Shown in pieces: positions 1 through 64,000 of a stretch of 64,000 nt of DNA. Source of the DNA: Alteromonadaceae bacterium BrNp21-10. Its GTDB lineage: Bacteria > Pseudomonadota > Gammaproteobacteria > Enterobacterales > Alteromonadaceae. A program made the translations under genes and the position numbers. Position 1 is the stretch's first letter. The number at the start of each line of letters is the position of its first letter. The notes under the pieces were generated by a model, which ran no database searches, was not told the DNA's origin, and saw only the letters and a program-made list of their open reading frames with translations. The stretch spans positions 62,001-126,000 of the forward strand of contig JAUHQD010000012.1 of assembly GCA_030418115.1 (NCBI GenBank), written 5' to 3'.

Positions 1-115
1 GGGTGGCTAATCTAACTTCTGGATAATGCTCAGTAAAATACGCGCGGGTAAGTAGCGCTTTGGCTGATTGAGGGGAACTTTGAAAGCCGTGAATGTAAAC
101 AATAAGTTGCTGCAT
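1..115 (-). CDS. yqiA: YqiA-type esterase, N-terminal fragment
   Basis: Reading leftwards from an ATG at 115-113, the 38 visible codons begin MQQLIVYIHGFQSSPQSAKA, matching the first strand and oxyanion region (LYLHGFNSSP-type) of YqiA, a small alpha/beta-hydrolase esterase. The rest of the gene lies beyond the left window edge. In enterobacteria yqiA follows cpdA in the nudF-yqiB-cpdA-yqiA-parE cluster. Here the order is kept, but a PhzF-family gene on the opposite strand lies between cpdA and yqiA. No strong ribosome binding site is visible. The identification rests on the N-terminal motif plus synteny. Confidence 0.75.
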   Translation of the reverse strand, partial: MQQLIVYIHGFQSSPQSAKALLTRAYFTEHYPEVRLAT

Positions 116-295
116 AGGTAAGGAATCTAAACCTGTATTAACAATTAGAAAATGGATAACTGAACAATCTCGAATACTACACAATTAGCACTACACATTA
201 AATACAGCTTCTAATATGATGAAGCTAAGAGCATCAGCTAATTAATATTTAACCCCTAATCAAATCAGCAGGTTAGTGGCAGCATGGAGACTGAA

Positions 296-1204
296 ATGGG
301 TTACAAATTTTACACCGCCGACGTATTTACGACTAAACCTTTTAATGGTGCAAAGATACCTGTGTTTCCACAAGCGCAAGGGCTTAGTGATCATCAAATG
401 AAACTCATCGCCAATGAAAACAATGCCTCTGATACCATCTTTGTTTTTGACGACGAAGAGCCTAACACTAAAGATTTACGCATTTTTTCCGCAACTAAGC
501 GGGAAATAAAACCATCAATGCATACCTTGATTGCTGCAGCACAAGTATTAACGGCAACTAAAGCGTTACCCCTAGAGCCAAGTACACCACTGCATTTTAG
601 AAACGGCAATGATACCTATACCGTGTTCGTAGATGAATATCAGGGCGCTCCAGGATTGATTACTCAGTCAATTTCCACCACAGCGCAAATTGATCGCTTC
701 GTACCGACCACCGATGAATTGGCAAAAATGTTAACCTTGATCCCAGCCGATATTGGCTTTGACCGTCATCAACCATTAATTGTCAGCTGCGATACACCCT
801 ATTTAATTATCCCAATTAAATCTTACAACGCAGTAAGAGCGGCGCGTTTTGATATTGAACAATGGAGCCACTCATCGGTTCCGGCTTCGGTGTCTCATGG
901 TATTTTGTTGTTCTCAAATAACACCGACCATAACGAAGCAGACTTTCATGCACGACTATTAGGCCCCGATATCGCCAATTATGACGATCCACCGGTGGCG
1001 CCAGCAATGCCACACTTGGCTAACTTTTTGTGTCAAAACCCGAATATTCGTAACGGTACTCATGTATTTTCGGTGCAACGTGGCGCTAACGATCAACGTC
1101 AAAGTATTTTGCATTTGGAAATGGATAATAAAGGTGAAAAACAACTAACCGTGCGTATTGGTGGCTCAGCTGTATTGATGACCGAAGCCACGATGATGGT
1201 GTAA
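296..1204 (+). CDS. PhzF-family isomerase/epimerase-like protein
   Basis: The protein starts with the PhzF signature ADVFTTKPFNG, followed by a GLSD..M..IANENNASDTIFV block and an LRIFSATKREIKPSMHT block. These correspond to the first lobe of the diaminopimelate-epimerase-like fold. PhzF itself isomerises dihydrohydroxyanthranilic acid, but most family members have unknown substrates. The glutamate normally seen in the N-x-SET motif (catalytic in PhzF) is aspartate here, and the usual GHPT motif is SMHT, so activity may differ. I place the start at 296 because GGAG sits 6 nt upstream; an in-frame ATG at 284 would add four residues. It stands alone between cpdA and yqiA, on the opposite strand. 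Confidence 0.8.
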   Translation: MGYKFYTADVFTTKPFNGAKIPVFPQAQGLSDHQMKLIANENNASDTIFVFDDEEPNTKDLRIFSATKREIKPSMHTLIAAAQVLTATKALPLEPSTPLHFRNGNDTYTVFVDEYQGAPGLITQSISTTAQIDRFVPTTDELAKMLTLIPADIGFDRHQPLIVSCDTPYLIIPIKSYNAVRAARFDIEQWSHSSVPASVSHGILLFSNNTDHNEADFHARLLGPDIANYDDPPVAPAMPHLANFLCQNPNIRNGTHVFSVQRGANDQRQSILHLEMDNKGEKQLTVRIGGSAVLMTEATMMV

Positions 1205-1330
1205 CGAAATATGGTGTAAAAAAGCATTATGAAGTAAAACACGGGCGGCGCTATGGCAGCGCTGCGCGTTTTAACCATCGATAAGTTTATCAATAGATAA
1301 TGGCGTTCTTCATTTCAATAATGGTACTCC

Positions 1331-2098
1331 TCACCTCAATAACGACACTCTAATCACCTCGGTGGTAAGTCGACCATCCGCAAAACAATTTAGCAATCTA
1401 AAGCCCGGCCATTCCTCACTAAAAGCAAATTCAGCCTGTGTTGCCCACTGCCAGCAGCTTGATGGGCAACTAAAAATACTCACCTCATTTACTTGTTGTT
1501 CGATAGCGGTGTGAATATGACCATGGATCAGCGCCTTAACTGACGACAAATGACTCACCTGATTTAGAAACTCTTCAGCATTAATCAGTGGATATTTATC
1601 CATCCAGCCATGGCAAGGAATAGGATGATGATGTAGTGCTACTACATGATGTTGATGAAGATATTGCTGAATATAATCACAAGTCTGCGCTAATTGCTGC
1701 GCACTCACTTCACCAGATTTATTGTCAGTTTTGCTGGATAGGCAATGCAGATGCCAATTACCATAGGTTACCGGCCCCCTATGCCATAATTCTTTCGCAG
1801 AAAATACTGTCTGCATCGCAGCAATATCATCATGGTTGCCGGGTAACAAATGCAGAGGCGTGTGTCCTAAATATTCCGCGCACAGCTGTTGTAAATGCCA
1901 ATAACTCTGTTGACTATAATCGTTAGTGATATCGCCGCTAACCACCACACAATCGGGTTTATACTGGGCAAGCTGCTTAAGCACTGCAGACAAACTAAGA
2001 TAGGGATTAACGTTGTTATAGCCCGTTTTCTGGGTGTCCGCGTACAAATGGCAGTCACTGATTTGGGCAATTAATAAGGGCTTGGCTGCACTCAACAT
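1331..2098 (-). CDS. cpdA: 3',5'-cyclic AMP phosphodiesterase CpdA
   Basis: A 255-residue class III cyclic nucleotide phosphodiesterase of the calcineurin-like metallophosphoesterase fold. The metal-binding motifs appear in order: DCH near residue 15, GDITND near 55, GNHDD near 88, a histidine cluster ALHHHP near 154, and GHIH near 192. The cytoplasmic enzyme hydrolyses cAMP and so tunes CRP-dependent transcription. It directly abuts the DUF1249 gene upstream (no spacer), which follows nudF, so the three form one operon as in E. coli. Length agrees with the family (E. coli CpdA is 275 residues). Confidence 0.92.
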   Translation of the reverse strand: MLSAAKPLLIAQISDCHLYADTQKTGYNNVNPYLSLSAVLKQLAQYKPDCVVVSGDITNDYSQQSYWHLQQLCAEYLGHTPLHLLPGNHDDIAAMQTVFSAKELWHRGPVTYGNWHLHCLSSKTDNKSGEVSAQQLAQTCDYIQQYLHQHHVVALHHHPIPCHGWMDKYPLINAEEFLNQVSHLSSVKALIHGHIHTAIEQQVNEVSIFSCPSSCWQWATQAEFAFSEEWPGFRLLNCFADGRLTTEVIRVSLLR

Positions 2099-2539
2099 TT
2101 ACTGATTAAACATTTCCCTACTACCTATATGTTTATGGCAGAACTGTAACCATTCATATAAAAAGGTATTGACCATTTCTTTTTCATTCGGCTGATGCAT
2201 TCTTTTATTGGGGTAAGCATAACTCGCCCGAAAAGCGCCTACATGCTGGCTTTTTAATACTTCGGCCATGCGCACATCATGATACAAACGCACCTGCATT
2301 GTCGGCTGCACATAATCGGGTAAACCGCGATGTTGCTGGCAGATATCTAATGTGGTGGTATACGGACTAACTTCGACAATGTGAATATCGTAAGTAAGAT
2401 CTTTACCGTTATTAAAACGATATTGTAAAGAGTCATCATCGCATGCAGGCAATAAACCCAGCAATTTACCGTAATTCACATCACAAGTGGCCTGTAACTT
2501 AGATAAGTTAGGCACGTATTTACGCTGATTAATACTCAT
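2099..2539 (-). CDS. yqiB: DUF1249 family protein (YqiB-like)
   Basis: A small protein (146 residues from the chosen ATG) beginning MSINQRKYVPNLSKLQATCD, which aligns with the YqiB start (KRYTPDFPEMMRLCEMN-type). It has the DUF1249 pattern: NYGKLLGLLP, YDIHIVEVSPYTTTLDI and MQVRLYHDVRMAEVL. Function is unknown. The ATG at 2539 leaves a 10-nt gap after the nudF stop. An in-frame TTG at 2569 would overlap nudF and add ten residues not typical of the family. It lies between nudF and cpdA, the conserved enterobacterial order, so co-transcription is likely. Confidence 0.85.
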   Translation of the reverse strand: MSINQRKYVPNLSKLQATCDVNYGKLLGLLPACDDDSLQYRFNNGKDLTYDIHIVEVSPYTTTLDICQQHRGLPDYVQPTMQVRLYHDVRMAEVLKSQHVGAFRASYAYPNKRMHQPNEKEMVNTFLYEWLQFCHKHIGSREMFNQ

Positions 2540-2549
2540 ACTACGTTTG

Positions 2550-3182
2550 TTATACAGACCATTGGTCAATGAGTTTCGCCTTATTTAATGCTAACCACTG
2601 TAATGCAATTACGGTGGATGCATTGTCAATTTTACCTTGCTCTAACAGAGTATAGGCATCATCTAAGTTAATTCGATGCACTAGAATGTCTTCATGTTCA
2701 TCCACTAAACCGTGAATACCTTTGGCCGTGGATGCATCCACTTCGGCAATATAAATATGTAAGCGTTCCGTTGTGCCACCAGGACTGGAGTAATAACTTA
2801 AGGCTTTGTGTAAGCGGCCAAAAGTTAAACCAGCTTCTTCCATGGCTTCGCGGCGCACTACATCATCGGCCTGTTCGCCTTCATCAATCATGCCAGCAAT
2901 ACACTCCAACAACCATGGACTATGCTCACTCTCTATAGCACCGATGCGTAACTGTTCAATCAGCACCAACTCATTACGCTGAACATCAAAAGGCAATACG
3001 GCGACTGCATCACTACGTTGATACATCTCGCGGACCACTTCTTTGCTCCAACCACCCGCAAAAAGTTTGTGTTTAAAGGTATAAGCTGCAAGATGAAAAA
3101 AACCTTTGTATAGAGTTTTCTTGCTCAATAGTTGCATATCATTTTGAACAAACTGTTGTATTTTAGGTGCGCGGTCTGACAA
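2550..3182 (-). CDS. nudF: ADP-ribose pyrophosphatase NudF
   Basis: A 210-residue Nudix hydrolase. The Nudix box (G-x5-E-x7-REUxEExGU) is read from GMIDEGE through RREAMEEAGL at about residues 96-116, followed by SSPGGTTERLHIY, typical of ADP-sugar pyrophosphatases. It should hydrolyse ADP-ribose to AMP and ribose 5-phosphate in the cytoplasm. The start is a TTG at 3182 with AAGGAA about 7 nt upstream and no competing ATG nearby. First gene of the nudF-yqiB-cpdA operon, divergent from tolC as in E. coli. Confidence 0.9.
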   Translation of the reverse strand: MSDRAPKIQQFVQNDMQLLSKKTLYKGFFHLAAYTFKHKLFAGGWSKEVVREMYQRSDAVAVLPFDVQRNELVLIEQLRIGAIESEHSPWLLECIAGMIDEGEQADDVVRREAMEEAGLTFGRLHKALSYYSSPGGTTERLHIYIAEVDASTAKGIHGLVDEHEDILVHRINLDDAYTLLEQGKIDNASTVIALQWLALNKAKLIDQWSV

Positions 3183-3672
3183 CTCAAATTCCTTATTTTA
3201 GTAAGCGAGGCAAAATGAATATTATACCTCTATCGTTATCGACATTCAGAGATAATATGAATAATAAGCAACTAGGCCTTGAATCCTGACAAAACCGCCT
3301 TATCTCTAGGCATAGCATTAAAGGTCGCGGTCCATAAATACCCAAATAGCCTAAACTAATGACAATATTACGTTAATAATCTAGGCTAGTATCTTGAATT
3401 TATTAAGGATTTACATTGCTGATTAACAGCGATAACCACACATTCTGTTACACTTGGATACGCTGTGTTACCACAAAGAGATAATATTCGACCGCTTAAT
3501 TAATTACAATTTACGCACTAAGGTTCTGCTTACCATAGTGAACATGACAACAGCTGTTATCAATAAACATCACCCGTCATAGGAAAAGTGTAAAAGTGGA
3601 CAATTGCGAAAATAAAATTAAAAGCTCATTCAGCCCTTGAATAGCATAATGGATACAAAAATAGGAATGCAC
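3183..3672. other. Intergenic region between divergent nudF and tolC
   Basis: A 490-bp non-coding region that must hold the promoters of the nudF operon (leftward) and of tolC (rightward). It is A+T rich. A ten-base palindrome AACAGCTGTT lies at 3549-3558 and could be a regulator site, but I recognise no named operator. No small ORF with a convincing ribosome binding site was seen. Confidence 0.5.
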
Positions 3673-4959
3673 ATGAAAAAAACATTATTAGCCATGCTTA
3701 TTGGCTTAAGCGTGGCATCTCAAGCGGTGGCGGATGACCTGTACGAAGTATACCAACAGGCACTTGCGCATGATCCGGTTACATTGAAATCCCAAGCCAG
3801 CAAAGATGCGGCTTTTTCATCTATCGGTAATAGTAAGGCCAATTTGTTGCCACAAATTTCACTGTCGGTTTCTGCCAGCAAAGCCGGTATGGATGCCGAT
3901 GGCTCAAGCAATGGTGCCACATTATCTTTGAGACAGTCGCTTTATAGCGCGGCTAATTACGCAAGATTAGACCGAGCAGAACTAGTTGCCAGCCAAGCAG
4001 ATGCTAGTTATGCCAATGCCAAACAAGATTTAATTTTACGTACCGTCACTACCTACTTCAGTGTGTTACAAGCGCAAGATGACTTAGAATTTGCTCTTGC
4101 TGAAAAACGTGCAATTGAGCGCCAACTAGAACAAACATCACAGCGTTTTAAAGTGGGCCTTACCGCAAAAACCGACGTACATGAAGCCCAGGCATTGTTT
4201 GATAATTCCGTGGCCTCAGAAATCAGTGCCCGAAATAGTGTTGAAATTCGTTTAGAAGCATTACGTGAAATTACCGGCATCTACCATCAAAACCTCTATG
4301 TCATGGACAAGCCGCGTTTTAGTGCAGATACGCCAATGCCGAGCAATGTTATCGACTGGCTATCTATGGCTGAGAATAAAAATACCCAATTGATGGCGTC
4401 GAATATATTGGTGGATATTGCCAAAGAAGATATTGACCTTGCCAATACCGGTCACTATCCAGAACTAAGTTTAAGTGGCAATGTCAGTTCCAACGACAGC
4501 AGCGGTGATGCTGACCGCTATAATACTAGCTCTATTGGCATAAACCTGAGCGTACCTATCTATAGCGGTGGCGGCACAAGTTCAGCAGTAGAAACAGCTC
4601 GCCATAACTTTATTGTCAGCAGTGAAGAACGTGAGCGTATACATCGCTCTGTAGTACGTAGTGTGCGTTCAAACTTTTACGATGTTACTGCGGCTATTTC
4701 ACGTATTCGTGCATTAGAACAAGCAGTAGTATCAGCTGAAAGTGCACTTAGTGCCACCGAAGCTGGCTTTGATGTGGGTACGCGGACCATTGTTGATGTA
4801 TTAAACAGTACAAGAAACCTCTACGATGCCAAACGTAATTTAGCGCGCTCGCAATACGGTTACATCACCAGCATACTGACCCTAAAATTAGCCTCTGGCT
4901 CATTAACCGAACAAGATGTCATCGACATCAACCAAGGGCTGACTGCCAGTACCAATTAA
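3673..4959 (+). CDS. tolC: Outer membrane efflux/secretion channel TolC
   Basis: 428 residues from the chosen start. A signal peptide (MKKTLLAMLIGLSVASQAVA) is followed by mature DDLYEVYQQALAHDP, the classic TolC N-terminus. Two repeats of the outer-membrane-efflux-protein domain follow, with KQDLILRTVTTYF and SQRFKVGLTAKTDV in the first half and GFDVGTRTIVDVLN in the second. The trimer forms the outer-membrane exit duct for AcrAB-type pumps and type I secretion. I choose the ATG at 3673 because GGA lies 6 nt upstream; ATGs at 3649 and 3667 and a TTG at 3637 are in frame. It is divergent from nudF, as in enterobacteria, and followed by a clear terminator. Confidence 0.93.
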   Translation: MKKTLLAMLIGLSVASQAVADDLYEVYQQALAHDPVTLKSQASKDAAFSSIGNSKANLLPQISLSVSASKAGMDADGSSNGATLSLRQSLYSAANYARLDRAELVASQADASYANAKQDLILRTVTTYFSVLQAQDDLEFALAEKRAIERQLEQTSQRFKVGLTAKTDVHEAQALFDNSVASEISARNSVEIRLEALREITGIYHQNLYVMDKPRFSADTPMPSNVIDWLSMAENKNTQLMASNILVDIAKEDIDLANTGHYPELSLSGNVSSNDSSGDADRYNTSSIGINLSVPIYSGGGTSSAVETARHNFIVSSEERERIHRSVVRSVRSNFYDVTAAISRIRALEQAVVSAESALSATEAGFDVGTRTIVDVLNSTRNLYDAKRNLARSQYGYITSILTLKLASGSLTEQDVIDINQGLTASTN

Positions 4960-4984
4960 TACGGCACCGCATCAGTCAATATTT

Positions 4985-5014
4985 AAAAACCACCTCTATG
5001 CAGGTGGTTTTTTC
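4985..5014 (+). terminator. Rho-independent terminator of tolC
   Basis: Nine-base perfect arms AAACCACCT / AGGTGGTTT (4987-4995 and 5002-5010) with a six-base loop, running into TTTTTTC. It lies 27 bp after the tolC stop. Confidence 0.88.
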
Positions 5015-5379
5015 TTTGAGCGCAACAGATATTTGATAAATAACATTTTTATGACATAGTTGCAGAACGTCATTGACCATATAGCACTCACATTCATGAA
5101 CATTAGTCAGCGGCAATTAATCAAACCTATGAGTACGTTGAGCTCTCTGTCATTAAATTAGCATGGTCAGTGTTACCGCCACCACAACTTATATTATAAT
5201 CCGGCATATAACAGCAAAGCGACCACCATGGTTTACTGAGCTATTCAGTTTACACTCATCACCTATTTCAATTAGCACCACGACAACTCGCCCCCTATAT
5301 CAGGACTCAAAGAATGAATATTGCAGCATTGATTATGGCATTGAAATACCATTCAAAATATTTAAAGGACTCTCTACTT
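5015..5379. other. Intergenic region upstream of the Tsx-like porin
   Basis: About 365 bp separate the tolC terminator from the porin start. Reading frames here lack good starts or family features. An AGGA at 5302-5305 precedes an in-frame ATG at 5314 that would extend the porin by 22 residues ahead of its signal peptide. I see no recognisable regulatory motif. Confidence 0.4.
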
Positions 5380-6111
5380 ATGCGCAAACTGATTTGCTTG
5401 AAATCTATTCTGGTCACTCTGCTATTACCTTTTAGTGTACACAGTGAAGTTTTGTGGCAAGACTTTAGTGTCAGCTATACCTATGGACAAGACTTTAGAG
5501 TGGGTGACCCAGATCGGCAAATTATCACACTAGAGCATGCAGCGGGTACCAACTGGGGCGATAGTTTTATGTTTCTTGACCATTTGCGTTCGGACAATGG
5601 CGACCGCGACAATTACGCAGAATGGTCACCACGATTGAGCTTATGTAAGGCAGGGATTAGCTGTATATCCAATTCTTGGATAAAAGATGTCCTAGTCGCA
5701 AGTACCTTAGAAATGTCCACAGTATCGACAGATATATTATTGGGAATGGGGGCCGACCTCGACATTAGAGGCTTTACCTTTCTACAAGTTAATGTTTATC
5801 GTCGTCAAAACGATAACGTCAGTAATAACTGGCAAATCACTAGCGCATGGTCACGCCCCTTTAAATTCGGTAATCACTCCTTTATTTACGATGGTTTTAT
5901 TGATTGGTATAACACCACCAAAGATCAGAACAGCAGTTTGAACTGGACCTCACAGCTCAAGTGGTCTGCCAGCGATTGGTTAGGATTATCTAGTCAACTG
6001 TATTTTGGTGTTGAATATGTATTTTGGCGCAATAAATTTGGAATTGCTGATAGCCCCGCGTTGCGCACCAACGAGTCAAATATTAACGCGTTGGTAAAAT
6101 GGCACTTTTAG
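5380..6111 (+). CDS. Tsx-like nucleoside-specific outer membrane channel
   Basis: 243 residues from the chosen ATG: signal peptide MRKLICLKSILVTLLLPFSVHS, then a beta-barrel pattern. The motifs fit the Channel_Tsx family: LEHAAGTNWGDSFMFLDHL near the start, FLQVNVYRR mid-protein, and the C-terminal LYFGVEYVFWRNKFGI...LVKWHF, ending in phenylalanine as outer-membrane barrels do. E. coli Tsx takes up nucleosides, and OmpK of vibrios is a relative. The substrate here is not proven. AAAGGA lies 10 nt upstream of 5380; an alternative start at 5314 also has an AGGA but would bury the signal peptide. Monocistronic. Confidence 0.8.
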   Translation: MRKLICLKSILVTLLLPFSVHSEVLWQDFSVSYTYGQDFRVGDPDRQIITLEHAAGTNWGDSFMFLDHLRSDNGDRDNYAEWSPRLSLCKAGISCISNSWIKDVLVASTLEMSTVSTDILLGMGADLDIRGFTFLQVNVYRRQNDNVSNNWQITSAWSRPFKFGNHSFIYDGFIDWYNTTKDQNSSLNWTSQLKWSASDWLGLSSQLYFGVEYVFWRNKFGIADSPALRTNESNINALVKWHF

Positions 6112-6288
6112 TTTTATCGAAGACAATCTGTATTGGTTACGGAAAAAATCAATGAACAATCTTTCAATTAAATTTAGGATATTATTGTTGGTGACCATTA
6201 AGTTCTATTCATGTAAGTAGTGAGAAAACCGACCTCGGTATTTAGGACGAATTAAAAAAATGCTGAGTCACCCGTTTAATCTTTCAGT

Positions 6289-6615
6289 ATGGTTTTGAAT
6301 AACATGCTCACTTTATCATTACTACTTAATGCTAGGCTTATTGCTAACGTTGAGAACAAAGGTCGCCTGACTTTGGCTTTTGCTGAAGGACAACTCAATG
6401 TACCGAACGTTTATCGATTGCAATGCGACAGCGCACAACGAGTTGAATTGCGCGATATTATTGGTTGCAGAGTGACTGATGCCTATTTTCATCAACAACA
6501 ATTAACACTAGTCTTCGATGGTCGTATCGAGTTTAGCCTGCGATTACGTGAGCAACATGCCGTCACGTTTACCGACATTCATGGTGTTTTACACAATTTT
6601 AAAAAGCCGCTTTAG
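6289..6615 (+). CDS. Small hypothetical protein
   Basis: A 108-residue ORF with no family I can name. The sequence alternates hydrophobic and polar residues (LRDIIGCRVTDAYFHQQ, LTLVFDGRIEFSLRL), consistent with a small beta-sheet domain, and ends FKKPL. Its stop overlaps the convergent stop of the GGDEF gene by four bases. No clear ribosome binding site precedes the ATG at 6289; the ATG at 6304 is another possibility. It is probably real because its frame is open over the whole gap and the overlap of stops is tight, but this is uncertain. Confidence 0.5.
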   Translation: MVLNNMLTLSLLLNARLIANVENKGRLTLAFAEGQLNVPNVYRLQCDSAQRVELRDIIGCRVTDAYFHQQQLTLVFDGRIEFSLRLREQHAVTFTDIHGVLHNFKKPL

Positions 6616-7895
6616 TCTAATGCCACTACCACTCGATTTCGGCCTTGGGCTTTAGCATCATACAACGCCATATCGGCACGTTTAATAAAGTCGCTATTGG
6701 TTTCATTAAGACGCTGTGCTACACCAAAACTGGCGGTTAAGCGCTCATCATGAACCCAGTGATTTTCTTCAATCAACAGCCGTAGAGATTCCGCTAAATC
6801 TTGTGCGGCAAAGCTGTCAGTATTAGGGCAGACCAACAAAAATTCTTCCCCGCCCCAGCGCGCTAAGCAATCGGTTGCGCGGCAATTATATTGAACTAAG
6901 CGCACAAACTCTTTTAGTACCGCATCGCCCATCCCATGGCCATGACGATCATTAATTTGCTTAAAATGGTCAATATCCATAAAGATTAAGGACAATAATT
7001 TTAACTCTTGGGTAAAAATGGGTTTGATCCCACTACGATTCAGCGCGCCAGTTAGCGGGTCGCGTTCTGCCATATTTTTTAAAGACTCTGTTTCAACGTT
7101 AAGTAGTCGATTCAGTTGCTTCAACTCTTTAGCTTGTCTCGTAACGACTTTAAGATTGCGACTGGCCCGTAAACCATTAAAAGCGAGCAAAACCAAAGCA
7201 GCGACTATCCACATAGCAGCAATAAAGCCATACATTTGTCGACTATTAAGCCATTTCCCAGAAAATATTATTTTCTCTAACTGCAGCTGATAATGTCCGG
7301 CAAGAATACCGTTACCTGTCGATATTTCTAATGACATGACCTTATCAAATTCCGGGCTGGATAAACGAATAGGAATATGCTGTTCGACTAGCCACCAAGA
7401 TGCCACTTGCATGGAATCCATGGGAATAATGGTCGGGTAGTCATTTTTCATAGGATCAAACTCAACGCCAATATACTTCCAGGAATCCTGATCAGCCAAC
7501 GTTGAATATTCAGCATTAAAATTGCGCAACTGCACCCGTAACGGTGCAGGATTATCATTGATATAACGAGCAAAAACGCTAACCTGAGTAAATACTGAAA
7601 GGTCCAGCCCTGTGGGGTGCTGCTCATCGAATAAGCTAATAGTAATTTCACAAAAGGGGTAAGCATAAGTTGCATCATCAATTTCACAATCAAGTAAAAA
7701 AGCCTTATCACTGACATTGAGTTGTGCCTCAGACCCCCCTCCCAAAGATGCATCACTCACTCCTACAATGACATTACTTAATTGCGGAGTAACAACAAAA
7801 TAATGATTTAACGAATATTTTTGCAATAACACTAAGATAATTGTGATAGCAACTAACGCAAGGATAATTCCATTTTCAATCTGTTTGCCACCCAT
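6612..7895 (-). CDS. Membrane-anchored diguanylate cyclase (GGDEF)
   Basis: 427 residues. A transmembrane helix at about 8-25 is followed by a roughly 195-residue periplasmic domain with two cysteines (LLDCEIDD, YPFCEI), a second helix near 222-242 and a C-terminal GGDEF domain. The domain opens with ERDPLTGALNR and has FMDIDHFKQINDRHGH and the active-site motif GGEEF. RATD, an RxxD inhibitory I-site, lies exactly five residues before GGEEF. It should make c-di-GMP from two GTP with product inhibition. The periplasmic sensor is not a family I recognise. Its only immediate neighbour on this side is the convergent small ORF. Confidence 0.9.
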   Translation of the reverse strand: MGGKQIENGIILALVAITIILVLLQKYSLNHYFVVTPQLSNVIVGVSDASLGGGSEAQLNVSDKAFLLDCEIDDATYAYPFCEITISLFDEQHPTGLDLSVFTQVSVFARYINDNPAPLRVQLRNFNAEYSTLADQDSWKYIGVEFDPMKNDYPTIIPMDSMQVASWWLVEQHIPIRLSSPEFDKVMSLEISTGNGILAGHYQLQLEKIIFSGKWLNSRQMYGFIAAMWIVAALVLLAFNGLRASRNLKVVTRQAKELKQLNRLLNVETESLKNMAERDPLTGALNRSGIKPIFTQELKLLSLIFMDIDHFKQINDRHGHGMGDAVLKEFVRLVQYNCRATDCLARWGGEEFLLVCPNTDSFAAQDLAESLRLLIEENHWVHDERLTASFGVAQRLNETNSDFIKRADMALYDAKAQGRNRVVVALD

Positions 7896-8247
7896 ACCAC
7901 AACCTTATGTGAATGCGATTAAACGAAGAGGACATGAGTAAGAAAACCCAGCACACATAATAATTTCATTAATTAAGACTGGTATAGTACAAGAGAGGAT
8001 TATTCGCTAATTTAAACAAGAATCAATAACTTGTCCTAATATACCGACTAACAGGTTTTTAAATAGATTGACTCCGCCGCACGATTACTATATCTTGTCG
8101 GCCAGCTAGAAAGAAAGTCTTTAGTTTACATGCTCCATTTCGCAGATTTACTTGTAATTCCACGTCCTGAAGTTTCTAAGTTTTTACCTATTTTTATGCT
8201 ATTCCGGCCTTTAAGGCCAATTAATTATTTAAATTTCAGGATATATT
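7896..8247. other. Divergent intergenic region, GGDEF gene / cold-shock gene
   Basis: 352 bp between divergent starts. The right half is probably the long 5' untranslated leader of the cold-shock gene, with a GGCCTTTAAGGCC palindrome at 8207-8219 shortly before its ribosome binding site. I see no ORF of note. Confidence 0.4.
8068..8096 (+). promoter_or_regulatory. Candidate sigma-70 promoter of the cold-shock gene
   Basis: TTGACT at 8068-8073 and TATCTT at 8091-8096 are separated by 17 bases. Transcription from here would give a leader of roughly 150 nt before the ATG at 8248, as is usual for cspA-type genes. Confidence 0.4.
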
Positions 8248-8457
8248 ATGTCTAATACAGTAAGCGGTACAGTTAAGTGGTTCAATGAGTCTAAAGGTTT
8301 TGGTTTCATCGAGCAGCAGTCTGGTCCAGACGTTTTCGCTCATTTCAGTGCTATCACTAGCTCAGGTTTCAAAACTTTAGCTGAAGGCCAAAAAGTAGAA
8401 TTCACTATCACTCAAGGTCAAAAAGGACCTCAAGCAGAAAACATCGTAGCTCTTTAA
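8248..8457 (+). CDS. CspA-family cold-shock RNA chaperone
   Basis: 69 residues, the standard length for a single cold-shock domain. RNP1 is KGFGFI and RNP2 is VFAHF, after the usual [11 protein letters not shown] start. Such proteins bind single-stranded RNA and DNA and melt secondary structure; some are cold-induced, others constitutive (CspC/CspE type), which sequence alone cannot settle. AGGA lies 7 nt upstream of the ATG. The long leader and a strong terminator indicate a monocistronic transcript. Confidence 0.93.
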
Positions 8458-8510
8458 TTAGAGTGGATGTAATGCTTCAGCAATGAGGCATTAATCTGTA
8501 GAGTGAAAAA

Positions 8511-8535
8511 GCAAACCTTAGGGTTTGCTTTTTTT
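8511..8535 (+). terminator. Terminator of the cold-shock gene
   Basis: GCAAACC / GGTTTGC (8511-8517, 8522-8528) with a four-base loop and seven Ts. A weaker hairpin AATGC...GCATT lies just before it. Confidence 0.88.
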
Positions 8536-8664
8536 ATGTCTGAAGGAAAGTAGCTCTCTCATATAACTTCGTTTTCTACAGTATGCGCAGTAATATCGCT
8601 AATGCTGCGGAATGAATCGAGATACAAACGTCGATGAGATATACAGGCTTCCACCGACATTGAT

Positions 8665-8995
8665 TGAGTTTGGCAACAGCGTTCCCGTTGCTGCTCGGGA
8701 TACATTCCATCTTTAGAAATACTGTGTATTTCTAAAGATACCCCGGCGACGTTCCAGATGTCACTCGGGTACACTCCATCTTAGAAATGCTGTGCATTTC
8801 TGAAAATACCCCGGCGACGTTCCAGACGTCACTCGGGATACACTCCATCTTAGAAATGCTGTGCATTTCTGAAGATACCCCGGCGACGTTCCAGACGTCA
8901 CTCGGGATACACTCCATCTTAGAAATGCTGTGCATTTCTGAAGATACCCCGGCGACGTTCCAGACGTCACTCGGGATACACTCCATCCCTGGAGA
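8665..8995. repeat. 69-bp tandem array of double-palindrome units
   Basis: The phrase CCCCGGCGACGTTCCAGA recurs at 8741, 8809, 8878 and 8947, giving periods of 68, 69 and 69 bp, with a degenerate extra unit at the left edge (about 8670-8700). Each unit holds two inverted repeats: AGAAATGC-tgt-GCATTTCT and GACGT-tccag-ACGTC. The last two complete units are nearly identical. Because 69 is a multiple of three, several frames stay open across the array and give apparent repetitive proteins on both strands. I read it as non-coding. It sits between the cold-shock terminator and the terminator of the DUF3718 gene, so it is not inside either transcript as judged from sequence. Confidence 0.85.
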
Positions 8996-9023
8996 TAAAA
9001 AAAGGGCGCATATTATGCGCCCT
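8996..9023 (-). terminator. Terminator of the DUF3718 gene
   Basis: Nine-base perfect arms AGGGCGCAT / ATGCGCCCT (9003-9011, 9015-9023) with a three-base loop. On the minus strand the hairpin runs into a stretch of seven Ts. Confidence 0.85.
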
Positions 9024-9091
9024 AAGGAGTAAAATCAGCGAAGAGAGGAAATCAACTCCGCTGATAGTCATGCTGATAGTCATGCAAACTT

Positions 9092-9481
9092 TTAATTCAA
9101 ACGGGATACCAATGCTTGACCGATAGATGTTGAAATAAAACCGTTGGTTTCAGCCCATTGCTGTAATGCAACACCGTCTTTTTCGGCAGCTGCTAAATCT
9201 TTTTTCGACATTTTTTTAATCATATACTCACCAACGTCTGCTGCATCATTCTGCATTGAGTAACGGATCAAACTAGCACCACCACAAGATACGCCAGAAT
9301 AGATATCACCTAAACGTACGTTGTATTCTTTATTAACCGAACGCATTTTCTTACGTAGCTCACCTTTGTCGTTGTTCTTAACAATAGTACAGATATTTTC
9401 TAAGTCAGAGTTAATATCTGCATACGACAAAGGAGAAGTTAATGCGGTAGCGAAAGCTGCGATAGTTAATAATTTTTTCAT
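9092..9481 (-). CDS. Secreted DUF3718 family protein
   Basis: 129 residues with a signal peptide (MKKLLTIAAFATALTSPLSYA). The mature part (ENICTIVKNNDKGELRKKMR, IYSGVSCGGASLIRYSMQN, ADVGEYMIKKM) fits DUF3718, a family of small periplasmic proteins found in Shewanella and Alteromonas relatives. Two cysteines (ENIC and VSCGG) could form a disulphide. Function is unknown. GAGG lies about 9 nt before the ATG. A single-gene transcript, judging from its own terminator. Confidence 0.7.
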   Translation of the reverse strand: MKKLLTIAAFATALTSPLSYADINSDLENICTIVKNNDKGELRKKMRSVNKEYNVRLGDIYSGVSCGGASLIRYSMQNDAADVGEYMIKKMSKKDLAAAEKDGVALQQWAETNGFISTSIGQALVSRLN

Positions 9482-9666
9482 GGGTAGTGCCTCTTCATTA
9501 ATTTTTTAAGTAAATTTGCCTTGACGAGATCCATAATACGGCAGCCATATTTATGTAACAGACCGCAAAACAGTACCTAGGTATAATTTTTAATAACTAA
9601 ACATTCTTTAGAGTGCTTGTTGTAAGATAATGAAAATAAAGTGTTTATTTAACTCAGATAAAGCAG

Positions 9667-10075
9667 ATGCAGACACTTACCATTCAAAAAATCAACGTTG
9701 ATGACACCTTAGCAATAAGGCATCAAGTGTTATGGCCGAACAAACCGATGAGCTTTTGTTGGTTGCAGGAAGGCCACGACTCACAGCATTGGGGGTTATA
9801 TTGGAACGGATTTAGTCTGTGTGGCGTCGGTATTTAGACAAGGCGAGGATGCACAATTGCGAAAATTTGCCACATTAGCCGCTTATCAAGACCAAGGTAT
9901 AGGAAGCAAGATACTCACTAAAATCATCGCTGATCTACAACAAGATATGCAAAAATTATGGCTGGGTACACGAACGACAGCGGTCACTTTTTATCAGCGT
10001 TTCGGATTGGTTTGTCTGAGCCCGCAATTTTACAAGCAATATATAGCGTATTACAAAATGACTTGTCCACTATAA
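9667..10075 (+). pseudogene. GNAT acetyltransferase, frameshifted
   Basis: Frame 1 from the ATG at 9667 reads QTLTIQKINVDDTLAIRHQV...HWGLYWNG, then runs off into GFSLCGVGI and a stop. The next frame resumes at about 9815 with DLVCVASVFRQGEDAQLRKF, ATLAAYQDQGIGSKIL and TTAVTFYQRFGL. Joined, these make one complete small GNAT N-acetyltransferase with the acetyl-CoA loop (Q-x-x-G-I-G-S). The shift is one base lost around 9810-9815. An internal GTG at 9821 could start a short product lacking the N-terminal third, but that would not be a full fold. Either a real pseudogene or a sequence error. Confidence 0.75.
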
Positions 10076-10329
10076 AATAGGCAGATTCAATAACAGCTGT
10101 AGATTGATATAGATGAACTAACTGACTAGTTCACTGGAAGCAAAGTAGAATAATCCCTGAACGTCACTAATCCCCCCATAGGCAGGTAATTCACTAGTGG
10201 CATTTAATTCGCTTAACCATTGTACTTGCGTGACGCAATATTAGTGCGTTGCCTCTTTAAGTAACATTCATGACCACGACAAACTTGCTGCAATAGCCTC
10301 CACAAAAATTGAGGTCGACGACGATCAAT

Positions 10330-10363
10330 ATGACAAATGTCATCTGCAATTAGTGACAACTGT
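10330..10363. promoter_or_regulatory. Twin TGACA-N2-TGTCA operator before the ABC/DesKR operon
   Basis: ATGACA-AA-TGTCAT at 10330-10343 is a perfect 14-bp palindrome. A second, poorer copy TGACA-AC-TGT lies at 10354-10363, 23 bp further on. They lie 63-96 bp upstream of the first start codon. The DesR/LuxR-type regulator encoded at the end of this operon is the obvious candidate to bind them (inference). The rest of the 350-bp gap at 10076-10425 shows nothing I can name. Confidence 0.5.
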
Positions 10364-10425
10364 GGCTATTGCCATCTAGCCAATTACGAAATACTGAGTG
10401 CATCAAATCTACCCAAGGAATCACC

Positions 10426-11322
10426 ATGTCTGATGTTATCGCTCAGGTTGAAAATTTGTCTAAAGCCTTTGCCGGTAAAGCCGCACTTTGCCAAATTGAC
10501 CTATCCATTCATGCCGGAGAAATTCTGGCGATACTCGGTCCCAACGGCGCGGGTAAAACCACCTTAATCAATCTGTTGCTTGGGCGTATTCGTGCAGATA
10601 GCGGCAGCGCATCATTATTCGGTTACCCTGCAGGCAGCCTACAAGCCAAACGGCTAACAGGTGCGATGTTACAAATTGCCAACTTGCCCGATACTCTAAC
10701 CATTGCTGAGCACATTGAATTATTTCAAAGCTACTATGCCAATCCCATGGAGCTACAAACCGTGTTGGATTATGCGGGATTAAGCGAGTTGCAATCCCGT
10801 AGCAGTAAAAAATTATCCGGTGGCGAAAAACAACGGCTACTGTTTGCCTTGGCCATTTGCGGTAATCCACGATTACTGTTTTTAGATGAGCCTAGCGTTG
10901 CCATGGACGTAGAATCACGCCGACGTTTATGGCAAAGCATTATGGATATCAAAGCCAGCGGCGCTGCCATTGTGTTAACCACCCACTATTTAGACGAAGC
11001 CGACCATTTGGCTGATCGCATTATCATGCTCAACCAAGGCAAGATAATCCAACAAGGGTCTAGTGCCGATATCAAAGCGCAGGTAGCCAGTAAGGTTATC
11101 CGTTTTATGTCAGATTTGGCCACAACTGCATTAATCCATATTCCAGCGATTACTAATGTGGTACGCAGCGGTAAATATGTGGAATTACACAGCACCGACG
11201 CTAACGCCTCGGTTATAGGATTATGTGACGAATCGATTGCCATGCCTGAATTATCGATTCAAGGTGCCGCACTCGAAGATGCCTTTTTACATTGCAATCA
11301 ACACGCGCAATCAGCCCATTAA
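10426..11322 (+). CDS. ABC-2 type exporter, ATP-binding subunit
   Basis: 298 residues. The Walker A motif is GPNGAGKTT near residue 40, the signature LSGGEKQR near 128, Walker B LLFLDEPS near 150 and the switch histidine in LTTHYLDEADHL. The Q-loop position reads GAMLQIANLPDTLTIAEH, typical of drug/DRA-family ABC-2 ATPases. It powers the permease encoded next. ATG 10426 has AAGGA 6 nt upstream; the longer frame from 10369 is not supported. First gene of a four-gene operon with a permease, a DesK-like kinase and a DesR-like regulator, and preceded by a palindromic operator. Confidence 0.92.
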   Translation: MSDVIAQVENLSKAFAGKAALCQIDLSIHAGEILAILGPNGAGKTTLINLLLGRIRADSGSASLFGYPAGSLQAKRLTGAMLQIANLPDTLTIAEHIELFQSYYANPMELQTVLDYAGLSELQSRSSKKLSGGEKQRLLFALAICGNPRLLFLDEPSVAMDVESRRRLWQSIMDIKASGAAIVLTTHYLDEADHLADRIIMLNQGKIIQQGSSADIKAQVASKVIRFMSDLATTALIHIPAITNVVRSGKYVELHSTDANASVIGLCDESIAMPELSIQGAALEDAFLHCNQHAQSAH

Positions 11323-11333
11323 GGAGCCAGACC

Positions 11334-12140
11334 ATGACAACTACCCACATCCCCATCATTCAGAACTTACAACAAGATAATGACATGGCATTTCCTATGT
11401 CTAGATTACTACGCTTATACTGGCTAGAAACATTAAGTGAATGGCGAAAAACCATACGCCAACCGGGATTTGCCATTCCCGCTTTATTATTCCCAGTAAT
11501 GTTTTACATTTTCTTTGGCGTTATTTTTAGCCAAGGAACCAATACCTCCAGTTATATGCTGGTCACTTATGGAGTGTTTGGTATTGTTGGTCCAGCCCTG
11601 TTCTCTTTCGGTGTTGGCATGGCAGTGGAGCGTGGCCAAGGCTGGATGGATCTTAAACAAGCGTCACCCATGCCGCCTTCGGCACAAATTATCGCCAGAG
11701 TATTAGTCTCTATGCTCTTTGCGACCATCATTATTGTGAGCTTGTTTGTTATTGCCTACACCTTGGGCGGCGTACGCTTAGCATTATGGCAGTGGATGTC
11801 CTTAGCCTTTATCTTTATTGCCGGAAGTCTGCCGTTTTGTGTTATTGGTTTATGCCTAGGGTTAGTGCTTAAAGCCAATGCAGCACCCGCCATCGTCAAC
11901 CTGATTTACTTGCCGATGTCATTTCTATCGGGCCTATGGTTCCCAATTGATTTGTTTCCGAAGGTGATGCAAAACCTTGCCAATGCTTTTCCTCCTTACC
12001 ATTTAGCGCAACTGGGGTTAAAAATAATCGACAAGGATTTAGGTAGACCTGCATGGATGCATATTGCATCATTATTAGCCTTTACCTTAGTATTCCTGTT
12101 GCTTACCACAATAGCCTATAAAAGACCGACCCAAGATTAG
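11334..12140 (+). CDS. ABC-2 type exporter, permease subunit
   Basis: 268 residues with about six hydrophobic segments, first near residue 45-65 (FAIPALLFPVMFYIFFGVIF) and last near the C-terminus (HIASLLAFTLVFLLLTTIAY). The motif LSGLWFPIDLFPKVMQNLANAFPP is the typical ABC-2 membrane signature after helix 5. It forms the exporter with the preceding ATPase. The substrate is unknown; the linked kinase suggests membrane lipids or a membrane-active compound (inference). ATG 11334 has AAGGAG 7 nt upstream, 11 bp after the ATPase stop. Confidence 0.9.
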   Translation: MTTTHIPIIQNLQQDNDMAFPMSRLLRLYWLETLSEWRKTIRQPGFAIPALLFPVMFYIFFGVIFSQGTNTSSYMLVTYGVFGIVGPALFSFGVGMAVERGQGWMDLKQASPMPPSAQIIARVLVSMLFATIIIVSLFVIAYTLGGVRLALWQWMSLAFIFIAGSLPFCVIGLCLGLVLKANAAPAIVNLIYLPMSFLSGLWFPIDLFPKVMQNLANAFPPYHLAQLGLKIIDKDLGRPAWMHIASLLAFTLVFLLLTTIAYKRPTQD

Positions 12141-12149
12141 GAACGACTA

Positions 12150-13244
12150 GTGACCTTATTGAGCAAAATCGACAAACTGTTATTACCCACACCTAGGGAG
12201 GATAAAATTCTACCCTATGTATGGCTGTTGTATCTGGGTATGTACATATTGCCGATGCTGGCCATGCCAATAAATATTGAGCTAGCCATCTCCTCCGTCG
12301 TCGGCATTAGTCTGTTCTTGGTGTTTTACTTCAACGGTTACTGGCATGACGGTAATCGTATATGGCTAAATATTATTGCCATCGCCGTCCTCGGCAGTTG
12401 GTTAAGCCTGTATTTACCAGTAGCCAGTGTGTTTTTTGTTTACGCTGGGGCTTTCTGCTCCCGTTTAATATCCATGCGTTTAACCTTAGTTGCCATCGGC
12501 ATACTGATGTTATGGATAGTTGGCCTCAGTTATGTTGCGGACCTCAGCGTGTATTTTTTCTTACCGGCATTGATTTTTACGCCGATGATCGGCTTGCTCA
12601 ACACATATCACTTCGCCATGGCGCGCAAGCGGGATCAACTCAATCTGTCACAACAGGAAGTACAACATTTTGCCAAAATAGCCGAACGCGAACGTATTGC
12701 TCGAGATATGCATGACTCCGTCGGCCATAGTTTTTCGGTTATCGCACTCAAAGCAGAACTAGCCGAAAAGCTCATCTCGATTAATCCTGAACAAGCGAAA
12801 ACTGAAATCAAAGAATTACAACAACTCGCCCGCACAGCCTTAGCGGAAGTAAGAGAAGTGATCAGTGGCTACCGTAGTGGTAATTTAAAGGATGAACTCA
12901 AACATGCTAAATATGTATTGCAATCCAATGAGGTCGTCACCCATATTAACGCCATTGAATTTCAGTTACCTGAACAAGTTAGTAGTGAGTTAGCCATGGT
13001 GTTACGGGAACTGGTCACTAATATTTTAAAACATGCCAATGCCACCGAAGTCAAAATTCAACTGGAACAACTTAAGGATAAGTTCACTTTGCAAGTATCC
13101 GATAACGGCAATAGCCGGCAACTCAAGCAACAATCAGGTAATGGTTTGAAAGGCATAGAAGAACGCATCACCGACCTCAATGGTCAACTTAGTATTGCTT
13201 GGCAAAATGGTATGCAAGTTAGTTTATCGGTGCCTTTAGTATGA
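12150..13244 (+). CDS. DesK-like sensor histidine kinase
   Basis: 364 residues. Four to five transmembrane helices occupy residues 20-155 with almost no extracytoplasmic loops, as in the membrane-thickness/temperature sensor DesK. A dimerisation domain of the HisKA_3 class follows, with phosphoacceptor in RIARDMHDSVGHSF, then an HATPase domain with N-box ELVTNILKHANA. The start is GTG 12150 with TAGGAA upstream. The stop overlaps the regulator start (ATGA). It probably senses a membrane property and phosphorylates the next gene product to control this exporter operon. Confidence 0.88.
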   Translation: MTLLSKIDKLLLPTPREDKILPYVWLLYLGMYILPMLAMPINIELAISSVVGISLFLVFYFNGYWHDGNRIWLNIIAIAVLGSWLSLYLPVASVFFVYAGAFCSRLISMRLTLVAIGILMLWIVGLSYVADLSVYFFLPALIFTPMIGLLNTYHFAMARKRDQLNLSQQEVQHFAKIAERERIARDMHDSVGHSFSVIALKAELAEKLISINPEQAKTEIKELQQLARTALAEVREVISGYRSGNLKDELKHAKYVLQSNEVVTHINAIEFQLPEQVSSELAMVLRELVTNILKHANATEVKIQLEQLKDKFTLQVSDNGNSRQLKQQSGNGLKGIEERITDLNGQLSIAWQNGMQVSLSVPLV

Positions 13245-13864
13245 GTAGCAAAACCATCAATATTTTACTGGCTGAAGATCAGGGTATGTTGCTTGGCGCA
13301 CTAGGCGCACTATTGGATTTAGAGCCTGACTTTACCGTGGTATACAAAGCCAACAATGGCCAACAAGCACTGGACTATTTACGCGATAGCTCGCAAACCC
13401 CAGTGAACATTGTCCTCACCGATATTGAAATGCCAGAGATGACCGGCATCGAATTAGCCGAGCAAATTCAACAACTGCAACTACCAGTAAAGACCTTAAT
13501 TCTAACCACGTTCTCCCGCAGCGGTTATTTACGTAGGGCGATGGATGCAGGCGTGAGTGGTTACTTACTTAAAGAGTCCCCTTCGGAAGAATTGGCTGCG
13601 GCCATCCGCAAAGTGGCTAGCGGCGGCAAAGTCATTGCACCAGAATTAATGGCCAACGCTTGGATGGAACGGGATCCCCTTACCGACAAAGAACGCCAAG
13701 CATTACGGCTCACCTTTGAAGGTTTAAGTACCGAGGCCATAGGCGAAAAACTGTTTTTATCTGCCGGTACGGTACGTAATTATTTATCCAACGCCGCCAG
13801 TAAACTGCAAGCTAATAACCGCGTAGAAGCAGCACGTATTGCCCATCAGAATGGCTGGCTGTAA
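13241..13864 (+). CDS. DesR-like response regulator (NarL/LuxR family)
   Basis: 207 residues. The receiver domain has the acidic pair AEDQG near residue 11, phosphoacceptor aspartate in VLTDIEMPEMTG near residue 59 and the lysine in LLKESPSE. A C-terminal LuxR-type helix-turn-helix follows: LTDKERQALRL, LSTEAIGEKLFLSAGTVRNY. Overlaps the kinase gene by four bases, implying translational coupling. It probably autoregulates the operon through the paired palindromes at 10330-10363. Confidence 0.92.
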   Translation: MSSKTINILLAEDQGMLLGALGALLDLEPDFTVVYKANNGQQALDYLRDSSQTPVNIVLTDIEMPEMTGIELAEQIQQLQLPVKTLILTTFSRSGYLRRAMDAGVSGYLLKESPSEELAAAIRKVASGGKVIAPELMANAWMERDPLTDKERQALRLTFEGLSTEAIGEKLFLSAGTVRNYLSNAASKLQANNRVEAARIAHQNGWL

Positions 13865-13965
13865 TTACAATAAATACCAAATCAAAGCCATTTCGGACAG
13901 CCCTCTGCGAAAATAACTAAGATGCTGCTATGCTAGTAAAAAAGTACAATAAATAGCGATTGTCC

Positions 13966-14469
13966 ATGAGTAGCACTGCCAGCCTACAGCAACAAAAATT
14001 AGCCATGCGCAAAGTGTGTATACGCTACAATCAAGACCCGAACAAGAATCACTTTAACCAATTGTTAGCACACATACTGTCTACACCTTCACGTATTAAA
14101 ATCGAGCCACCGGTGTGGATTGAGCGTGGAGAAACACTCAGCATCGGTGAAAACTTTTATGCCAATACTGGGCTGACTCTGTTAGATAGTGGTGGCGTAA
14201 CCATCGGTGCCAATGTACTGATTGGCCCCCATGTGCAAATCCTCACCAACAACCATCCACTGAATGCAGAAGAGCGCCGTAGCGGCATTGAGATATATAA
14301 ATCTGTTTCTATTGGTGATGATGTGTGGATTGGCGCAGGAGTGATAATTTGCCCTGGCGTTACTATTGGCGAACGAGCGGTGGTGGCGGCAGGTGCAGTC
14401 GTCACTAAAAACGTGGCGCAAGATACGTTGGTTGCTGGTAATCCTGCTAAGCTCATCAAGCAGTTATAA
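13966..14469 (+). CDS. Sugar O-acetyltransferase, hexapeptide-repeat (Maa/LacA-like)
   Basis: 167 residues. The left-handed beta-helix hexapeptide repeats are clear: [17 protein letters not shown]-type turns, [52 protein letters not shown], then AGNPAKLIK. The catalytic histidine is in NNHPL, as in maltose and galactoside acetyltransferases. It transfers acetyl from acetyl-CoA to a sugar hydroxyl; the true acceptor is unknown. ATG 13966 is chosen over TTG 13960; no clear ribosome binding site is present. It follows the DesR-like gene after 101 bp and may be independent. Confidence 0.85.
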
Positions 14470-14712
14470 ACAATCCTATATTGTTAATGACTAAGCAGCC
14501 TGACTAATGGTGCAGTCAGGGCAACATCAAGATTTAACCATAAAGCCAATACTGTATAATGGTAAGACAATTGAGAAGTGTCATACTTAAGTCATAAAAG
14601 TGTATTATTTTTATCAAAATGATTATCGCGGGTTAATGATTGTTTCCCTGTAAACGTTAACATTACTCAATAATTATTTTACGATAAATCACCATTGGAT
14701 AAGGAATGTTAT

Positions 14713-17700
14713 ATGGATTGGCTGATTGAGCTATTTCACTACCCTGAAGATAATTTACTTGTCTTTGGCTCCTATAATTTAGGGCTCGTCAGTTTATCCG
14801 TGGCTACCGCCATTTTTTCTTCTTTCATGGGATTGCAATTAGTATCCCATACCGAAGATATCACCAGCCCCTTCCAGCGCAAACTGGCAATGTTAGCAGG
14901 CAGTGTGTCCTTAGGGGGCGGTGTGTGGTCAATGCACTTTATCGGCATGCTCGCCTTTGATTTGTGCACCCCTGTAGATTATGAATGGCGACTAACGGTA
15001 CTTTCCATACTCCCCAGCGTTGGCGCTTCGTGGATAGCGTTGAATATCATTGCCAAACCCAATGCCTCAAAACTGGAAATGATTGTCGGCGGTACACTGG
15101 TAGGTGCGGGTATTGGCATCATGCACTATGCCGGTATGGCCGCCATGCAAATGGCGCCCTTACTGCGCTACGATATTACCTATTTTATGTTATCCATTTT
15201 ATGTGCTGTGACCTTAGCCATTGTTTCACTGTGGATCCGCTTTGGCTTGCGCAACTATCAAAAAATAGAACTATCCGAACTCAGCCTTAACTTTATTAGC
15301 GCGCTTATTATGGGCGTAGCAATTTCGGGCATGCATTACATCGGCATGTTGGCAGCACGCTTTATCAGTTACGAAGAGTTAGTTACTGCCCAGTCAGCAA
15401 CGGATACCACCCTGCTATCCGTCGGTATCACCGTTATTACCTTATTCACTACGGTATTTGTATTAGGCGTCAATCTGCTAATTAAGTATCGCGATGTTAC
15501 GTTCAAAGCCCAAAGTAACGAAACACGATTACAAGCGATTATGCAAACCAGTGTAGACGGCGTCGTCACCTTTAATGCCAAAGGCATAGTGGTCAGTGCA
15601 AACCAAGCTGTGACGAAAATTCTTGGCTGGCAACCTAATGAGCTAATTGGACAGAGTATCGAGAAGCTAACCCCCAACCAGCGCATTGCTGATATGCACA
15701 AATTCTTAGACCTCAAACATGAAGTCGCCATCACCGGCAGTGAAGTGAAAATTATGCACAAGTCCGGCCATCAAGTACCAATTAGGCTGGTGGTTGGCTA
15801 TGTGAAACTAATTGATGAAGATTTTTTTGTGGCGTTTATATCCGATATCAGTGTCCGTCTTGAAATGGAAAAAGAACTACGGGACAACGAAGAAAAATTT
15901 CGCTCCCTAATTGGTAATATTCCCGGTGCCGCTTACCGCTGCAATTGCGATGCTAATTGGCAAATGCAGTTTATTAGTGATGCCGTTGAAGGCATTACCG
16001 GCTACAGCGCAGAAGAATTCTTACGTACAGATAATGACATTTCTTTTGGACACATTATCCATCCTGACGATGAAGAACATACACAAAGTGTTACTAATAG
16101 CGAAAATGGCTTTCAAATTGAATATCGTATTTACCATAAAGATGGCAGCATACGCTGGGTGTTAGATGCAGGTGAATGCATTCGCGATGATCTGGGAAAC
16201 ATTGTCTGGTTAGATGGTTTTTTGATGGATATTACCGAACGCAAAAAAATGGAAAACCAACTCCTACAAGCCAAAGAAAGCGCTGAACAAGCTACCGCGA
16301 TCAAAAGCGAATTTTTAGCAAACATGAGTCACGAAATCCGCACACCAATGAATGCAATTTTAGGTTTTAGCGAAATTCTGCTAGAGGCTGACTTACCCAA
16401 CGAGCAACGCAAGCATTTAAGCACCATAAGCAGTGCCGCCCACTCATTGCTGCATTTGATCGACGATATCCTCGACAGTGCAAAAATGGAAAAAGGTAAA
16501 CTAACGCTGGAACGGATCAATTTTTCGTTACGTCAACAGTTAGATTTGGTGATCTCGACTATGTGGGTTCAAGCGCGTAAAAAATCATTATCTCTGGATT
16601 TGGATATAGATCCCGCCGTAGAGGAATTTTATTTCGGTGCCCCCGACCGTATTCGCCAAGTGCTAATAAACCTAATTGGTAATGCAATCAAATTTACCAA
16701 ACAAGGTAGTGTGCGCCTGCGTGTGACCCAAGCCGAAGGCGACCTTATCCACTTTAGTATTATCGATACCGGCATTGGTATCGCCGCCGATCATTTACAG
16801 CATATTTTTGACCCATTTACCCAAGCTGATGCCTCCATGACTCGTCGCTTTGGTGGTACTGGGCTTGGTACCTCCATCAGTAAACAGTTGGTCGAACTGA
16901 TGGGCGGAGAGATTAGTGTCAGTAGTACCGTAGGTGAAGGCAGTTGCTTTGAATTTAGTATTCCCCTTGCTGTGGGTGATAAACTTGCCGTTAGCGCTGA
17001 AGCCGCCAAGGCTAATCAGCTTGAGCCAATGAGTATGCTCATTGCCGATGATATTCAGCAAAACCTAGAGCTACTTAAACTGTATTTTGGCCGACAAGGA
17101 CACCGTATAACCACCGCCAATGATGGTGAAAGTGCCGTCAAACTAAGAAAAAAACACCATTTTGATGTGGTATTAATGGACGTGCAAATGCCGATAATTG
17201 ATGGTCATACAGCGGCCCGTATTATCCGAGAATGGGAGAAACACGAAAATAAACCACGGGTACCGATGGTGGCGTTAACCGCCAGTGTTCTTGAAGAAGA
17301 TAAGGTAGCAGCCATGCAATCCGGCATGCAAGGCTTCGCCAGCAAACCCGTTAACTTTGCTGAGTTAAGTACCGAAATTGCCCGCGTCACGGGTAAACAA
17401 ATCACGGTAACCACAACGACTCACAGTACCCAAACTTCTAGTGGGAAATTAATTAACCTTAAAGAAGCCTTGGCCATATGGCAAGACAAGGGAATATATA
17501 TACGTGAGCTAAGTCGTTTTCTACAGCAACATAAAACATTGACCAAGACATTAGAAGAATTAGTCAGTGATGCTGATAGCAAAGCACTATTACATCATGC
17601 GCATGCACAGAAAGGCTTATCGGGCAATTTGGCTATCCGCAAGCTTGAAGAACAATTTTTGTTGCTAGAGGACACCGTTCACAATCAGCAATTTGAACAC

Positions 17701-18030
17701 TGCCAAGTGGTTATTGAACGAATCAATAGTCTATTTATCGAACTACAACAGGAATGTAACGAATTACAACAAAGTCTCGCTGTAGGTGCTGTTACAGGGC
17801 AGTCACATGAAGATCAGGCATCGGATAACGCCTTATTCCAACAAAGTGCCTTACGCTTGATCGACGTCGCCAAGGCCAGTGAATTTGACGAAAAAGCTTT
17901 AACTCTGTTACTTGATAACGTCAGCAATGGCAACCGTCAGCAAGTGTTTGCCATTCATAGCGCATTTGAAGATTTTGAGTTTGATGTAGCCCTAGAGTTA
18001 TTACAAAAGTTAGTTACACAATCGGTTTAA
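14713..18030 (+). CDS. MHYT-PAS-PAS hybrid histidine kinase with receiver and HPt domains
   Basis: 1105 residues. Seven membrane helices at 20-260 carry three MHYT-type motifs (MHFIGM at 74, MHYAGM at 137, MHYIGM at 207), a proposed metal/gas sensor. PAS 1 covers about 270-385 and PAS 2 about 395-510 (with PAC: WLDGFLMDITERK). The HisKA phosphoacceptor is H540 in NMSHEIRTPMN. The ATPase has NLIGNAIKF, DTGIGI and GGTGLGTSIS. The receiver phosphoacceptor is D823 in LMDVQMP. The HPt histidine is H964 in HAQKG. All four phosphorelay stations are intact. ATG 14713 has AAGGAA 6 nt upstream; a TTG at 14695 is less likely. The downstream HD-GYP regulator, 17 bp away, is the probable relay target. Confidence 0.93.
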   Translation: MDWLIELFHYPEDNLLVFGSYNLGLVSLSVATAIFSSFMGLQLVSHTEDITSPFQRKLAMLAGSVSLGGGVWSMHFIGMLAFDLCTPVDYEWRLTVLSILPSVGASWIALNIIAKPNASKLEMIVGGTLVGAGIGIMHYAGMAAMQMAPLLRYDITYFMLSILCAVTLAIVSLWIRFGLRNYQKIELSELSLNFISALIMGVAISGMHYIGMLAARFISYEELVTAQSATDTTLLSVGITVITLFTTVFVLGVNLLIKYRDVTFKAQSNETRLQAIMQTSVDGVVTFNAKGIVVSANQAVTKILGWQPNELIGQSIEKLTPNQRIADMHKFLDLKHEVAITGSEVKIMHKSGHQVPIRLVVGYVKLIDEDFFVAFISDISVRLEMEKELRDNEEKFRSLIGNIPGAAYRCNCDANWQMQFISDAVEGITGYSAEEFLRTDNDISFGHIIHPDDEEHTQSVTNSENGFQIEYRIYHKDGSIRWVLDAGECIRDDLGNIVWLDGFLMDITERKKMENQLLQAKESAEQATAIKSEFLANMSHEIRTPMNAILGFSEILLEADLPNEQRKHLSTISSAAHSLLHLIDDILDSAKMEKGKLTLERINFSLRQQLDLVISTMWVQARKKSLSLDLDIDPAVEEFYFGAPDRIRQVLINLIGNAIKFTKQGSVRLRVTQAEGDLIHFSIIDTGIGIAADHLQHIFDPFTQADASMTRRFGGTGLGTSISKQLVELMGGEISVSSTVGEGSCFEFSIPLAVGDKLAVSAEAAKANQLEPMSMLIADDIQQNLELLKLYFGRQGHRITTANDGESAVKLRKKHHFDVVLMDVQMPIIDGHTAARIIREWEKHENKPRVPMVALTASVLEEDKVAAMQSGMQGFASKPVNFAELSTEIARVTGKQITVTTTTHSTQTSSGKLINLKEALAIWQDKGIYIRELSRFLQQHKTLTKTLEELVSDADSKALLHHAHAQKGLSGNLAIRKLEEQFLLLEDTVHNQQFEHCQVVIERINSLFIELQQECNELQQSLAVGAVTGQSHEDQASDNALFQQSALRLIDVAKASEFDEKALTLLLDNVSNGNRQQVFAIHSAFEDFEFDVALELLQKLVTQSV

Positions 18031-18047
18031 TAAGGAGTAATAAGCTG

Positions 18048-19034
18048 ATGAAAAACCATAAAGCATCCTTGCTATTAGTCGATGATGAACCCACCAATTT
18101 ACGGGTGCTCAAGCAAGTATTAGATGACGATTATCGGCTAATCTATGCTAAAAATGGCCTATTAGCGGTTAAGCTGGCACTGGAAAACAAACCCAACCTA
18201 ATATTGATGGACATTATGATGCCGGAAATGACCGGTATTGATGCCTGTAAGCAGCTTAAACAACATCCGCAAACGGCCAATATTCCTATTATCTTCGTTA
18301 CTGCGCTCAAAGATGAAGTCGATGAAACCAATGGCTTCGAAGCTGGTGGCGTGGATTACATTACCAAACCCATATCACCGGCTATTGTCAAAGCGCGAGT
18401 AAAAACCCACCTATCACTGGTACAAGCCGACGAATTACGCCGCACCCGCCTACAGATAATACAACGTCTCGGCCGCGCATCAGAATACAAAGACAACGAA
18501 ACCGGCACTCATATTATCCGTATGAGCCATTACTCAAAATTGATTGCACTAGCCTACGGTTATACTGAAGAAGATGCCGATGAACTATTCCATGCTGCGC
18601 CCATGCATGACATTGGCAAAATCGGTATAGCAGATCAAATCATGCTCAAGCCTGGTAAACTTACCGATGAAGAATTCGATGAGATGAAAAAACATCCACT
18701 TATTGGCGCAGAGATTTTAGGGGAATGTGACTCATCATTATTAACCTTAGCCAAATCCGTATCCTTGTATCATCACGAAAAATGGAATGGCACAGGCTAC
18801 CCTCATGGATTAAAAGGTGAAGATATTCCCATTGAAGGTCGTATTGTCGCCCTAGCCGATGTATTCGACGCCCTCACTTCCAAGCGCCCCTATAAAGAAG
18901 CATGGAGTATTGACAAAACCATGAGCTATATCCGAGAGCAAAGTGGTGAACAGTTTGAGCCCAAATTAGTAGAAACCTTAGAGCAAGTGTTAGATCAGAT
19001 TTTAGACATTAAAGCCCGCTGGCCAGAAGAATAA
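18048..19034 (+). CDS. HD-GYP response regulator (RpfG-like c-di-GMP phosphodiesterase)
   Basis: 328 residues. The receiver domain has DDE near residue 12, phosphoacceptor D55 in LMDIMMPEMTG and lysine in ITKPIS. The HD-GYP domain has HDIGKIG near residue 185, the HHEKWNGTGYPHGLKG block near 240 and ALADVFDAL. All metal ligands and the GYP motif are present, so c-di-GMP hydrolysis is expected when phosphorylated. AAGGAG precedes the ATG, and the gene lies 17 bp after the MHYT kinase, so the two form a two-gene operon. Followed by a strong terminator. Confidence 0.93.
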   Translation: MKNHKASLLLVDDEPTNLRVLKQVLDDDYRLIYAKNGLLAVKLALENKPNLILMDIMMPEMTGIDACKQLKQHPQTANIPIIFVTALKDEVDETNGFEAGGVDYITKPISPAIVKARVKTHLSLVQADELRRTRLQIIQRLGRASEYKDNETGTHIIRMSHYSKLIALAYGYTEEDADELFHAAPMHDIGKIGIADQIMLKPGKLTDEEFDEMKKHPLIGAEILGECDSSLLTLAKSVSLYHHEKWNGTGYPHGLKGEDIPIEGRIVALADVFDALTSKRPYKEAWSIDKTMSYIREQSGEQFEPKLVETLEQVLDQILDIKARWPEE

Positions 19035-19063
19035 TTGCTATTCGCTGTTAAATACTTACATGC

Positions 19064-19091
19064 AAAAATGCCGCTTTTCAGCGGCATTTTT
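19064..19091. terminator. Bidirectional terminator between the HD-GYP gene and guaA
   Basis: Eleven-base perfect arms AAAAATGCCGC / GCGGCATTTTT with a six-base loop. T-runs lie on both strands, so it can end both convergent transcripts. Confidence 0.92.
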
Positions 19092-19122
19092 ATCCCGAAC
19101 TGAGGTTAACTAAACAACAAGT

Positions 19123-20700
19123 TTATTCCCATTCAATGGTAGCCGGTGGCTTACCTGATATGTCATACACCACTCGGGATATACCGTCGATTTCGTTGAT
19201 AATGCGGTTAGACACATTACCCAAGAAATCATAGGGTAAATGCGCCCAGTGGGCCGTCATAAAGTCGATAGTTTCTACTGCGCGTAGCGACACAACCCAG
19301 TCATATTTACGTGCATCACCCATTACGCCAACCGACTTCACCGGCAAGAACACGGTAAACGCTTGACTGACTTTGTTGTACAAATCGGCTTTATGCAGTT
19401 CTTCAATAAAAATGGCATCGGCACGACGTAACAAATCACAATATTCTTTTTTGACTTCACCTAATACGCGCACACCTAAACCTGGCCCAGGGAATGGGTG
19501 ACGATAAAGCATGTCGTATGGCAAACCTAACTCTAAACCGACTTTACGTACTTCGTCTTTAAACAATTCACGTAACGGCTCCACTAAACCCATTTTCATA
19601 TCTGCTGGCAAACCGCCAACATTGTGATGAGATTTAATCACGTGAGCTTTACCGGTGGCCGAACCCGCTGATTCAATCACATCAGGGTAAATGGTGCCTT
19701 GGGCTAACCATTTAGCGTTAGTGAGTTTCTTCGACTCTTCATCGAACAATTCTACAAACACGCGGCCAATAATTTTACGTTTAGCTTCTGGCTCATCTTC
19801 ACCGGCTAAGGCATCAAGGAAACGGTTTTCAGCATCCACTTTGATTATGTTTAAACCAAAGTGATTGCCAAACATATCCATTACTTGCTTGCCTTCGTTT
19901 AAACGTAATAAACCGTTATCCACAAACACGCAAGTGAGGTTTTCGCCAATAGCTTGATGCAATAACATCGCGGTAACCGATGAATCCACACCGCCGGATA
20001 AACCAAGAATAACTTGGTCATCACCTATTTGTACTTTCAAACGGGCAACGGCGTCTTCGATGATCGACGCCGGTGTCCAGCGTTTTTCACAACCACAGAT
20101 GTCCAACACAAAGTGCGATAATAAACGCTCACCTTGACGGGTATGAGTCACTTCTGGGTGAAACTGCACGCCATAGAATTGCTTGTCTTCATTGGCCATA
20201 CCGGCATGAGGGCAGCTCGCGGTTTTTGCAAAGGTGCTAAATCCTGCTGGGATTTCCAACACTTTATCACCGTGGCTCATCCACACATCGAGTAAAGCAT
20301 TACCGTTATCACCAACGTGATCTTCAATTTGCTTAGTCAAACCACTATGCTGAATGACTTCTACCTGAGCGTAACCAAATTCTTTAAGGTTAGATCCTTG
20401 GACTTTACCGCCCAACTGCTCGGCCATGGTTTGCATACCGTAACAAATACCAAATACCGGTACGCCAGCACTGAACACATATTCAGGCGCTCGCGGTGAG
20501 CCAGCTTCGGTAACGGATTCTGGGCCACCAGAAAGGATAATACCGTTCGGATTGAATTCACGAATTTGCGCTTCTGTTACATCCCAAGCCCATAGTTCGC
20601 AGTACACCCCTATTTCACGCACCCGGCGGGCAATAAGCTGAGTGTATTGCGATCCAAAATCGAGGATCAAAATACGTTGTTCATGAATATTAGTAGTCAT
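19123..20700 (-). CDS. guaA: GMP synthase (glutamine-hydrolysing)
   Basis: 525 residues, the same length as E. coli GuaA. The class I glutamine amidotransferase domain has the nucleophile in FGICYGMQ and the His/Glu pair in [11 protein letters not shown]. The ATP pyrophosphatase domain has the P-loop [10 protein letters not shown], and the C-terminal dimerisation domain has [11 protein letters not shown] and ends PPATIEWE. It converts XMP to GMP with glutamine and ATP. Downstream of guaB with 137 bp between, an interval that contains a terminator-like hairpin. Confidence 0.97.
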
Positions 20701-20719
20701 GGCGGTGTTCCAACTGAAT

Positions 20720-20779
20720 TATAAAAACAAAAGCTGGCGATTAACCCTAAATAATAATCTTTAGGTGTAATTGCCAGCT
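20720..20779 (-). terminator. Terminator-like hairpin between guaB and guaA
   Basis: Arms AGCTGGCGATTA (20732-20743) and TAATTGCCAGCT (20768-20779) pair with one wobble, and an inner CCTAAA/TTTAGG pair extends the stem. On the minus strand the hairpin is followed by TTTTGTTTTTAT. It lies just downstream of guaB and would reduce read-through into guaA. Confidence 0.7.
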
Positions 20780-20837
20780 CAATAACTTCTTTTATTGAGT
20801 GCTAAAAATTTGCGCCTTAATTGACGGAATTTTAGCC

Positions 20838-22307
20838 TCAACCCATACGGTAATTTGGGGCTTCTTTGGTAATGGTTACATCATGTACATGAGATTCACC
20901 CATACCAGCGGCGGTTACTTTAACGAACATCGGCTTAGTATTAAGCTCTTCAATGGTCGCACAACCGGTTAAACCCATAGCGGAGCGAATACCGCCCACT
21001 TGCTGGTGAATAATATTAGCAATCGGGCCTTTGTAAGCCACACGGCCTTCAATACCTTCCGGCACTAATTTCTCAGCGTCTTTGCTATCTTGGAAGTAAC
21101 GGTCAGAGGAACCATGACTTTGATTCATCGCCCCTAATGAGCCCATACCACGGTAAGATTTGTAATAACGTCCTTGGTATAATTCCACTTCGCCCGGTGC
21201 TTCTTCGGTACCAGCCAACATACTGCCAACCATGACACAACTTGCACCAGCGGCTAAGGCTTTAGAAATATCCCCAGAGAAACGAATACCACCATCGGCA
21301 ATAACCGGAATATCACGACCTTTCAGCGCTTCAACTGCATCGGAGATAGCCGTAATTTGTGGTACACCACAACCGGTAACAATACGCGTTGTACAAATTG
21401 AACCTGGACCAATACCCACTTTCACGCCGTCAACACCGGCATCAGCAAGGGCTAAAGCACCTTCACCAGTGGCAACATTACCTGCAATCAATTGCACATC
21501 GGGATAATTTTGACGAACCCATTTAACGCGATCAATAACACCTTGGGAATGACCGTGTGAGGTATCCACTAGCAATACATCCACACCCGCTTCTACCAAC
21601 AATTTAACCCGCTCTTCGGTACCTGCACCCACACTAACGGCAGCACCTACGCGTAAACGGCCTAAGCTGTCTTTACAAGAGTTAGGTTTATTTTCGGCTT
21701 TTTGGAAATCTTTAACGGTAATCAAACCTTTCAGTTTGTATTGATCATCTACCACTAAGATTTTTTCGATACGATGCTCATGCATTAGCTCAAGCACTTG
21801 TTCAGAAGGCGCACCTTCTTTCACCGTGACCAGCTTGTTTTTATGAGTCATCACTTTATCGATGGCTAATTCAAGATGGTTTTCAAAACGTAGATCACGA
21901 CTGGTGACAATACCCACCAAATTATTTTCGTCATCCACAACCGGGAAACCGGAATAACCTAAGCGCTTGCTTAAGGCATTCACTTCACCCACGGTAGCAG
22001 TGGCAGATACGGTACAAGGGTCAGAGACCACACCGCTTTCGTATTTTTTAACCAATAAAACCTGCGCGGCTTGTTGCTCGGCAGTCATATTTTTATGGAT
22101 GAAACCCATGCCGCCTTCTTGTGCTAAGGCAATAGCTAGACGCGCTTCCGTAACGGTATCCATAGCAGCGGATACCATAGGTAGATTAAGTTCTACACCA
22201 CGGGTCAATCGGGTTTTTAAATTGGCAGTATGAGGTAATACAGTTGAGTGCCCTGGCACTAACAATACATCATCAAAAGTAAGGGCTTCTTTAGCAATTC
22301 GGAGCAT
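20838..22307 (-). CDS. guaB: IMP dehydrogenase
   Basis: 489 residues. The (beta/alpha)8 barrel starts [12 protein letters not shown]; a pair of CBS domains is inserted at about 93-205; the catalytic cysteine loop is [13 protein letters not shown] near residue 300; the flap region is [12 protein letters not shown]. It oxidises IMP to XMP with NAD, the first committed step of guanine nucleotide synthesis; the CBS pair usually binds ATP/GTP. Divergent from xseA, as in E. coli, and followed by guaA. Confidence 0.97.
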
Positions 22308-22346
22308 GCAACGATACCTGTGGATTGGAGAATTTGTTGCGGCGGG

Positions 22347-22375
22347 ATTGTAGCCGGTTTGCTTATTCAGGTAAA
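22347..22375 (-). promoter_or_regulatory. Candidate sigma-70 promoter of guaB
   Basis: On the minus strand TTTACC (22370-22375) and TACAAT (22347-22352) are separated by exactly 17 bases, and the -10 lies about 40 bp before the guaB ATG. The region also has to carry the divergent xseA promoter. Confidence 0.5.
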
Positions 22376-22426
22376 CTCAAAATATCGCAAATACGCGCTT
22401 TTTTATTACTTTGGAAACAGAATTGC

Positions 22427-23752
22427 ATGTCTGCCCAATCAAATAACATTTTTACCATCACAAAACTCAATCGATTAGCGCGAACCATACTCGAAAGTGA
22501 AATTGGCACAATTTGGGTGAGTGCGGAAATATCCAACTTTGTGAAGGCCAGTTCTGGCCACTGGTATTTCACCCTAAAAGATCAAAAAGCGCAGGTTAAA
22601 GCGGCGATGTTTAAGGGTAATAATCGCCGTGTGGTGACCATTCCCAAAGAAGGCGAACAGGTGCTAGTGCGCGCCAATATCAGTTTGTATGAACCCCGTG
22701 GTGATTATCAACTAATTGTCGAGCATTTAGAGCTAGGTGGTGAGGGACAACTCAAACAACAATTTGAACGACTTAAACAGCAGTTAGCCGCCGAGGGTTT
22801 GTTTGCACAGCAATACAAACAACCGCTGCCAGCGCAAATAAAACGGGTGGGTATAGTCACTTCCTCCACCGGTGCCGCTTTGCACGATATTCTTACCGTA
22901 TTAAAACGTCGTAGCCCATTAACCCAAGTGGTGATTTACCCTAGTCAGGTGCAGGGGCAAGCGGCGACAGCGCAAATCGTCAATGCCATACAACTGGCTA
23001 ACCAGCGCAATGAAGTGGATGTATTGATCGTTGGTCGCGGCGGCGGCTCCTTAGAAGACCTATGGTGCTTTAACGAAGAAGCCGTCGCCCGCGCGATTTA
23101 TCATTCGGCGTTGCCGATTATTAGCGCTGTAGGTCATGAAGTGGATGTATGCATCAGTGACTTTGTCGCCGACCTGCGCGCGCCTACACCATCAGCGGCA
23201 GCAGAAATCGTCAGCCTTGACCAACAGCAGCTAAAACAAGATATACAATCACGCCTAAATCAGCTGTATCAAGCCATCAATGGCCGTCTAAGGCATGCAA
23301 GCCATTCAAGTCAGCAACGACTACAGCAATTACAATTACACCACCCCAGTCGTCAACTAGAGCAGCAAGTGCAACGAGTGGATAATTTACAGCTACGTTT
23401 GCACAACAGCATTAAAGGGCAACTTAACCAAGGCAACTTACAACTTAGCCGCACAAGCCAGCGCTTAAGCCAACAAGATCCACAACACCAACTAGCCCAT
23501 TATCAACAACAGTTAGCCAACTTACAGGCCAGTCTTAAACAGCGCATGCAATTACAATTGGATAATAAACGCCAACAACTTGCCAACTCAGGGCATTTAT
23601 TAGAGACCGTCAGTCCCTTAGCGACCCTGTCTCGTGGTTATAATATTGCTTTTAAAGCGGGCAAAGTGATTAAATCGAGTAATGAATTGGCTAGTGGCGA
23701 TAAAATAACCAATAAGTTTGTGGATGGTGAAGTAACATCGATCGTTGAATAG
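22427..23752 (+). CDS. xseA: Exodeoxyribonuclease VII large subunit
   Basis: 441 residues from the chosen ATG. The N-terminal OB-fold runs from [15 protein letters not shown] to [10 protein letters not shown]. The catalytic domain has [12 protein letters not shown], the [16 protein letters not shown] motif and AVGHEVD, followed by a long coiled coil rich in Q and L (residues 260-395) and the C-terminal [13 protein letters not shown] motif. With XseB it degrades single-stranded DNA to oligonucleotides. GGAAAC precedes ATG 22427; the upstream in-frame codons are not family-like. Its 3' end has a decayed second copy at 26057-26138. Confidence 0.95.
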
Positions 23753-23956
23753 TCAGCAGCATTGCATCGTCTATTGTTGGCTGTACCAATTAAACATCAT
23801 TTACACTACTCCCTTTTGTATATGATGCCCACTGGCTTATGGTCACTTCTTTGAATTGTGGCCGACGCCATTTCATTGCACAAGTCACTAAGAAACATTA
23901 GGATTCTCAAAGTTGATTTGTATAAGCTTTTTTACGCATTTTTAATAAGGACATTT

Positions 23957-25906
23957 ATGCCACGTTTTATCACCACCCTATATTTGTTACTTTGCATTTT
24001 TTCAAGTTATGCAGAATTATTGCCAGTTGATGCCTTTGGCAAGTTACCCAATGCACAGAGTGTAAAACTCTCGCCCAATGGCAAACAGATTGCCTTTATT
24101 AGAAATGTCGATGGTAGTTCATTAATTGGCGTTACAGATCTTATTGTGGCCAAAACCAACTACATACTTAAGACGGATAATGAAAAGTTTAAAATTGGCT
24201 GGTTTGTTTGGGCCAATGACAACTTGCTTTTAGTCAGCTCTGATTATCCAGTGTTTAGCCATGGAGCAGCCTATACAGAATCGAGATTGTTAAAACTAAA
24301 CCCCAAAGGTGAAGATGGTACTCTAAGTCCAGTAATCGCGCCGAAAATCGGTACTTATAATCAGAAAAAAGAGCACATAGCACAATTTCAAAATAACATT
24401 ATTGATATGATGCCCGAAGATCCAGACCATATCATGATGGCGGTCGATTTCGACATCCCTACAAAACCTAGTGTGTACTTAGTAGATTTATCTAAAAAAA
24501 CGACGCGCTCTTTAGTCTTAAGTGGTAAAGCCAACGTTAATGGCTGGTTGACTGATCAACAACATAGAGTGCGCTTAGGTTTTGGCAGAGACGACACTAA
24601 AATATTCTACCGTTTATTCGATTTAGCCTCAGAATCATGGCGCACCATTTGGGAATATGAAATATTCGATGCCCCAGATATTACCCCCCTTGGTTTTGGC
24701 CTAGATCCAAATATTCTCTATATTATCGCCGACCACGAAGGCCGCTACGCATTATTCAAAGTCGACGTCAGTAAGCCCGAGTTACCAAGAGAATTGGTCA
24801 TTTCTGATGAGAAGCATGATATTGAAGGTCCACTGATATATTCAAATATTACGCATGACATAGTAGGCGTTCATCATACTGGTAGCGAGGGAGGCAAAAT
24901 ATTCTTTGATAAGTCATATACTGAATTTCAAGATAAATTAAACAAAGCTCTTCCCAACTCATTTAACAATGTCGTCAGTTACAGTGCTAATGAACGAAAA
25001 TACATTTTGTATAATAGCAGTTCCACTACGCCTGGGGCTTATTTTGTTGGCGACAAAGACCAGAAAACGATGGATTTTTTATTAGAAGAGTATCCAATGC
25101 TCTTTGAAAAACCTCTATCAGGAAAACAAAAAGTCACCTACAAAGCACGCGATGGCTTGAAAATTGAAGGTTATTTAACGCGAGCACAAGGCGGTATTAA
25201 ACAGAACTCGCCAGCTATAATTTTGCCACACGGAGGTCCTTTAGCCAGAGATTATGCAAACTTCGACTGGTTAGCTGAATTTTTTGCCAACCGCGGCTAC
25301 ACAGTATTACAACCAAACTTTAGAGGTTCTTCCGGCTACGGCTTTGCTTTTGAAATGAAGGCAATCCAAAACTATGGCGGCACAATGCAAGACGATCTCC
25401 AAGACGCAGCCAACTGGTTAAGTGAAAACTATCCCATAGATAAAAATAAAATATGCATTGTAGGCGCCAGTTACGGTGGCTACGCAGCACTTATGGCAGC
25501 GGCTACACAACAAGAAACCTTTAAATGTGCCGCGAGTTTCGCTGGTATGGCCGATTTAGAGTTAAGTTTGCGTAAACTAATGAATTTTACCAATTATAAA
25601 GTAGCCAAAAAACAATTTGGCGATGACTTAGAAGGGAAATCCCCCATCAATTTGGCGAAAAATATTACCATCCCTGTTTTATTATTACACGGTGACAAAG
25701 ACCGTGTGGTTTCCGTTGAACAGAGCAGAAAAATGGAATCTGAATTAAGAAGTTACGAAAAAGATGTTACCTATATCGAATTTGAAAACGGTAACCACCA
25801 TTTGGAAATTGAAGCCCATCGATTAGCAACTTTACGGGCTCTTGAAGGTTTTTTACACAAGCATATAGGAGCTACTTTACCTATTGCTGACAATTCAGGC
25901 GGCTAA
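23957..25906 (+). CDS. Secreted S9-family (prolyl oligopeptidase-type) peptidase
   Basis: 649 residues. A signal peptide (MPRFITTLYLLLCIFSSYA) is followed by a beta-propeller-like N-terminal region with SVKLSPNGKQIAFIR, then an alpha/beta-hydrolase domain. The oxyanion region is ILPHGGP, the nucleophile Ser is in GASYGGYAAL near residue 520, the acid in LHGDKDRVV and the His in NGNHHLE. This fits alanyl/dipeptidyl or acylaminoacyl peptidases that Alteromonadales export in numbers. AAGGA lies 5 nt before ATG 23957. It lies between xseA and a relic of the xseA 3' end, suggesting insertion. Confidence 0.9.
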   Translation: MPRFITTLYLLLCIFSSYAELLPVDAFGKLPNAQSVKLSPNGKQIAFIRNVDGSSLIGVTDLIVAKTNYILKTDNEKFKIGWFVWANDNLLLVSSDYPVFSHGAAYTESRLLKLNPKGEDGTLSPVIAPKIGTYNQKKEHIAQFQNNIIDMMPEDPDHIMMAVDFDIPTKPSVYLVDLSKKTTRSLVLSGKANVNGWLTDQQHRVRLGFGRDDTKIFYRLFDLASESWRTIWEYEIFDAPDITPLGFGLDPNILYIIADHEGRYALFKVDVSKPELPRELVISDEKHDIEGPLIYSNITHDIVGVHHTGSEGGKIFFDKSYTEFQDKLNKALPNSFNNVVSYSANERKYILYNSSSTTPGAYFVGDKDQKTMDFLLEEYPMLFEKPLSGKQKVTYKARDGLKIEGYLTRAQGGIKQNSPAIILPHGGPLARDYANFDWLAEFFANRGYTVLQPNFRGSSGYGFAFEMKAIQNYGGTMQDDLQDAANWLSENYPIDKNKICIVGASYGGYAALMAAATQQETFKCAASFAGMADLELSLRKLMNFTNYKVAKKQFGDDLEGKSPINLAKNITIPVLLLHGDKDRVVSVEQSRKMESELRSYEKDVTYIEFENGNHHLEIEAHRLATLRALEGFLHKHIGATLPIADNSGG

Positions 25907-25920
25907 ATTAGATTCGCTTT

Positions 25921-25950
25921 TACAGGTATTTAATCATAAAAGTACCTGTA
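25921..25950. terminator. Hairpin after the S9 peptidase
   Basis: Eight-base perfect arms TACAGGTA / TACCTGTA with a 14-base A+T-rich loop, just after the peptidase stop. There is no clear T-run, so termination is possible but not certain. Confidence 0.4.
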
Positions 25951-26056
25951 CAAACTTAAAACTTGATAACGGCATTTTACCCATGTTGTGTGAAAACCTA
26001 ATGCGACGACTGATATTTTCTCGTTAGTTTTTTATGCAGAATATTCGATGGATAAG

Positions 26057-26138
26057 GTTAGCTCACTCGCTCTCCTAATCCGTGGTTACAATACCGCCTT
26101 CAAAAAAAGGCAAAACAATTAAGTCAAGTAAGGAATTA
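26057..26138 (+). pseudogene. Decayed duplicate of the xseA 3' end
   Basis: Translating from 26057 gives VSSLALLIRGYNTAFKK, and after a one-base shift in an A-run (about 26102-26108) GKTIKSSKEL. XseA itself has [19 protein letters not shown] and VIKSSNEL at 23609-23690. The match is unmistakable but diverged, and the upstream and downstream parts of xseA are missing. With xseA it brackets the S9 peptidase. Confidence 0.75.
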
Positions 26139-26201
26139 TATTATTCAAAATTCTCACCTCACTTATTTAAATTAGCCAAAGTGCGCTAGTAACTGCCGCT
26201 G

Positions 26202-26462
26202 ATGAAACCACCCGATGCAACAACATCGCACACCGTTGAGAGTTTTAATCTGCGTTTAGACACCGTCAATGATGGCATTAATGCATGGCCAAACCGTCAA
26301 CAACTAGCATTGCAACATTTACAACAAAGCCAACCCGATGTAGTCGGTATGCAGGGAGTATTGCAGCATCAACTCACTTGGCTAGATGAGCAGTTAGCAG
26401 ATGGGGATCTGTTTATTTCTGACCTTTATCCGATTTCTACTCGGGTCGTGTTTAAACAATAG
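26202..26462 (+). pseudogene. Remnant of an endonuclease/exonuclease/phosphatase-family gene
   Basis: The first ~60 residues match the start of EEP-family hydrolases (SFNLRLDTVNDGINAWPNR, then QPDVVGMQGVLQHQL). The last residues, GDLFISDLYPISTRVVF, match the C-terminal end of the same family (SDHYPIS-type). The whole middle is missing, so an internal deletion has joined both ends in frame. The catalytic Glu of the MQEVL motif is Gly, and the catalytic His of SDHYP is Leu. No function is expected. The rest of the 25907-26629 gap has nothing else coding. Confidence 0.7.
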
Positions 26463-26545
26463 TCCTAGTTCCCACTGCGCAATTCTCGCTTTTATCGTAG
26501 ATGTTTAATTTGGGTATCGCGGTGGGTTTCTTTTATTCGTGCAGC

Positions 26546-26581
26546 CAAAAAAAACCTGCTACAAAAATACATCGCAGCAGG
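26546..26581 (-). terminator. Terminator of ahpF
   Basis: On the minus strand CCTGCT / AGCAGG arms (26576-26581, 26555-26560) with a 15-base loop run directly into eight Ts, about 50 bp after the ahpF stop. The stem is short. Confidence 0.6.
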
Positions 26582-26629
26582 CAATAGGACGAAACAGGAG
26601 AGTTTCAAATGTTAAATCGGTTGAGCCGA

Positions 26630-28222
26630 TTAAGCGGCTTGTTCTTGATCCTCCTCACCAGCAATCGGCGTACGAATCAGATAATCAAAAGCCCCTAGCG
26701 CTGCCGTCGCACCGCCCCCCATAGCAATGATGATTTGTTTAAACGGTGTGTTAGTCACGTCACCGGCTGCAAAAACACCGGGCACTGAGGTTTGGCCATT
26801 AGCGCCAATAATAATTTCACCGCGCTCGGTTAGTTGCATATCACCTTTCAAAAATTCAGCGTTAGGCACTAAACCGATTTGTACGAAAATACCGGCTAAA
26901 TCGATGTGTTTCGCATCGCCAGTTTTACGGCAGGTATAAGTTAAACCGGTTACGTTGTTACCATTCCCCATGACTTCAGTGGTTTGCGCGTTGGTAATAA
27001 TTTCAATATTGCCCATGGAACGTGCTTTACGTTGTAGCACTTCATCGGCACGTAACTCACCGGCAAATTCCAACACAGTAACCTGTTTAACAATACCGGC
27101 TAAATCAATGGCCGCTTCGATACCGGAGTTACCTCCGCCGATAACTGCCACTGACTTGCCTTTAAATAAGGGGCCATCACAATGGGGGCAATAGGCTACG
27201 CCTTTGCCACGATATTCTTGCTCACCGGGGACGTTCATTTCGCGCCAGCGGGCACCGGTGGCCATAATCACTGAACGGCTGTGTAAACTAGCGCCGTTTT
27301 CCAATTGCACTTCAATCAGCCCGCCTTCTACTTCACTGGCTATTAGCTTGTTGGCTTTATTATTAGCCATAATATCCACGTCGTATTCACGTACGTGTTC
27401 TTCTAGGCCCGAGACCAATTTTGGCCCTTGGGTGGCTTTGACCGAGATAAAGTTTTCAATGGCCATGGTGTCTAACACCTGCCCACCAAAACGGTCGGCG
27501 ACTAAGCCGGTGCGAATGCCTTTACGAGCACTATAAATAGCCGATGATGCACCAGCTGGGCCACCACCTACGATTAATACATCGTATGGGGCTTTGTCAT
27601 TCAGCGCGCTGGCATCCCGTTTGGCGGCATTTTTATCCACCTTATTCAACACTTCTTTGAGTGAAATACGCCCTTGGGCGAAAGTTTCACCGTTGAGATA
27701 AACCGTAGGTACGGCCATCACGTTGCGATCATTAACTTCGTCTTGGAATAGCGCACCGTCAATCATCACATTGGTAATTTGTGGGTTGATCGCTGCCATC
27801 ATATTCAATGCCTGAATCACTTCTGGGCAGTTTTGGCAGGTTAAGGAAACATAAGTTTCAAACTGGTAATCTCCTTCTAACTGACGCACTTGTTCTATCA
27901 ATTCAGCGTCAATTTTCATGGGATGACCGCCGCTGTGTAACAGTGCCAATACCAACGAGGTAAACTCGTGGCCCAGTGGCAAACCAGCAAAACGGATTTG
28001 GGTTTGATTAACCGGAGAGCTTACGATCATTGATGGCACACGTTCACTGGCATCATCGCCTGTAACCACAGTAACAAGGGGTGACAGTGCGGCAATTTGT
28101 TCGACTAAGTCATTCAGCTCTTGTGCTTTTTTACTGTCATCAACAAACTTGATCAATTCCACCGGTGTTTTTAAGTTTTGCAAATAGCTTTGCAATTGCG
28201 TTTTTAAATTTGAGTCCAACAT
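26630..28222 (-). CDS. ahpF: Alkyl hydroperoxide reductase flavoprotein subunit F
   Basis: 530 residues. The N-terminal tandem thioredoxin-fold domain carries CQNC near residue 129. The thioredoxin-reductase-like part has the FAD motif [11 protein letters not shown], the redox-active CPHC in [10 protein letters not shown], the NAD(P)H motif [12 protein letters not shown] and a C-terminal FAD contact [15 protein letters not shown]. It passes electrons from NADH to AhpC. Located 110 bp after ahpC, with a perfect hairpin in the interval; GGAGAAG precedes the start. Confidence 0.96.
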
Positions 28223-28253
28223 CAGTGTCTTCTCCGTTTAATCTGAATTAATT

Positions 28254-28283
28254 GCCTGTTTCCAGTTAACACGGGAAACAGGC
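28254..28283. other. Hairpin between ahpC and ahpF
   Basis: Ten-base perfect arms GCCTGTTTCC / GGAAACAGGC with a ten-base loop. No T-run follows on either strand, so it looks like an mRNA-stability or processing element that could set a higher ahpC than ahpF level (inference). Confidence 0.55.
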
Positions 28284-28332
28284 ACTACTTACTTTTACTA
28301 CTTTAATTACTCTGATTTTTTAAAATCTATGT

Positions 28333-28902
28333 TTAGATTTTGCCAACTAGGTCTAAAGAAGGTGCTAGGGTTTCTTCACCTGGCTGCCATGCTGCAGGGC
28401 ATACTTCGCCATCGTGAGAAGCAACATATTGCGCCGCTTGAATTTTACGAACCAGTTCTTTAGCGCTACGGCCAATACCTAGGTCATGAACTTCAGCTAC
28501 TTTGATTTCGCCTTCTGGATTAATAACGAAAGTACCGCGAAGTGCCAAACCATCTTCTTCAATCATCACACCGAAATTACGAGTGATAGTGCCCGTTGGG
28601 TCGCCGATCATTGGGAATTGGATTTTACCAATAGTATCTGAACCGTCGTGCCATGCTTTGTGAGTGAAGTGGGTGTCAGTAGATACGGAGTAAATTTCTA
28701 CGCCCATTTCTTGCAGCTGTGCATAATGATCCGCCATGTCGCCTAACTCAGTTGGGCAAACAAAGGTGAAATCAGCTGGGTAGAAAAATACCACTGACCA
28801 CTTACCTTTTAGGTCAGCATCAGATACATCAATGAATTCACCGTTATGAAAGGCAGTGGCTTTAAAAGGTAAAATTTCAGTATTAATAATAGTTTGTGAC
28901 AT
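28333..28902 (-). CDS. ahpC: Alkyl hydroperoxide reductase subunit C (peroxiredoxin)
   Basis: 189 residues. The peroxidatic Cys is C49 in [11 protein letters not shown], and the resolving Cys lies in GEVCPAAW near the C-terminus: a typical 2-Cys peroxiredoxin of the AhpC1 class. It reduces H2O2 and organic peroxides and is recycled by AhpF. ATG 28902 has AGGAA 9 nt upstream; the upstream extension is not family-like. A perfect OxyR-type half-operator lies 105 bp upstream, and oxyR is in the same window at 58967. Confidence 0.96.
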
Positions 28903-29006
28903 TTTCTGGTTTCCTATAGTGGTTGCTGTTATGTAACTTGTTTTCGACGGAGGAGATAATAGGAATTCTCGACCCAATTTTGAAATTGATTGTTTTTATA
29001 AAGTTA

Positions 29007-29021
29007 ATAGGTTTTATCTAT
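29007..29021. promoter_or_regulatory. OxyR-type half-operator upstream of ahpC
   Basis: ATAGGTTTTATCTAT matches every specified base of the OxyR half-site ATAGnTnnnAnCTAT. The second half-site of the full OxyR operator is not well preserved on either side. The position, 105 bp before the ahpC start codon, fits activation. It could also affect the divergent lipoprotein gene at 29153. Confidence 0.6.
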
Positions 29022-29152
29022 ACAAATAGAAATCCCCCTCCTATTCATAAATTCGCCACAAAACCATCTTATTTTTGTCATCCAAATTTCATATTTAACG
29101 TCTACCTTCGAACGCCGTACAACCTCAACTCTAAAAATAACTAGGAATAACC

Positions 29153-30940
29153 ATGCAAAATAAATTTGTTCGAGGACTGTTAGCCGCTTCAATATTAGCA
29201 ATGACAACAGCCTGTGTAGATGATGGTAATGACGGCGTTAACGGCAGCAATGGCGTAGACGGAACTAATGGTTCAGCCGGTGAACAAGGTACACCTGGCG
29301 CCGATGGTCAAAGCGCACCGCAATCACTGGCTATTTCTATGGTCGGTCGTTTTGTAACACCGGCAGAAGATAAAGAAGGTGCTGCGGAGATTGTGCAGTA
29401 TCACGTAGCCAGCCAGATGATTTACGCGATCAATAGCTCTGGTGCCCAAGCCACTATCGAAATAATCGATGCCAGCGATTTAGGTGCTGATGTTAGTGAC
29501 CCATTAACCGATGAAAGCTTAACTTCAACAACGTTTGTTTTACCAACCTCTGTAACGGCAGGCGCAAATACCTTAACCATTAGCGATGCTAACAGCATTG
29601 CCATCCACGGTGATTTATTAGCCGTAGCCATGGCCGCAGATGCCCATGCCGATAACGGTGCCATCTTGTTTTACGATATCAGCACTGGCACGCCAGCATT
29701 AGTTAAAGCCGTCGAAGCAGGTAATTTACCGGATATGGTGACCTTTACGCCCGATGGCAGCAAAGCTTTAGTAGCCAACGAAGGTGAGCCCAGTGGCGAT
29801 TATTTGGTGGACCCAGAAGGTTCGGTGAGCATTATTACTATCACCGATGGCATGCCTGCTGATACCGCTACGCAGGTTACATTCACTGCTTTTAACGGTA
29901 TGCAAGCTGAGCTAGAAGCAAAAAAAGTGCGTTTCTCCAATCCTGGTAACAGTACCGTTGCCCAAGATTTAGAGCCAGAATATATTGCCACGAGTAACAG
30001 CACTGCCTATGTTGCCATGCAAGAAAACAACGCCATGGCGAAAATTGATTTAACGGATAATAGCGTTGAAATTTTCGGCCTAGGTTATAAAGACTGGTCA
30101 ATTAACCGCATTGATGTGTCTAACAAAGATGGCGTTAACTTCAACACCTATGCTGGTTTATATGGCCTGTATATGCCCGATACGATCACCATGATGAATT
30201 GGAAAGGAGCAGATTTTATATTGACGGCCAATGAAGGCGACGCCCGTGAATATTTTTATGATTCTGGGGATGAAGCAACTTGTTTAGCCGCCGGTGGCGT
30301 TGAATATGATGAAGACGATGGTTGTTTATCCTTCATTGATGAAGCGCGAGTTAAAGATTTAGATTTAGACGCCAATAGCCCGCTAGCCATCAATTACGAT
30401 AAAGATGTATTAGGCCGACTTAAAGTAATACCTGCTATGGGTGACACCGATAATGACGGTGACCATGACGAGTTATATGCCTTTGGTGCTCGTTCATTCT
30501 CAATTTGGGATAGTAATGGTTTGCAGGTTTTTGATTCCGGTGACGACTTTGGCCGTATAACCGCAGCAGTACATGGCGAACAGTTTAATAACGATGAAGA
30601 TGCCAATGAAGGTGACGCCCGCTCGGACGATAAAGGCGGTGAGCCAGAAGCCCTGACCGTGGGTAAAATTGGCCAGCAAACTTATGCCTTTGTTGGTTTA
30701 GAGCGCATGAGTAGCATTTTTGTCTACGACGTGACTAATCCTTACGATGTGCGTTTTGTTGATTACTTCTACAATCGTGATTTAACCGATGGCTTAGAAG
30801 GCACAGAAATTAGTGGTGATTTAGCCCCAGAAGGCATGAAGTTTGTTGCCGCCGAAGACAGCCCCACCGGCGAAGCGTTACTGATTACAGGTAACGAAAT
30901 CAGTGGTTCGGTAGCGGTATGGCAAATTAAACAACAGTAA
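29153..30940 (+). CDS. Choice-of-anchor I-type lipoprotein with collagen-like repeats
   Basis: 595 residues. The signal peptide ends at a lipobox (ILAMTTAC, lipidated Cys at 21), followed by about ten collagen-like xGx triplets (residues 23-52: DGNDGVNGSNGVDG...) acting as a stalk. The rest is a beta-propeller-like domain with IAIHGDLLAVAM, MVTFTPDGSKALVANEGEPS, NEGDAREYFYD, ELYAFGARSFSIWD and GGEPEALTVGKIG, as in choice-of-anchor I proteins often fused to surface phosphatases/nucleotidases. Probably surface-exposed; no enzyme activity can be claimed. AGGAAT precedes the ATG. A weak Pho-box-like pair lies about 60 bp upstream. Confidence 0.8.
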   Translation: MQNKFVRGLLAASILAMTTACVDDGNDGVNGSNGVDGTNGSAGEQGTPGADGQSAPQSLAISMVGRFVTPAEDKEGAAEIVQYHVASQMIYAINSSGAQATIEIIDASDLGADVSDPLTDESLTSTTFVLPTSVTAGANTLTISDANSIAIHGDLLAVAMAADAHADNGAILFYDISTGTPALVKAVEAGNLPDMVTFTPDGSKALVANEGEPSGDYLVDPEGSVSIITITDGMPADTATQVTFTAFNGMQAELEAKKVRFSNPGNSTVAQDLEPEYIATSNSTAYVAMQENNAMAKIDLTDNSVEIFGLGYKDWSINRIDVSNKDGVNFNTYAGLYGLYMPDTITMMNWKGADFILTANEGDAREYFYDSGDEATCLAAGGVEYDEDDGCLSFIDEARVKDLDLDANSPLAINYDKDVLGRLKVIPAMGDTDNDGDHDELYAFGARSFSIWDSNGLQVFDSGDDFGRITAAVHGEQFNNDEDANEGDARSDDKGGEPEALTVGKIGQQTYAFVGLERMSSIFVYDVTNPYDVRFVDYFYNRDLTDGLEGTEISGDLAPEGMKFVAAEDSPTGEALLITGNEISGSVAVWQIKQQ

Positions 30941-30972
30941 TTTTCAATAAAACTACAACCTCATAAGAAATG

Positions 30973-31004
30973 AAAAAGGGTGATCTAAATGGATCACCCT
31001 TTTT
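30973..31004. terminator. Bidirectional terminator
   Basis: Arms GGGTGATC / GATCACCC flanked by AAAAA and TTTTT, with a six-base loop. It ends the lipoprotein gene and the convergent STAS-like gene. Confidence 0.9.
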
Positions 31005-31005
31005 G

Positions 31006-31368
31006 TTAGGGCTGTTGCTTAAGCCATAATAAAGCCTCTGACTTATCTCTAAATACCTTACCTATTGCCGGTAGAAATTTCTCCGCCACCATTTTTTGTA
31101 ATTCATTGTTCACCACGATGGCAATAGCAATACAGCCTCGAGTGAGTAAGACACACCAATTTTGACCTACTTCCTCTAATCCATCTGGCGGCCCTAGGGC
31201 TTCATCATCCCAACATTCAATCACTTTGAACTGCCGCACAGGACTATGGGAAATCACAATTTGATAATTAACCACCGCTTCATGGATTTGGGCTGCATTA
31301 AAGGGCCCTATCGCCTCGACATACAAAATGTCGTCATTCCAATTAAAAATCACTTTGCCCGTTTTCAT
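31006..31368 (-). CDS. Small STAS/SpoIIAA-like protein
   Basis: 120 residues, cytoplasmic. The pattern VIFNWNDDILYVEAIGPFNAAQIHEAV, then FKVIECWDDEALGPPDGLEEV..W, and a C-terminal FRDKSEALLWLKQQ resembles SpoIIAA-like/STAS single-domain proteins. The same layout recurs in the gene at 34679-35098, so the two look like paralogues. ATG 31368 has TAGG about 7 nt upstream; the ATG at 31386 has none. Function unknown. Confidence 0.6.
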   Translation of the reverse strand: MKTGKVIFNWNDDILYVEAIGPFNAAQIHEAVVNYQIVISHSPVRQFKVIECWDDEALGPPDGLEEVGQNWCVLLTRGCIAIAIVVNNELQKMVAEKFLPAIGKVFRDKSEALLWLKQQP

Positions 31369-31599
31369 ACTGTGCCTACCTAACATCTGTTGATGAACAC
31401 TAATGATATATACACTAGTCGAACTTAAAAAAATGACCGCATATTAACCCCTACTTCAATATTGCCATTTCCTCTGCGCTACTAGCTGTTGCACTTTTCA
31501 TATTGAATTGGGGATATATTATTACTAATGAGTGTTGCGTATTACGCCACTAAACCATTAAATAGCCGACAATTAATCTATTTACGGTAAAGGAGTGGC

Positions 31600-33078
31600 A
31601 TGACTCAGGTTCAGCTGCAAAATGTCAGTGCGTTATTCAATCAACATTTCTGGCTACATGACATCAACTGGCAAATTCAAGCCGGTCAACACTGGGCCAT
31701 TGTCGGTGCCAATGGTGCTGGTAAGTCGGCATTAGCCAGCCTGTTGATGACCGATTTAAGCCAATACAATATTGAGTTACAAGCTGGCGATATCCAAAAT
31801 GCAATAGCCTCCAGCCGTCTTGTCTCCAGTGATGCACTGCAAGCATTAATGGCCCTAGAACGCCAGAAAGATGCCGCGGATATTCTCGATGTTATCCCCG
31901 TCCCCACCACCGCCCGCGAAATGTTATTAATCGATGATAATGGTGACACCATCGAGGCAGCACTTGATCAGCCTTACCTCGATGAACTCATTCAGTTGCT
32001 TAATTTTGAACAACTAATAGACCGTGCCTTTATTGAATTATCCACCGGCGAAACCGTTAAGTTATTGTTGATCCGTGCACTATTATTTCGCCCTAGTTTA
32101 TTAATATTAGATGAGCCTTTCGATGGTTTAGATAGCGCTAGCAGCGGCAAGTTAAGGGACTTCCTTGGGCAACTGAGCCAACAGACCACGGTTATCATGG
32201 TACTGAACCGCTTTGATGAAATACCAGAATTCATCAGTCACTTTGCCTATTTACAACAGGGGCAACTGACGCTGCAAGTAGCGCGTAACGACGTCAGCCA
32301 ATTTGAACAATTGTACAAACTACTGCATTTACAATCAGCTGACCTCAGCTTACCGCCGCCGGAACAGAACAATAGTTCGCGACAACCACCCACGCTGGAT
32401 CCCTCACAACCGTTGGTGCATTTGCGCAATGTCGCGGTGCGTTATGGCGACAATTGCGTGTTTGAAAATCTGAACTGGCAAATCAATGCTGGTGAGCATT
32501 GGCAGCTGAGTGGCCCTAACGGTAGTGGCAAAACCTGTTTACTCAATTTGATCACGGGCGATCATCCCCAGTGTTATAGCAATGATATTTTTGTCTTCGG
32601 TTTTCAGCGGGGCAGTGGCGAGAGTATCTGGCAAATAAAACAATATATTGGTTTTATTTCCAATACCCTGCATTTGCAATATCGAGTTAATTGCACATTA
32701 CGACAAACCATAATTTCCGGATTTTACGACAGTATTGGTTTGTATGATTCACCCAGCAAAGAGCAAGTTGCCATCGCCGATAAATGGTTAGCCTTACTAG
32801 GCTTAGGTCAGTTGGCCAACCAACGATTTCAGCAACTGTCATTTGGTGATCAACGCTTAATTTTAATTGCCAGAGCAATGGTGAAGCACCCTACTCTGTT
32901 AATCATGGATGAGCCTTGCTTAGGCCTTGATGATATTAACCGCCAGCGTGTATTGGCCTTATTGGATCACATCTGCACCGCTGAAAACACCACTGTGCTC
33001 TACGTTAACCATCACGCTGAAGATAAAATCAGCGCTATCAACAAGCATCTGGATATGCTGGATTACCGGCCGTTATAA
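31600..33078 (+). CDS. modF: ModF-like tandem ABC ATPase
   Basis: 492 residues with two ABC ATPase domains, close in length to E. coli ModF (490). Domain 1 has Walker A GANGAGKSA and Walker B LLILDEPFDGLD but a degenerate signature (ELSTGETVK). Domain 2 has GPNGSGKTC, signature QLSFGDQRL and Walker B LLIMDEPCLGLDD, followed by NHHAED. ModF is linked to molybdate transport in E. coli, but its role is unclear. No modABC genes are present here. AAAGGAG precedes the ATG. Confidence 0.8.
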   Translation: MTQVQLQNVSALFNQHFWLHDINWQIQAGQHWAIVGANGAGKSALASLLMTDLSQYNIELQAGDIQNAIASSRLVSSDALQALMALERQKDAADILDVIPVPTTAREMLLIDDNGDTIEAALDQPYLDELIQLLNFEQLIDRAFIELSTGETVKLLLIRALLFRPSLLILDEPFDGLDSASSGKLRDFLGQLSQQTTVIMVLNRFDEIPEFISHFAYLQQGQLTLQVARNDVSQFEQLYKLLHLQSADLSLPPPEQNNSSRQPPTLDPSQPLVHLRNVAVRYGDNCVFENLNWQINAGEHWQLSGPNGSGKTCLLNLITGDHPQCYSNDIFVFGFQRGSGESIWQIKQYIGFISNTLHLQYRVNCTLRQTIISGFYDSIGLYDSPSKEQVAIADKWLALLGLGQLANQRFQQLSFGDQRLILIARAMVKHPTLLIMDEPCLGLDDINRQRVLALLDHICTAENTTVLYVNHHAEDKISAINKHLDMLDYRPL

Positions 33079-33100
33079 GCCGGCGCATAGCCAATTTAAT

Positions 33101-33127
33101 AATCTAGAGGCTCAATGCCTCTAGATT
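33101..33127. terminator. Perfect hairpin after modF
   Basis: Eleven-base perfect arms AATCTAGAGGC / GCCTCTAGATT with a five-base loop, lying between the convergent modF and DUF3224 stops. T-runs are short on both sides, so termination is likely rather than certain. Confidence 0.6.
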
Positions 33128-33144
33128 AGAGCTGCACGTTATTG

Positions 33145-33546
33145 TTAAGTGTTTAGTTGATAATCCAGTTGGTAATCTGCGCTACAACCGTGCCCAGCAC
33201 GATAATGCCCACTACCGACAATACCTTTCAGTGCGCCCGTCCCTGAACCTTCGACAATCTGCCACTGAGAAGTGGCGATACCGTCTTTAAATTCCCCTTG
33301 TTCCAGAATCACAAACTCTCCTTGTTGGCCGTTAAGTTCACCACTAAAATGTTGAGTACCGTTAAAGTAGGCGGTGTCGTCATTGACGTAGGCCATTAAA
33401 TAGCGAGTTTCTGAATGACCAACTAGGTCACCAACAAATTCCATTTTTATCTCCGCCATGTTAGCTTTTTGTGGTGGAGTTAACGCTTTAAAAGGTGCCT
33501 CACTCCACTGTGTTATTGTATATTGGCCTGTCGCTGTTTTTGTCAT
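33145..33546 (-). CDS. DUF3224 family protein
   Basis: 133 residues from ATG 33546 (AGAGAG 6 nt upstream). It has the DUF3224 pattern of an eight-stranded allene-oxide-cyclase-like barrel: GQYTITQWSEAPF, MEFVGDLVGHSETRYLMAYV, HFSGELNGQQGEFVILEQG and ALKGIVGSGHY. Function is unknown; relatives often sit beside regulators. Divergent from the AraC-type gene, which may control it. Confidence 0.8.
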   Translation of the reverse strand: MTKTATGQYTITQWSEAPFKALTPPQKANMAEIKMEFVGDLVGHSETRYLMAYVNDDTAYFNGTQHFSGELNGQQGEFVILEQGEFKDGIATSQWQIVEGSGTGALKGIVGSGHYRAGHGCSADYQLDYQLNT

Positions 33547-33641
33547 GGGATTCTCTCTAGGTAGTTGGGAAAACCACAGACTATCTGTAGAAATAGGATA
33601 CAACTTGTAAATTTGCGACAATCTATATGAGGAGTTTGCCA

Positions 33642-34433
33642 TTGGCTGAAAAACTTAAGCCCGCCAAAGGGTTAATTCAGCAGCACGTCAGCCTCCAGCA
33701 TTTCGAGTTAAACCATTATTTACCGGCAACGGATTTAGCCGATTTTATCGAGCACTACTGGGTGGTTAGCTGGGATCTCGTTGATAAACCCGCACACACT
33801 CAACAAAACCTACCCCATCCCAGCCAACACATTGTGATTGATCCACAGGGCCAAACCGGGATCACTGGCATTAAATCAGGCGCATTTTCTTATACGCTAA
33901 AAGGCCAAGGGCAAGTCTTCGGCGTTAAATTCTGGCCAGGGGCTTTTCATTGTATTTATGGTCGCAGTGTTGATGAATTACATAATCAATGTATTCCGGT
34001 TAACCCACTACTTAAGGCTGAAAATCATCAATTGCAGCAGGCATTAATCAAAGCTGACAACATAAGCCACATGATCGATTATATGCAGCAGTTGTTACGT
34101 CACACTAACCCGCAATTAGATGAAAAAGCCAAGCTCAGTCGACAAATAGTCGCCTATATTGAAGCCAATAAAATGATGTTAACGGTGACAGAATTATGCG
34201 AAAAATTTAGCATTGAGCAACGCAGCTTACAGCGCTTATTCAAAAGCTACATCGGCGTATCACCTAAGTGGGTCATTGATCGTTACCGTATAATGGATGC
34301 GCTGACGAATTTAAATAACGGCAGTAACATCAACATGACCGAACTCGCCCATGACTTAGGTTACTTCGACCAAGCGCATTTTAATCACACTTTCAAAGCC
34401 CTTACCGGACTATCTCCCGGAAAAGCTAAATAA
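33642..34433 (+). CDS. AraC-family transcriptional regulator
   Basis: About 263 residues. The C-terminal AraC DNA-binding domain holds two helix-turn-helix units: MLTVTELCEKFSIEQRSLQRLFKSY and NMTELAHDLGYFDQAHFNHTFK, ending LTGLSPGKAK. The N-terminal domain (YLPATDLADFIEHYWVV, PSQHIVI, VFGVKFWPGAFH) is the DUF6597-type cupin-like sensor found in many such regulators. A GAGGAG lies 7 nt before TTG 33642; ATG 33627 in frame has no ribosome binding site. Probably controls the divergent DUF3224 gene. Confidence 0.88.
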   Translation: MAEKLKPAKGLIQQHVSLQHFELNHYLPATDLADFIEHYWVVSWDLVDKPAHTQQNLPHPSQHIVIDPQGQTGITGIKSGAFSYTLKGQGQVFGVKFWPGAFHCIYGRSVDELHNQCIPVNPLLKAENHQLQQALIKADNISHMIDYMQQLLRHTNPQLDEKAKLSRQIVAYIEANKMMLTVTELCEKFSIEQRSLQRLFKSYIGVSPKWVIDRYRIMDALTNLNNGSNINMTELAHDLGYFDQAHFNHTFKALTGLSPGKAK

Positions 34434-34444
34434 CCTGAATTCAA

Positions 34445-34475
34445 GAAACGATTCAACGACCGTTTCGCTTTTTTT
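34445..34475 (+). terminator. Terminator of the AraC-type gene
   Basis: GAAACG / CGTTTC arms with a ten-base loop, then GCTTTTTTT, 12 bp after the stop. Confidence 0.75.
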
Positions 34476-34678
34476 CAAAAAACCTGCCCCTAATTGAAGT
34501 CGATTCATTATCGTTCCCATGAAAAAAGGCATTGATTACAAATGTATAAATAAATCAACAGTTGCATACTGTGCTTAGATTTTGGTATAGATTACCAGTG
34601 CATTAGCAAGACTAACAATATAGGTACTAGTTTAAGAGCAACGATATAACTCATATTGTTAAATTCAGGGAGATACAA

Positions 34679-35098
34679 ATGGTGGCAACACAACAAAGCA
34701 ATGGCGTTTACCAATTAGAGTTAGTTGGCAATGTACTGTGCGTGCGCCTGAATAATGTATGGTCAAAAGGTACCGTCAAAAAAGTACTGGAAGAAACTCA
34801 GGAACTTGTCGATGGCATCAAACATCAGCCATGGGCTGCATTGGTGGATATTCGTAATTGGATCATGCCAACCTTTGAAGCCTTTGATGGTTTTCAACTG
34901 ATCTATGACTGGTGCGCCGCCAATAATCAAACCCACGAAGTCACCCTATGTCGGTTTGAAATGCAGAAAAATATTATAGAAAACGTGTCCAATTATGATA
35001 TTGAACACCAGTATTACACCCAAAGTCCTGAAGAAGCAGAGCAGTGGCTATTGAATAAAGGCTTTAACTTTTCGCTGGCTAAGTGGCAACAACAATAA
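34679..35098 (+). CDS. Small STAS/SpoIIAA-like protein, paralogue
   Basis: 139 residues. It shares the layout of the gene at 31006-31368: an N-terminal strand pair (YQLELVGNVLCVRLNNVW), AALVDIRNWIMPTFEAFDGFQ, and a C-terminal SPEEAEQWLLNKGF. No catalytic motif is visible. GGGAG lies 7 nt before the ATG. Its stop converges on fdx with 42 bp between. Function unknown. Confidence 0.6.
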   Translation: MVATQQSNGVYQLELVGNVLCVRLNNVWSKGTVKKVLEETQELVDGIKHQPWAALVDIRNWIMPTFEAFDGFQLIYDWCAANNQTHEVTLCRFEMQKNIIENVSNYDIEHQYYTQSPEEAEQWLLNKGFNFSLAKWQQQ

Positions 35099-35140
35099 CG
35101 GTTGTTGCCTGAGGAAATAGCAAATAGGGTAAACGAATAC

Positions 35141-35479
35141 TTAGTGTGCTTCACTCACCTGATTAACAGTGTACTTGGGGATTTCTACCGTTAAGTCTTC
35201 ATCTTTAATTATCGCCTGACAACCTAGACGCGATTCTGGCTCTAAGCCCCAAGCTTTATCTAGCATGTCGTCTTCTAGTTCATCACTTTCAGCTAACGAG
35301 TCAAACCCTTCACGCACAACCACATGGCAAGTGGTACAAGCGCAAGATTTTTCACAGGCGTGCTCAATGTCGATACCATTTTTTAAGGCAACATCTAGCA
35401 CTGTGGAGCCTTTTTCGGCTTCTAATACCGCACCATCTGGACATAATTCAGGGTGAGGTAAGAATATAATTTGTGGCAT
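35141..35479 (-). CDS. fdx: ISC-type [2Fe-2S] ferredoxin
   Basis: 112 residues. The cluster ligands are in HACEKSCACTTCHVVV (C-x5-C-x2-C) with the fourth Cys in SRLGCQAII. It supplies electrons for Fe-S cluster assembly on IscU. Last gene of the isc operon, 12 bp after hscA. IscX, which follows fdx in E. coli, is not present here. Confidence 0.95.
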   Translation of the reverse strand: MPQIIFLPHPELCPDGAVLEAEKGSTVLDVALKNGIDIEHACEKSCACTTCHVVVREGFDSLAESDELEDDMLDKAWGLEPESRLGCQAIIKDEDLTVEIPKYTVNQVSEAH

Positions 35480-35491
35480 TTTTTATTCCTA

Positions 35492-37354
35492 TTAAATATC
35501 TTTAACTTGTTGCCCGGTTAACGCGGCACGAATCGATTGATTCATTCGGCGCTGGGCAAATTCTTGGCTTTGCTGATCAACATCTTCGATGGCACTTTTA
35601 ATTCCATCGATATCACCGTTTTCAGCGGCGACAAGCATGGCTTGGATAGCATTATCCACCGCTGCACGTTCACTGTCATCGAGTAAATGCGCATCTGCCG
35701 CTAGTGCAGCTTGTAAGGCTTCATTCACTCGTTGTACTTCAACTTGTTGCTCTTTTAGCATACGCGCCTGCATATCTTCACTGGCGTTTTGCATGGAGGC
35801 CTTAAGCATATTCGCGACTTGATCATCGCTTAGCCCATAAGAGGGTTTTACTTCAACACGGGCCTGCACACCACTGGATTTTTCCATGGCGGTTACACTT
35901 AACAAACCATCGGCATCCACTTGGAATGTCACCCGAATATGCGCTGCACCGGCAGCCATGGGTGGAATACCGCGTAATTCAAATTTGGCCAGTGATCGAC
36001 AATCGGAGACTAATTCACGCTCGCCTTGCAAGACGTGGATCATCATCGCCGTTTGGCCGTCTTTAAAGGTGGTAAATTCTTGTGCTTTGGCTACCGGAAT
36101 AGTGGTATTTCTAGGAATGACTTTTTCTACCAACTCGCCCATGGTTTCAATACCTAAAGACAACGGTAGTACATCCAGCAACAACATTTCACCGTCGGGC
36201 TTATTACCAACCAAAATATCCGCTTGAATGGCGGCACCAATGGCCACGACTTTATCAGGGTCGATAGAGGTTAATGGCGTTTGTCCGAAAAACTCACCTA
36301 CCTGAGTGCGCACGGCTGGCACGCGGGTGGAACCGCCAACCATTACCACTTTTAATACTTCTGTTTTATCCAGTTCCGCGTCTTTAAGGGCACGGCGACA
36401 AGCGCGTAAAGTTTGTTTAATTAACCCACCAATCAAGCCATCGAATTCTTCGCGACTAACTTGGCAAGATTGAGTTTGTTGCTGATCGTCTTTAATGACA
36501 ACATCGGTAACGGCATTATCCGTTAATAACTCTTTGGCCTTTTTCGCTTGATTGAGTAAATCACGATGTAAGCGTGGAGATAACACATCGGTTAAACCGA
36601 CTTTTCCACGAATATGTTCGACTAGTAGGTGATCAAAATCATCACCACCCAGAGCCGAATCACCACCTGTAGCCAACACTTCAAATACCCCTTTGCTCAA
36701 ACGCAAAATAGAAATATCAAAAGTACCACCGCCTAAATCATAAACCGCAATCACGCCCTCTTGAGCACTTTCAAGGCCATAAGCAATGGCCGCGGCAGTT
36801 GGCTCATTAAGTAAACGCAGTACATTTAAACCAGCTAACTTAGCGGCATCTTTGGTATCTTGGCGCTGAGCATCATCAAAATAAGCGGGCACCGTCACCA
36901 CTGCACCGGTGAGTTCATCACCTAATACAGTTTCAGCGCGTTGTTTAAGAGCAGTTAAAATATCTGCTGACACTTGAATAGCATTAATCGCACCCGCTGC
37001 GGTTTGAATCGACGCGACATTTTGATTGGCAATAAACTGGTAAGGTAAATCGGGATAGCGCGCCTGAATATCAGTAGCACTGCGGCCCATAAAACGCTTA
37101 ACCGAGGATAAGGTATTGGCAGGATCTGCGCTGGCCTGTTCAACGGCAGCGCGGCCAATGACTTTGTCATTCGCCAAATAATGCACCACCGAAGGCAACA
37201 AATGCTCACCTTGCTCATTGGCAAGGGTTAGCGCTTCACCGCTACGCACCGTCGCCACGAGTGAATTGGTGGTACCTAAATCGATACCCACTGCGAATTT
37301 ACGTTGATGGGGAACGGTACTTTGACCGGGTTCTGCTATTTGCAATAAAGCCAT
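35492..37354 (-). CDS. hscA: Fe-S assembly Hsp70 chaperone HscA
   Basis: 620 residues, DnaK-type. The ATPase domain has [24 protein letters not shown] and [12 protein letters not shown]; the substrate domain begins near residue 390 ([16 protein letters not shown]). It binds the LPPVK peptide of IscU (present in the IscU encoded here) and, with HscB, drives cluster transfer. It lies 3 bp after hscB. Confidence 0.96.
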
Positions 37355-37357
37355 GAT

Positions 37358-37882
37358 TTAATCGTTACTCAGTTTTTCTTCAAGATGGGCGATTTCATCG
37401 CGCAACTTATATAAAAATTTCAATTTGCGTACTTCATCGGCTGCACTGTGATGGGACTGCGAACAATCTGTTGCTAGCCAGTCCTTGACTCGCTGTAAAT
37501 GCAAACGGATTTGCGTTTGCATTTCCTCGTCTAAGGATTCCAGTGCGTCAATATCTTGTGCATGTTTAATATCTTCAAGCTGCTCACGCCATTCCATCTG
37601 TTGCATTAAAAACAGATTGTCCTGCATGGTGGTTTTTTCGTGATTGAGATCAATCCCTTTAAGGGATAGCAGGTATTCTGCACGGGGCAACGGCGATTTA
37701 AGCGTGCTATACGCATCATTCAGTTGGGCGCTTTGCTGAACGGCAATAAGCTTTTGTTTGTCACTGGCGGTGGCAAATCGATCAGGATGGCTGACCTTTT
37801 GCAATTTTTGATAGTCCGCTGACAATTGCGCTAAATCGAGATCAAAACCAACATCGATATTGAACAATTCAAAGTAATTCAT
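37358..37882 (-). CDS. hscB: Fe-S assembly J-domain co-chaperone HscB
   Basis: 174 residues. The N-terminal J domain begins MNYFELFNIDVGFDLD and has the HPD motif in KVSHPDRFAT; the C-terminal three-helix bundle binds IscU. It stimulates HscA ATPase activity. ATG 37882 is preferred to GTG 37885, as AGG lies 5-7 nt upstream. The 99-bp gap to iscA contains a terminator-like hairpin, so hscBA-fdx may be expressed below iscRSUA or from its own promoter. Confidence 0.95.
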   Translation of the reverse strand: MNYFELFNIDVGFDLDLAQLSADYQKLQKVSHPDRFATASDKQKLIAVQQSAQLNDAYSTLKSPLPRAEYLLSLKGIDLNHEKTTMQDNLFLMQQMEWREQLEDIKHAQDIDALESLDEEMQTQIRLHLQRVKDWLATDCSQSHHSAADEVRKLKFLYKLRDEIAHLEEKLSND

Positions 37883-37920
37883 CACTGCCTATTGAATTTA
37901 TAGCTACTTAAATACGACAA

Positions 37921-37946
37921 AGAAAAAATCGGTCATAAGACCGACT
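37921..37946 (-). terminator. Terminator-like hairpin between iscA and hscB
   Basis: On the minus strand TCGGTC-ttat-GACCGA (37929-37944 on plus) runs into TTTTTTC. Arms are six to seven bases and the loop four. It lies inside the isc operon and would attenuate hscBA-fdx. Confidence 0.7.
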
Positions 37947-37981
37947 TTTAAAATTGTGCTGTTGCGCACCGGCAACTGTTG

Positions 37982-38305
37982 CTAAACATTAAAGCTTTCA
38001 CCACAACCACATTCGCCGTTGACGTTAGGATTGTTAAACTGAAAACCTTCGTTTAAGCCTTCTTTAGCGAAGTCTAGCTCAGTTCCATCGAGGTACACTA
38101 AGCTTTTACCATCCACAATGATTTTGACACCGTGGTTTTCGAAGACCTGATCTTCGTCATTAAGATCATCAACAAACTCAAGGACATAAGCCAACCCTGA
38201 ACAACCAGTGGTTTTTACGCCTAAACGTAAGCCTAAGCCTTTGCCACGATTGACTAGAAAAGACTTGGCTCGATTTGCTGCTGCTTCGGTAACGGTAATA
38301 GCCAC
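37982..38305 (-). CDS. iscA: A-type Fe-S carrier IscA
   Basis: 107 residues. The three ligands are C35 in TTGCSG and C99, C101 in ECGCGESF. It carries iron or [4Fe-4S] clusters to apo-targets. Starts 9 bp after iscU. Confidence 0.96.
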
Positions 38306-38314
38306 GTTAAACCC

Positions 38315-38698
38315 TTATGCCTGATGTCTGCTTTTGTAATCTTCCACTGCGGCTTTAATGGCGTCTTCGGCCAAAATAGAACAGTGAATTTTTACTGGTG
38401 GTAACGCCAACTCTTCAGCAATGTCAGTATTTTTAATAGTGACAGCTTCTTCAATGGTTTTACCTTTTACCCATTCGGTAACCAATGAGCTAGACGCAAT
38501 AGCAGAACCACAACCGTAAGTTTTGAACTTGGCATCTTCAATCACGCCATTCTTATCAATTTTAAGTTGTAATTTCATTACGTCACCACAAGCGGGTGCG
38601 CCAACCATACCGGTTGCAATACTAGGGTCGTTTTTGTCGAATCCACCAACGTTGCGTGGATTTTCGTAATGGTCAATGACCTTGTCACTGTAAGCCAT
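38315..38698 (-). CDS. iscU: Fe-S cluster scaffold IscU
   Basis: 127 residues. Conserved ligands are C37 (GAPACGD), C63 (YGCGSAIASSS) and C106 after H105; the HscA recognition motif LPPVK precedes them. Clusters are built here with sulphur from IscS. A 23-bp perfect inverted repeat lies just upstream, between iscS and iscU. Confidence 0.97.
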   Translation of the reverse strand: MAYSDKVIDHYENPRNVGGFDKNDPSIATGMVGAPACGDVMKLQLKIDKNGVIEDAKFKTYGCGSAIASSSLVTEWVKGKTIEEAVTIKNTDIAEELALPPVKIHCSILAEDAIKAAVEDYKSRHQA

Positions 38699-38725
38699 AA
38701 CATGTTACCTCTGTTGTTAGTGCCC

Positions 38726-38781
38726 TAGGAGGTGTTTATCTTTGTTCATCATTTATGTTGAACAAAGATAAACACCTCCTA
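38726..38781. repeat. 23-bp perfect inverted repeat between iscS and iscU
   Basis: Left arm 38726-38748 (TAGGAGGTGTTTATC...) and right arm 38759-38781 are exact reverse complements around a ten-base loop. As RNA this is a very stable hairpin inside the iscRSUA message. No T-run follows on the minus strand, so it does not look like a plain terminator. The arm facing iscU contains AGGAGG, but the iscU start codon is about 28 bp further on. Confidence 0.9.
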
Positions 38782-38808
38782 AGACCAAACTAATTAAAAG
38801 CGTTTAAA

Positions 38809-40023
38809 TTAGTGGTGTACCCACTCAACTTTTTCTAAATCGACGCCATCTTTATACATTTCCCATAATGGCGACATTTCACGCAATTTATCGATTGCGT
38901 TGCAAATCACTTTTACTACGTGGTCTATTTCTTCTTCCGTGGTAAAACGACCGATACTGAAACGAATCGAGCTATGGGCCAATTCGTCATTTAATCCTAA
39001 AGCACGTAATACGTAAGACGGCTCTAAACTAGCTGATGTACAAGCCGAACCTGAAGAGACCGCCATATCTTTAAGCGCCATAATCAATGATTCACCTTCC
39101 ACATAAGCAAAGCTCACATTCAGATTACTGGCAACGCGGTGTTGCATATCACCATTGATGTGCAGCTCTTCGATAGTTTTAATACCGTCCCACAAGCGGT
39201 TTCTTAGCATTAAGATACGCTCGTTTTCCGCCGCCATTTCTAGCTTGGCTAAATGGAACGCTTCACCCATACCGACAATTTGGTGAGTTGCTAAAGTACC
39301 TGAACGCATACCACGCTCATGACCGCCACCGTGCATTTGTGCTTCGAGGCGAATACGTGGTTTACGGCACACATACAATGCACCAATACCTTTAGGGCCG
39401 TAGACTTTATGGGCTGAAAACGACATCAAATCGACTTTCAAATTTTGTAAATCAATTGGTATTTTGCCAGCACTTTGCGCAGCATCCACATGGAATAACA
39501 CTTTACGATCGCGGCAAATTTCACCAATTTTTTCAATATCTTGAATCACACCGACTTCGTTATTAACGTGCATCACCGACACTAAAACGGTGTCTTCACG
39601 CATGGCAGCAACTAAGGTGTCTAAGTCCAACAAACCGTTAGTTTGTGGATCCAAATAAGTCACTTCAAAACCTTCACGCTCTAACTGACGACAGGTATCG
39701 AGTACCGCTTTATGCTCAGTTTTTAGCGTGATGATGTGCTTGCCTCTTTTGCTATAAAAATTAGCCGCGCCTTTAATAGCCAAGTTATTTGACTCAGTAG
39801 CACCTGAAGTAAACACAATCTCACGAGGATCAGCATTAATCAGTTCTGCAATCTGGCTACGCGCCAAATCAATCGCTTCTTCGGCTTGCCAGCCAAAGCG
39901 ATGTGAACGTGATGCGGCGTTGCCAAAATTGCCGTCGGTTGTCAGGCATTGCATCATTTTTTCAGCAACACGTGGATCAACGGGAGTCGTCGCCGAGTAA
40001 TCCAAATAAATGGGTAATTTCAT
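38809..40023 (-). CDS. iscS: Cysteine desulfurase IscS
   Basis: 404 residues, exactly the E. coli length. The PLP lysine is K206 in [12 protein letters not shown] and the persulfide cysteine C328 in [14 protein letters not shown]. It removes sulphur from cysteine for Fe-S clusters, tRNA thiolation and cofactors. 12 bp after iscR. Confidence 0.97.
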
Positions 40024-40035
40024 TTCTTGCTCCGT

Positions 40036-40524
40036 TTACAACTGCAAGGTGACGGCAATATTTTCTTCCGTCGACATTCTTTGCTGCTTATTTTTGTCTT
40101 GGCGATCTGCCACTATTTGCACATCGTTCTTATCCATCAGTTCACCTAAGGTGATACCGTTGAGAAAGCTCGATATACGTGAACTCAAATCTGACCATAA
40201 ACTGTGTGTCAGGCAGCGCTCACCGCCTTGACAATCTGATAATCCGTTACAACGGGTCGCATCCACCGATTCATCAACTGCTTGAATCACTTCACCAACT
40301 GCAATCATGTTGGCGTCACGCCCGAGACGATAACCACCACCAGGCCCTCTTACGCTATCAACCAAATTGTGTCGGCGTAAACGGGAAAATAACTGTTCTA
40401 GATAGGACAGCGATATACTCTGACGTTCAGAAATATCAGCTAGCGATACAGGACTACGTTTAGAATGCATTGCTACATCCAACATTGCAGTTACCGCATA
40501 ACGACCTTTAGAAGTTAATTTCAT
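40036..40524 (-). CDS. iscR: Fe-S cluster regulator IscR
   Basis: 162 residues, Rrf2 family. A winged helix N-terminus ([15 protein letters not shown]) and cluster ligands C92, C98, C104 with H107 are at the same positions as in E. coli IscR. Holo-IscR represses the isc promoter at type 1 sites; two such sites lie at 40563-40612, just before the gene. ATG 40524 is preferred to TTG 40530. Confidence 0.97.
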
Positions 40525-40562
40525 GAACAAGTACCGTGGTTAAAGATGGCACTAATTTTTTC

Positions 40563-40587
40563 ATACCCGACTAAATTAGTCAAGTAT
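40563..40587. promoter_or_regulatory. IscR type 1 site A
   Basis: A GACTAAATTAGTC core flanked by ATACCC and AAGTAT fits every position of the type 1 consensus (ATASYYGACTRWWWYAGTC plus RRSTAT). It lies 39 bp upstream of the iscR ATG. Confidence 0.85.
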
Positions 40588-40612
40588 TAGTCCGAGTGTT
40601 TTAGTCAAGTAT
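40588..40612. promoter_or_regulatory. IscR type 1 site B
   Basis: Directly abuts site A and has the same right half (TTTAGTCAAGTAT); the left half is weaker (TAGTCCGAGT instead of ATASYYGACT). Two sites in tandem are also found at the E. coli iscR promoter. Confidence 0.7.
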
Positions 40613-40629
40613 TAGGTGTCGCGATCTCC

Positions 40630-41439
40630 CTAAATTCCTGGATCAAACTCTTCTTTTTGTTTTTTACGCAGTGCAGAGGCAGCACTTTCGGCTTCAGCAA
40701 ATTCTTTTAATTCCAAATTCGGCAGCGATTTTGAGCACACATCACCGCCCAAACTATTAACCGCTTTGCAAATTTCTTCCATTTTGGTGTCCATCAAATG
40801 CACATGGTCAAGCATAGTGCCAATGGCATTAGCCACGGGATCAGGATTGTCTGGTGATACCGCATAGGCATCAAAGCCGTATTTACGGGCAATCCTGTCG
40901 CGCTCAGTTTGGCCTTCAGGGGCTTTTTGCATACTGACTATACGACCGGGAATACCGATAACCGTTGCACCATTGGGCACATCTTTAACGACAACAGAGT
41001 TGGAGCCGACTTTAGCGCCATTACCAATATTGATAGGCCCTAACACTTTAGCACCTGCACCGACAACGACATTGTCTTCGAGTGTTGGGTGACGTTTACC
41101 ACCATTAAGACTAGTGCCGCCTAGCGTTACACCATGATACAAAGTGACATCATCACCAATTTCTGCGGTTTCACCGATCACCACCCCCATGCCATGGTCA
41201 ATAAAAAAGCGGCGGCCGATAGTGGCTCCTGGATGAATTTCGATACCGGTGATCCAGCGGTTGAAGGTGGATAAACTACGCGCTAGCCAAAACCACTCAT
41301 TTTTCCAGAGTTTGAAAGCTAAGCGGTGCATCCAAATAGCATGTAAACCGGGGTAATTAGTCAATACTTCAAAGGTATTGCGCGCCGCAGGGTCACGACG
41401 GAATACGCTGTTAATGTCTTCTTTCATTCTTGCAAACAT
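40630..41439 (-). CDS. cysE: Serine O-acetyltransferase
   Basis: 269 residues. An N-terminal helical domain is followed by the left-handed beta-helix: [44 protein letters not shown] and [11 protein letters not shown]. It makes O-acetylserine from serine and acetyl-CoA, the first step of cysteine synthesis. The placement between trmJ and iscR links cysteine supply with IscS. It is followed by the isc promoter region. Confidence 0.95.
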
Positions 41440-41450
41440 AGGTCGCCGGT

Positions 41451-42173
41451 TTAGTCTTTAGTCTTAATGCTTTTATCGATAGAAGTTAAAATGCCACGTA
41501 GGATATTCAACTCTTGTGATTCAGGTCGAGCGCGATTAAACAATCGCCTTAATTTAGTCATCACCATACCCGGATGTTGTTTAACAATAAAAGTCGTTTT
41601 AGTTAGTGTTTGTTCCAGATGGGTATAAAAGCGCTCTAATTCTTCGGACAATGGATATTCATTTTCTTCCGTTGGCCGCTTTTGCTCTTGCAAATGGGCC
41701 ATGCGCACTTCGTAACATAAGGTTTGTACCGCGGCTGCTAGGTTTAAGGAGCTGTACTCTGGATTAGCGGGAATGCAAACATGAAAATGGCATAACTGTA
41801 ATTCTTCATTGGTCAGCCCACTGTTCTCGGTACCAAAAACCAGTGCCACTGGATATTTTTCTGATTCCGTCATTAGCTTCTCGCCGCATTCACGGGGCTC
41901 TAACATCGGCCAAGGTAAGGTTCTGGAACGGGCACTAGTACCGACCACTAAACCACAATCGGCGACGGCTTCGGCTAATGTCGATACAATTTTCGCTTGG
42001 GCAAGCACATCGGTAGCGCCAGCGGCTAATGCGCTCGCTTGGCCATCGGGCTCTTTTAGCGGGGCAACTAAAACTAGTTGACTTAAACCCATGGTTTTCA
42101 TCGCTCGCGCCGTGGAGCCGATGTTACCGGTATGGGTGGTATTGACCAAAATGACTTTAATTTTATCTAGCAT
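41451..42173 (-). CDS. trmJ: tRNA (cytidine/uridine-32-2'-O)-methyltransferase TrmJ
   Basis: 240 residues, SPOUT superfamily. Motifs are [36 protein letters not shown] and [17 protein letters not shown], the trefoil-knot AdoMet site. It methylates the 2'-OH of position 32 in tRNA. 11 bp before cysE, so probably co-transcribed; divergent from suhB. Confidence 0.95.
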
Positions 42174-42513
42174 GCATAGAGCCTTGTTCGAGTTAGGCGA
42201 ATTCGTTACTCAAATTTGGGCGCGGATTGTAGCATAAGTTTTAGGCGCGGATCTTCATCTTATATAAGGGCGGCCTAACTTTGCACGGCTCATTCGGGCT
42301 AACAATATAAACATCTGAATTATTTATATATTGTGAATACAAACCATATTTATTCCCCCAAACTAGGGTTATACCTTGCGTTTTCAGCCTGCTTTGGTAA
42401 ACTACGCGGCGATTTTTTGACCACATCAAGCGAGAGCAACTGGCTCCGTGTGTTGATCGATACGCTGTCTACCGACAGCAATCACGTTCTTTTAAAATGG
42501 GTGGATAAACTAT
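42174..42513. other. Divergent intergenic region trmJ / suhB
   Basis: 340 bp. TACAAT on the minus strand at 42226-42231 could be a trmJ -10 element, but no matching -35 was found. SuhB usually has a long leader, and the right half may serve so. Small frames here have no family features. Confidence 0.4.
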
Positions 42514-43290
42514 ATGCATGCAATGCTGAATATTGCGGTGCGCGCTGCGCGCACAGCTGGAAACGTAATTCTTCGTGGCTTCGAAGGCCGCGACGATTTA
42601 GTCAAAGAGTCAAAGTCAGAAAATGATTTTGTGACCCGTATTGATAGAGAAGCAGAGCAAGCTATTATCAGTAAAATTCAACAGTCTTATCCAACTCATA
42701 GCTTTTTAGGCGAAGAAGGCGGCGACATTGACGGCGATAAAGACTTTCAATGGATCATCGACCCCCTAGATGGCACCACTAATTTCATCAAAGGTATTCC
42801 ACATTTTTCTGTTTCGATTGCATTGCTGTATCAAGGCCGTCTTGATCAAGCTGTGGTATTTGATCCTATTCGTGGTGAGTTATTTACTGCCAGCCGTGGT
42901 GCCGGTGCACAATTAAACGGTTACCGTATCCGTTGTTCTAAAGCCCGTGATTTAAAGAATACCGTATTGGCAACGGCCTTTCCTTTTAAAGACAAAGAAC
43001 AAACCGATGAATGTTTAACCCATTTCCGTAATATTTACGCCGAATGTGGTGATGTGCGTCGTTGTGGTTCAGCCGCTTTAGATATGGCTTATGTCGCTGC
43101 TGGTCGTTTTGATGGTTACTGGGAAAAAGGCATTAATGCTTGGGATATTGCCGCTGGCGAATTGTTAGTACGTGAATCTGGCGGTTTGGTTACCGACTAC
43201 AACGGTGGCAACAACCCCATGAAAACTCGTAGCGTGGTGTGCGGGAACCCTAAAGTAGTACAAAATATCGTAAAACAAATTAAACGTTAA
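42514..43290 (+). CDS. suhB: Inositol monophosphatase family / Nus factor SuhB
   Basis: 258 residues beginning MHAMLNIAVRAARTAGN, nearly as in E. coli SuhB. Metal-site motifs are GEEGG near residue 68, DPLDGTTNF near 85 and WDIAAGELL near 211. Besides phosphatase activity, SuhB assists rRNA transcription antitermination. Followed by a strong terminator. Divergent from trmJ as in related genomes. Confidence 0.95.
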   Translation: MHAMLNIAVRAARTAGNVILRGFEGRDDLVKESKSENDFVTRIDREAEQAIISKIQQSYPTHSFLGEEGGDIDGDKDFQWIIDPLDGTTNFIKGIPHFSVSIALLYQGRLDQAVVFDPIRGELFTASRGAGAQLNGYRIRCSKARDLKNTVLATAFPFKDKEQTDECLTHFRNIYAECGDVRRCGSAALDMAYVAAGRFDGYWEKGINAWDIAAGELLVRESGGLVTDYNGGNNPMKTRSVVCGNPKVVQNIVKQIKR

Positions 43291-43340
43291 ACATAAATTG
43301 ATGACTTGCTGATAGTCTCACCCATCAGCAGCAACCTACA

Positions 43341-43374
43341 AGGGCTACTTCATTCAGTAGCCCTTTTTTATTTT
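43341..43374 (+). terminator. Terminator of suhB
   Basis: Nine-base perfect arms AGGGCTACT / AGTAGCCCT with a six-base loop, followed by TTTTTATTTT. Confidence 0.9.
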
Positions 43375-43485
43375 CATGACTCACATTTAAACTAACCTGA
43401 ACTTGTATATTTAAAAAAGTATTCTTCTTTGGGCACGAAAAATTATGAAATAGCTACAGGGATGATCAACACAAAATAATAGCCT

Positions 43486-45009
43486 TTATGCAAATTCCAA
43501 TTCCAGCCCCTGCAACACGTCACGCTCCCGTTGTAAATCGGCGCTAACCAAAGGAACTTGTTGCAACCATTGATCGGCAAATACCAAGCTCAGGCCACAT
43601 TGGTGGGCAACAATATCTATCGACGGTAAAAAATCCCCTTGGCGTTTAATATTCAGCAACACACTCAGACGCAATAAAATAATCAATTTGTGCACCTGTT
43701 CACTGCTAAATAATTCAAATTCAGGTATATCGGCAATGCGAATTTTTTTACGCTGATAACGCACTAATGTGGATAACAGGATCTGTTGTTCCTGATTAAA
43801 ACCGGGTAAATCAACGTTGGCCAGAATATAGGCTGAGTGGCGTTGTACTCCACTGGAGTTAATTTGTATGCCTACCTCATGCAATAACGCAGCCCAACCT
43901 AACAGGGCTTTACTTTCCTGGGAATCCAACTGCCACTCTGGCGCGCAAACGTCGTAGAATTGCATAGCGGTGGCGAGGACTCGCTTGGCTTGCTCCACAT
44001 CGACATCATAACGAGTAGCTAAGCTCTCGGCGGTGCGCTGTCGTATATCGCGATCACTCAGGCGATTTTCCATTTCGTAAATTACGCCCTCGCGCAATGC
44101 ACTCGACGAATACTGCATCTGCTCGATACCTAAGCTGCGAAAAGCAGCGGTAAGTATGGCCAACCCCGCAGGGAATACACTGCGACGATCTTCCGAAATA
44201 CCAGCAAAATCTAACTGATCAATATGCTTGGCCTTACAGGTGAGTGCGATAATTTGTTGTAAATCCGCTACATCAATAGTGGTTTTATTGTCATTGCCAC
44301 TGAGGTGTTTGGCCACTTCCAAAATACAACGGATAGTACCCGAGGTACCAATACAATATTGCCAACCAAGTCGACGATATTTGGCATCAATTAATTCTAA
44401 ACGCTGCTGTGCGAGGGTTACGGCGTTGTCGAAATTGGTTTGAGTGATATTACCATCGGTAAAAAACTGCGAACTAAAACTCACGCAGCCCATGGTTAGG
44501 CTCCGCAGTAATTTAGGGACAAAGCCTTCACCGATAATAAATTCCGTCGAGCCGCCGCCAATATCTACTACCAATCGTTGACCTTGATCTTGATTGGTAT
44601 GGGCGACGCCGGAGTAAATTAAACGAGCCTCTTCCATACCGGAAATAATTTCGATGGGGTAAGGTAATATTTTGCGTGCGGCTTTAATAAACACTCGCGC
44701 ATTTTTAGCTTTACGTAAAGTGTAAGTCGCCACAATTCGTACATTGTGAGGCTCTAAACCTTGTAGGCTAACGGCCATCACTTCGAGTATTGCTAAACCA
44801 CGCTGCATTGCATCATCGCGCAATACGTTACGATTATCGAGACCTTCAGCAAGGCGCACTTTTTCTTTAATGCGGTGCAAGATCTGCACAGAGTCGGCGA
44901 CAATGCGTGCCACCACTAAATGAAAACTGTTTGATCCTAAATCCAATGCTGCGACAAGAATAGCTTCGCGACTTTCTACTTCGGTAAATGCGGCCTCTAG
45001 ATGCGGCAT
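43486..45009 (-). CDS. ppx: Exopolyphosphatase
   Basis: 507 residues. The ASKHA-fold N-terminus has ALDLGSNSFHLVVARI and VDIGGGSTEFI; the C-terminal HD-like domain begins near residue 310 (LATRYDVDVEQAKRV...LLHEVGIQI). It releases phosphate from polyphosphate ends; GppA-type pppGpp hydrolysis cannot be excluded. 86 bp after ppk1, so probably one Pho-controlled unit. Confidence 0.93.
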   Translation of the reverse strand: MPHLEAAFTEVESREAILVAALDLGSNSFHLVVARIVADSVQILHRIKEKVRLAEGLDNRNVLRDDAMQRGLAILEVMAVSLQGLEPHNVRIVATYTLRKAKNARVFIKAARKILPYPIEIISGMEEARLIYSGVAHTNQDQGQRLVVDIGGGSTEFIIGEGFVPKLLRSLTMGCVSFSSQFFTDGNITQTNFDNAVTLAQQRLELIDAKYRRLGWQYCIGTSGTIRCILEVAKHLSGNDNKTTIDVADLQQIIALTCKAKHIDQLDFAGISEDRRSVFPAGLAILTAAFRSLGIEQMQYSSSALREGVIYEMENRLSDRDIRQRTAESLATRYDVDVEQAKRVLATAMQFYDVCAPEWQLDSQESKALLGWAALLHEVGIQINSSGVQRHSAYILANVDLPGFNQEQQILLSTLVRYQRKKIRIADIPEFELFSSEQVHKLIILLRLSVLLNIKRQGDFLPSIDIVAHQCGLSLVFADQWLQQVPLVSADLQRERDVLQGLELEFA

Positions 45010-45095
45010 AGTAAACCCTGTTGATCTTGCATATGTACCTCTGCTGGAATCCCATGGCCGATGCTAAAAACAGCATAGTTAAACGACCAACAGCC

Positions 45096-47168
45096 CTATT
45101 CCTTTTCTATGGATTTTAAATAATTAAAAATCTCGACTTGCGAACGAATGTGTTTACGATTGCCGCGTTTAACGTACTTATTCAACTGGTCTTTATCAAT
45201 CACGCGCGCTTTAAGCGTATCACTGAATTGAATTTCCATGGTATGTAAAATTCGCGCTTTAAGTGTTTCATCATAAATTGGGCATGCCACTTCCACGCGG
45301 TCATCCATATTGCGCGTCATCCAATCTGCTGAGCCGATAAACACTTCACTATTACCCCCATTTTCAAACACCATCACCCGTGGATGTTCTAAAAAGCGGT
45401 CAACAATGCTGATAATACTGATATTCTCACTTAGGCCTTTAATACCAGGGCGCAATGTACACATACCTCTTACAATAGCGCGAATTCTCACCCCAGCCTG
45501 ACTGGCCTGATAGAGCGCATCCACCAAATTGAAATCCACCAGATTATTCAGCTTCAAGGTGATTTGAGCCTTTTTACCGTCTTTAGCAAATTGGGTTTCA
45601 CGGCGAATAAGCCGTTGAATTTTACGCCGACTATCGATGGGCGAAACATGTAAATGTTCAAACTTATGGCGCTTATAAGGGGCTTGAATCAAATCGAATA
45701 CATTTACCGCTTCTTGGGCTAATTCCTGATTGCGGGTAAATAGGCTGAAATCGGTGTAGATTTTGGCGGTTTTTTCGTTGAAGTTACCGGTACCAAAATG
45801 CGCATAGTTAATCATTTCGCCTTTTTCTTCGCGAGTTATCACGCATAATTTACAATGTACCTTTAACGATGGCGTGCCTAATACCACTCGAATACCGGCG
45901 TCTTTCATAACCTTCGACCATTCGATATTATTCTGCTCATCAAAACGCGCGCGCAATTCCACCAATACCGTGACCAGCTTGCCATTATCCACCGCATCTA
46001 TCAGTGAATTAATGATCCGCGAATTTTTTGCTACCCGATAAATATTGATACGAATGTGTTTCACATTAGGGTCAAAAGCCGCTTGACGTAAAAATTCGGT
46101 AAAGTGTAAATAGCGATGATAGGGGTAATACAACAAAATATCTTTTTGGCTGATGGCATCAAAGGTGGTATCAAACTCAGAAAAGTCTTTAGTCGTGATC
46201 GCGGGTAATGATATGTTTTCTAGGTAATCACGACCGACATTAGGAAACGCAATAAAGTCTTTAAAATTACGATAAGCACCGCTGCCAAATATGCCGTCGT
46301 AATTGGTAATATTCAGCCTTTTTTTCAAGTATATGAGCATGTCTTCCGGCATGGCGTTGTCGTAATTCACGCGCACCGGCTCGGCACTAAGACGCTGTTT
46401 CATGCTGTCGGACATTTTCTCAATCAAGCTTTCATCAATATCATCATTGATGGAATATTCTGAATCCCGCGTCATTTTGAATGAATAAGCGCTGAGCTTA
46501 TCAAACTCTACAAAACCTTTAAAAATAGGTTCAAGACACAATTTTATAATGTCATCGAGGAGAATAATGTGTTTTTTCTTACGGCTTTTTTGCGGCGGTA
46601 TTACCACAAAGCGTGACATTTGTGGTGTCGGTACTTCAATCGTGGCGTAGCGGGTTTGCTTATCGGCGTGTTCAATGGCCACAAACAAATAGGTGCCCGT
46701 TCCGTTTAGGCGTTTAACCAGATCCACTTTACCATGCATCAATATCGGTGCAATGTGGCGTAACACTTTGTTTTTAAAGAAATCGGTTACCCAATTTATT
46801 TGATAATCGTTAAGCTCGTTATGGTTAACGATCCAAATATTGTAACGTCGCAGGCTACTAATCATCACTTGATACAAACTATCAAATTCAGCAGTGAGTT
46901 CGGCCACCTTCTTTTGAATATCACTCATAATTTGAGTCATATTCTGCACGCCAGCCTCATTATTTTCATTACGTAAAATCAACAATTTACGTTTAACATC
47001 CGCCACACGAACCCGATAAAATTCATCCATATTACTGGAGTAAATTCCTAAAAATCGAATACGCTCAATGATCGGGTTATTTTTATCTGCCGCTTCTTGC
47101 AGCACGCGCTGATTGAAGGACAACCAACTTAACTCGCGAGGGAAATATCTATCTTCAACACTATTCAT
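45096..47168 (-). CDS. ppk1: Polyphosphate kinase 1
   Basis: 690 residues. The N-domain starts YFPRELSWLSFNQRVLQEA. The catalytic phospholipase-D-like domains include LKVHCKLCVI with the phospho-His region and NYAHFGTGNFNEKTAKIYTD, and a later GSADWMTRNMDDRVE block. It makes polyphosphate from ATP. A near-perfect Pho box lies 59 bp before the start, which suggests induction by phosphate limitation. Confidence 0.96.
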   Translation of the reverse strand: MNSVEDRYFPRELSWLSFNQRVLQEAADKNNPIIERIRFLGIYSSNMDEFYRVRVADVKRKLLILRNENNEAGVQNMTQIMSDIQKKVAELTAEFDSLYQVMISSLRRYNIWIVNHNELNDYQINWVTDFFKNKVLRHIAPILMHGKVDLVKRLNGTGTYLFVAIEHADKQTRYATIEVPTPQMSRFVVIPPQKSRKKKHIILLDDIIKLCLEPIFKGFVEFDKLSAYSFKMTRDSEYSINDDIDESLIEKMSDSMKQRLSAEPVRVNYDNAMPEDMLIYLKKRLNITNYDGIFGSGAYRNFKDFIAFPNVGRDYLENISLPAITTKDFSEFDTTFDAISQKDILLYYPYHRYLHFTEFLRQAAFDPNVKHIRINIYRVAKNSRIINSLIDAVDNGKLVTVLVELRARFDEQNNIEWSKVMKDAGIRVVLGTPSLKVHCKLCVITREEKGEMINYAHFGTGNFNEKTAKIYTDFSLFTRNQELAQEAVNVFDLIQAPYKRHKFEHLHVSPIDSRRKIQRLIRRETQFAKDGKKAQITLKLNNLVDFNLVDALYQASQAGVRIRAIVRGMCTLRPGIKGLSENISIISIVDRFLEHPRVMVFENGGNSEVFIGSADWMTRNMDDRVEVACPIYDETLKARILHTMEIQFSDTLKARVIDKDQLNKYVKRGNRKHIRSQVEIFNYLKSIEKE

Positions 47169-47226
47169 TCAACATCTAAACCATTAGTAGAGCTAAAACA
47201 AAGTGAAACGATCCTTACAGGTAAGT

Positions 47227-47244
47227 ATGACAGATTTATTACAG
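47227..47244 (-). promoter_or_regulatory. Pho box upstream of ppk1
   Basis: On the minus strand CTGTAATAAATCTGTCAT: two direct CTGTCAT-type heptamers separated by four A/T bases, with one mismatch to the E. coli consensus (first heptamer CTGTAAT). It lies 59 bp before the ppk1 ATG. Confidence 0.75.
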
Positions 47245-47327
47245 CAGCAACTTAAACCTCGCAGATACAAATGATTATACCAATACCTTGGCGACGGCGA
47301 GAACAAAGCTCAACAAACGGTGTTGGG

Positions 47328-48467
47328 CTATTCAAGCGGCACTTTTTCAAACGTCAGTCCCTGTACAGGGATCTCAATTTTCAATACTTCATGCTGTTCT
47401 GGACTAAGATAAAAAATGTATGAAGGTGCGCCACCGGTTAAATGCACCACATCCATCGGCTGTTGTAGCCCGTCCTTATCGACCACAGTGGTTTCTGCTA
47501 AGTGCAAGCGGACGCGTTTAACCTCTATATTCTCTGCGTCAAACCAACGAAAATACTGATCCTGCTGTTGATATTTTAACGCGCCGACGGTGGCAAAAAT
47601 AGTTTCTTTTAAGTAACTAAAAGGCGGTAACCATTGATCCACATCTACCTGTCCTTGAGTCAAAAAGTACGGCCGTTGTTTATGAGAGTGACCGGTAACA
47701 TGATTGTCGGCGAAAGTCATTTGCACATCTACCGCTTTGCCATCGCTACCACTCATACGAATTTGTAAGGGTAACAAGGTGGTTTTATTTACGAAGGTTT
47801 TAACGATCATATTAGTGCGAGTGGCGGATGACATGGTAATTTGTGTAATTTCAATTTGTTCGTCTTTGACCACCCTATCTAGTATTTGATAGCCAATGTC
47901 TTCACCGTTCAACAACACCCGATAGCGGGATTTTTCTGAAGGTAAACGACTGAGATCAAACATCAGTGGCGCTAACTCACCTTCAGGAAATGGCGGGAGT
48001 GGTTCAACTGTAGTAATGATGCTTTCATCAACAAAGGTCACCGCGAAAAGATCACCGTATTGATTTTCGTCAATGCTACTGGCTTGACCACCGACTAAAT
48101 GTACCAATTGCGGGATGGTGTTACTGTGACCCACCACCAACGCATTACGTTTTTGTGAGCGTAATATTTTTGCCAACACGCTTAAATCTTGGGTATCGTA
48201 AAACGCCAACATCTGATCGAGCTTTTTTACTAAAGGTTGCGCGGTTTGCTGACTACGTTTGGTTTGTGTGCTGTAAATGTCCTGAATATTTTTATCAAAG
48301 AGATAATCGGCGAGTGCTTGCGCACGGTGTTGGCCTTTCTTGGTAAGAGCCGGATCACTGTCGGTAGTCGATATTTTTTCGGCATGACGGCTAAAATATA
48401 AGGTGTATTCTTCCGCTGCCATGCATTGCAATGACATTACACATAACACGCAATAGAGTAGCCTCAT
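47328..48467 (-). CDS. Secreted histidine phosphatase fused to a C-terminal domain
   Basis: 379 residues. The signal peptide (MRLLYCVLCVMSLQCMA) is followed by a phosphoglycerate-mutase-like domain with the RHG-type motif FSRHAEK, KRSQQTAQP and VVGHSNTIPQL (residues 22-155). The C-terminal ~220 residues (YRVLLNGEDIGYQIL..., LLPLQIRMSG, VHLTGGAPSYIFYL) look like a separate beta-rich DUF3108-like domain. Probably periplasmic dephosphorylation of an unknown substrate. ATG 48467 has AAGGG 6 nt upstream. It lies just upstream of ppk1, on the same strand. Confidence 0.75.
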   Translation of the reverse strand: MRLLYCVLCVMSLQCMAAEEYTLYFSRHAEKISTTDSDPALTKKGQHRAQALADYLFDKNIQDIYSTQTKRSQQTAQPLVKKLDQMLAFYDTQDLSVLAKILRSQKRNALVVGHSNTIPQLVHLVGGQASSIDENQYGDLFAVTFVDESIITTVEPLPPFPEGELAPLMFDLSRLPSEKSRYRVLLNGEDIGYQILDRVVKDEQIEITQITMSSATRTNMIVKTFVNKTTLLPLQIRMSGSDGKAVDVQMTFADNHVTGHSHKQRPYFLTQGQVDVDQWLPPFSYLKETIFATVGALKYQQQDQYFRWFDAENIEVKRVRLHLAETTVVDKDGLQQPMDVVHLTGGAPSYIFYLSPEQHEVLKIEIPVQGLTFEKVPLE

Positions 48468-48554
48468 GAACATCCCTTATATTCGTTGCTGGAAGAAAAT
48501 CTTAAGGGATTTATTGGCTTAGGTAAACAAACTGTTGTTTTTTTATGCACTGTA

Positions 48555-48583
48555 AAAACAAAAAAGCCGCTGAAATAGCGGCT
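48555..48583 (-). terminator. Terminator of der
   Basis: On the minus strand AGCCGC / GCGGCT with a seven-base loop runs into TTTTTTGTTTTT. The first arm overlaps the der stop codon. Confidence 0.85.
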
Positions 48584-50048
48584 ATTTATGTTGGTTTTGG
48601 TTTCGCTTGCGTTGGCTATATTTCATCAAACGGTGACGATTACGTTGCTGTGTCAGACTTAATTCGCTCTTATCCGCTTCAAATGGATTGGCCCCTTCAC
48701 GGAACTCCACTTTAATCGGCGTACCCATAGCTTTTAACGACTTGCGATAATAATTCACCATATAGCGTTTGTAGGAATCAGGTAAGTCATTCACCTGATT
48801 ACCATGGATGACAATCACTGGTGGGTTATAACCACCCGCATGAGCATATTTCATTTTAACGCGGCGTCCACGTACCATTGGCGGATTATGATCGTCCTGT
48901 GCCATTTCCATAATGCGTGTCAACATCGCCGTACCTACACGGTTGGTGGCCGACTGATAAGCTTCCTGTACTGAATCAAACAGGTTACCCACGCCAGTCC
49001 CGTGCAATGCGGAAATAAAGTGTATGCGAGCGAAATCAATAAAGCCTAAGCGGCGGTCTAATTCACGCTTAATATCTTCTTTAACATGGGACTCTAAACC
49101 ATCCCATTTATTCACTGCGATAACTAGCGAACGACCAGCGTTAAGCACAAAACCCAACAAGCTTAAATCTTGATCGGTAATACCTTCGCGGGCATCGATA
49201 ATCAATAACACCACGTTGGCTTCTTCAATGGCTTGCAAGGTTTTGATAATGGAAAACTTTTCGACAGCACCGGAAATGTTCTTACGACGGCGCACACCGG
49301 CGGTATCAATCAGCACATATTCACGCTCATTGCGCATCATCGGGATAAAAATACTGTCACGAGTGGTACCAGGTTCGTCATAAACTACGACCCGCTCTTC
49401 ACCTAAAATACGATTGGTTAAAGTAGATTTTCCCACATTGGGTTTACCAACAAAGGCCATTTTAATTGGCAAAGCTTGCAAGCGTTTAAGCTGTTCTTCG
49501 GCATCTTCTTCGGTTTCGATTTTTTCCGGCTCAACGATATGCATGTCAGGGAAATGATCAACCAGCGGCTCTAAACAAACATCTAATAATTGCAATACAC
49601 CACGGCCATGGGCGGCAGCGATTTGGTAAACATCACCTAAGGCTAAAGCAAAGAATTCGGCACTTTCACTGTCGCCATCAATACCATCGACTTTATTCGC
49701 TACCACATGTACGGTTTTATTTTGCTTACGCAAGTGATTAGCAATGGCTTGATCGGCTACGGTCACACCGGCACGGGCATCCACTAAAAACAACACGACG
49801 TCGGCTTCTTCAATGGCCAGCAAAGATTGCTCTGCCATTGCCGCATCAATGCCTTCTTCATCGCCGCTGATACCACCGGTATCCACCACAATAAATTGAC
49901 GACCTTCGTATTTTGCCTGACCGTATTTACGGTCGCGGGTTAATCCCGGGAAATCGGCTACCAGTGCATCCCGGCTGCGTGTCAGACGATTAAAGAGTGT
50001 CGACTTGCCCACATTCGGACGACCAACCAAAGCAACAACAGGTAACAT
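48582..50048 (-). CDS. der: Ribosome assembly GTPase Der (EngA)
   Basis: 488 residues with two tandem GTPase domains: G1 [12 protein letters not shown] and NKVDG in the first, [19 protein letters not shown] and NKWDG in the second, plus a C-terminal KH-like domain ([15 protein letters not shown]). Acts in 50S ribosome maturation. Last gene of the minus-strand cluster, with a terminator on each side. Confidence 0.97.
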
Positions 50049-50061
50049 AACTTTTCCTAAC

Positions 50062-50092
50062 TAAAAACGGCCCGGATTGGTTACCGAGCCGC
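50062..50092 (-). terminator. Terminator-like hairpin between bamB and der
   Basis: On the minus strand CGGCTCGG / CCGGGCCG (one wobble) with an eight-base loop, then TTTTTAG. It could separate der from the bamB transcript. Confidence 0.55.
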
Positions 50093-50152
50093 TAAATTAA
50101 CTGACTAACAATTATAGCTGCAAAACATTCAAACTGGTGTTAACAACCAAAT

Positions 50153-51359
50153 TTAGGGAGTCTCAACAGCAAATACAATCCCATCACGAGTTTGAGTATA
50201 GAGCACTTTGCCATCAACCACCGGTGACGCATAAATGCTTTCATCTTCATCGTCATCACCTAAGGCCATACGCGCCACTATTTTGCCGTCACTTTGGTTT
50301 AACCAATGAATAAAACCAAATTTATCACCCACCACCAAGTATTTGTCTACTGGTGCGGCGCCGGTTAACAAACGCTGTTGTAAACTGGATTGACTCCACA
50401 ACTCGACGCCATTTCGACGATCAAGGGCATAAACTACGCTGTCATTATCAACCAAGAACAGATTATTAGCGTCCGAGCTTAAACGACGATAAGACTTATA
50501 TTCCCGCTTCCAGATAATACGGCCACTGCGTATTTCCACGGCAGCTAACGTGCCATCGAAAGAGACCGTGAACACCGTTCCACCTAAAATTAATGGCTGA
50601 ATATCGATATCGGCAATACGATCTAACTCGGTCGCACCCGTAGGTGAAGCAATCGCTTGTTCCCACGCAATTTGACCAGTTTCGGCAATAGCGACTGCCA
50701 ATTTACCGGTGGCCGTCCCTACCATTACACCACCAGAAGCAATAGTAGGCTGAGATACACCGCGAAGTGACAATGGTGGTACGTCAGATTCATAACGCCA
50801 TTTTTCTTCACCATTCTCAGCATCAAGAGCAAATAACACACCTGAAGAGGTATTCACTACCACTAAACCAGCATCTACCGCAGGCGAGGCAATAACTTCA
50901 CCTTTAACTTCAACTTGCCAAAGGACATCGCCAGTTGTTTCATCCAGCGCTAATACTTCGCCATTTTCAGTGCCTAAGAAGACTTTTTGGTAAGCCAGAA
51001 CTAAACCACCAGCGACCTTGGCTGAATCAGATTTTTTGCTAAAAAAAACCACTTTCATAATTCTTATCGACATGGGTTTTCCACAAGATTTTGCCAGTTG
51101 TCTGATCGTAGGCTTTTATTACACCATCACGATTAGCAGCAAACACCTTGTTGTAGCCCACAGCAGGCTTAAGACGAGAAAAGAAATGGGCAACGCCTTC
51201 ATCTAAATCATCCTGCCACAATATTTTGCCGCTAAATTCAGCTTCAATGGGTTTTAGTAGACGAATTTTTAATTCTTCTTCATCGGCAAACCAACCGGAG
51301 AAGGTACTGCAGCCACTTAAGCTAAGCAGCAGTGGAATAACAACAAACAGTTTATTCAC
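50153..51359 (-). pseudogene. bamB: Outer membrane assembly lipoprotein BamB, frameshifted
   Basis: The first frame (51359 leftwards) encodes a lipoprotein start (lipobox LSLSGC) and the first propeller blade (VIKAYDQTTGKILWKTHV), ending ESGFF and a stop. The second frame continues with FSKKSDSAKVAGGLVLAY and seven further quinoprotein-type blades (GDVLWQVEVKG, GEEKWRYES and others). The break is at a run of eight Ts (51041-51048, minus strand); seven would restore one ~400-residue BamB. BamB is the accessory lipoprotein of the BAM complex. It may be a true mutation, a slippery site or a sequencing error. The surrounding order (hisS-yfgM-bamB-der) is intact. Confidence 0.88.
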
Positions 51360-51368
51360 AATAGTCCC

Positions 51369-51989
51369 TTATGCGCTAACAGCAGCGAGATTATCCAACT
51401 TAACTTGTAGCAATGGACTGCCAGCATTTTTCTCAATGGCTAAACTATAAGCCGCGCGAGCTTGGTCAATTTTACCTTGACGGCTATACACATCACCTTT
51501 TACTTCGGCAACGTTAGCCGCAAAGGATTCATCGTTGATACCATCTAAGGTGGCCAACGCTTCATCATATTGCTGTTGTTGAATTTGAATGCGGGCTAAA
51601 CGTAGGCCCACAATATTCTTCAAGTTAGTGTCTGTGGCGTGGTTGTTAGCCCAGGTTAATTGCTTAGCAGCTTCAGCGTAATCTTTTACGTCAACGGCTT
51701 TTTTAGCTAATTGCAATGCAGCGAACAATGAATAGCTACTGTCGTTATTAGCTTCAATAAACTGGCTGACTTTGGAAAAACCATCATCTGAAGCATCCAA
51801 CGCTGTAATAACTTGCTCGTATCCTTTAGAAGTGGCTTCTTTGGCTTGGATAGCTTGCTCGTTATAATAACGCCAGCCCCACAATCCACCTAAACCGATA
51901 ACGGCACCAATTACGATGGCAACACCATTCTCTTTCCAGAATTGCTTGATGGCTTCGACTTGTTGTTCTTCAGTGCTAAATTGTTCCAT
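51369..51989 (-). CDS. yfgM: SecYEG-associated TPR protein YfgM
   Basis: 206 residues. Cytoplasmic N-terminus TEEQQVEAIKQFWKENG, one helix (GVAIVIGAVIGLGGLWGW), then periplasmic TPR-like repeats (residues 50-200). In E. coli it is linked to the Sec translocon and periplasmic chaperones. Its start overlaps the hisS stop by one base (TAATG). Confidence 0.93.
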   Translation of the reverse strand: MEQFSTEEQQVEAIKQFWKENGVAIVIGAVIGLGGLWGWRYYNEQAIQAKEATSKGYEQVITALDASDDGFSKVSQFIEANNDSSYSLFAALQLAKKAVDVKDYAEAAKQLTWANNHATDTNLKNIVGLRLARIQIQQQQYDEALATLDGINDESFAANVAEVKGDVYSRQGKIDQARAAYSLAIEKNAGSPLLQVKLDNLAAVSA

Positions 51990-53269
51990 TATTTTTCTAC
52001 CTCTGTACGTAACAACGGGATGAGCGCATCCACTGTCATTGAAATTTGTGGTTTATCTTCACGTAAATATTTAACGGCAACTTGCTGTTGGCTGGCTTCA
52101 TCATCACCAATCAGCAATGCCCATTTAGCGCCACTAGCATCAGCACGCTTCATTTGTTTTTTAAAGTTACCACCACCGCAATGGCTTAACACCCGCAATG
52201 TTGGCAACGCGCTGCGCAATTGCTCTGCGGTTTGTATCGCAAAAACGGCAGCATTGTCACCCATAGCGGTGACATAAACATCTACGGAGTCGGCAACTTT
52301 ATCAGTGAGTTCCAGTGCTTCTAACATCAGCACTAAACGCTCCATGCCCATGGCAAAACCCACACCGGGTGTACCTTTACCGCCGAGATGTTCCACTAAA
52401 CCATCGTAACGACCACCGGCACAAACCGTACCTTGAGCACCTAAACTACTGGTAACCCATTCAAATACGGTGCGATTATAATAATCCAAACCACGTACCA
52501 AACGCGGATTAACCCGGTATTGGATACCTAACTGGTCTAATCGTTCACATAATCCAGAAAAATGTTCAGCAGACTCGTCATCAAGGTGATCGAGCAAACT
52601 GGGCGCATCCACAATAGCCGCCTGCACATCAGGATTTTTACTATCTAGTACCCGTAATGGATTACTGGTTAAGCGTTTTTGACTGTCTTCATCGAGCAAG
52701 TCGTAACGGGCTTGCAAATACTCGACTAGGGCAACTTTATAGTTTTCCCGAGCCTGATTAGAACCGAGGGAATTTAATTCCAAGGTAACATGCTCGGCCA
52801 TACCTAATTTTTGCCACAGACGGGCTGTCATTAAAACCACTTCGGCATCAATGTCTGGGCCATTTAAGCCAAACACTTCCACACCAAATTGATGAAACTG
52901 ACGGTAGCGACCTTTTTGTGGACGTTCGTGACGAAACATCGGCCCCATGTACCACAAACGCTGCTGTTGGTTATACAACAAACCGTGCTGATTACCAGCG
53001 CGTACGCAGCTGGCGGTGCCTTCAGGGCGTAGCGTTAAACTGTCGCCGTTACGATCGTCGAAGGTGTACATTTCTTTTTCGACGATATCAGTGACTTCAC
53101 CAATGGAACGTTTAAACAGGTCGGTACTTTCTACCACCGGCATACGGATTTCCTGATAACCATAACTGGCAACCAAGTCACGAATACCGTTTTCGAGGTA
53201 TTGCCACACGCCGGTCTGGCTTGGCAAACAGTCGTTCATCCCACGGATAGCTTGAATTTGCTTACTCAC
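51989..53269 (-). CDS. hisS: Histidyl-tRNA synthetase
   Basis: 426 residues, class II. Motif 1 region IRMPVVE, motif 2 [18 protein letters not shown], histidine-binding [15 protein letters not shown] and motif 3 [11 protein letters not shown]; then the anticodon-binding domain. Charges tRNA-His. Start ATG at 53269. A terminator-like hairpin separates it from ispG. Confidence 0.97.
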
Positions 53270-53375
53270 TCACTACTCTTCTTACTTAAATCTGGTCAAA
53301 ATTATGCGGTTTCTCAGAGTAGCTAAACGCTTTGCCTACACTGAGTCTGAAATAGTTGAAAATACTATGCTACGC

Positions 53376-53407
53376 ATAAATATAAAGCCCGGCATTATAG
53401 GGGCTTT
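53376..53407 (-). terminator. Terminator between ispG and hisS
   Basis: On the minus strand AAAGCCC / GGGCTTT with a ten-base loop, followed by TATATTTATG. Moderate stem, short T-run. Confidence 0.55.
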
Positions 53408-53442
53408 ATCGTTGAAAATCACCTATTCTGATCGGATAGCTG

Positions 53443-54564
53443 TCAGGCAGATATTTTATTCACTGGGATTTTATTTTTTTCATCAAGAATGGCGGCTTTG
53501 GCGCGAATGCGTCTTTCCAGTTGGTCGACTAAATCGTCATTGCTTAAACGCTCTTTTTGACGCTTACCATCGAGATAATAACCACTCATATTACGCGCAC
53601 CCGTTAAGCCTAAATGGGATACCTCCGCTTCACCGGGGCCATTGACCACGCAGCCAATAATCGACACATCCATGGGCGTTAAGATATCTTCAAGGCGCTG
53701 CTCTAACTCGTTGACTGTGCTGATCACATCAAATTCCTGACGGGAACAACTAGGGCAAGCAATAAAGTTAATACCACGAGAGCGAATGCGTAATGATTTA
53801 AGAATATCAAAACCCACTTTGATTTCTTCCACCGGATCTGCCGCTAAGGAGATACGAATAGTATCGCCAATACCTTCGGCCAATAACATACCTAGACCAA
53901 CCGAGCTTTTTACTGCACCAGCACGTAAGCCACCGGCTTCGGTAATACCCAAATGCAGTGGCTGATCAATTTGTTTAGCTAATAATCGATAAGCGCCGAC
54001 GGCTAAAAACACATCGGAAGCTTTAACGCTGACCTTAAATTGGTCGAAATTCAATTTATCTAAAATGTCCACATGACGCATGGCAGATTCTAACAAGGCT
54101 TCCGGTGTGGGTTCACCGTATTTCTCTTGTATTTCACGCTCTAATGAGCCGCCATTAACACCGATACGAATGGGAATATTTTTATCACGTGCACAATCAA
54201 CGACGGATTTAATGCGTTCTAAATTGCCGATATTACCTGGATTAATACGCAGGCAATCCACGCCATACTCAGCAACTTTAAGAGCAATGCGGTAATCAAA
54301 GTGAATATCCGCAATTAGCGGGATATCAACTTGCTGTTTGATGAGTTTAAAGGCTTCGGCGGCTTCCATGGTCGGCACCGATACTCTGACTAAGTCGCCA
54401 CCTACGGCTTGAATACGCTTAATTTGTGCCACGGTAGCAGCAACATCGGTAGTCGGCGTATTAGTCATCGATTGCACCGCAATAGGCGCACCATCACCAA
54501 TAGGCACATTGCCTACATTAATGCGCTTAGAAGGTCGGCGTTTAATGGGAGATTCAGCAAACAT
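53443..54564 (-). CDS. ispG: 4-hydroxy-3-methylbut-2-enyl diphosphate synthase (flavodoxin)
   Basis: 373 residues. The TIM barrel has [14 protein letters not shown] and INPGNIG; the [4Fe-4S] ligands lie in [10 protein letters not shown] and [10 protein letters not shown]. It is the penultimate step of the MEP isoprenoid pathway and depends on Fe-S cluster supply. Follows rodZ by 52 bp. Confidence 0.97.
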
Positions 54565-54616
54565 AATTCTTACTCAATTCGTGTTGGGGCATGGTGTTAT
54601 GACGATGCTTATGACC

Positions 54617-55606
54617 CTATTCTGTAATGGGTAAACTAAAACGCGCGGTTCGGCCTGTAGCAAACTGGGTCAAGTCCACTGCATCACCGGCATAAGAAAT
54701 ATTCACCACTTCAGGCGAACACACAGTCACCTCAAAGGGCGATACACCACTGACAGGCATAACGCGACCGGCGGCTTTCACACCAAAGGCAATGGCTTCG
54801 CCACTACCATCGATAATATTGATCCAGCAATCAGTAGTAAATTCAAATACCAACTCAACGGTCTCTGCACTTACTATATCATCTACTGCATCGTCATCAG
54901 TTGCAGTTTCCTGTGTAGCAGTTGCAATCAGATTATTCTGCGCTGGGGTTTCCACTACCGCTGCACTGGTGGTTTCTTCAGGGGTAGGCATATTGTCATC
55001 TTCATCATCCAACCCATCGTTTGCCTGTTGCTCTACATTCTCAACATTGGATAAAGCCGGATCTTCGATATCGTTAGCGCTGCCATTCGAAGGTGTTAAT
55101 GTCCCCGATAATGAGGTCGTCGTCGGCGCGGCGGGCAAGCTATTAAGCACGCTTTTTTCATCTTCAGGGCTTTGCTGTAACCACCACACTACCACCAATG
55201 CGACAAATACCCCTAAGATAATGTAGGTCACCATCATTAGCCGATCATCACTAGCTTGCTTAGCCACTTTACGGGAAAAACTTTGCAATTTAGCCGGATG
55301 CTTTTCAGTTTGATTTTGCGTTTCAAACGCGGCCAGTATCTGCTCTTGAGGCACCTTGACTATTTTTGCGTAATTTTTTAAATAGCCTTTGGTGAAGGTC
55401 ATGGATATTTTGTTGTCGTAGCTATCGGCTTCGATATTTTCAATATGATGGTCGCGTAAATTTAACTTACGCGCGATATCACTCACTGTCATTTGTAGTT
55501 GTTCACGTGCTGCTTTTAGCAACGCACCAGGGGAAACAACGACTTGTGGCGCTGGTGCGATTTCGTCTTGCGTGTCTGTGTCGATCTCGGTGTCTTTATC
55601 TGTCAT
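54617..55606 (-). CDS. rodZ: Cell-shape protein RodZ
   Basis: 329 residues. N-terminal Xre-type helix-turn-helix (LKAAREQLQMTVSDIARKL), helix at about 119-138 (MMVTYIILGVFVALVVVWW), an acidic Ser/Thr-rich linker and a C-terminal periplasmic beta domain (VELVFEFTTDCWINIIDGSG). Links MreB to the envelope. Follows pilF by 24 bp. Confidence 0.94.
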   Translation of the reverse strand: MTDKDTEIDTDTQDEIAPAPQVVVSPGALLKAAREQLQMTVSDIARKLNLRDHHIENIEADSYDNKISMTFTKGYLKNYAKIVKVPQEQILAAFETQNQTEKHPAKLQSFSRKVAKQASDDRLMMVTYIILGVFVALVVVWWLQQSPEDEKSVLNSLPAAPTTTSLSGTLTPSNGSANDIEDPALSNVENVEQQANDGLDDEDDNMPTPEETTSAAVVETPAQNNLIATATQETATDDDAVDDIVSAETVELVFEFTTDCWINIIDGSGEAIAFGVKAAGRVMPVSGVSPFEVTVCSPEVVNISYAGDAVDLTQFATGRTARFSLPITE

Positions 55607-55630
55607 TAGGTTATCTAAAACTCTTGTGCA

Positions 55631-56908
55631 TTATTCAGGGGCTGATACGCGTAATTTCATGCCGGTATGGATCTCACTGGCATCCGTTATCTCATTCCAT
55701 TTCATTAATTTATCCATGCGCACATTATATTTTAATGAAATTCGATATAAATTCTCACCTTCTTGAACCACATGCTGCGAATCGCTTGGCTCTGTCGACT
55801 CTACACTGATATCGGTGGTCGTGGAAAGTTGTTGTTCTTTTAATACTTCGGTAAATGGCTTGGGTATTCTAACGCCAACCGGTTTAGTCTCAGCCGTTGC
55901 TTCGACATCATTTTCAACGTCGCTAGCTAACTTCTCCTCGCTAACAATCTCAGCAACTTCTGCAACCTCAGCAACATCTGCCACTTCTTCTATGGCGGTT
56001 TCTTCTACAACCGTTTCTTCAACCATGGTGGCGACGGGTTTGGTGTCGATAGGCTTAACTTCAGTAACAACTTCATCAACCTTAGGTATTACTGGAGCGG
56101 GTATGGATGTTGTTTTTTTAACAACGGCGGTGGTTGGCTTCTTCAGCGGTGCTACTTTCAATGCGATATAATCTTTACTGTGGGAATGCTGGGGATACAT
56201 TTGCAATAACATACGGCCATAGGCATCCGACTTATCAATATTACCTAAGCCCCGTTCAATTTTGACCCAAAACCATAACGTTTCAGCAGAAACCGAACCG
56301 ACTTTTTCATATTGCATTAGATATTGACGAGCCAACTTCCACTCTTGCTCTTCGGTTAAAAGTTGGATCAATATTACTAAACTTTTGCGACGACCTGGAT
56401 CATGGCTCAGGGCATTTTTTAAATACTCAATGGCCTCTGATTTAAAGCCTTGATTCTGGCTACATAAAGCCAGATTTTCATAAGATTCCGAGGCACGAAT
56501 ATACTTTGGATTTTCAATGGCTTTTAAGAAATAACCTTTGGCCCGTTGATAATCACCGGCTTGGCACAAAAATGCACCGTAACTATTGGCAATATCAGGA
56601 TTTTGTGGCGATAAATTAATGGCTCTGTTGTAAGCCGCATCCGCCATTTCATTTTCGCCCACTTGCTGGTAATAGTAACCCAAACCTAAATGGGTATCGG
56701 CAAGCTCAGGGGCAAATTGCATGGCTTTATCTAAATTGAATTTAGCTTGTTTGAAATTGCCGTTTTTGAGGTAAGTAAGCCCTAGGGAAATACGAGTTTT
56801 TGCGGCTTCCGAAGCATTAAATTCTTTAACAGGTTGAACTTGAGTAACCGTGGTTTGGCTACTGCAAGCGCTCAATAAAAACGCACATATAATGAATAAC
56901 TTACGCAT
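55631..56908 (-). CDS. pilF: PilF/PilW-type pilotin lipoprotein with C-terminal LysM
   Basis: 425 residues. Lipobox LLSACS at residue 15; six TPR units at about 35-240 (LGLTYLKNGNFKQAK, LGLGYYYQQVGENEMA and so on), the type IV pilus pilotin fold. An acidic, low-complexity Val/Glu linker (residues 290-335, VADVAEVAEVAEIV) is followed by a LysM domain (HVVQEGENLYRISLKYNV...GMKLRVS), which E. coli and Pseudomonas PilF lack. LysM binds peptidoglycan, so it may anchor the pilus secretin helper to the wall. Between rlmN and rodZ, as in most relatives. Confidence 0.9.
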   Translation of the reverse strand: MRKLFIICAFLLSACSSQTTVTQVQPVKEFNASEAAKTRISLGLTYLKNGNFKQAKFNLDKAMQFAPELADTHLGLGYYYQQVGENEMADAAYNRAINLSPQNPDIANSYGAFLCQAGDYQRAKGYFLKAIENPKYIRASESYENLALCSQNQGFKSEAIEYLKNALSHDPGRRKSLVILIQLLTEEQEWKLARQYLMQYEKVGSVSAETLWFWVKIERGLGNIDKSDAYGRMLLQMYPQHSHSKDYIALKVAPLKKPTTAVVKKTTSIPAPVIPKVDEVVTEVKPIDTKPVATMVEETVVEETAIEEVADVAEVAEVAEIVSEEKLASDVENDVEATAETKPVGVRIPKPFTEVLKEQQLSTTTDISVESTEPSDSQHVVQEGENLYRISLKYNVRMDKLMKWNEITDASEIHTGMKLRVSAPE

Positions 56909-57031
56909 GGGTCATTGAATTCCAAAATTGAGCTTAAAGACGTTCTATCGTAACGGAAGCCAAAGCAACTAGCGAGCCTTGAACCGTAATTATCACCGAA
57001 TTCCGTTATGCAATTCAACCTCCATAGTGGA

Positions 57032-58153
57032 TCAGCTCATTTTCACCGAAATAGCCTCGCCTCTTTGCTGCTTCTTTAACAGTCTTTTGGTGCGATCGAC
57101 CACATCGCCAACTAGCTGTCCACAAGCCGCATCAATATCATCACCACGGGTTTTACGTACTACTGTGGTGAAACCATAATCCATTAACACCTTAGAAAAA
57201 CGATCAATGCGCGAATTGCTCGAACAGGTATAAGGTGAACCCGGGTATGGGTTAAACGGGATAAGATTAATTTTGCTTGGAGTGTCGGCCAGTACCTTGG
57301 CTAATTCGTGCGCCTGATCGGTACTGTCGTTAATGCCATTCAGCATCACGTATTCAACCGTCACTCGGCCCTGATTGGCTTTAGACTTGGCTAAATAGCG
57401 GCGCACACCTGCCAAAAATTCTTCAATGGGGTATTTTTTATTCACCGGCACCAGTTCGTCACGTAACTCATTAGTAGCGGCATGTAAGGAAATTGCCAAA
57501 GCCACATCGATTTGATCACCAAGCATATCTAGCGCAGGCACCACACCGGAGGTACTTAAAGTAACGCGGCGTTTGGATAAACCAAAACCAATATCATCAA
57601 GCATAATATCCATGGCCGGTACCACGTTTTTTAAATTCAAGAGCGGCTCACCCATACCCATCATAACGACATTGGTAATAGGTCGTTTGCGGGTGTCGGT
57701 TGATAAACCAATAGTCACCGCGGCTCGCCATACTTGACCGATAATTTCTGCTACCGATAAGTTACGATTAAAACCTTGTTGAGCGGTAGAGCAAAACGTA
57801 CATTCCAAGGCACAACCAACTTGTGAAGACACACATAAGGTGGCTCGGTCAGTTTCTGGGATCCAGACGGTTTCTACTTCTTGGCCGCCGTCGAGGCGCA
57901 TGGCAAATTTAATAGTGCCATCGCTAGCTTGTTGCTGCACAGCAATTTCTGGTGCTCGAATTTCGCAGTTTTCAATTAACTTGGCGCGTAATGCTTTATT
58001 CAGGTTGGTCATTTTTTCAAAATCATCGCAACCCGCTTGGTAGATCCATTTCATCAACTGCTCGGCACGAAAAGGTTTTTCGCCGATAGACGCGAAATAG
58101 TCCTTCATTCCCTGACGGTTGAAATTCAATAGATTAATTTTTGCTTGTGACAT
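57032..58153 (-). CDS. rlmN: 23S rRNA / tRNA adenine-C2 methyltransferase RlmN
   Basis: 373 residues, radical SAM. The cluster motif is [18 protein letters not shown] (C-x3-C-x2-C), followed by [11 protein letters not shown], and the second catalytic Cys lies in the C-terminal AACGQL. It methylates A2503 of 23S rRNA and A37 of some tRNAs. Lies between ndk and pilF. Confidence 0.96.
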
Positions 58154-58260
58154 GGGTTACACCTGAATTGATTAGCGCTCTATTCTACTAGGGTTTGTTT
58201 ATCTTTCAAATTAACCATTACAGTTATTTGAACATTAAGTAACTTAAGTATAGAGCAATA

Positions 58261-58286
58261 AATAAGGGGGCAACTGCCCCCTTATT
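58261..58286 (-). terminator. Terminator of ndk
   Basis: Eleven-base perfect arms AATAAGGGGGC / GCCCCCTTATT with a four-base loop; followed on the minus strand by TATTGC. It separates ndk from rlmN. Confidence 0.75.
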
Positions 58287-58318
58287 AAGGGACTTGCGCC
58301 CCACTGTATCCTAACGAA

Positions 58319-58750
58319 TTAACGAGTGCGTGAGCACACTTCTTCGTCAGAGAAAAAATAAGCAATTTCACGTGCTGCTGATTCTGGCGCATCTGAACCA
58401 TGAACCGCATTTTCGTCAATTGAATTAGCATAATCTGCGCGTAAAGTACCAGCTAAGGCATCAGCTGGGTTAGTAGCGCCCATGATTTCACGATTTTTTA
58501 ATACTGCATTTTCACCTTCTAATACCTGAACCATAACCGGGCCAGATGTCATAAAGCTAACTAAAGCAGCAAAGAAAGGACGCTCTTTATGCTCTGCATA
58601 AAAACCTTCTGCTTGCTCTTGGCTTAGGTGAACCATTTTAGAAGCAACAATACGTAGGCCAGCTGACTCAAAACGATTGTAGATTGCGCCGATAACATTC
58701 TTAGCGACTGCGTCTGGCTTGATGATTGAAAAAGTGCGTTCTAACGCCAT
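58319..58750 (-). CDS. ndk: Nucleoside diphosphate kinase
   Basis: 143 residues. Starts [14 protein letters not shown]; the phospho-histidine is H117 in [13 protein letters not shown]. It balances NTP pools by transferring the gamma phosphate. ATG 58750 has GGAG about 9 nt upstream; the upstream extension is not family-like. Its own terminator suggests a monocistronic unit. Confidence 0.97.
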
Positions 58751-58966
58751 GTTGTTTTCTCCGAATAGGGTAATTTTAAATAACAGGGGCGATATTTTCA
58801 CCACCCCTCAAAAATTTCGCGCGGATTATATGCAAAATGCCCAGTAATAACCAGCAACAACGCAACATTCCACTTAATGAGGGCGCGAATTGATTACAAC
58901 GCTAGCAGTTAACCATGATATATTTTTGACAGAACATCAGATAGAACAACGAGTTGCCTTTTTAGC

Positions 58967-59863
58967 ATGATAAAAATCCGTGATCTTGAATACTTAGACG
59001 CCGTCGTCAAACATAAACACTTTGGCCGTGCCGCCGAAGCCTGCTTTGTCAGTCAACCGACGTTGAGCGGGCAGATAATGAAACTGGAGGACCACCTAGG
59101 TCTACAGTTGTTCGAACGCCACCGCCACAATATTATGCTTACACCAGCCGGCGAAAAACTGATCCACGAAGCCCGCAAAGTACTCAGCGCCGCCACCACG
59201 TTTGAAGAAACCGCCAAAGAATTACTGGATCCGTTATCTGGCGATATGCATATTGGTCTTATCCCCACATTAGCGCCGTATATATTGCCGCACATTATTG
59301 AAGACCTAAATCAGCAACTGCCACGGCTGAATTTTTACCTACACGAAAACAAAACCCAAACCCTGCTAGACAGTTTGGACAACGGCAAACTGGATGTATT
59401 AATACTGCCTTGGCTGGAAGATATGAAAAATGTCGAACGTTACGACCTGTTTGAAGAGCCATTACTATTAGCAGTGCATCAATCCCATCAGTTCGCCAAC
59501 AAGTCCTCATTAGCGCTAAACGTACTCGACGACCAACAAATTCTCACCTTAGAAGACGGCCACTGCCTACGAGACCAAACCATGGGTTATTGTTTTGCCG
59601 CAGGCGCGGAAGAAGACCAACGCTTTAAAGCCACCAGTTTAGAAACTCTACGCTATATGGTCGCCAGTAATTTAGGCATTACCTTATTGCCCAAACTAGC
59701 AACGCTTAATCCTACCACCAGTAAATCTATAGCTTATGTACCGTTTAAGTCGCCACAGCCTATGCGACAAATTTCTTTATTAGTGCGACCAAATTACTCA
59801 CGGATGGAATGTGTACGCACTATTGTCAGTTCCGTACGCAAGTCTATGGAAGGAGTGATATAA
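58967..59863 (+). CDS. oxyR: Peroxide-sensing regulator OxyR
   Basis: 298 residues, LysR family. The helix-turn-helix has HFGRAAEACFVSQPTLSGQI. The two redox cysteines are C200 and C209 in DGHCLRDQTMGYCF, the exact OxyR signature, followed by ATSLETLRYMVAS. Oxidised OxyR activates ahpC, katG and similar genes; an OxyR-type half-site lies before ahpC in this window. ATG 58967, divergent from ndk. Confidence 0.95.
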   Translation: MIKIRDLEYLDAVVKHKHFGRAAEACFVSQPTLSGQIMKLEDHLGLQLFERHRHNIMLTPAGEKLIHEARKVLSAATTFEETAKELLDPLSGDMHIGLIPTLAPYILPHIIEDLNQQLPRLNFYLHENKTQTLLDSLDNGKLDVLILPWLEDMKNVERYDLFEEPLLLAVHQSHQFANKSSLALNVLDDQQILTLEDGHCLRDQTMGYCFAAGAEEDQRFKATSLETLRYMVASNLGITLLPKLATLNPTTSKSIAYVPFKSPQPMRQISLLVRPNYSRMECVRTIVSSVRKSMEGVI

Positions 59864-59919
59864 GTTTTACGCCGTTGGCGTTAGGTTTATTGACTACCCA
59901 AGGGATATATCGTTCGTCC

Positions 59920-60245
59920 CAGATCCCCTCCCGTTCGTCCTGAGCGACGTCGAAGGATGAATATTAGATTGTAATGGTTATGGAGTTAATTGCTGCGAAA
60001 ATCGAGTTTTTGTACTGGAAGTTAGTTTGGGCGTCGCGCTGGCGACAGCAGCCAAAGGGATTTTCTTGCCGAAATCCCTTTGGAATCCCTCGGCACCCTT
60101 GCACAGTTAAAACACAATATTCAGCTTCAGGCTGCCCGCTACCACGACAAATCCACGTCCCTTCTGTCGTCGTTTTCTCGCCATCCATGGCTCGAATAGC
60201 GGTCAGCTATTCTGAAGCAGAATATTGTTCACTGTGAAAGGGAAT
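59920..60245. repeat. Structured intergenic repeat element
   Basis: Part of a 589-bp gap. It opens with CGTTCGTCCTGAGCGACGTC, a phrase common in dispersed repeats, followed by nested palindromes: AAAGGGATTT / AAATCCCTTT at about 60055-60082, GAATAGC / GCTATTC near 60192-60210, and outer imperfect arms CACAGT...AATATTC (from 60102) and AGAATATTG...ACTGTG (to 60237). Two overlapping apparent ORFs here have no family features and arise from the palindromes. It looks like a member of a genome-wide repeat family; no transposase is present. Confidence 0.65.
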
Positions 60246-60452
60246 TAGAGCCAAGCTTCGCTTGGCTAAAAAATATAGAATTGAGATATATCGAATTTCT
60301 GTCACGAAAGGTATATTTAAATTTTACTACAACCCCAAATATCGTTTACGGTACTTGGATTGTCGAATACAAGACAAGTATGAAAGTACGTATCATTAAA
60401 ACTTATTGATGATGTAATACTTTTTCAACTTAAGTTCATCAAGGAAACTAGT

Positions 60453-61454
60453 GTGATCGTAATTTTTGATACTAACATTTGGGTTTCAGATCTTGCTTTG
60501 ACATCTAACATTGGTAGTGCGGTACGCTTTTTTTTAAAACGTCAAAAAGCCCGCATTGTTCTTCCAGAAATTGTAAGGCTTGAAACCGAAATACATTTAC
60601 GGAATACCTTGTTCGAACATATAAACGATATTGAATCTAGTCATAGGCAATTACTATCCGTATTTGGAAACCTTAAAGAAGTTTCTCTTCCTAATGAAAA
60701 GCAAGTATATGAGCAAGTTCAGAATATATTTTCAAATCTCGGAGTTTCAATAGAAGATTTTCCATTCACATTAGAAAGTGCGCGAGATTCATTTGAGCGA
60801 ACAATCAACAAAATACCTCCAAGTGATAAAAGTCAACAATTTAAAGATGGTGTACTTTGGGCGGATTGCATTTCAATGCTAAAGCAAGATTCAGTTTTTC
60901 TAGTAACAGATGATAGAGCATTCTATAAATCAAGAAACGTCAAATTGGGACTTGCTGATGAATTAAAACGCGAAGTTCATGATATAGATAATAGACTTGA
61001 AATATTCCCCTCTCTTGTAGATTTGCTTTCTCAAATTAAAACAGACATAAATATCGACACTAGATTACTGTTAGATGCTTACTGGAAGGGGCAACGTGAA
61101 AAAGTAGAGGAAATGGCCGCAAAGTTTTCGTTTGTCCTTGATGGAGAAGGAGACGCAACAATAGAATCAATGGTAACTGAAAAACCAGAAATACTTTTTG
61201 TAAGGTTCATGATCAACCTACCGTGTACAGATATTTCAAATGAAGGGCGAAATGGTTACTTTATAGTTGCGGAAGGTGAGTGTTTCTACAACAGTAATAT
61301 TTGCGAATTTAGCAGTGTAGCTGTACGTAGAGAACGGTTGTTATCTCATTTAAATGGTGGAATTGAGAACGAAATAACCAAGACTGCTTATTTGTCGGCA
61401 GGGGTAGTAATTGGTCATCGAACTGTCAAACATTCAGTCCGCTACAAACTATAA
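60453..61454 (+). CDS. PIN-domain ribonuclease-like protein
   Basis: 333 residues. A PIN nuclease domain occupies about 1-175: first acidic residue in VIFDTNIW, glutamate in VRLETE near 43, then DGVLWADC and VTDDRAFY near 137-155, so the metal-binding acids are all present. The ~150-residue C-terminal part has no family I know. The start is GTG 60453 with AAGGAA 7 nt upstream. The gene is more A+T rich than its neighbours and follows a repeat element, so it was probably gained. No antitoxin gene is adjacent, unlike VapBC. A stress or anti-phage role is possible but unproven. Confidence 0.75.
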   Translation: MIVIFDTNIWVSDLALTSNIGSAVRFFLKRQKARIVLPEIVRLETEIHLRNTLFEHINDIESSHRQLLSVFGNLKEVSLPNEKQVYEQVQNIFSNLGVSIEDFPFTLESARDSFERTINKIPPSDKSQQFKDGVLWADCISMLKQDSVFLVTDDRAFYKSRNVKLGLADELKREVHDIDNRLEIFPSLVDLLSQIKTDINIDTRLLLDAYWKGQREKVEEMAAKFSFVLDGEGDATIESMVTEKPEILFVRFMINLPCTDISNEGRNGYFIVAEGECFYNSNICEFSSVAVRRERLLSHLNGGIENEITKTAYLSAGVVIGHRTVKHSVRYKL

Positions 61455-61527
61455 AACGATACGTATAAACAATAACTTTCTGGGTGCAGATGTGCGTTTA
61501 AATCAAATACATATCCAATTTCACCAC

Positions 61528-63144
61528 TTACTCACCCTCAAACGCCAGCGCCACTGCCTCCGCTACCCGTATACCGTCTATTCCTGCTGACCAAATGCCA
61601 CCGGCATAACCTGCGCCTTCTCCTGCGGGATATAAGCCTTGTACGTTAACACTTTGGTAGTCTTCACCGCGCTTTATGCAGATTGGTGATGAGGTACGGG
61701 TTTCTACGCCGGTTAATAAACCATCGGTTTTGGCAAAGCCTTTTATTTGGCGATCAAAAGCCGGGATAGCTTCACGAATGGCTTGGGTGACGTAATCGGG
61801 TACGACTTTGCTGAGATCCGTTAGAGTAATGCCGGGGGTGTAAGAGGGTTTAACCTCACCTAGTTCTGCGCTGGCTTTACCCTTTAAAAAGTCACCAATT
61901 AGCTGGGCGGGGGCATGGTAATTTTCGCCGCCGACATTGAAGGCTAATGTTTCTAAACGACGTTGTAATTCGATACCGGCTAAAGGATGACCGGGGTAGT
62001 CTTCTTCAGGTGTAATACCCACAACGATGGCGCTATTGGCATTGCGCTCGTGGCGGGAATATTGGCTCATGCCATTAGTAACAACTTTTCCCGGCTCAGA
62101 TGCCGCAGCCACTACCGTACCGCCGGGGCACATACAAAAGCTATACACAGTTCGGCCATTTTTACAGTGGTGCACTAGTTTGTAATCGGCTGAGCCTAAA
62201 ATAGGATTACCGGCGTTATCGCCAAAGCGGCAACGGTCGATCATGCTTTGCTCGTGTTCAATACGAAAGCCTACCGAAAACGGTTTGGCTTCGATATAAA
62301 CCCCTTGTTGATAAAGTGCTTCAAAGGTGTCGCGGGCGCTGTGGCCAATAGCTAATACAACTTGTTTACAGGCTAAGTATTCGCCACCGGATAAGTGTAA
62401 TCCTTTGATTTTATAGTTTTGTTCATCAGCGTCTAAATCGAGTTTTTCGACTCTGGTGCTAAAGCGGAATTCACCGCCAAGGGAGATGATCTTTTCGCGC
62501 ATTTTTTCGACCATATTCACCAGTTTAAAAGTGCCAATATGGGGTTTGCTGACATACATGATTTCTTCGGGTGCGCCAGCGGCTACAAATTCATGCAGCA
62601 CCTTGCGACCATAATGCTTGCGATCTTTAACCTGACTATAGAGTTTGCCATCGGAAAAGGTACCTGCCCCGCCTTCACCAAACTGCACGTTTGATTCAGG
62701 ATTCAGGGGCTGTTTTCGCCAAAAACCGAAGGTGTCTTTAGTGCGTTGGCGCACTTCTTTACCACGTTCCAGAATAATCGGTTTATAGCCCATTTGCGCC
62801 AGCGTTAATGCGGCAAATAAACCACAGGGGCCAAGGCCAATAACGACAGGGCGATGGGTTAAATCCGCAGGAGCCTCGGCGACAAACTTGTAATCCATAT
62901 CTGGGGTGATGCGCACATGGGGATCATTGGCAAATTGCTCTAGCAATGCTTGTTGGTTACTTACCTCGATATCGAGGGTATAAATAAGTTGGATGTCTCT
63001 ATTATTGCGTGCGTCGTAACCCCGTTTGAACATGTCATATGACACTAACTGACTTTGGTTAATGTTAAGCTTGCTTAATATTGCCAGCTCAATGGCCTGT
63101 TCATCATGGTTAAGGGGTAATTTGATATCGGTTAAACGCAGCAT
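61528..63144 (-). CDS. FAD-dependent dehydrogenase family protein
   Basis: 538 residues. After an N-terminal region of ~95 residues comes the dinucleotide-binding motif VIGLGPCGLFAALTLAQMG, then NVQFGEGGAGTFSDGKLYSQ and, at the C-terminus, GLYPAGEGAGYAGGIWSAGIDGI. This is the conserved bacterial NAD(P)/FAD-dependent oxidoreductase (YhiN-unrelated, long-form) family whose substrate is unknown. Start ATG 63144. Monocistronic, divergent from the ferredoxin gene, with which it may share electrons (inference). Confidence 0.8.
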   Translation of the reverse strand: MLRLTDIKLPLNHDEQAIELAILSKLNINQSQLVSYDMFKRGYDARNNRDIQLIYTLDIEVSNQQALLEQFANDPHVRITPDMDYKFVAEAPADLTHRPVVIGLGPCGLFAALTLAQMGYKPIILERGKEVRQRTKDTFGFWRKQPLNPESNVQFGEGGAGTFSDGKLYSQVKDRKHYGRKVLHEFVAAGAPEEIMYVSKPHIGTFKLVNMVEKMREKIISLGGEFRFSTRVEKLDLDADEQNYKIKGLHLSGGEYLACKQVVLAIGHSARDTFEALYQQGVYIEAKPFSVGFRIEHEQSMIDRCRFGDNAGNPILGSADYKLVHHCKNGRTVYSFCMCPGGTVVAAASEPGKVVTNGMSQYSRHERNANSAIVVGITPEEDYPGHPLAGIELQRRLETLAFNVGGENYHAPAQLIGDFLKGKASAELGEVKPSYTPGITLTDLSKVVPDYVTQAIREAIPAFDRQIKGFAKTDGLLTGVETRTSSPICIKRGEDYQSVNVQGLYPAGEGAGYAGGIWSAGIDGIRVAEAVALAFEGE

Positions 63145-63336
63145 AAAACACTTACTCTTTAAACGCCGGACGGCCTTTCCGTCAGGGCAAGATATTTTAA
63201 TTCAGCCAGTCAGTTATAGATAGCCTAGTGATGTTATTTACCTTTAAAGATTAGAAAAAGTCAGCAATAAACTTGTGTTTTAAGCCTGCAACTTTACAAT
63301 TGCCACCACGCGGAATCATTGAACAGTTAGCCCACC

Positions 63337-63660
63337 ATGACCTTTGTAGTAGTCGACAATTGCATTAAATGTAAATACACAGATTGTGTGGCGGTTTGCC
63401 CCGTTGATGCTTTTTTTGAAGGGCCAAACTTTTTGGTGATCGATCCTGATATCTGCATCGACTGCGCGTTGTGCGTACCGGAATGCCCCGCCGAAGCGAT
63501 TTTTCCAGATACCGAACTGCCAGCCGATCAGACTGAATTTTTAGAACTTAATAAACAATTGAGTCGCGAGTGGCCGAATATTATTGAGATAAAACCAGCC
63601 CCCACTGATGCCGATACATGGAATGGGGTTGCCCATAAGCTACCGTTATTGGAGCGCTAG
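63337..63660 (+). CDS. fdxA: 7Fe ferredoxin (FdxA)
   Basis: 107 residues, the standard length of FdxA. The N-terminal cysteines [15 protein letters not shown] and the [12 protein letters not shown] motif carry a [3Fe-4S] and a [4Fe-4S] cluster. A small cytoplasmic electron carrier. Starts 192 bp from the divergent flavoprotein gene. Confidence 0.93.
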
Positions 63661-63670
63661 CTAAGGTAAT

Positions 63671-64000
63671 TTACTTACCTTTAAAACCTTTACCGACAAT
63701 ATACACTTCCCGCGAGCGCGGACGAGAAGCCGCCGGTTTGCGGATTAACACTTTTTCAAAAGAGCTGCGCACGTCTTTTAAGTATTCTTCGTATCCCACA
63801 CCTTGAAACACTTTCGCACAATAACTGCCACCGGGTTTGAGTACGTTACGGGCCATATCTAGCGCCAATTCCACAAGGTAGATTGAGCTATATTGGTCGG
63901 CAGCATTTACGCCACTGATATTAGGCGCCATGTCAGACACCACTACATCAACCCTATCGCCATGCAACTCATCAACAAGTTGGTTGTATACGGCTTCGTC
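63671..64000 (-). CDS. rlmE: 23S rRNA (U2552-2'-O)-methyltransferase RlmE, C-terminal part
   Basis: The C-terminal 109 residues; the gene continues past the right window edge. Motifs of FtsJ/RrmJ: VSDMAPNISG (Asp of the K-D-K-E tetrad), KVFQGVGYEEYL (Lys) and SREVYIVGKG (Glu). It methylates U2552 in the late 50S subunit. A weak hairpin AAGGTAA / TTACCTT overlaps its stop codon and may end both this gene and fdxA. Confidence 0.93.
   Translation of the reverse strand, partial: DEAVYNQLVDELHGDRVDVVVSDMAPNISGVNAADQYSSIYLVELALDMARNVLKPGGSYCAKVFQGVGYEEYLKDVRSSFEKVLIRKPAASRPRSREVYIVGKGFKGK

Follow-up and report, generated by a model that had tools for sequence, protein, structure and literature searches.

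A single-base frame break at a run of eight Ts in bamB of Alteromonadaceae bacterium BrNp21-10

In the +1 programmed frameshift of RF2 (prfB), the P-site codon can re-pair one base forward directly before a stop codon, which is UGA at the shift site, and the gene has a strong internal Shine-Dalgarno sequence. The frame break in bamB described here shares the possible re-pairing, but its stop codon is UAG, no strong internal Shine-Dalgarno sequence accompanies it and the site is not conserved. Homopolymer slipped-strand phase variation, as in Bordetella, Neisseria and Campylobacter, also involves a mononucleotide run within a coding sequence in the accounts available; unlike the phase-variable genes, bamB encodes an assembly factor rather than a surface antigen, and only a single length of its tract, T8, is known, from one genome. 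Citrobacter rodentium tssM1 is, like bamB, an envelope gene with a stop codon near an A/T run, whose full length can be reached by slippage; as far as the available text goes, slippage in tssM1 is demonstrated, occurs at A11 by the addition of As and is reported for a Yersinia tssM too (PMC4256274), whereas the bamB tract is T8, needs a deletion and is not conserved in the relatives seen. A further parallel is found in the drift of M.HaeIII, where a one-base indel in a run of eight may be phenotypically rescued, although there the run is A8, the gene is carried on a plasmid and selected for function, and the bypass was measured according to the accessible part of the report (PMC3812077), while that of T8 in the chromosomal bamB is putative. 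Finally, the GeneTack singletons, labelled 'pseudogene' or 'hypothetical pseudogene / error', resemble bamB in occurring in one genome only, in having homologues that validate both sides and in lacking a conserved site. We found no difference between them, in the portion of that study at hand (PMC3711429), and bamB, which is a usually conserved gene broken at a T8 run.

The window analysed here, a stretch of 64,000 nucleotides with a GC content of 43.3%, belongs to contig C4 of the BrNp21-10 genome (4,217,876 bp in 33 contigs). Both the window sequence and the list of open reading frames place the coding strand of the bamB region on the minus strand, and the features of the region are collected in Table 1.

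Table 1. Features at and around bamB, in window coordinates
Feature	Coordinates	Strand	Description	Profile match or relatives
bamB locus	50153-51359	minus	two ORFs in different frames	
bamB 5' part	51039..51359	minus	106 aa, GTG start, first propeller part, TAG right after the T-run	TIGR03300 positions 2-100; NF008351 positions 7-99
Mononucleotide run at the frame break	51041..51048	minus	T8 on the coding strand (AAAAAAAA, A8, on the plus strand)	
bamB 3' part	50153..51073	minus	306 aa, frame one base further on, first ATG at 51073	TIGR03300 positions 92-376
yfgM	51369..51989	minus	206 aa, intact, upstream of bamB	beside bamB in 7/7 relatives compared
der GTPase	48582..50048	minus	488 aa, intact, downstream of bamB	beside bamB in 7/7 relatives compared
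ORF between der and the ppk/ppx-like ORFs	47328-48473	minus	381 aa, apparent signal peptide (by eye)	PF00300, residues 25-86

The initial annotation described bamB as split by a single-base shift in a run of eight Ts, and two frames do meet at this run. Instead of one uninterrupted reading frame, BamB is distributed over two ORFs, the first of which ends in ...GGT TTT TTT TAG, and the BamB similarity of the second starts about at the tract. On TIGR03300, the 106-aa part scores 67 bits and the 306-aa part 344.1 bits. Over the 885 bases that start at the tract, 30 stops interrupt the zero frame, the TAG directly after the tract among them, and none interrupts the shifted frame. The split is therefore real in the sequence as given. 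When the tract is crossed by reading the four-letter word TAGC as S, a single protein of 401 aa is obtained, which scores 498 bits on NF008351 (cut-off 423; residues 4-400) and 417.1 bits on TIGR03300 (cut-off 285.2; residues 4-398). These are the NCBIfam equivalog models for BamB, and the match spans nearly the whole of each; in addition, residues 8-398 of the product can be aligned with solved BamB chains. The claim that removal of one T rebuilds a BamB of normal length is accordingly borne out. The N-terminus of the 5' part is hydrophobic and ends in an LSGC lipobox, which by eye reads as a lipoprotein signal peptide, and no signal peptide was seen by eye in the 306-aa part.

The neighbours of bamB, which we take to be der, yfgM and hisS (yfgM from gene order and sequence), are each encoded in one frame and align nearly end to end with those of seven relatives. 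All four genes were found together in each of the seven loci compared, out of 12 retrieved. Between der and ORFs that by eye resemble ppk/ppx lies the gene of the 381-aa protein, whose N-terminal segment matches the histidine phosphatase family and whose C-terminal half has no Pfam match. BamA is present in the genome in one frame. The idea that a second BamB copy renders the loss harmless was rejected, as a profile search of the whole genome found no second BamB above the TIGR03300 cut-off. Six other matches to this model lie below the cut-off: one is the bamB 5' part, three fall in a frame of 611 aa and two in one of 744 aa.

We then considered whether the break is shared by relatives. A family search covered 246 genomes, of which 244 have a BamB match, and frames were read for the 150 matches listed (149 relatives and BrNp21-10 itself). 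All 149 relatives among the matches listed encode BamB in a single open frame that spans 395-454 aa and has no stop inside, and BrNp21-10 has an open frame of only 320 aa in the same search. The two genomes with no BamB match at the threshold used, G072 and G096, are 85 and 87% complete. Two matches each were obtained for BrNp21-10 and for G085, a 7.5-Mb genome in which the second BamB match is also significant.

For the tract itself, 70 loci were reduced to 58 distinct relatives, three of them distant, by dropping duplicates, and the stretch from -18 to +24 nt of the aligned site was compared. The site lies in a variable insertion where the alignment is loose, and there the longest T-run is 7 in four relatives, 6 in eight and 5 or less in 46, with none having 8; the runs of seven encode Gly-Phe-Phe, in frame. 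Neptunicella marina S27-2, which is of the same genus and the nearest relative among the genomes compared, has no T-run at the site. A comparison of tract length in relatives, which the initial annotation had suggested, thus yields at most seven Ts in 58, in frame, and no conserved tract. Taken together, the break appears to be private to BrNp21-10 among the relatives seen (149 in the matches listed, and 58 loci for the T-run), and the site seems prone to T-runs, with BrNp21-10 alone reaching eight among the 58. Neither break nor slippery site is conserved in these relatives in the manner of a programmed frameshift. Homopolymers of 8-9 were also observed inside the stop-to-stop frame of intact bamB in three relatives: an A8 (L033) and a T9 (L040) near the 5' end, which may precede the start codon, and a G8 (L041) near the 3' end.

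The sequence downstream of the break shows no sign of age. Both halves had been called well conserved, which holds for the 3' part (70.1% amino acid identity to N. marina BamB) and less so for the 5' part (47.5%). Identities of the 3' part to six outgroups are 69.4, 66.0, 65.2, 65.5, 64.7 and 66.6%, compared to 65.3, 61.5, 60.3, 60.3, 60.9 and 62.4% for N. marina BamB, i.e. the broken gene is the nearer of the two in 6/6 comparisons (for Bowmanella, 69.4 vs 65.3%). A gene long freed from selection would show the reverse pattern, and hence there is no sign of an old break. The short 5' part gives a mixed picture, with the window sequence nearer the outgroup in four of the six comparisons. Between the 3' part and N. 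marina, dN is 0.233 and dS is 1.97, which is near saturation, so that dN/dS is only a rough guide. A disabling change is thus found without further decay, as in a recent pseudogene: the 3' frame has no further stop and no rate increase is seen. This pattern is compatible with a very recent change, with an error or with continued use via bypass.

The reading that we favour, with about an even chance or slightly better, is that a very recent one-base slip in the mononucleotide tract broke bamB in the sequenced lineage or culture. Slipped-strand replication would have altered the length of the tract by one base, in a variable insertion where the Gly-Phe-Phe motif gives runs of T6-T7 in several relatives. 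With eight Ts, translation would stop at the UAG just past the run and leave a 106-codon lipoprotein stub. The 306-codon ORF carries no export signal, and therefore the stub and the remainder could not come together in the periplasm; a functional two-piece BamB is thought unlikely, the export signal being seen, by eye, only in the first piece. The cell would then be BamB-null or, where U8 now and then slips or a +1 shift occurs at UUU-UAG, BamB-low. Since E. coli can do without bamB, a BamB null is plausible here. We infer that the eighth T is real DNA and that its effect is tolerated, and the same applies to the size of any bypass. It should be noted that a consensus error would look identical. 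Moreover, the MutS and MutL frames look intact, so that a mutator background, which was considered as a source of the slip, is not seen: each of the two lies in a single open frame, with a match along the whole length of MutS and, for MutL, matches over 1-361 and 471-551 of 555 positions.

A consensus or assembly error is the strongest competitor and a substantial, if somewhat less probable, one. Here, bamB would be intact in the true genome, with seven Ts, and the eighth would be an artefact of homopolymer calling. The break changes a single base at a homopolymer, the gene cluster is otherwise intact, no sign of relaxed constraint is seen, and bamB is intact in the 149 relatives among the matches listed, all of which would fit such an artefact. 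As a singleton one-base break at a homopolymer, it also belongs to a group of cases that the authors of GeneTack attribute to sequencing errors or recent indels; for singletons whose frameshift is backed by homologues, sequencing errors, and not genuine indels, are what they expect in the text available (PMC3711429). This expectation favours an error in bamB as well.

What speaks against an error is the quality of the rest of the assembly. In 494.6 kb sampled from the genome, we counted 58 A/T runs of at least 8, two of which are too near an edge, leaving 56 testable. By a loose test that counts bamB via its 3' frame, 28 of these are in a long open frame and 28 are in none. The bamB tract alone shows a frame break (1/56) and none of the other 55 does, in a test that demands 60 open codons on either side and would miss breaks near gene ends. 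Shorter runs were examined in contig C4 (134.6 kb), where 26 pairs of ORFs on the same strand lie close together or overlap; the junction carries a homopolymer of 6 or more only in the bamB pair, and no other split pair there is linked to a homopolymer. Furthermore, when 63 N. marina ORFs were compared with C4, 18 matched at an identity of at least 45% and only BamB was split. A genome full of homopolymer errors is therefore rejected for the sampled part. The clean survey counts against a platform with frequent homopolymer errors, yet leaves room for an isolated one; as the sampled part of the assembly is clean apart from bamB, we place a real slip slightly ahead of a consensus error. Of the three readings put forward by the initial annotation, sequencing error and recent loss fit everything found, and the third, a slippery tract that switches or tunes BamB, gained no positive support.

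An unlikely alternative is that T8 is real and leaky, such that a tolerable level of BamB arises when transcription slips at U8 or when the Phe-tRNA shifts by +1 at UUU-UAG, with no selection of T8 as a regulator. After a +1 slip, the P-site UUU before UAG would re-pair perfectly with UUU and the next codon would enter the BamB frame. By contrast, -1 ribosomal slippage on the U-run was rejected, since worked out by hand on the sequence it yields a third frame and not BamB. A stimulator of the RF2 type was looked for upstream and downstream. The duplex of the upstream stretch with the anti-Shine-Dalgarno sequence reaches only -3.0 kcal/mol, a value matched or bettered in 41% of windows along the gene, which argues against a Shine-Dalgarno-like stimulator; a comparison stretch that we take to be RF2-like gave -10.6 kcal/mol in the same calculation. 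The downstream fold, calculated without pseudoknots, is ordinary (-13.4 kcal/mol vs -13.3, s.d. 3.1, for mononucleotide shuffles), and no Rfam match was found in 50000-52000. Hence neither an upstream Shine-Dalgarno sequence nor, among folds without pseudoknots, a downstream structure marks the bamB tract as a programmed frameshift site.

Rescue at homopolymer runs has precedents. In the available parts of the two reports, a laboratory gene tolerated frame-shifting indels in its A8 run through bypass (PMC3812077) and Citrobacter tssM1 was rescued by slippage at A11 (PMC4256274); the former makes a low-level bypass in bamB possible. Restoration of BamB at T8, however, requires that the RNA lose one base or gain two, and in E. 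coli transcriptomes only three RNA deletions (<1%) had their start inside an unbroken homopolymer run, a setting in which insertions are the commoner event, according to the accessible text of PMC5574713. The run is also short: frequent slippage would call for an A/T length of about 9 or more, a figure taken from the portion of PMC1088944 at hand, where many bacterial genomes show selection against such runs within coding sequence at a length of 9, and the bamB run is 8. In word-matching literature searches, many of whose matches were unrelated, no bamB frame switch was recognised from the titles and abstract starts of the papers listed.

That tract length serves as a programmed switch, i.e. 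a phase-variable or recoding device for BamB, is very improbable: several relatives do have a T-rich Gly-Phe-Phe stretch near the corresponding position, but these relatives are in frame with at most seven Ts, N. marina has no run there, the downstream structure is ordinary with no Rfam match, and the conserved break site that GeneTack requires for programmed shifts, in the text available (PMC3711429), is lacking. The proposal of a switching or tuning tract has little in its favour, with T8 and the break absent from the relatives examined, no RF2-like Shine-Dalgarno sequence, no unusual fold and a short run of eight. We give equally little credence to a bolder version, in which a real T8 has become fixed in the species and BamB is supplied, in a low but set amount, through +1 slippage at UUU-UAG or through RNA deletion at U8; the break would postdate the split from N. 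marina and throttle outer-membrane assembly.

Neither a real slip nor an error changes what is known, and an error would amount to an annotation warning only. An efficient bypass, if true, would mean that BamB is dosed by recoding, and only that outcome would make the case interesting. If the break is real, as a recent slip in the tract would have it, bamB would add one case to those in which a one-base slip removes or weakens an envelope gene that is usually conserved, and BrNp21-10 would be a natural bamB mutant of a marine bacterium.
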